Source: a virus
Length of the DNA: 23,992 nt
Direction: 5' to 3' (one strand)
Virus record (IMG/VR): IMGVR_UViG_3300009181_000337
Location: 1 to 23,992 of that record
Shown here: positions 1 through 23,992 of the stretch, piece after piece
Numbering within the stretch: the first letter of the stretch is position 1
Layout: each line of letters begins with the position of its first letter
The notes under the pieces: model-generated
The model's input: the letters and a program-made list of their open reading frames with translations, nothing else
Told to the model about the DNA's origin: nothing
Databases searched by the model: none
Translations under genes and position numbers: made by a program

Positions 1-867
1 ACCCAAGTTTTTCCATTTGAAGCAAATTATCAAAGTTATGTTAATTTATTGTTGGCTCCAACTGAAGCTCAGTTTTCATTTTTAACAGGGTCATATAATG
101 TTGCATCTAAAACTTTGACAACATCAACAGTTTCTAATCCATCAATTTTCATCATTAATTTTGGTGCAAATTTATATAAAAATCAAGTTGATCCAGGACA
201 ATTACAGTTTGCTCTAAGTGGCGCAAATGGAATATATACGTTTATAGATGATTCTTCCGTTGTAAATAAAGCTTCAAATGTATATAATATTATTCAAGGG
301 TATATATCAGGAGGGATATCTTATCCCTATACAGTTGATGGAGCTGTGCCTTATCAATCATTGGGATTGTTTTATCCAAAAAATGGTGTTGTAATACTAA
401 ATGCCACTGCCATTTCTAATTTAATTGGCAATATGTCAAGCGGAGTTTATTCGGATGGAACAAGTAATTTGACTTATTATGCTCCTCCTAATCAAGCTCA
501 AAATAGCGGCACTTCAACGGCATTTGCATTATTTCAAAGTTGTTTATATAATTCAATTATAAATGCAACGGGTGAGTCGATGAATGTAAGAAAATCGGAA
601 CTTATACCTACAACTCAATATTATGTAAGAGTTCAAAATGGCAATTTTAATTATACAAACAATCCAACATTTATATCGGATGGAACTGATGGATTAACTA
701 GGGGAACCATTAAAATCCCACAATTGAGAACCAATCCAATTACTTATGTGACAACCGTTGGTTTATATGATTCTAATAACGAATTGGTTGCAGTGGCTAA
801 ATTAAGTAATCCAGCTCCAAAGAGTTTTGACAGTGAGTACTTAATAAAAGTCGCACTCGCATATTGA
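1..867 (+). CDS. Virion structural protein, 5' end missing
   Basis: The reading frame is open from base 1, so the gene begins left of the window and 288 residues are visible. A TTG at 49 is only an internal possible start, and I do not think it is the real one. The C-terminal 80 residues (625-864) form a recognisable module: a QNGNFNYTNNPTF segment followed by TYVTTVGLYDSNNELVAVAK and a charged/hydrophobic end. From memory, this module ends structural proteins of T4-like phages from environmental samples, but the exact virion position is not known to me. The same module ends the gene at 2795-6388. The first visible residues include a PFEA motif, also found at residues 14-17 of the next gene, so perhaps only a short N-terminus is missing (inference). 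There is no signal peptide or membrane segment. It ends in TGA. Confidence 0.75.
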   Translation, partial: TQVFPFEANYQSYVNLLLAPTEAQFSFLTGSYNVASKTLTTSTVSNPSIFIINFGANLYKNQVDPGQLQFALSGANGIYTFIDDSSVVNKASNVYNIIQGYISGGISYPYTVDGAVPYQSLGLFYPKNGVVILNATAISNLIGNMSSGVYSDGTSNLTYYAPPNQAQNSGTSTAFALFQSCLYNSIINATGESMNVRKSELIPTTQYYVRVQNGNFNYTNNPTFISDGTDGLTRGTIKIPQLRTNPITYVTTVGLYDSNNELVAVAKLSNPAPKSFDSEYLIKVALAY

Positions 868-1028
868 TGAAAATTATTGTCTTGGAAATTTAAATATAAA
901 AATCATTAAAAAGATGAATTAGGACAATTGGATTGCGGAAAATGATATAAAAAGGATATAAGTGCTGTTATTAGAACATTATCAACATATATTAATTAAA
1001 ATCCAATACATTTGTATATTTATATTTA

Positions 1029-2774
1029 ATGATTAAGAGTTTAAACAAAAGCGATATTTTAGTTACTCCGTTCGAAGCTCAGAAAAATTGGGATAATAAT
1101 AATTTAGACCCATCTGATTTGATACTTTGGACATCTAAATCATTTGATTCTAATGGAGAACCCATTTTATTGACTGGGGGTATTTCTCATATTTATATAG
1201 ATTATGGAGATAATACTTTTGATCCCCTTAGTGGATTACCATATCCCATAACAAATAGTTATTGTGACTTGGCTTCTCAACAACAATCTGCTGGATATGT
1301 TGATTATCAAAAAGGTGTATATAATCCCTCTATAATTTATCCAACTGCAAGTTTTTACACAGCTTCATCAGAATTTTATAATCCAAATACAAATCCATTA
1401 AATATAGATGGCACATATATGAATCTCATATATGATGCAAATAAACATTTATTTTACAATAATTACAATAATTTTACAAAAACTTTTGGGATGGAAAGTG
1501 CTGATTTATCTATTACTAATAGAATATTGACAAATACAATGGATGTATTCACAATTCCACAACAAAAATTTGGTCAAAAGATAGTTCCGCATAGTGTAAA
1601 TATCATTGACAAAAGTTTTGATAAAACTTATCATGTAATTGATGACGGCAATTGCAATTTAGTTTTTTCAGGTAGTGTATTTTCAACATATCAAATTGAT
1701 AATTTATTGAATAGTTCACAACAAAATATTAATTTAAACATATATTCAACAAATTGTACTGGAAGTGTAGATTCCGTTTATACATCTTTAATTACTTCAT
1801 CATTTGGAGCATCAAATATGTTCTATGTAAAATCAACTGATATTACAGCTTCAATATCTGGTGGAGTGGCTCCTTATAATTATTATTGGTATATAGGTGG
1901 TGATTATAGAACATTATGGAATGTTGTTGGTCAAGGATCAAAAATTTATTTAAATTATAATAATGGACGAGCTGGCACCGATGTTTATTATGCCAATACA
2001 TACGTTGTGTGTCAAGTCATTGACGCGAATAATACTGACGTATTTTCAAATGGTATATATTTAAATTATTGTATTTTTCCTCCGCCGCCGGCTCCACCAA
2101 TAATACCACCAACACCAACGACTCCTCCCATAAATCCGCCATTTACACCGGCGGATGCTCCCGATACAAATATTTTATTACATTTATCAAATACTGGTCA
2201 AGTGACTTCATCACAAAATGGATTTATTGTAGATTCAAATTATAGATTACAATCTTGGACTCCTGATTCCAGAATAGCTTCTAGTATACTTGGTTTGCCA
2301 ACGGATGTGACTCCTTTTTCAAGTAGTTTTATTGGCAAACGATCCTCGTTATGGGTTAAGCCATCTAATGTGGCAAATTGGATAACCGCAATGAGTTCAG
2401 CTAAATCTGGTTATGGACAACAGTATGCTGGAAATTTTTCGTATAGAATATATTTTGATTTAGTTACTCCAAATAATATTCCAATTCCAAATCCATCAAC
2501 ATTTTCTTTGAGTGGTAGTTGGTGCATTGATAATACTGGTAGTATATCTTTAAATGGAGTTGATACCAATATAAATTTAACGGATAAGGTCACAGCTTTC
2601 AATTTCGGACAAAAACATCAATTTAATATAACTGGGGGATTTGTCAGTGGTAGAAATTACTTAGATTTTGATATTTATAATTATTGGGGAGAAACGCCTT
2701 TTTTAGCTGGTGATGATCCTTTTGGTTTATATGTAGAATATGATGCTAACAATTTATTAATGTTAAATATATAA
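1029..2774 (+). CDS. Multidomain virion/adhesin protein: PKD-like domain, proline linker, beta-sandwich
   Basis: This 581-residue protein has a modular build. Residues 1-215 contain PFEA near the start and FTIPQQKFGQKI followed by DDGNCNL, a pattern I associate with structural proteins of marine T4-like phages. Residues ~265-348 (SGGVAPYNYYWYIGG, then VVCQVIDANN) look like a PKD/Ig-type domain. Residues 351-378 are a proline-rich linker. Residues 380-581 resemble a beta-sandwich module of bacterial extracellular proteins, with GSWCIDNTGSISLNG, then GGFVSGRNYLDFDIYN and a GLYVEY end. It probably sits on the baseplate or a fibre and binds a surface polymer (inference). There is no Shine-Dalgarno sequence; the ATG directly follows an AT-rich element at 1017-1028. 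A gap of 161 bases separates it from the upstream gene. Confidence 0.72.
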   Translation: MIKSLNKSDILVTPFEAQKNWDNNNLDPSDLILWTSKSFDSNGEPILLTGGISHIYIDYGDNTFDPLSGLPYPITNSYCDLASQQQSAGYVDYQKGVYNPSIIYPTASFYTASSEFYNPNTNPLNIDGTYMNLIYDANKHLFYNNYNNFTKTFGMESADLSITNRILTNTMDVFTIPQQKFGQKIVPHSVNIIDKSFDKTYHVIDDGNCNLVFSGSVFSTYQIDNLLNSSQQNINLNIYSTNCTGSVDSVYTSLITSSFGASNMFYVKSTDITASISGGVAPYNYYWYIGGDYRTLWNVVGQGSKIYLNYNNGRAGTDVYYANTYVVCQVIDANNTDVFSNGIYLNYCIFPPPPAPPIIPPTPTTPPINPPFTPADAPDTNILLHLSNTGQVTSSQNGFIVDSNYRLQSWTPDSRIASSILGLPTDVTPFSSSFIGKRSSLWVKPSNVANWITAMSSAKSGYGQQYAGNFSYRIYFDLVTPNNIPIPNPSTFSLSGSWCIDNTGSISLNGVDTNINLTDKVTAFNFGQKHQFNITGGFVSGRNYLDFDIYNYWGETPFLAGDDPFGLYVEYDANNLLMLNI

Positions 2775-2794
2775 AAGGTTGGAATATAAATTAA

Positions 2795-5700
2795 ATGAAC
2801 ATACTAAACACATTAATAATAGGCAACTATGATGATTTGAGGGGAGATAGTGCAATATATCTTCTTGAGAGAGCACCATCTGGATCCACTAATATATACT
2901 TTTCTGGAACCACTGGTAGTTTAACGTCAGCATCTATATTTAGTTCTGCCCCTATTATAACACATCCTGATGGTGATTTTACCTCTAGTATTAATCCATT
3001 AAATTGGAATGATACTCCTGCTAATTTAATATACAGCGGTTCACAAAATGGTTTTGATTTAATTATATATCACCAACAAGATTATGGAGATTGGCAAAAT
3101 CAAAATATAATTAACGCAACATTATCTGCATCAAATGTTGGCATTCCTGTATTTACACAGCATTATAATGACACAAGTGCATCTTATACCAAAACCGCAA
3201 GTTTTTATGGATTTCCTCCTACTATTAACGTTGGCTGGGGGAATTATATATCTGGAAATAGTGGTTCATATGGAAATGAACTTGAATTTTATGATACCAT
3301 AAATGATGGACAAATATTGACTTCTTCAATTTTATTATATGGTGATAATGCTGGATTAATTCAAACCGAAAATATGATTTATATTGATAATAACGATGTT
3401 AATATAAATGAATTGAATTCGGTAGCATCTATTACTTCCAAATATATAAAATTGATTAATGTATTAAGTGCCAGTTATGCAATTGATCCAAATGACAATA
3501 CTCAATTATATATAAATTATAATTTAAATAGACCTCGTTTTTATTATGATATTAAACAATATTTTAGACAAATTTCTCAAAATTATAAAACTGGCTCAAT
3601 ATCTGGTTGGTCACCCGAACAAAGCTATGGATTAGTTCAAATACAAAATTCCATAGGTTCAGATTTATCAATGCCGAATTATACCTCCGGTATTAATACT
3701 TTAAATTTACAAGCTGGCACGCCGTTTTTAATAAATGTTGTTTCAAGTAGTGTTAATGGTCCATATACATTTAGTTGGAAGAATTTTAGACAATCTCAGT
3801 ATAAATCAACTACCATAAAAATTAATAATAGACCCATTTACACAGGTACAGCTGAGTCATTTAGTTGGGTATCAGATTTAAAAACTTCAAATGCTATAGT
3901 TACTTTTCATACAAATCTTAGAACTGGAGTTCAGTCTGTGCCTGAGTCTAATTCTATAGTTAATTTAGGAGCTACTACAAATCAAACAATTCAATTTTTG
4001 AAATTGAATTATGGATATAGTTGTGCAAATAACGGCACATATATTGCTATCGGAGACGTTAATTTAGATGCGAATGTAGCTTTAAATGGTGCGGTAGATA
4101 TATTGGAATATTCAACAACTACAAACAAATACGAAAATAAATTTGTAGTCAAGAAAATTGTAAATCCAGCTGATTACACTTTAATTTTAGCAACAGAAGA
4201 TAATTCTTTAGATGAAAATGATAATCTAATAAGTGATGTGTTTATCACAACAGAATTATCTTCGTCATATGATATTACAGGGTCTGTTTTGTTGGGAACT
4301 GAACAAGTCGGTGATACAACTCCCCACCAAGAAATACAAACTGAAAATAATTTTGGTTTATATGTTACAAACAATACCATTCCATTTGATGATGACCCTT
4401 TAAATTTAGAAGTGGATTCAATTTTTAATTTAATTGATTCTTATAGTGATAAATTTGGAGCATCGTTAGCATTACAAAATAATTTATTGGCTGTGGGATG
4501 TCCTTATTTCAATATAAATTTTGTAAACGGTCAAAGTTTTTCTGGCGCAAGTGTAGATATTTTTGATTTAAATAATAGACCATCTAATGGAGAACCTTGG
4601 TATCCAATATTTTCAATTACTTCCGATGACATTGGGTTTGGAGAGAGTGTTACAATGTGTGAGAATTTCTTGGCTGTGGGATCAAGTGTTTCATATAATA
4701 ACGCGGGTTCGGTATATATTTATTTTAGAAATAACAGTGACGATAATTGGGTTCTAATTCAAACTATCAATGGTCCCACGGAAAATTGTTTTTTTGGAGG
4801 AAGTGTTAAATTTGATTCAAGTGGAACTCGTAGATTAATAGTGGGAAATTCAAATAAATATGACAATAATAAAAATGTATATATCTACGAGTATGTCAAT
4901 CAATCTTGGAGTCTCAGTCAAATATTAAAATCAAATGATACGATTCCACAAACATTAGCATATTTGGATAATATTTCACCAATAATACAAAATAATCCTG
5001 CCGATGGATTTGGCAATTCAGTATCAATTAATGGTGCTAATATAATAGTTGGTGCACCACAAGATACTATATACCAAGAATTCCTCGGTGGTCCAATAAA
5101 ATATAGAGGTGCCGTTTATTTTTATCAAACTTGTTCTGCAAATCCAAATCAATGGAATTTTATTCAGAAAACATGGGGTGACAATGAGACCTTGGTTAAT
5201 AATAAATTTGGATTTAGTGTAGATATATACAATGATACCGCTATTGCATCTGTTCCAAAAATATCACAACCTTTTACGGCAAATTATATAGTAAATACAT
5301 TAAATAAAAGATTTGATTGTAATCCAAACAGTTCATATTACGATATTCTTGGACAAACTGTCATATTTAATTATAATACATCATCAATCAATTGGGATAT
5401 AAAATACACACAAGAAAAAACTAAAGATTATGGATATCCATATTTGAATTATGGATATTGCAATGCTTTATATGAAGGCACATTTGTTGTAGGAGCTCCT
5501 TGTTTTATTAGCGATACTATAAATTTGGTCAATAATTTCCCAGAAGTAGTTCAGGGATATGCATATATTTATAATATCAATAATTTAATTTCAAATTATC
5601 CCGTGGGTAATGTTTTTTATAGAGATGGAAAAATTATATTGTCAAATAGCGGTTCAATTTTCAGTCGATTGATGAAAGATAAACTTGATAATAGATATCC

Positions 5701-6388
5701 AAAATATGATTTGCAATACAAAGGAAAAGTAACGTTGTATGAAAAACAAGTTCTTTGTACTATAAATCAGGGAGAATTTAATTATAGTACCAATCCAACA
5801 TCAATGATAAATAATTCATTTTTTACATTTAAAGATTTAGATTTAATGCTTAAATATATCAATCAAAAAGTTTATAATGGTGATGTACAATGGTGGAATT
5901 ATATTGGATTCACTGACGTTGAACAAGCTTTATTTGATTTAAATACTACTGATTACGATTATAACAATTCAAGTATAACACCTTATATGTCACAATTATC
6001 CTCTTCATATATGAATTGGGATGTTGATGGTAATGACAAAATTAATTTAAATGATATGACATTGGCTTGGAAATATTATGCTAATACATTAACACAAGAT
6101 GATGTATTTAAACATGTCACACCAAAATCAGCAAGAAAAACTTTATCTGAAATCAAGAATTATATAAAAAATAATGTCATGATTAATAGATATGGACAAA
6201 TAAATCCTCAATTTTTTGGATATGATTACAGTAGTTCGATTGATAAAACGGGTTCATATTTAGCTCCTTATATTACATCAATTGGATTGTATAATGGAGC
6301 TGATTTAGTTGGAACTGCTAAATTGGCTCATCCAATTAAAAATAGTGGTGAATTTCCATTAAATATTTTGATTAAATGGGACATATGA
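2795..6388 (+). CDS. Giant virion protein with FG-GAP-like propeller and dockerin-like insert
   Basis: A 1197-residue protein. Residues ~305-390 may be an Ig-like fold (GPYTFSWKN). Residues ~550-930 hold about six repeats with an FG(A/E/G/N/F)S turn, then a hydrophobic strand ending (L/I)(A/V)VG(A/C)P, then a V(Y/D)I(Y/F) strand. The turns lie near residues 554, 615, 667, 739 and 805, with a last degenerate copy near 887-902. This is the signature of FG-GAP/integrin-alpha-type beta-propellers. The C-terminus (from ~985) repeats the module of the first gene, QGEFNYSTNPT then PYITSIGLYN and VGTAKLA. Between those halves sits an insert with an EF-hand/dockerin-type loop, DVDGNDKINLND (residues 1076-1087). 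It is likely a tail or baseplate appendage for adsorption (inference). It starts 20 bases after the upstream stop without a clear Shine-Dalgarno. Confidence 0.75.
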   Translation: MNILNTLIIGNYDDLRGDSAIYLLERAPSGSTNIYFSGTTGSLTSASIFSSAPIITHPDGDFTSSINPLNWNDTPANLIYSGSQNGFDLIIYHQQDYGDWQNQNIINATLSASNVGIPVFTQHYNDTSASYTKTASFYGFPPTINVGWGNYISGNSGSYGNELEFYDTINDGQILTSSILLYGDNAGLIQTENMIYIDNNDVNINELNSVASITSKYIKLINVLSASYAIDPNDNTQLYINYNLNRPRFYYDIKQYFRQISQNYKTGSISGWSPEQSYGLVQIQNSIGSDLSMPNYTSGINTLNLQAGTPFLINVVSSSVNGPYTFSWKNFRQSQYKSTTIKINNRPIYTGTAESFSWVSDLKTSNAIVTFHTNLRTGVQSVPESNSIVNLGATTNQTIQFLKLNYGYSCANNGTYIAIGDVNLDANVALNGAVDILEYSTTTNKYENKFVVKKIVNPADYTLILATEDNSLDENDNLISDVFITTELSSSYDITGSVLLGTEQVGDTTPHQEIQTENNFGLYVTNNTIPFDDDPLNLEVDSIFNLIDSYSDKFGASLALQNNLLAVGCPYFNINFVNGQSFSGASVDIFDLNNRPSNGEPWYPIFSITSDDIGFGESVTMCENFLAVGSSVSYNNAGSVYIYFRNNSDDNWVLIQTINGPTENCFFGGSVKFDSSGTRRLIVGNSNKYDNNKNVYIYEYVNQSWSLSQILKSNDTIPQTLAYLDNISPIIQNNPADGFGNSVSINGANIIVGAPQDTIYQEFLGGPIKYRGAVYFYQTCSANPNQWNFIQKTWGDNETLVNNKFGFSVDIYNDTAIASVPKISQPFTANYIVNTLNKRFDCNPNSSYYDILGQTVIFNYNTSSINWDIKYTQEKTKDYGYPYLNYGYCNALYEGTFVVGAPCFISDTINLVNNFPEVVQGYAYIYNINNLISNYPVGNVFYRDGKIILSNSGSIFSRLMKDKLDNRYPKYDLQYKGKVTLYEKQVLCTINQGEFNYSTNPTSMINNSFFTFKDLDLMLKYINQKVYNGDVQWWNYIGFTDVEQALFDLNTTDYDYNNSSITPYMSQLSSSYMNWDVDGNDKINLNDMTLAWKYYANTLTQDDVFKHVTPKSARKTLSEIKNYIKNNVMINRYGQINPQFFGYDYSSSIDKTGSYLAPYITSIGLYNGADLVGTAKLAHPIKNSGEFPLNILIKWDI
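4442..5584 (+). other. FG-GAP-like beta-propeller region within the 1197-residue protein
   Basis: This stretch encodes residues ~550-930. Successive units read DKFGASLALQNNLLAVGCP, GFGESVTMCENFLAVGS, CFFGGSVKF...LIVGNS, DGFGNSVSINGANIIVGAP, NKFGFSVDIYNDTAIASVP and YGYCNALYEGTFVVGAP. The spacing of about 50-80 residues and the alternating strand pattern fit one closed propeller of six or seven blades. The assignment rests on eye alignment only. Calcium-binding DxDxDG loops typical of integrins are not evident in the blades. Confidence 0.6.
6020..6064 (+). other. EF-hand/dockerin-like calcium loop
   Basis: Encodes DVDGNDKINLND and the start of the following helix (residues 1076-1090) of the long virion protein. 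Asp/Asn at positions 1, 3, 5 and 12 and Gly at 4 match a dockerin-type calcium loop. A second, poorer candidate at residues 421-437 (DVNLDANVALNGAVDI) lies far upstream, so this is not a standard paired dockerin. Calcium binding is an inference. Confidence 0.45.
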
Positions 6389-6391
6389 TTA

Positions 6392-6406
6392 TATTTATTA
6401 TATAAT
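6392..6406 (+). promoter_or_regulatory. Recurrent TATTTATTATAT element upstream of first repeat protein
   Basis: The 12-base core TATTTATTATAT ends 17 bases before the ATG at 6421 and recurs upstream of the primase and the nucleotidyltransferase gene. It could be a phage late-promoter -10 element: the T4 late box is TATAAATA, which this does not match on the coding strand. It could also be an AT-rich translation-initiation region. A weak AGGA at 6407-6410 follows, 10 bases from the ATG. Confidence 0.3.
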
Positions 6407-6420
6407 AGGAATACAAATAT

Positions 6421-6687
6421 ATGGCAAACGATAACACAATTGATAGACAATCTTTAAATACATCATTGGAACAAAGATACTCAACCAGTAAAGTTGGTGG
6501 AGCTTATGATGCTAAAAAAGCAGGTACATCTACTGAAGATTCCGTTCAGGCTGCTATTTATGATAATACTGGTAAATTTGTAGTTAAACAAGCACAAGGA
6601 CAATCAAATTTTAAAGGTACTACCAGTAATTCATATAAAGAAATTTCAAAATATTCTTCAAATCTAGATACCAAAAAATATAGATAA
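6421..6687 (+). CDS. Small repeat protein, one-unit paralogue
   Basis: An 88-residue soluble protein that I do not recognise. It is a paralogue of the next gene. Both begin MAN followed by a (T)(I/V)DRQSL.TSL..RY motif and GGAY.A.KAGTST. The N-terminal part (1-38) is followed by one unit of the form FVVKQ...SNFKG...YKEIS.....KY. It has no membrane segment, no cysteines and many Lys/Ser/Thr. It lies directly after the long tail-associated genes and 12 bases before its paralogue. A small structural or assembly role is plausible from position only. The start is supported by a weak AGGA 10 bases upstream and by the match of its first residues to those of the paralogue. Confidence 0.7.
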   Translation: MANDNTIDRQSLNTSLEQRYSTSKVGGAYDAKKAGTSTEDSVQAAIYDNTGKFVVKQAQGQSNFKGTTSNSYKEISKYSSNLDTKKYR

Positions 6688-6699
6688 TAATACTATATT

Positions 6700-7320
6700 A
6701 TGGCAAATTCAGATGAAACAGTTGATAGACAGTCATTAGTCACCAGTCTAGCTGATAGATATAAAAATCAAAATATTGGTGGAGCTTATAATGCTAATAA
6801 AGCTGGTACATCTACATATCAAAATGATGATGCGGTATCTTCAAAATCCACAACATTTGATAATAACCCTGAATTTGTTGTAAAACAACAATTGGGAATC
6901 TCAAATTTTAAAGGAACGGAAGGGTTAAATTATAAAGAAATATCCGATTTATCACAAGGAGTAAAAACATCTACATATGGAGATTCTCAATTAGCAAGAA
7001 CATACGATAAAACCTCCGATTTCGTTAAAGGTCTTGAAAATGAAACAATGCAAGGTTCTAATTTTAAAGGCATATCCTCAATAGGAGGCAAGTATAAAGA
7101 AGTTTCTAAATATGGACAAAAAGTAGGAACTTCTACATATGCACCAGATACAAAGGATTTAAGTTATAATGCGACAAAATTTGATAAAACTCCAAAATTT
7201 TTTATAAAACAACCACTCAAAGTTACAAATTTTAAAGGTATTGATGGTAATAAAAGTTTAAAATACAATGAACTTTCAAGTTTATCCCAAGGGTTTAACA
7301 ATAACAAGTATAAACCTTAA
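6700..7320 (+). CDS. Small repeat protein, three-unit paralogue
   Basis: A 206-residue protein of unknown function. Residues 1-39 match the N-terminus of the preceding gene (VDRQSL.TSL, GGAYNANKAGTST). Three units follow at residues ~53-93, 102-147 and 161-206, each with a F/YD(N/K)(N/T)..F(V/F) start, a central (S/T)NFKG, then Y(K/N)E(I/V/L)S and an end in S/N-T/K-Y. The pair therefore differs by unit number (three versus one), suggesting gene duplication followed by expansion or contraction. It has no cysteines and no transmembrane or signal sequence. Its TAA overlaps the stop codon of the convergent nuclease gene. Expression is probably shared with the preceding gene, 12 bases upstream. 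The function cannot be assigned; a virion or assembly role is inferred from position. Confidence 0.72.
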   Translation: MANSDETVDRQSLVTSLADRYKNQNIGGAYNANKAGTSTYQNDDAVSSKSTTFDNNPEFVVKQQLGISNFKGTEGLNYKEISDLSQGVKTSTYGDSQLARTYDKTSDFVKGLENETMQGSNFKGISSIGGKYKEVSKYGQKVGTSTYAPDTKDLSYNATKFDKTPKFFIKQPLKVTNFKGIDGNKSLKYNELSSLSQGFNNNKYKP

Positions 7321-7718
7321 CTTTTTCTTATTCTAACTCGTCCTCCTACATATTCATTATAATAAGTTGCATCGTATAAGGCATTTGCTAATATAATTTG
7401 TTTCATTTCTTCATAACTTAAATCGGATTTACTTTTACACCAAGATAATATTTCAAATGAAAATTTATCTTTACCAATTTTTATAATATCTTCATTCAGT
7501 TGATTACAACTGCCAGTGTAAGATTTCCAATCGCTTTCCTTAGTACCTCTTCTTTTATTAGTTCTACCTTTTAATGGTTTTTTAGTAGTTTTGAATTTTA
7601 ATAATTTTTTACCAATATATTTTTTATTATTGACATTATTAATTATTTTATAAATAAAGCCTATTACATCTTCTGGGATATCTCCTTCACATTTCCAATG
7701 TCCATAATCAATTTGCAT
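7317..7718 (-). CDS. GIY-YIG family nuclease, probable homing-type endonuclease
   Basis: A 133-residue protein on the minus strand, the only minus-strand gene seen. Residues 20-36 give the GIY-YIG signature as GFIYKI...KKYIGKK. A basic stretch follows (K/R-rich, ~37-60), then SDWKSYTGS and a C-terminal half with EE at 103-104 that may hold the metal-binding glutamate. It resembles a compact single-domain GIY-YIG family common in T4-like phages (recalled from family knowledge), with no separate DNA-binding domain. Its stop overlaps the stop of the repeat protein on the other strand, and its start diverges from the primase across 70 bases. It may be a free-standing homing endonuclease. A repair or host-DNA degradation role cannot be excluded. 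Confidence 0.75.
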   Translation of the reverse strand: MQIDYGHWKCEGDIPEDVIGFIYKIINNVNNKKYIGKKLLKFKTTKKPLKGRTNKRRGTKESDWKSYTGSCNQLNEDIIKIGKDKFSFEILSWCKSKSDLSYEEMKQIILANALYDATYYNEYVGGRVRIRKS

Positions 7719-7788
7719 ATTCTTATATATATTATGTTTTAAATATAATAAATTGAGTTTTATTTATTATATGATATGATTAGAGTGA
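7719..7788. promoter_or_regulatory. Divergent intergenic region between nuclease and primase, with TATTTATTATAT element
   Basis: These 70 very AT-rich bases separate two divergent genes and must hold the start signals for both. On the plus strand, TATTTATTATATGAT at 7761-7775 repeats the element seen before other genes and lies 16 bases before the primase ATG if the 12-base core is counted. The minus strand carries a looser version (ATTTATTATATTT). Neither gene has a clear Shine-Dalgarno sequence. Confidence 0.4.
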
Positions 7789-8733
7789 ATGAGTTTACAA
7801 CAAGACATAACATTATCAATGTTGAACAGATTATTACGTCAGACTCCTAGAATAAGAAAAGGTACTGACGCTGTATATTTCTGTCCAAAATGTCATCATT
7901 ATAAACGCAAACTTGAAATATCTTTAGTTACTGGCAAATATAATTGTTGGGTATGTGGGTTTTCTGGATTAAATTTTGGGTCATTATTAAAGAAATTAAA
8001 TGCACCGAGGGAATATTATGAATCAATTGGAGAAATTAAGAAAATAGCTCCTAAACACATATTAGAGAATTTATTTGAGGAACCTAAAGAAATTGAAGAA
8101 ATTCACAATTTACCAGAAGAGTTCCAACCTTTATACGATTCAAATTCAAAAAGTATACAAAGAAAACATGCTTTAAATTATTTAAAAAATAGAGGTGTTT
8201 CCGATATAGATTTATATAGATATAATATAGGATATTGTGAAACAGGTGATTATAAAAATAGAGTGGTAATTCCATCGTATGATATTAATGGCAATCTAAA
8301 TTTTTACAGTTGTCGAGATTTTTATGAATCCTCATGGTTAAAATATGTTAATTGTAAATTTAGTAAAGATATTGTGGGATTTGAAATGTTAACAAATTTC
8401 AATGAAGAAATTACATTAGTAGAAGGAGCATTTGATGCATTAGCCGTTAGAAAAAATGTTATACCATTATTTGGTAAAACATTGTCCAATATACTTAAAT
8501 TAAAATTATTGATATTTAGACCACCTGTGGTAAATGTTTTATTAGATAATGACGCATTGAAAGATGCTATTAAAATATGTGAATTCTTTATAAAGAATGA
8601 TATAAATACCAGATTGATATCCTTAAATGAAAAAGATGCCTCCGTCTTAGGATTTGAAAAAACTTGGCAATATATAAACAATGCAAAATTATTGAGTTTT
8701 GAAGAGTTGTTTAAGTTAAAAATAAATTTATGA
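7789..8733 (+). CDS. DNA primase with zinc ribbon and TOPRIM domain
   Basis: A 314-residue DnaG/T7-gp4-type primase that should make RNA primers for lagging-strand synthesis. It has an N-terminal zinc ribbon with C32-P-K-C35 followed by H36-H37, and C53-W-V-C56. It then has an RVVIPSYDINGNLNFYSCR segment (159-176) typical of the region leading into the TOPRIM fold. The TOPRIM motifs are LVEGAFDAL with E212 and LLDND with D253 and D255. No helicase domain follows, so the helicase must be encoded elsewhere, as with T4 gp61 and gp41. The length is close to that of T4 gp61 (about 340). The last four bases (ATGA) overlap the start of the next gene, indicating translational coupling with the recombination genes. 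Confidence 0.85.
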   Translation: MSLQQDITLSMLNRLLRQTPRIRKGTDAVYFCPKCHHYKRKLEISLVTGKYNCWVCGFSGLNFGSLLKKLNAPREYYESIGEIKKIAPKHILENLFEEPKEIEEIHNLPEEFQPLYDSNSKSIQRKHALNYLKNRGVSDIDLYRYNIGYCETGDYKNRVVIPSYDINGNLNFYSCRDFYESSWLKYVNCKFSKDIVGFEMLTNFNEEITLVEGAFDALAVRKNVIPLFGKTLSNILKLKLLIFRPPVVNVLLDNDALKDAIKICEFFIKNDINTRLISLNEKDASVLGFEKTWQYINNAKLLSFEELFKLKINL

Positions 8734-9437
8734 TTAGATTACAAAATACAATTAAGAACTTTACGAACGTATTACATATTGGTGATATCCATATAAGATT
8801 GATGCAACGACATCAAGAATATTTAGAAGCTTTTAAAAAATTATATAAAGCTATAGATAGGACTCCCGAAACTACTTTAATTATAGTTGCTGGGGATTTG
8901 TTTCATAATAAATCAGATTTAAGTCCAGAATCTATTCAATTGGCTGGAGATTTCTTAAAAAATTTAGCAGATAGACGACCTACTATATTAATTGCTGGTA
9001 ATCATGATGCTACATTAGCTAATAAAAACAGATTAGATAGTCTCAGTCCAATTGTTCAAGCATTAAATCATAATAACCTATATTATTTAAAAGATACCGA
9101 CATTTATATCATTGGAGATGTATTATTCAACAACTATTCTGTATTTGATGAACCTGATAAATATATTAAATATAAAGATATTCCAAGTATCTATAAAAAT
9201 GAGGTTAATTATAGTATAGCATTATTCCACGGTCCTGTAAACAACGCTATTACCGATATTGGATATATTGTTAGTAATAAAACTATTACTACTAGTATTT
9301 TTGATGGACATCAAATGGTAATGTTGGGTGACATACACAAACCACAAAATTTGACATTCGAAAGAGTTGTGTCCGAGGATGAAATTGATACTATAAATTT
9401 AAATGAATGGGAAATAATAGAGGAATTCACAAAATAA
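8730..9437 (+). CDS. 47: gp47-like Mre11/SbcD nuclease, N-terminal metallophosphoesterase part only
   Basis: A 235-residue protein with all calcineurin-like phosphoesterase motifs of the Mre11/SbcD family: GDIHI (D19, H21), GDLFHNK (D56), GNHDA (N91-H92-D93), FHGP (H167) and LGDIHKPQ (D201, H203). T4 gp47 is about 340 residues. Here the reading frame ends about 30 residues after GDIHKPQ, at TAA 9435-9437, and the expected continuation (RYVGSLIQQ and the capping domain) appears at the start of the next gene. With Rad50/gp46 it would resect DNA ends for recombination-dependent replication. The start ATG overlaps the primase stop. Either the two polypeptides assemble into a split enzyme, or this is a disrupted gene; the intact active site favours function. 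Confidence 0.82.
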   Translation: MIRLQNTIKNFTNVLHIGDIHIRLMQRHQEYLEAFKKLYKAIDRTPETTLIIVAGDLFHNKSDLSPESIQLAGDFLKNLADRRPTILIAGNHDATLANKNRLDSLSPIVQALNHNNLYYLKDTDIYIIGDVLFNNYSVFDEPDKYIKYKDIPSIYKNEVNYSIALFHGPVNNAITDIGYIVSNKTITTSIFDGHQMVMLGDIHKPQNLTFERVVSEDEIDTINLNEWEIIEEFTK

Positions 9438-9490
9438 CTGTGTTTTTGTTGAATTAGACACTATTTTGAAGAAATATTGAAAAAATTATT

Positions 9491-12067
9491 ATGAAATATT
9501 ATAAAATAAAAAAGAAAAATTTTCCGATTATTCGGTATGTAGGAAGCCTAATCCAACAAGATCATGGCGAAGCTCTAAATGGTCATGGATTCACATATTG
9601 GGACTTAAAAACCAAGAAATTCGTTCATGTAGAAATTCCAAACGATTATGGTTTTTATACTATCGAAGTCAATAAAGGTATTCTAAAGAGTGATATTTCA
9701 GATATTCCCAAAAAAGCTAAATTACGAATTAAGTGTATTGAAAGTATACCATCTGAAATTAAATCGGTATTAACTGAAGTGAGAAAGGTGTCGGATGTAA
9801 CAGATGTAAGTTATATAAAAATAGAAGAAAATACTGACATTAAGAATATAATTGATGCAACTGAAGTGAGTTTACAAGATGTTACGGATGTAGATTATCA
9901 AAATAATTTAATAAAAGATTACATCAAAGATAAAAAACTAAGTGTGGATGACAATTTATTGGGGTGTATTTTTGATTTAAATAAAGAATTGAATGAAGAA
10001 TTAAAAAAAGAACACTCCGTTAGAAATATACAATGGAAACCTAAAATATTTGAGTTTGATAATATGTTTAGTTATGGGGAAGGCAATATTATTGACTTTT
10101 CTAAAATGTCTGGCATCATGGGATTGTTTGCTAATAATGCTAGTGGTAAAAGCAGTATATTATCCGCATTGAGTTTTTGTTTATTTGATAAATGTGACAG
10201 AGCTTTTAAAGCCTCTCATGTTTTAAATACTCAAAAAATGAGTTTTAGATGCAAATTTAATTTTGAATTAAATGGAATAAACTATTTCATTGAAAGAAAA
10301 GGATTGTCCGATAAAAAAGGAAATGTTAAAGTTGATGTTAAATTTTGGAAAGTAGAGGATGATAAAGAAATTGAATTGAATGGCGAAGCAAGACGAAGTA
10401 CCAATGACATTATTAGAGATTATATTGGTGAGTATGGTGATTTTATTCTAACCGTATTGTCTATTCAAAATGGCAAAGATGGTAGTTTTATTGACATGGG
10501 TCAAACCGAAAGAAAGGATTTATTAGCTCAATTCATGGGATTGACTATATTTGACGGACTTTATAATTTGGCTTCTAAAAAGTATAATGAAGTATCTGTG
10601 TTATTAAAAAATCTCAATAATGGGGATTATACCATAAAGTTAAATCAAGTGACCAATGAAATTACAAAAATTGAAAATGACATTAAAATTCAAAATGAAA
10701 CTTTAGATAATACAATGTCAGATAAAGAAGAAAAAAATCAAAAATTGATTGAATTAACCAAACAATTAATTAATATAGATTCCAAAGTATCTGATATCAC
10801 ATCATTGGAAACACAAAAAATTAAGTGTGATTCCGAAATATCTAAATTGGAAAACGATGATATCGCTTATAAAAACGAAATCAAAGACATAGAAACTAAA
10901 TTGACCAATTTGGATAATGATATAAAAATATTAACAGATAAAGAGTTATCTATTAATTTGGAAAAATACAATTCTACCAAGAAGAACTATGATATATTAG
11001 AAAGAGACATTGAAAAAAGAAAAATTCTAATCAAAGGTAAATTAGATAAACTTTCTAAATTAGAAGAACATAAGTATGACCCAAATTGTGACTTTTGTAT
11101 TAATAACGTATTTGTTAAAGATGCAATAAAAACCAAGGAAGACTTGGAAAAAGATAAAAATGAAGTTATTCCATTAATGGATACTTTTAGAAATTATAAA
11201 AATGAGTTATCTTCTTTATCATGGGTATTGGAAGATGATAAGAAATTAAAATCATTAAATAACGAAAAATCTCAATCTACAGAAACTCATTCAAAATTAA
11301 ACAATACTATATTGAAGAATGAAAATAGTATAAATCAATATAAAAATAAATTGAGTATATTGGTAAAAGATATTGATGATTTTTATAAACAGAAAGATAA
11401 TATTGAAAATAATATCAAGATTAATCGAGATATTGCGGATATCAAGACTGTAATTAAAACTTTGGATTCTAATTATAAATCAATGAATAATCTTATAATT
11501 AAAGCCAATGGTAATCTACAAACTAAAATCAGTGAGAAGAATAATATAGAAGAACGAATCAAAAACATTAAAGACCTTGATATTAAAAATAATTGTTATA
11601 AAAATTATATTCAGATTATAAACCGTGATGGTATTCCTTATGAATTAATAACACAAGCCCTTCCATCTATAGAAAAGGAAGTAAATGATATATTACACCA
11701 AATAGTTGAATTTACGGTGTCGTTAAAGACTGACGGTAAAAATGTAAGTACTTATATCGTATACAATGATAAGAAATGGCCTCTAGAGATGGGTAGTGGA
11801 CTAGAGAAATTCATCAGTTCACTGGCAATAAGAGTAGCTTTAATTAATATATCAAATCTACCCAGACCTTCCTTTATGGCTATAGATGAGGGATTTGGTT
11901 GTGCGGATAAAGACAATTTGACTTCAATGACTAATTTATTCAGTTATCTCAAGACCAGATTTGATTTTATATGGATTATAAGTCATTTAGATGAAATGAG
12001 AGATATGGTGGATAAACATATAGAAATAAAAAAGGAAAATGGGTTCTCTAAGATAGTATTTAACTAA
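9491..12067 (+). CDS. 46: gp46-like Rad50/SbcC ATPase carrying the C-terminal part of gp47 at its N-terminus
   Basis: An 858-residue chimera. Residues 1-~90 are the end of an Mre11-like protein: IIRYVGSLIQQDHGE at 13-27 and EIPNDYGFYT at 48-57. From ~178 (RNIQWKPKIFEFDNMFSYGE) it is Rad50-like. Walker A is LFANNASGKSS (212-222). Long coiled coils flank a zinc hook with C533-D-F-C536. Near the C-terminus are the signature GSGLEKFISSLAIR, Walker B FMAIDEGFG and switch histidine IISHLDE. It should bind and tether DNA ends and drive the gp47 nuclease. A stop in this frame at 9467-9469 prevents an upstream extension reaching gp47, so the ATG at 9491 is the first good start. There is no Shine-Dalgarno. 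The next gene may overlap by one base. Confidence 0.85.
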   Translation: MKYYKIKKKNFPIIRYVGSLIQQDHGEALNGHGFTYWDLKTKKFVHVEIPNDYGFYTIEVNKGILKSDISDIPKKAKLRIKCIESIPSEIKSVLTEVRKVSDVTDVSYIKIEENTDIKNIIDATEVSLQDVTDVDYQNNLIKDYIKDKKLSVDDNLLGCIFDLNKELNEELKKEHSVRNIQWKPKIFEFDNMFSYGEGNIIDFSKMSGIMGLFANNASGKSSILSALSFCLFDKCDRAFKASHVLNTQKMSFRCKFNFELNGINYFIERKGLSDKKGNVKVDVKFWKVEDDKEIELNGEARRSTNDIIRDYIGEYGDFILTVLSIQNGKDGSFIDMGQTERKDLLAQFMGLTIFDGLYNLASKKYNEVSVLLKNLNNGDYTIKLNQVTNEITKIENDIKIQNETLDNTMSDKEEKNQKLIELTKQLINIDSKVSDITSLETQKIKCDSEISKLENDDIAYKNEIKDIETKLTNLDNDIKILTDKELSINLEKYNSTKKNYDILERDIEKRKILIKGKLDKLSKLEEHKYDPNCDFCINNVFVKDAIKTKEDLEKDKNEVIPLMDTFRNYKNELSSLSWVLEDDKKLKSLNNEKSQSTETHSKLNNTILKNENSINQYKNKLSILVKDIDDFYKQKDNIENNIKINRDIADIKTVIKTLDSNYKSMNNLIIKANGNLQTKISEKNNIEERIKNIKDLDIKNNCYKNYIQIINRDGIPYELITQALPSIEKEVNDILHQIVEFTVSLKTDGKNVSTYIVYNDKKWPLEMGSGLEKFISSLAIRVALINISNLPRPSFMAIDEGFGCADKDNLTSMTNLFSYLKTRFDFIWIISHLDEMRDMVDKHIEIKKENGFSKIVFN

Positions 12068-12073
12068 TGTTTA

Positions 12074-12087
12074 ACTATTTATATGAT
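12074..12087 (+). promoter_or_regulatory. Recurrent AT element (ACTATTTATATGAT) overlapping the 5' end of the fibre gene
   Basis: This element has the same ACTATTTAT core as those at 18891-18904 and 22380-22395. It ends three bases before the ATG at 12091. If it is an initiation signal, it favours 12091 over 12067 as the true start of the fibre-type gene, because the element would otherwise be coding sequence. Confidence 0.25.
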
Positions 12088-12090
12088 ACA

Positions 12091-14685
12091 ATGTCATATT
12101 TAATCGGAAAATCTTTAGGGTTAGAGTCAATGGTTGTTAATATAGAGGATACGTCGTATTTATCCACATATTTCAATATTACTGAATTTAATCCTGTTTT
12201 TGGGGCCGGCAAGAATTTATTAATAATTAATGCCACTTCATTATTATCTCCTAGTCCAAATATACAAATAGAAGCTAGGGATGGTAATAATAACTATTTA
12301 TACATTGAATCGGCTCAATTAGTTGATAAAGTATCCAATAAACAACAATATTATTATAGTTTATATGTATACGATAATCTTGTAGGTGGAACGGGTAAAA
12401 TAACCATAGTTGGTACAACCAAAGATAATAAAAAAGTAAGATGGTCATCTAACATAGCCATTTCTCCCACTTCAGAAAATAGATCCAAAATTGTATTTTT
12501 TAATAAACCTCAATTAAATGTTATACCTGTCATATCAAATGTATTAAGTTCATCAGTAGAAATTAACCCAAAAAGTATTCAGGGGTCATTTTCATCCACA
12601 GCTGTGACTCCACCTGTGAATTTTGATATCACAAACAATTATAATCCAAATAATGTTGATTATAGAATTATAGATAATACAAATCAGTTTGATGTAGGTA
12701 TGGAGAGTTTCCCTATAACTTTATATATAAATCAAATTAAAGCATTTAATTCATCTATAACACAAAATGTATCGGAGACTGCTAGTATTTTAGTAAAAAG
12801 AGTATTAAATCAAAATTCATTACTGTTAGCTGAACCTTACATATATCAAAACAATAAAATATCAGAAATCGTTAATGGTACATATATTTGCAAATTTAAT
12901 AACATTCAATATAAAAATGAATATTGGGATTCATCTAGTTATTCGACGCAATTTACAGATTTAAATGGAACAACTACTAGATTAGTAAAAAATTCTTATG
13001 CTTTGGTGGGGTACACCAATTTAAATACATTTTCAGGACTAATACAAAAACACAAAATATATAAAAAGAATTTATCTACGGCTGGAGATTTTGGATTAGT
13101 TACAGATGAAATATTTTCTAATTACGAATTATTAAAAGATGTAACTACTCCAAATAAAAGTTTTGAAAAACTTGGGTCATTTTTTACACAATTTCACATA
13201 AACAATTTTTGGTTCACCAGTTCCAATAATTTTAATTTATATCATGATGATGGTACATTTCTAAATGGAATGAATATATCTGGTAGTAATGTAGGTTCTG
13301 GATATATAATCACAAAACCCAATACATCATATACAAATAGAGATTCGGGATATATACCATTTGAAATTACTCAAAGTAATGATTTTTCTGGTAGTAGTTA
13401 TGATTCAAATTTTTTACATTTTTATCCAAATAGTAGATATACCCTCGAATTAAACGCAGCATTTTTAAATAAAAATATATCAGATACTTCCACTTTAAAT
13501 TTTTATATCACGAGTAGTTCACCAAATATTCAGAGAGAAACTGGGTACGATGTTAATAAAGGAATATTAATCGGAACATTGTCATTATCCGATTTAACTA
13601 CGACTAAAGTATATGATTCGATTCAATCATTTGATTTCAATTTTTTGAACGAAACGTATGGAACATTAGTAATATATGGTAATAATTTTACTTCGGCAAT
13701 ATTATCCAACATTTCTATAAAACCAACAAATGTATTTGGATTCTCAAATGATACATATTTCACCAAAGTACCATTTGATGTTAATAAACCCAATGATATT
13801 TTTGATATAAAATCCGAACTTTATGATAAAGATGGTAATCTAGCTTATAATAATTTAAATACCGTTCAGTATTTTGACCCTAACGGATTAACAACCCCAA
13901 TAACATTAGTTATCGGCACCACAATTACAGCCCAAATTTTAAGCGGTTCAACATTAATAGTAGATAATGCGTATATTACTAATAAAATAAGTGGGTCGAT
14001 AATTTCCAGTGATAGTGCAAGTTATTTAATTTATAGTCCTAATAATGGCACATCTTCGTATGCTATAAGTTCTAGTCGAGCTATTACGGCAAGTTATGCG
14101 TTGACAAGCCAAGGAACCGTTATTAACGCAATCACAGCAAGTTATTTAAATTACACTGGTGGTAATACTGGAACGGCTAGTTATGCTATTACCGCTAGTT
14201 ATTCAATGAATGGTGGTGGAGCGAGTAGTCAGTGGACAAATATTAGTGGTGGAGGAATTTATTATAATGGTGGTAATATTGGTATAGGTACATCAACTCC
14301 CGATAGTAAACTACAAGTTATTGGAAATATAAGTTGTAGTGTAATTACTGCATCTCTCGTTAATTTAAAAAATGCTGTATTGTTTGATTATAATAAGTCT
14401 ACGGCAAATACAGTGACAAATACTGTAATTGAAAATTTAACACAGTCGTATAATTCAGCATTTTTTGATTATGTTGTAATAAATGATGTTAATTTAAGAG
14501 CCGGCACAATATTATGTGCATTTACAGGAAGCAATATAACTTATACCGAATATTCCACTACCGATATTGGAGTTACAAGTGATATAACAATGTCCGTAGA
14601 TTTAAATAATTCTAATATAAGACTGTTATCTACTATACCATTTGGTCAAACTTGGGATATTAAAGCTTTTGGTAGATATTTATAA
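12091..14685 (+). CDS. Tail fibre/baseplate-type virion protein
   Basis: About 864 residues from the ATG at 12091. An alternative ATG at 12067, overlapping the gp46 stop, would add eight residues. The N-terminal region (FNITEF near residue 30, KNLLIINAT, IQIEARDGNNNYLYIE) resembles long structural proteins of environmental T4-like phages. The C-terminal region has an ASYAITASY-rich repeat (14010-14210) and then NIGIGTSTPDSKLQVIGNI (14275-14331), a motif of phage tail fibres and bacterial adhesins that often precedes a chaperone domain. No S74-type chaperone domain follows here. It is probably part of a fibre or baseplate (inference). The end is TAA, followed by a 101-base gap. Confidence 0.7.
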   Translation: MSYLIGKSLGLESMVVNIEDTSYLSTYFNITEFNPVFGAGKNLLIINATSLLSPSPNIQIEARDGNNNYLYIESAQLVDKVSNKQQYYYSLYVYDNLVGGTGKITIVGTTKDNKKVRWSSNIAISPTSENRSKIVFFNKPQLNVIPVISNVLSSSVEINPKSIQGSFSSTAVTPPVNFDITNNYNPNNVDYRIIDNTNQFDVGMESFPITLYINQIKAFNSSITQNVSETASILVKRVLNQNSLLLAEPYIYQNNKISEIVNGTYICKFNNIQYKNEYWDSSSYSTQFTDLNGTTTRLVKNSYALVGYTNLNTFSGLIQKHKIYKKNLSTAGDFGLVTDEIFSNYELLKDVTTPNKSFEKLGSFFTQFHINNFWFTSSNNFNLYHDDGTFLNGMNISGSNVGSGYIITKPNTSYTNRDSGYIPFEITQSNDFSGSSYDSNFLHFYPNSRYTLELNAAFLNKNISDTSTLNFYITSSSPNIQRETGYDVNKGILIGTLSLSDLTTTKVYDSIQSFDFNFLNETYGTLVIYGNNFTSAILSNISIKPTNVFGFSNDTYFTKVPFDVNKPNDIFDIKSELYDKDGNLAYNNLNTVQYFDPNGLTTPITLVIGTTITAQILSGSTLIVDNAYITNKISGSIISSDSASYLIYSPNNGTSSYAISSSRAITASYALTSQGTVINAITASYLNYTGGNTGTASYAITASYSMNGGGASSQWTNISGGGIYYNGGNIGIGTSTPDSKLQVIGNISCSVITASLVNLKNAVLFDYNKSTANTVTNTVIENLTQSYNSAFFDYVVINDVNLRAGTILCAFTGSNITYTEYSTTDIGVTSDITMSVDLNNSNIRLLSTIPFGQTWDIKAFGRYL
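14010..14210 (+). repeat. ASY/ITASY coding repeat in fibre-type protein
   Basis: The encoded protein repeats (A/S)SY about every 4 to 17 residues (SASYLIY, TSSYAIS, ITASYAL, ITASYLN, GTASYAITASYS). At the DNA level this gives recurrent GCAAGTTAT/GCTAGTTAT. Such ITASYA repeats are typical of beta-helical or trimeric fibre shafts. Repeat number may vary between relatives. Confidence 0.6.
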
Positions 14686-14786
14686 AAAACTTCATAAATA
14701 TTAACATCTTGGATTTTTCGTTTATATTTATATTTAGATTTTTATATAACCAACAACTATAATATCAACAAATATAAGGAAAATAT
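14686..14786 (+). promoter_or_regulatory. Leader of the tail sheath gene with a clear Shine-Dalgarno
   Basis: AAGGA at 14776-14780, six bases before the ATG at 14787, is the best Shine-Dalgarno in the window. It fits the need for large amounts of sheath protein. TATTTATATTTA at 14725-14736, 50 bases before the ATG, is identical to the 12 bases just before the gene at 1029 and may be a promoter element. No convincing hairpin terminator for the upstream gene was seen. Confidence 0.5.
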
Positions 14787-17700
14787 ATGCCAATAACTGA
14801 AGGTGGAAGATTTAGTCCAGAAAATAGAATAGTAAGTCCTGGTGTTTTTACCAGAGAAAATGATTTAAGTGGTGTCGCTCAAGGCGTTGCCGACATAGGA
14901 GCAGTGGTAGTAGCACCATTCCCTAAAGGGCCCGGCTTTAGCCCCATGCTATTAACCAATAGTAGCGACTTACAAAATATATTCGGTATACCCGATGGAA
15001 CATATTATGGTCCATATACAGCCAATGAATATCTCTTAGAAAAGGGATTCGTCACCGTTGTTCGTGTAGGTGCATTAACTGGATATAACCAAAAACATCC
15101 ATTAGTAATTTATGCCCAAAGTGGTCGTTGGGAAAGACTTGGATCAGCAGGTGCTATTGATAGTGAATATTCATTTGTTCTTCCTAGTGGGTCAATTTCT
15201 GATGGATATGCTGCTGGCATAGTAATAAATTCTACATCAGGAGCATATACAGGAATAGGTTCTGGTAATATTACATTTGTTCAACCTGACTTTGAATTTA
15301 CTTTACAAACTGGTGCTGGAGATACTTCTGATTATTCATCTGCTAGTATTGCTAGTAATAGTGGTAGTTTATTGTTCAACAATCAAGCCGTAAGTTTTAA
15401 AACTAATAGTGATTCTACTTTTGATGCCAATATTGAATGGGAGGGTACTGGTGAAACAACAACATTTGCTCAATTATTGACAAAGGGAACAACCGTCACA
15501 GGCTCATTTGTCGATACAGAATTACCTCTTTTTGCATTCGGAATAGATCCTTTTGATACTGATGCAGTTTTAATAAGTGGTTCATTTACTGTTGATAATC
15601 AATCTGGATGTACTCTTCCAATCTTTAGAATTCATGGTATTTTAAGTGGTGCTTTTGGTAAATACGATGGAACTTTTAATGCTGACCCAGTTATTGGAGT
15701 AGATAATTGTGGAAATTTCATTAGTAGTAGTGCTAAATTATTAGCTGTTTTGGCTGATACACAAGCTGGTGGTATTGATACCAATTTAAATGCTCCGGGT
15801 TTTAGTGGTTCAACAGTTTCTACATCTGGGGTATTAAATGCTGATAGTAGTAGTATTTCACAAAATTATACATTGAATTTAGTTTCTACTGGTGATGGTG
15901 AATGGGGTTCATACGAATTCTCATTAAGTAAAGCAACTAACAAATATATCACAAATGTATTTGGAACAAATGCAACGGCTGGAAATCCCGCAACTCAAGT
16001 TCAAGGACAAAAAATTGAAGCTGCTTATCTTCATTCAATATTTGAAGATAGTATCGCTGAAGTTGCTGCAAATCCCGATAGATGGTCAGTTGCCGTGGCT
16101 GCTCCTATTGATGTTGAAGGTCCTTTCTCAAGTGGTGCAATTGAACCTTTAATCTTTACTGACAAATATTCATTAGCCCCCACAACTGGTGATAGTGCAT
16201 ATTCATTAACTCACGCAATAACCCCTTGGATTGTCTCTCAAGCTGTAGCAGGTGTTAATAATCAATCTCATAGATTTGAATTATTCAAAGTTCATACTCT
16301 ATCCGATGGTACAAATACTAATACAGCATATAAAATTGAAATTAGTAATGTTAAATTGGCTGGCACGGTTGCTGGTACTAATTGGGGAACATTCACATTA
16401 GCAGTTCGTGCTTTCAGTGATACTGAAAATCGTCCTGTGTATCTCGAACAATTCCAAAATTTAACTTTAGATCCTACATCACCTAATTTTATTAGTCGCA
16501 AAATTGGTGATAGATACAATTATATAACAAGTGCTGGTAAAATACTAGAATTTGGTACATATAATAATTTAAGTAAATATATCAGAATTGAAGCTTCTAC
16601 CATAAATTATCCAACTAGTGCAATTCCATATGGATTTGAACCATATATTGTACCATTTGGTGGATCCGTCACTGATGGTATTACTCCTACAGTTAAATAT
16701 ACTAAAGCATCTACTTGGACAAATGGTCCTGGCAGATACGCTTCCGGTCTTGTATTTGGTGAAACATTAAGTGTAGATTCTGAATTGAGTGGATTATATC
16801 CAACTTCAAATGATGGAGCATTTATATATAATGATAATTTACAATATTTTGATGCAATTCCCGCAGGGGCTTCAATTGGTCAAAATACAGGTTTTTATCT
16901 TGATATCGATTATACAACATCTAATGTAGGAACTTCAGTATTTATCTCATCATCAAATAATGGTGCTGCAAATGCAATTCCTGCTATATATGATGCTGCT
17001 AACGAAGCAACTTACGTCAAGATGCGTAAATTTATCCTCGGATTTCAAGGTGGATTCGATGGTCAATCTCCCGCAATTCCAATTAATATTGGAAGTGACA
17101 TTATCGCAGGTAATACACAAGGTTTAAATTGTGCTACTAGTACAACTGCTGGTAGTGTGGCTTATAATCAATGTTTAGGAGCATTAAGTAATGCCGATGA
17201 ATTTGATATTAACCTACTTGTTACTCCCGGTATTTTCCATAGTTTACACAGTTATGTGGCTCAATTGGGTATCAACTTATGTGAACAACGTGGTGATTGT
17301 TTCTATATCATGGATAACATCGTATTCCCAAATACAACTCAACCAGTTGATATGATTACTGCCGCAATTAATGATGTAAGTACAATTGATAGTAATTATG
17401 TTGCTACTTATTATCCTTGGATTAAGGTACTTGACACAAATATCAATCAAATTGTTAACCTTCCGCCATCCGTATTGATGCCTTCAATATACGCTTCAAA
17501 TGATGCTGCAAGTGCTGAATGGTTTGCTCCCGCAGGGTTAAACCGTGGTGGTATTCCTCAAGCAACTGGCGTTCTTGATAAATTGACAATTGGTGATAGA
17601 GATAATCTCTATGAAGGAAGAGTTAATCCAATCGCTTCATTCCCAGGACAAGGTATCTGTGTTTGGGGTCAAAAGACGCTCCAAATCAAACATAGTGCTC

Positions 17701-18023
17701 TTGATAGAGTTAATGTTCGTAGATTGTTAATCGCACTCAAGAAGTTTATTGCTGCAAGTTCAAAATACTTGGTATTCGAACAAAATGTTGCTTCAACTCG
17801 TAACAGATTCTTGAGTATTGTCAATCCATACCTCGAAAGTGTACAACAACGTAGTGGATTGTATGCTTATAAAGTGGTGATGGATGAAACCAACAATACA
17901 CCTGATATTATTGATAATAATCAATTGTATGGTCAAATCTACTTACAACCTGCTAAGACTGCTGAATTCATCATACTTGATTTCAACATTCTTCCTACAG
18001 GTGCTCAATTCCCAGGCGCTTAA
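14787..18023 (+). CDS. 18: Tail sheath protein (gp18-like), enlarged
   Basis: A 1078-residue contractile sheath protein; subunits stack around the tail tube and contract at infection. The N-terminus carries VSPGVFTRENDLS (about 16-28), then GPYTANEYLLEKGFVTVVRV (about 76-95), a sheath hallmark. The conserved C-terminal domain has VWGQKTLQ, LDRVNVRRLLIALKKFIA, NPYLESVQQRSGLY and AEFIILDFNI near the end. T4 gp18 is about 660 residues. The extra ~400 lie in the middle (~110-700), a Ser/Gly/Thr-rich beta-type region that should project outward. It is a single intact frame with a strong Shine-Dalgarno and an intrinsic terminator just after it. Codon use looks less AT-biased than in neighbouring genes, fitting high expression. 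Confidence 0.93.
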   Translation: MPITEGGRFSPENRIVSPGVFTRENDLSGVAQGVADIGAVVVAPFPKGPGFSPMLLTNSSDLQNIFGIPDGTYYGPYTANEYLLEKGFVTVVRVGALTGYNQKHPLVIYAQSGRWERLGSAGAIDSEYSFVLPSGSISDGYAAGIVINSTSGAYTGIGSGNITFVQPDFEFTLQTGAGDTSDYSSASIASNSGSLLFNNQAVSFKTNSDSTFDANIEWEGTGETTTFAQLLTKGTTVTGSFVDTELPLFAFGIDPFDTDAVLISGSFTVDNQSGCTLPIFRIHGILSGAFGKYDGTFNADPVIGVDNCGNFISSSAKLLAVLADTQAGGIDTNLNAPGFSGSTVSTSGVLNADSSSISQNYTLNLVSTGDGEWGSYEFSLSKATNKYITNVFGTNATAGNPATQVQGQKIEAAYLHSIFEDSIAEVAANPDRWSVAVAAPIDVEGPFSSGAIEPLIFTDKYSLAPTTGDSAYSLTHAITPWIVSQAVAGVNNQSHRFELFKVHTLSDGTNTNTAYKIEISNVKLAGTVAGTNWGTFTLAVRAFSDTENRPVYLEQFQNLTLDPTSPNFISRKIGDRYNYITSAGKILEFGTYNNLSKYIRIEASTINYPTSAIPYGFEPYIVPFGGSVTDGITPTVKYTKASTWTNGPGRYASGLVFGETLSVDSELSGLYPTSNDGAFIYNDNLQYFDAIPAGASIGQNTGFYLDIDYTTSNVGTSVFISSSNNGAANAIPAIYDAANEATYVKMRKFILGFQGGFDGQSPAIPINIGSDIIAGNTQGLNCATSTTAGSVAYNQCLGALSNADEFDINLLVTPGIFHSLHSYVAQLGINLCEQRGDCFYIMDNIVFPNTTQPVDMITAAINDVSTIDSNYVATYYPWIKVLDTNINQIVNLPPSVLMPSIYASNDAASAEWFAPAGLNRGGIPQATGVLDKLTIGDRDNLYEGRVNPIASFPGQGICVWGQKTLQIKHSALDRVNVRRLLIALKKFIAASSKYLVFEQNVASTRNRFLSIVNPYLESVQQRSGLYAYKVVMDETNNTPDIIDNNQLYGQIYLQPAKTAEFIILDFNILPTGAQFPGA

Positions 18024-18042
18024 TAGTTAGTATATAAAATCG

Positions 18043-18080
18043 AAAACCCCTTGATGTAAAAGTCGAGGGGTTTTTCTTTT
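18043..18080 (+). terminator. Intrinsic terminator after the tail sheath gene
   Basis: AAAACCCCTTGA pairs with TCGAGGGGTTTT across an eight-base loop. All 12 positions can pair, one as G-U. The stem is followed by a T-rich run to 18080. It lies 20 bases after the sheath stop and is the only clear intrinsic terminator in the window. It separates the sheath transcript from the packaging-side genes. Confidence 0.88.
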
Positions 18081-18130
18081 AAATTATAATAAAATTTTAA
18101 TATAATTTATAGATAATTATTAGTAAAGTT

Positions 18131-18880
18131 ATGAAAAAAGCATCAGGAAAATCTAATTTAAGTATTATTAAAGACTATGTTGATGGAAATAGACCATTTA
18201 CCCAAGTATCTTTTTCAGGAGCAGATGAGTTAGTTAACCGAAAAGAAGGAGAGGAATGGGAGGATTCTCAAGGCAAAAAATGGAAAAAACAACATGGAAA
18301 AAAAGTAAATATTAACAACATAAAAACCACAATTTTAGATGCTACCAAAGATATGCATGTATGTAAAATATGCGGCACTGATACTAGGTTTAGTTCAAAA
18401 ATCATGGCACGTTATGATAATCAAGTGATATTTAAAACTGGCAAATGTTACGATTGTTTTGTTGAATTTGAAACTTCATTAAAAATGAAGGGGTTATATC
18501 AGACTTTTTTAAGACATAGAGATTTATCAAATTTAAAGGGTTATTTAATTGATTTTAAGGCAAAATTAAAAGATACAATAGACTGGTGTAATTCCTCTAG
18601 TGCTAAAAAAATAGAAAGTTTTGAAGAATTGGGACCAGAGAGTGTTGGTTTACAAGTCGAATACGATAATACTGATAGAATTGATGTTATTAAAAATGAT
18701 GCTTTAAAAGATTTAAAACTTGTAAATGATAGATTAAAAGATATAAAAAATGAATTACCGAAATTGAAGTTGGATATTAAATCTGTTAAAGAAATTGAAA
18801 AACGATTAATTAATAAGTATAAAAACGGCAGAACTAATATGTTTACAGGTGTTAGGTTGGTAAATATTACCAATAAATAA
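18131..18880 (+). CDS. Unknown protein with zinc ribbon and C-terminal coiled coil
   Basis: A 249-residue protein I do not recognise. Residues ~39-51 read KEGEEWEDSQGKKW, an acidic/aromatic/basic motif I have a vague memory of in other phage proteins. A zinc-ribbon-like pair follows: C78-K-I-C81 and C106-Y-D-C109. Residues ~175-235 are Lys/Asp/Glu/Leu-rich with heptad-like spacing, suggesting a coiled coil. It lies between the sheath terminator and the nucleotidyltransferase and terminase genes, likely at the head of that transcript. The position raises the possibility of a packaging accessory protein, but small terminase subunits do not normally carry zinc ribbons, so I make no assignment. 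There is no Shine-Dalgarno before the ATG. Confidence 0.65.
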   Translation: MKKASGKSNLSIIKDYVDGNRPFTQVSFSGADELVNRKEGEEWEDSQGKKWKKQHGKKVNINNIKTTILDATKDMHVCKICGTDTRFSSKIMARYDNQVIFKTGKCYDCFVEFETSLKMKGLYQTFLRHRDLSNLKGYLIDFKAKLKDTIDWCNSSSAKKIESFEELGPESVGLQVEYDNTDRIDVIKNDALKDLKLVNDRLKDIKNELPKLKLDIKSVKEIEKRLINKYKNGRTNMFTGVRLVNITNK

Positions 18881-18890
18881 AGAGAATTTT

Positions 18891-18904
18891 ACTATTTATT
18901 ATAT
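18891..18904 (+). promoter_or_regulatory. Recurrent ACTATTTATTATAT element abutting the start codon
   Basis: The 14-base element ends immediately before the ATG at 18905. With this spacing a -10 role for the same gene would imply a leaderless transcript or a transcript starting inside the gene. A role in translation initiation, or processing, is therefore equally possible. Confidence 0.3.
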
Positions 18905-20758
18905 ATGAATAAATTATCAGAATATCTTTTTAATGAAATATACCCTGTTATTTCGGAAAAATTGACACTATTGTTTGAGGGTGGTAATGTATTTGATGAC
19001 ACTATTTCAATAAAAAAAGAATATATATCAAATACATTGAATGCTTTTAAAATAGAATTCAGTAAATATTTTCCATCTATATTAGAAGGATATAGAACAT
19101 TAGGTAGTGTTGGAAAGAAAAATCTTTCAGGTGATATAGATTTGGCAATAAGTTCAAAAACACTTTTTAATGATGATGGTACTCCAAAATTAAATGAACT
19201 TAATATCGATGAAAAACAATATAAAGATGTATTTGATAAATATAAAAGTAAATCACGAAGTGCTACGGAAGAAATGTTAATGCTTCGATCAGTTTTATTT
19301 TTTATAGCCAAGAGAATAAATGAATACTCAAAAGATTTAACCGTAGATGATAAAGGAAGTAGTGCAGGTACATTATTTTGTAAATTTCCACAGTTTGATG
19401 ATAAAGGTAAAAAAACAAATGATTTTGTTCAAATAGATTTAAATTTTGGAAATTTGGATTGGTTGACATTTTCATATTATTCAGATGTATATAAAGATAA
19501 TGTAAAAGGTTTACATAGAACACAATTAATGTTATCTTTATTTTCAGATGCTGGTTATATATTTAGTCATAATTATGGAGTTAAAAACAAAGAAACTGGT
19601 CAGATAGTTGCTACAAATCCAAACGAAGCTATTTCTTTATTGAATAAAATTTATGGATTTTCTATCAATACCGATATATTAAGTAATTATTTTAAATTAC
19701 AAGAATTTTTAAAAAATAATCTTGATATCGCAAAATATAATAGCATTATTGATAAATATATAAAAATTTTAGATTCTACAAGAGCCGATATCCCAATTGA
19801 TTTACAAGATTACTGGATTGCTAATAAAGAAAGATTAGCCTTAAAGGGTAAATTTTTGCCAGACGATTCTAATTTAATTAAATACCAAAAATTAAATGAA
19901 TCAGGAGCTGCTGGTGCTTCTAGAATACCGAGATCTGCGGTAGAACCTACATTCAAATCTTATATTGAAAAAGTATTAAAAAAATTCCCAGCATTCAAGG
20001 GTGCTAAAATATCAGGGTCTTATAACACGGTTGTAAAATCAGATCACGGTGATATAGATTTAATAATTCATATAGACAGAACTGATATTAGTATAAAAGA
20101 ATTAAAAGAAATGTTTAGAAATCATATAAATTCTCTTCCTGATAGTGTATCTGTGCCATTTTCTTCTGGTAAATATGTTGGAAAAAAATCAATGATTGCT
20201 GGTGAAATAGTTATAGTTAATTTCCCAATAGAAGGTTTGTCTGGATTAACAGTTCAAATTGATAATATAATTACGACATCTGAGACGGAAAGTGAATATA
20301 GAAAAACTTTTTTAGATATGCCTGCCGAAAAACAAGGTTTATTAATAGGTCTTGCTAAAGCAATATTATTGGAAGAAGATGTTAAAGATGTATTTAAACG
20401 ACTTGGTATTACAAATATTCCTGATTTAAAAGAAAATCAAGAATACGAATTTAATCTATCAACACAAGGATTATCTTTACGTATAGTAACCTTAGATTCA
20501 AATTTCAAACAATTAGATAGAAAAGAAATATGGTCTTCGTTTAATTGGAATGATTCTAAAAAATTATTTAAAAATTTTAATATTGATGGGTCATTTGAAG
20601 ATATGTTAAAAGATTTCAAATCAAAATTAAAAAATCCTAGATCTTTAAATAGAATTAAGGGACTTTTTAAATCAATGGTACATGTTACTTCCGGTGAAAT
20701 TGGCACCCCAAAAGGTGACAATAAATTAAAAGCCATAGAGATGGTTAATTCGTTATAA
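18905..20758 (+). CDS. Tandem nucleotidyltransferase-fold protein
   Basis: A 617-residue protein with two DNA-polymerase-beta-type nucleotidyltransferase sites. Site 1: LGSVGKKNLSGDIDLAIS, with G67-S68, D77 and D79, and a third carboxylate in VQIDLNFGN (D178). Site 2: ISGSYNTVV...HGDIDLIIHID, with G371-S372, D383 and D385, and VQIDNI (D453). Both triads look complete. The first domain, with its downstream TFSYYSD...KGLHRTQL, resembles a nucleotidyltransferase-like family I recall from phages. The substrate is unknown: transfer of a nucleotide to RNA, protein or a small molecule are all open. The gene sits 24 bases after the zinc-ribbon gene and 6 bases before the terminase, so it is probably co-expressed with packaging genes. 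No toxin or antitoxin partner is obvious. Confidence 0.75.
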   Translation: MNKLSEYLFNEIYPVISEKLTLLFEGGNVFDDTISIKKEYISNTLNAFKIEFSKYFPSILEGYRTLGSVGKKNLSGDIDLAISSKTLFNDDGTPKLNELNIDEKQYKDVFDKYKSKSRSATEEMLMLRSVLFFIAKRINEYSKDLTVDDKGSSAGTLFCKFPQFDDKGKKTNDFVQIDLNFGNLDWLTFSYYSDVYKDNVKGLHRTQLMLSLFSDAGYIFSHNYGVKNKETGQIVATNPNEAISLLNKIYGFSINTDILSNYFKLQEFLKNNLDIAKYNSIIDKYIKILDSTRADIPIDLQDYWIANKERLALKGKFLPDDSNLIKYQKLNESGAAGASRIPRSAVEPTFKSYIEKVLKKFPAFKGAKISGSYNTVVKSDHGDIDLIIHIDRTDISIKELKEMFRNHINSLPDSVSVPFSSGKYVGKKSMIAGEIVIVNFPIEGLSGLTVQIDNIITTSETESEYRKTFLDMPAEKQGLLIGLAKAILLEEDVKDVFKRLGITNIPDLKENQEYEFNLSTQGLSLRIVTLDSNFKQLDRKEIWSSFNWNDSKKLFKNFNIDGSFEDMLKDFKSKLKNPRSLNRIKGLFKSMVHVTSGEIGTPKGDNKLKAIEMVNSL

Positions 20759-20764
20759 AAATTC

Positions 20765-22369
20765 ATGGCACAGGAAAATAAAAATATCAGAGAAGTTATA
20801 AAAGAAGAATACAAGAAATGTTTCTTGAATCCAATGTATTTTATGAAAAAATATGTTAAGATTCAACATCAAACAAGAGGAATAATTCCCTTTGAATTGT
20901 ATGAATTTCAAGAACATACATTAGATGATTTTATTAAAAACGATAGAAATATTGTTTTAAAATCAAGACAGATGGGTATTAGTACATTGGTATCCGCATA
21001 TTCTTTATGGACAATGATATTTAATCCCGGCAAAAACGTATTAATTTTATCCACAGTTCAAAATACATCTAAAGAAATTGTTTCCAAAATTCGTTTGGCA
21101 AATAATAATCTTCCTAGTTGGTTAAAAGTTCCTACAGTAGAAGACAATAGATTATCATTGAAATTGAAGAATGAATCAAGAGTATTAGCCGCATCTTCTG
21201 CGGCAGATAGTTCTCGTGGTTTCAGTTCCTATCTATTGGTAATGGATGAATGTGCATTTATCGAAAATGCTGAAGAAGTTTGGACATCGGCTCAACAAAC
21301 CATGGCAACTGGCGGTAGAGCTGTTTTACTTTCTACTCCAAATGGTGTCGGTAATTTTTTTCATAAGATGTGGGTTGATGCGGAAGCCAAAAAAAATAGT
21401 TTCAAAACAATTAATTTAAGATGGAGTTTACATCCAGAAAGAAATCAAATATGGCGTGACAGACAGACCGCAGAGTTAGGTGTCAAACGTGCAGCCCAAG
21501 AATGTGATTGTGAGTTTTTATCATCTGGTAATACAGTTATTGAACAGAATTTAATAGAAGAATATAAAAAGTTAACAATGGAGCCAATTGAAACTAGGGG
21601 AAGTGACCATAGTTTTTGGATATGGGAAAGACCTGATTATAGTAAAAATTATCTAATAAGTGCCGACGTAGCCAGAGGTGACGGTAATGATTATAGTGCT
21701 TTTCAAGTAATTGAACCCGAATCTTTAACTCAAGTAGCTGAATTTAAGGGTGCAATTGGGACAAAAGAATTTGGTAATATGTTGGTTTCCGTGGCTACTG
21801 AATATAACAATGCATTATTAATTGTTGAAAATGCTTCATATGGATGGGCGGTATTACAACAAATAATAGACAGAAATTATGTTAATTTGTTTTATAGTAG
21901 CACCGACATGCAATATGTTGATGTAGAACAACAAATGACTAATAAGTTAAATCATCAAGATAAAAATTTGGTGCCAGGTTTTACCAATAGCACCAAAACC
22001 AGACCATTGACTATAGCTAAAATGGACACTTTAATGCGTGAAAAAGGTGTTACTATAAGGTCCAATAGATTTTTAGATGAATTGAGTGTTTTTATATGGA
22101 ATAATGGTAAAGCAGAGGCAATGCGTAGTTATAACGATGATTTAATTATAAGTATGTGTATAGGATTATGGACACGAGACACTGCTATTAGATTAAGATT
22201 ACAAACTATGGATGTTAATAGAGTATTATTAACAGGAATTAAAAAAACTGGTGATATTAAAGGTGAAACTATGGCCGATATAAATCATAGAGATAAAGCC
22301 GCAAAATCATGGACATTTGATACATCCAAAACAAATGCTAAAAAGGAGAATTTAAACTGGTTATTATAA
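20765..22369 (+). CDS. 17: Terminase large subunit (gp17-like)
   Basis: A 534-residue packaging motor and nuclease. ATPase motifs: a P-loop-like KSRQMGIST (66-74), Walker B LLVMDE (157-162, D161/E162) and the coupling motif LSTPNG (189-194). The RNase H-like nuclease domain has SADVARGDGNDYS (D301), IVENASYG (E355) and YNDDLI (D458/D459). Relative to T4's SRQLGKTT, the P-loop lysine position is isoleucine; I believe related phage terminases share this. It should pump DNA through the portal encoded just downstream and cut concatemers. The start is six bases after the upstream stop, with no Shine-Dalgarno, implying translational coupling. It is somewhat shorter than T4 gp17 (610 residues). A small terminase gene was not identified in the window. 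Confidence 0.95.
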   Translation: MAQENKNIREVIKEEYKKCFLNPMYFMKKYVKIQHQTRGIIPFELYEFQEHTLDDFIKNDRNIVLKSRQMGISTLVSAYSLWTMIFNPGKNVLILSTVQNTSKEIVSKIRLANNNLPSWLKVPTVEDNRLSLKLKNESRVLAASSAADSSRGFSSYLLVMDECAFIENAEEVWTSAQQTMATGGRAVLLSTPNGVGNFFHKMWVDAEAKKNSFKTINLRWSLHPERNQIWRDRQTAELGVKRAAQECDCEFLSSGNTVIEQNLIEEYKKLTMEPIETRGSDHSFWIWERPDYSKNYLISADVARGDGNDYSAFQVIEPESLTQVAEFKGAIGTKEFGNMLVSVATEYNNALLIVENASYGWAVLQQIIDRNYVNLFYSSTDMQYVDVEQQMTNKLNHQDKNLVPGFTNSTKTRPLTIAKMDTLMREKGVTIRSNRFLDELSVFIWNNGKAEAMRSYNDDLIISMCIGLWTRDTAIRLRLQTMDVNRVLLTGIKKTGDIKGETMADINHRDKAAKSWTFDTSKTNAKKENLNWLL

Positions 22370-22379
22370 TATTCTAACC

Positions 22380-22395
22380 ACTATTTATTAATATT
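22380..22395 (+). promoter_or_regulatory. Recurrent ACTATTTATTAATATT element upstream of the portal gene
   Basis: The element lies between the terminase stop and the portal ATG and shares ACTATTTATTA with the one before the nucleotidyltransferase gene. It ends five bases before the ATG. It is a candidate promoter or initiation element; no Shine-Dalgarno is present. Confidence 0.3.
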
Positions 22396-22400
22396 GACAT

Positions 22401-23992
22401 ATGCCATCAGAAGAATTCCAAAATTTAAAACAGAGATCGTTATTTGCTAGACTTAAAAAGTTATTTAGCACAGATGTTATCGTAAGAAATATCGGTGGAA
22501 AACAATTAAAAGTTGTTGACACCGATGAAGCAATGTATGCTACAGACAGAAATACATTGCGTGATAGATTCAATAGAATAAGAACATCAGCATTTAATCA
22601 ATATAGTAGAGACTTTTCACTTAGTTACCAAGCTTCTAGAATTGAATTGTTTCGCGATTATGATACTATGGACATGGATCCCATCATAAGTTCCGCATTA
22701 GACATATATGCTGATGAATGTATCACTAAAAATGAATTAGGAGCTATATTGACTGTTCACTCCGAGAATGACAATATCAAACAAATTCTTGAAAATTTGT
22801 TTTATGATATATTAAATATTGAATTTAATATGTGGTCATGGACTAGAAACTTGGTCAAATATGGCGATTTCTATTTAAAATTACATATATCTCCAGAATT
22901 CGGTATTTACATGGTTGAACCAATGAGTGCTTATAATGTTACTAGAATTGAAAATAGTAATTTAGATAATAAAGCATATGTAAAATTTCAAATTAATTTA
23001 CCAGAAGGTGGTAAGATAGAAAATGTGGAAAATTATCAAATGGCTCATTTTAGATTATTGAGTGATAGTAATTTCCTCCCATATGGTAAATCTATGATTG
23101 AAAATGGTAGACGTGTGTGGAAACAATTAAGTTTAATGGAAGACGCCATGTTAATCCATCGTGTTATGCGTGCTCCTGAAAAACGTGTATTTAAAATTGA
23201 TGTAGGTAATTTGCCGCCTCAAGAAATTGATTCCTATATGGAAAAATTAATGGCAAAAATGCAGAAAACTCCTTACATTGATGAAAAAACTGGTGATTAT
23301 AACTTAAAATTTAATCTTCAGAACATGGCTGAAGATTTCTATTTGCCTGTCCGTGGCGGGGATAGTGGAACTAGTATTGAACCTCTCGCGGGTATGGAAT
23401 TTACTGGTATTGATGACATTGAATATCTTAGAAATAAGATGATGGCAGCATTAAAGATTCCAAAAGCATTTTTAACATATGATGCGGATTTAAGTGGTAA
23501 AGCCACTTTGGCACAAGAAGATGTTAGATTTGCCAAGACTATATTAAGAATTCAAAGAATTTTAGTAAGTGAATTACAAAAGATGGCTATTGTACATTTG
23601 TATTCACAAGGATATAAAGACGCATCATTAGTAGATTTCAGTTTGGAATTGACCAATCCTTCCGTTGTATTTGAAAAAGAAAAAATTGCTGCTTGGGGTG
23701 ATAAAGTCGGGGTTGCCAAAGACATGATGGAACAGAAGTTATTTAGTAAGAAATGGATATACGATAACATATTTCATATGTCAAGTGATGATATTTCTGA
23801 AGTTGCTGGTGATATTGTTGAAGATACTAAACAAACGTTTAGATTTAAACAAATTGAAGATGATGGTGTTGACCCAGCAAAACCATTTAATAAGATAAAA
23901 CCAGAAGGTGAAGAAGCGTCTGGTGGCGGCGGAGATGAATCGTCATCAGAATCCTCAAGTGAAGAAGCTCCAGCAGAAACCCCAGCGGAAAC
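22401..23992 (+). CDS. 20: Portal protein (gp20-like), 3' end beyond the window
   Basis: Open from the ATG at 22401 to the window end, with 530 residues visible. The portal is the dodecameric ring at the capsid vertex through which the terminase packages DNA and to which the neck attaches. Diagnostic stretches are RDYDTMDMDPIISSALDIYA, LMEDAMLIHRVMRAPEKRVF, DFYLPVRGGDSGTSIEPL (near residues 314-331), ALKIPKAFLTYDADLSGKAT and LRIQRILVSELQKMAIVHLY. These match the conserved core of T4-like gp20. T4 gp20 is 524 residues, so the end should be close. The last visible 30 residues are a Glu/Ser/Gly/Pro-rich acidic tail (SGGGGDESSSESSSEEAP). It follows the terminase by 31 bases, with no tail-tube gene (gp19) between. 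Confidence 0.93.
   Translation, partial: MPSEEFQNLKQRSLFARLKKLFSTDVIVRNIGGKQLKVVDTDEAMYATDRNTLRDRFNRIRTSAFNQYSRDFSLSYQASRIELFRDYDTMDMDPIISSALDIYADECITKNELGAILTVHSENDNIKQILENLFYDILNIEFNMWSWTRNLVKYGDFYLKLHISPEFGIYMVEPMSAYNVTRIENSNLDNKAYVKFQINLPEGGKIENVENYQMAHFRLLSDSNFLPYGKSMIENGRRVWKQLSLMEDAMLIHRVMRAPEKRVFKIDVGNLPPQEIDSYMEKLMAKMQKTPYIDEKTGDYNLKFNLQNMAEDFYLPVRGGDSGTSIEPLAGMEFTGIDDIEYLRNKMMAALKIPKAFLTYDADLSGKATLAQEDVRFAKTILRIQRILVSELQKMAIVHLYSQGYKDASLVDFSLELTNPSVVFEKEKIAAWGDKVGVAKDMMEQKLFSKKWIYDNIFHMSSDDISEVAGDIVEDTKQTFRFKQIEDDGVDPAKPFNKIKPEGEEASGGGGDESSSESSSEEAPAETPAE

Follow-up and report, generated by a model that had tools for sequence, protein, structure and literature searches.

A homing-endonuclease element as the probable cause of a split Mre11-Rad50 gene in a virus contig

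Introduction

Fusions of Mre11 to Rad50 are known in aquatic viruses, and the products of Mimivirus R555 and its relatives exemplify the kind of unsplit ancestor that concerns us here (PMC3175470). The window analysed in this study—an IMG/VR virus contig, 23,992 bp long with 30% G+C—differs from the R555 type in that its fusion is broken inside Mre11. How did the gene come to be broken at this point, what are the residues that flank the break, and what becomes of the two products? The answers matter beyond one contig: Mre11-Rad50 is studied in all domains of life, and natural split points with small docking tags would be of use there.

Layout of the split locus

The first gene of the pair, gene A (8730..9437, + strand), encodes a 235-aa Mre11/SbcD-type nuclease core that ends in an acidic tail. 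Its metal-site motifs are all present (DIH, GD, GNHD, H and GDIH), the residues D19, H21, D56, N91, H92, H167 and H203 are invariant in the alignment, and the chain matches Metallophos (PF00149, E=1.2e-15) and the PHROGs SbcD family (phrog_100, E=9e-21); phosphoesterase motifs and fold together, by Pfam, PHROGs, alignment and Foldseek, identify an Mre11/SbcD nuclease. The A tail (9348..9434, +), recognised from homologous tails, dN/dS and hhalign, consists of 29 residues, NLTFERVVSEDEIDTINLNEWEIIEEFTK, with a net charge of -7; the first ~5 overlap a strand of the old hairpin, and the remainder is element-derived. A stop codon (9435-9437, +) and a 53-nt spacer (9438..9490), the place of an endonuclease gene in relatives, separate it from gene B.

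Gene B (9491..12067, +; 858 aa) holds the rest of Mre11, namely the last core strands and the capping domain, fused to Rad50/SbcC (phrog_77, E=1.5e-36). It opens with a basic N-terminal extension of 11 codons, MKYYKIKKKNF (9491..9523, +; net charge +5), followed by the Mre11 continuation PIIRYVGSLIQQDHGE... (9524..10060, +), which comprises the strand, the capping domain and the linker to Rad50; the 3' boundary of this segment, drawn from Foldseek and an AF2 model of the fused relative L003, is approximate. The Rad50 part carries a Walker A region, GLFANNASGKSS (10121..10156, +), the CxxC zinc-hook motif CDFC (11087..11098, +), and a Walker B region around MAIDEGFG (11867..11899, +) with a weak match to PF13558 (SbcC Walker B). 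By sequence the catalytic motifs are intact on both chains.

The original prediction had assigned the Mre11 core to gene A and the remainder of Mre11 with Rad50 to gene B, and ORFs, Pfam and PHROGs agree on this division. It had also put the two halves of the junction 176 bases apart, which is not a multiple of three; the last base of GDIHKPQ is indeed 9347 and the first of PIIRYVGS 9524, with the ORFs in different frames. These 176 bases are mostly coding, being made up of the 29-codon A tail, the stop, the 53-nt spacer and the 11-codon B tail. In the AF2 model of the L003 Mre11 region (mean pLDDT 78, ~90 around the site; best Foldseek match to Mre11 structures E=5e-13), the break position falls in a hairpin loop between strands 206-209 and 219-222, right after the last metal-site motif.

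An ancestral fusion, repeatedly broken

A search of IMG/VR with A and B gave 104 loci. Wherever one of these spans the junction, both halves lie in a single ORF, except in the window, L024 and L033. The fused relatives have a short loop at the break site, as in L003 (GDIHRHQ-VLQQYDDINDK-PAIVYCGS), the nearest relative of the window with 84% identity in A and 73% in B. Close relatives (L003 and most others) thus show the uninterrupted gene at the same place, as is expected of a gene split by a homing endonuclease; both domains share one chain in the unsplit relatives, whereas in the window the core stands apart in A. Because the close relatives retrieved, the nearest included, are single ORFs apart from L024 and L033, the fusion is taken to be ancestral and the break secondary. 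The original prediction had left two origins side by side, the splitting of an ancestral gp47-gp46 fusion or a break and a fusion that arose separately, and had proposed a search for full-length fusions and for the same split; both exist among the relatives, which bears out the first origin and speaks against the second.

Recurrence of the break at the same site is equally clear from the sequences. It is found in L024, L033 and the metagenomic huge-phage record LR756508, and again in a second Mre11 clade (L128, L134, L135, L145, L141/142, L152, L170 and L193). On a Mre11 tree of 111 rows, 12 changes are needed to account for the interrupted state; the fusion clade needs four for the split state, and an AU test rejects the idea that the breaks of the window, L024 and L033 share one origin (p=8e-7). 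In the second clade (L128, L134, L135) the second half is only ~75 aa long and is not fused to Rad50; the target is therefore the Mre11 site itself. Relatives of L134, L135 and L128 amount to 64 intact and 13 split loci, counted by contig with near-duplicates included and with L163 and L164 among the intact although they are re-fused. Bacterial genome contigs searched with chain A held no relative, and a search of literature outside the primary papers of Friedrich, Crona and Dassa gave no account of a phage Mre11 split in this way.

An indel that restores one frame, which the original prediction had entertained, is unlikely, for the same arrangement with conserved tails occurs in independent contigs. 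Sequencing or assembly error is ruled out on the same grounds: the window boundary recurs with homologous tails in L024, L033, L128, L134, L135, L145, L152, L170, L193 and LR756508. What the original prediction overlooked is that the break is, judging from these relatives, a site-specific homing-endonuclease insertion minus its nuclease, sporadic in many phages, and that the residues beside it are evidently homologous tails brought by the element instead of Mre11 leftovers.

Two further loci deserve mention. Along L024:5400-8400 the nearest fused allele shifts, being L037/L096-like upstream of the break and L085- or L031-like downstream, which suggests mosaic recombination around the insertion. 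L015:6628-9085 is fused at Mre11 and broken again in its Rad50 part (the ORF ends at 8289 and the match resumes at 8324); either one more interruption or an error may account for this.

The tails as conserved parts of the element

Split genes bear homologous additions on both sides of the break. Gene A has an acidic tail of ~24 residues at its C-terminus and gene B a basic one of ~10 residues at its N-terminus; across the split loci the lengths range over 24-34 and 10-12 residues respectively. The A tails of the window, L024 and L033 read ERVVSEDEIDTINLNEWEIIEEF, EIVVSEEELMKLDLNEWEIVEEI and EKTISENEIENVNFNEWEIIEEF, and the matching B extensions MKYYKIKKK, MKKYVVRKK and MKYYKLRKK. Homologous A tails are found in 12 split lineages under the pattern x-[VI]-x-E-x-[ED]-[IL]-...-[GE]-W-x-[ILM], and the B tails are similar in all split lineages (consensus M..KIKIKKxxP). 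Window-type and endonuclease-type A tails align by hhalign with E=1.6e-4 and a probability of 50% over 24 columns, the sequences being short.

All 12 A tails listed have a net charge of -4 to -10 and all 11 B tails listed one of +2 to +6; the tails are related, so that charge counts as one conserved property and does not imply independent trials. For background, the loci contain 1,089 ORFs, of which 9% have a C-terminal 28-mer at or below -4 and 2% an N-terminal 11-mer at or above +4.

Across the three diverged fusion-clade phages (window, L024, L033) the A tail has pN 0.16-0.30 and pS 0.57-0.69, or dN 0.19-0.38 and dS 1.1-1.9. The resulting dN/dS of about 0.14-0.32 means that the tail is selected as protein; for the gene A core, compared with L003, dN is 0.10 and dS 1.27. 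Some second-clade tail pairs have dN/dS near 1, chiefly those with the re-fused L163 and over stretches of only 20 codons; in the L163 pairs this may reflect relaxed constraint after re-fusion. On the whole the tails are under purifying selection.

Tail-only DNA patterns scanned against 2.9 million IMG/VR contigs led back to the same gene. The first pattern returned four contigs, L024, L033, L128 and L127 (an unrelated ORF), and the second returned L128, L134 and L135; five of the six contigs are split Mre11. A tblastn search of the phage collection with the tails alone, queries that are too short, returned only the parent record.

The endonuclease and the mobility of the element

An intact endonuclease ORF lies between the tailed halves in five lineages (LR756508, L128, L134, L135 and L145). 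LR756508 has the same break and tails with a 305-aa ORF in between, in which Cys-rich zinc-finger-like segments precede a TnsA-like nuclease domain (PF08722, E=6e-6); the distant Mre11 of L128, broken at this site too, has a 293-aa endonuclease ORF between its halves. Two nuclease types thus occupy one site, TnsA-like or restriction-type in LR756508, L128 and L134 and Vsr-like in L145, although the Pfam matches are weak for L128, L134 and L145. Scans queried with the endonuclease mostly found other zinc-finger nucleases in unrelated contexts. The nucleases at L145:3724-4638 (Vsr-like) and L134:196-1077 (- strand; TnsA/restriction-like) have similar Cys-rich N-termini and the same kind of tails, which suggests an exchange of nuclease domains within the element.

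Co-movement of tails and endonuclease is apparent from L134 and L135. The two are 98.1% identical over ~1.08 kb, from GDIHK through the A tail, the endonuclease and the B tail to ~VY.GSLIQQ, with sharp edges; in the Mre11 flanks identity is ~0.4-0.8 per 50 columns, mostly 0.6-0.7 (~65%). Near-identity inside and divergence outside mean that tails and endonuclease travel as one element, and that it has moved laterally between alleles of these relatives of the window copy. In the reverse complement of L134 the endonuclease runs to 9383 and B starts at 9367, within the 3' end of the endonuclease; deletion of the nuclease therefore tends to keep the B tail.

Decay, loss and re-fusion

The element is found in several states, among which sequence comparison makes decay and loss of the nuclease, and one re-fusion, plain. 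The endonuclease is intact in L134, L135, L128, L145-147 and probably L180, where the contig ends. In L141 only its N-terminal zinc-finger stretch is left, in frame with B, and in L142/L155 its C-terminal half. The nuclease is gone and the tails are kept in L152/L154 (7 nt from the stop to the end of the B start codon), L170 and L193, and in the other clade in the window, L024 and L033. Spacers without the nuclease range from 7 to 130 nt; those of L170 and L193 still encode the nuclease C-terminus (p~0.002 each), L024 has a marginal remnant (p~0.06), and the window spacer, tested twice for a nuclease remnant, gave none significant (p~0.58).

The window, with a 53-nt spacer in place of the endonuclease ORF, is filed as a nuclease-less derivative; the homology of its tails, site and context, in place of a nuclease remnant of its own, ties it to the endonuclease element. 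Re-fusion is found on two separate contigs, L163:3001-3906 and L164:3001-3906, as one 302-aa ORF reading GDIHKRQIFIHKQTMEVDKENLERYIKIGWVVDDDKNSAKINIKKVIPICYSGSLIQQ, in which the tail pair is retained as an in-frame insert of ~40 residues. In L163 tail A and tail B are separated by just six residues, DDKNSA, a short link which suggests that the ends of the two tails lie close together.

Competing explanations

Could the break be mere decay, in which a frameshift or insertion broke an unneeded gene and the tails are random read-through? The halves do lie in different frames across a short AT-rich spacer, and several relatives without the nuclease look degenerate at first sight. However, the catalytic and Walker motifs are all intact, the A core is under purifying selection (the dN and dS against L003 given above), and at the protein level the tails have been conserved among three diverged phages of the fusion clade as well as in the second clade; we regard decay as very improbable. 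A small group I intron or translational bypassing, either of which would restore one continuous protein, is more doubtful still. Gene-splitting phage introns of ~206 nt have been described (PMC12363816), not far in size from the 176-nt insert, but Rfam gave no intron match at the curated threshold in 13 sequences (the window, L024, L033, LR756508, L128 and eight others, all of them split or re-fused) and nothing relevant over the junction at a relaxed threshold. The fold of the insert is no more stable than those of shuffled versions (z=+0.7), so that by both Rfam thresholds and RNA folding it has no conserved catalytic RNA core; most of it is conserved coding tail, spacer length differs among loci, and L163, re-fused in frame, retains the tails.

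Dassa is said to have described, in 2009, fractured genes with split inteins and Vsr-like endonucleases. Such a gene, its product restored by protein trans-splicing, would resemble our locus in the free-standing endonuclease between the halves, one type of which (that of L145) is Vsr-like. Here, however, there are no intein halves and the tails allow no splicing chemistry: at 24-34 and 10-12 residues (29 and 11 in the window) they are far below the length of an intein half, and they include neither an N-intein that starts with Cys, Ser or Ala nor the HN of a C-intein. Pfam found no intein domain in A, while the real intein of L078 scored, and no intein sequence matched at the window junction; a split intein is so improbable as hardly to count. 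The least improbable of these alternatives, though still a poor prospect, is that both chains are made and never reassemble, A working as a phosphoesterase of its own and B, unaided, as a Rad50-like ATPase. Each ORF is intact and could be translated independently, but in B the Mre11 core strand and the cap still follow the break immediately, the second-clade B of ~75 aa is kept without any Rad50, and the complementary tails are conserved.

A model for the split and its precedents

We consider it quite probable that a homing-endonuclease element split an ancestral Mre11-Rad50 gene, that the window lineage lost the nuclease, and that the tails now dock the chains, docking being our own deduction. 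A single fusion gene would have been invaded by a site-specific element, neither intron nor intein, at a surface beta-hairpin that directly follows the last metal-binding motif (GDIHK..Q | ..P.I.Y.GS.IQQ), and the endonuclease would presumably cut the empty site. Two short coding tails would come with the element, an acidic one that ends the first half and a basic one that restarts the second, the endonuclease gene sitting between the two; with that gene lost, the window would have been left with the tails and the 53-nt spacer.

Both chains are presumably expressed. The two-chain complex that the original prediction expected would be a natural consequence of the split: chain A, the nuclease core, would most likely dock onto chain B, with its core strands, cap and Rad50, through the hairpin and tails, into what we expect to be an active complex. 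The tails would prolong the old hairpin on either side with opposite charges, and it is plausible from the model that they extend both strands outward and pair, acidic A with basic B. AF2 of chain A alone gave a good core with the tail as a short low-confidence helix, which speaks neither for nor against docking.

Assembly of A and B is credible because of a precedent in Aeromonas phage Aeh1, nrdA-a / mobE / nrdA-b, whose primary descriptions (Friedrich 2007, Crona 2011) we take from the accounts in PMC2988022, PMC3653736 and PMC3267527. There an essential gene is divided by a free-standing homing endonuclease, with neither an intron nor an intein involved, and the halves have short non-native tails. 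By these accounts the NrdA split by mobE is active (PMC2988022), its (alpha-a + alpha-b)2 beta2 complex is described (PMC3267527), and Crona 2011 is cited for interaction domains derived from the mobile element (PMC3267527). The extra tails, ..KKEKMLFKVKKSEVDKFKLMVATDQYKSLRY and MIEHERIYEVYEDEEYTT.., have opposite charges in the same layout, with the polarity reversed relative to Mre11: in Aeh1 A is basic and B acidic.

The two systems also differ. In Aeh1 the host gene is another one, the tails are non-homologous to ours, and mobE is an HNH nuclease; the Mre11 element, unlike that of Aeh1, occupies one site across many lineages, comes with either of two nuclease types, and has cases both of nuclease loss and of re-fusion. 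The Aeh1 enzyme stays active though split, by the accounts cited above. A further likeness comes from Aeromonas phages 25 and 44RR, in which DNA polymerase is split into 43A and 43B, and the chains co-purify and are active (PMC2988022). As with Mre11 here, the split occurs with or without an endonuclease present (PMC2988022); the gene is a different one, and the comparison concerns the split alone, not tails.

Aeh1 NrdA is one biochemical case suggesting that a homing endonuclease supplies interaction tails, and the same logic would here be recurrent and mobile in one repair gene. It seems fairly likely that homing endonucleases have a third harmless entry into essential genes, besides introns and inteins, in which their own oppositely charged tails re-join the host protein non-covalently; the tails would be conserved parts of the element that go with different nuclease types, outlast the nuclease and may become a permanent mini-domain on re-fusion. 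Empty, nuclease-bearing, decaying, nuclease-less and re-fused states are all found in nature, and the life cycle of a non-splicing homing element, together with the way in which one gene can give rise to obligate two-chain enzymes, becomes directly testable.

Neighbouring observations

The fused relative L078, on a 304-kb contig, has an in-frame LAGLIDADG intein in Mre11 at GNHD|C (L078:4774-6500; Intein_splicing E=1e-8, slightly short of the Pfam cut-off), so that this gene has a second parasite of another kind. In the window itself, a 133-aa SegE-like GIY-YIG free-standing homing endonuclease (7317-7718, - strand; PF19835, E=1e-33) adjoins the DnaG-type primase gene that precedes Mre11. On the other side, the start codon of a large tail-fibre-like protein with GTASYAITASYS-type repeats (12067-14685) overlaps the gene B stop. 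Farther along, a protein with a weak match to the DNA polymerase beta palm (18905-20758; PF14792, E=7e-6) is directly followed by a T4-type large terminase (20765-22369; PF03237).
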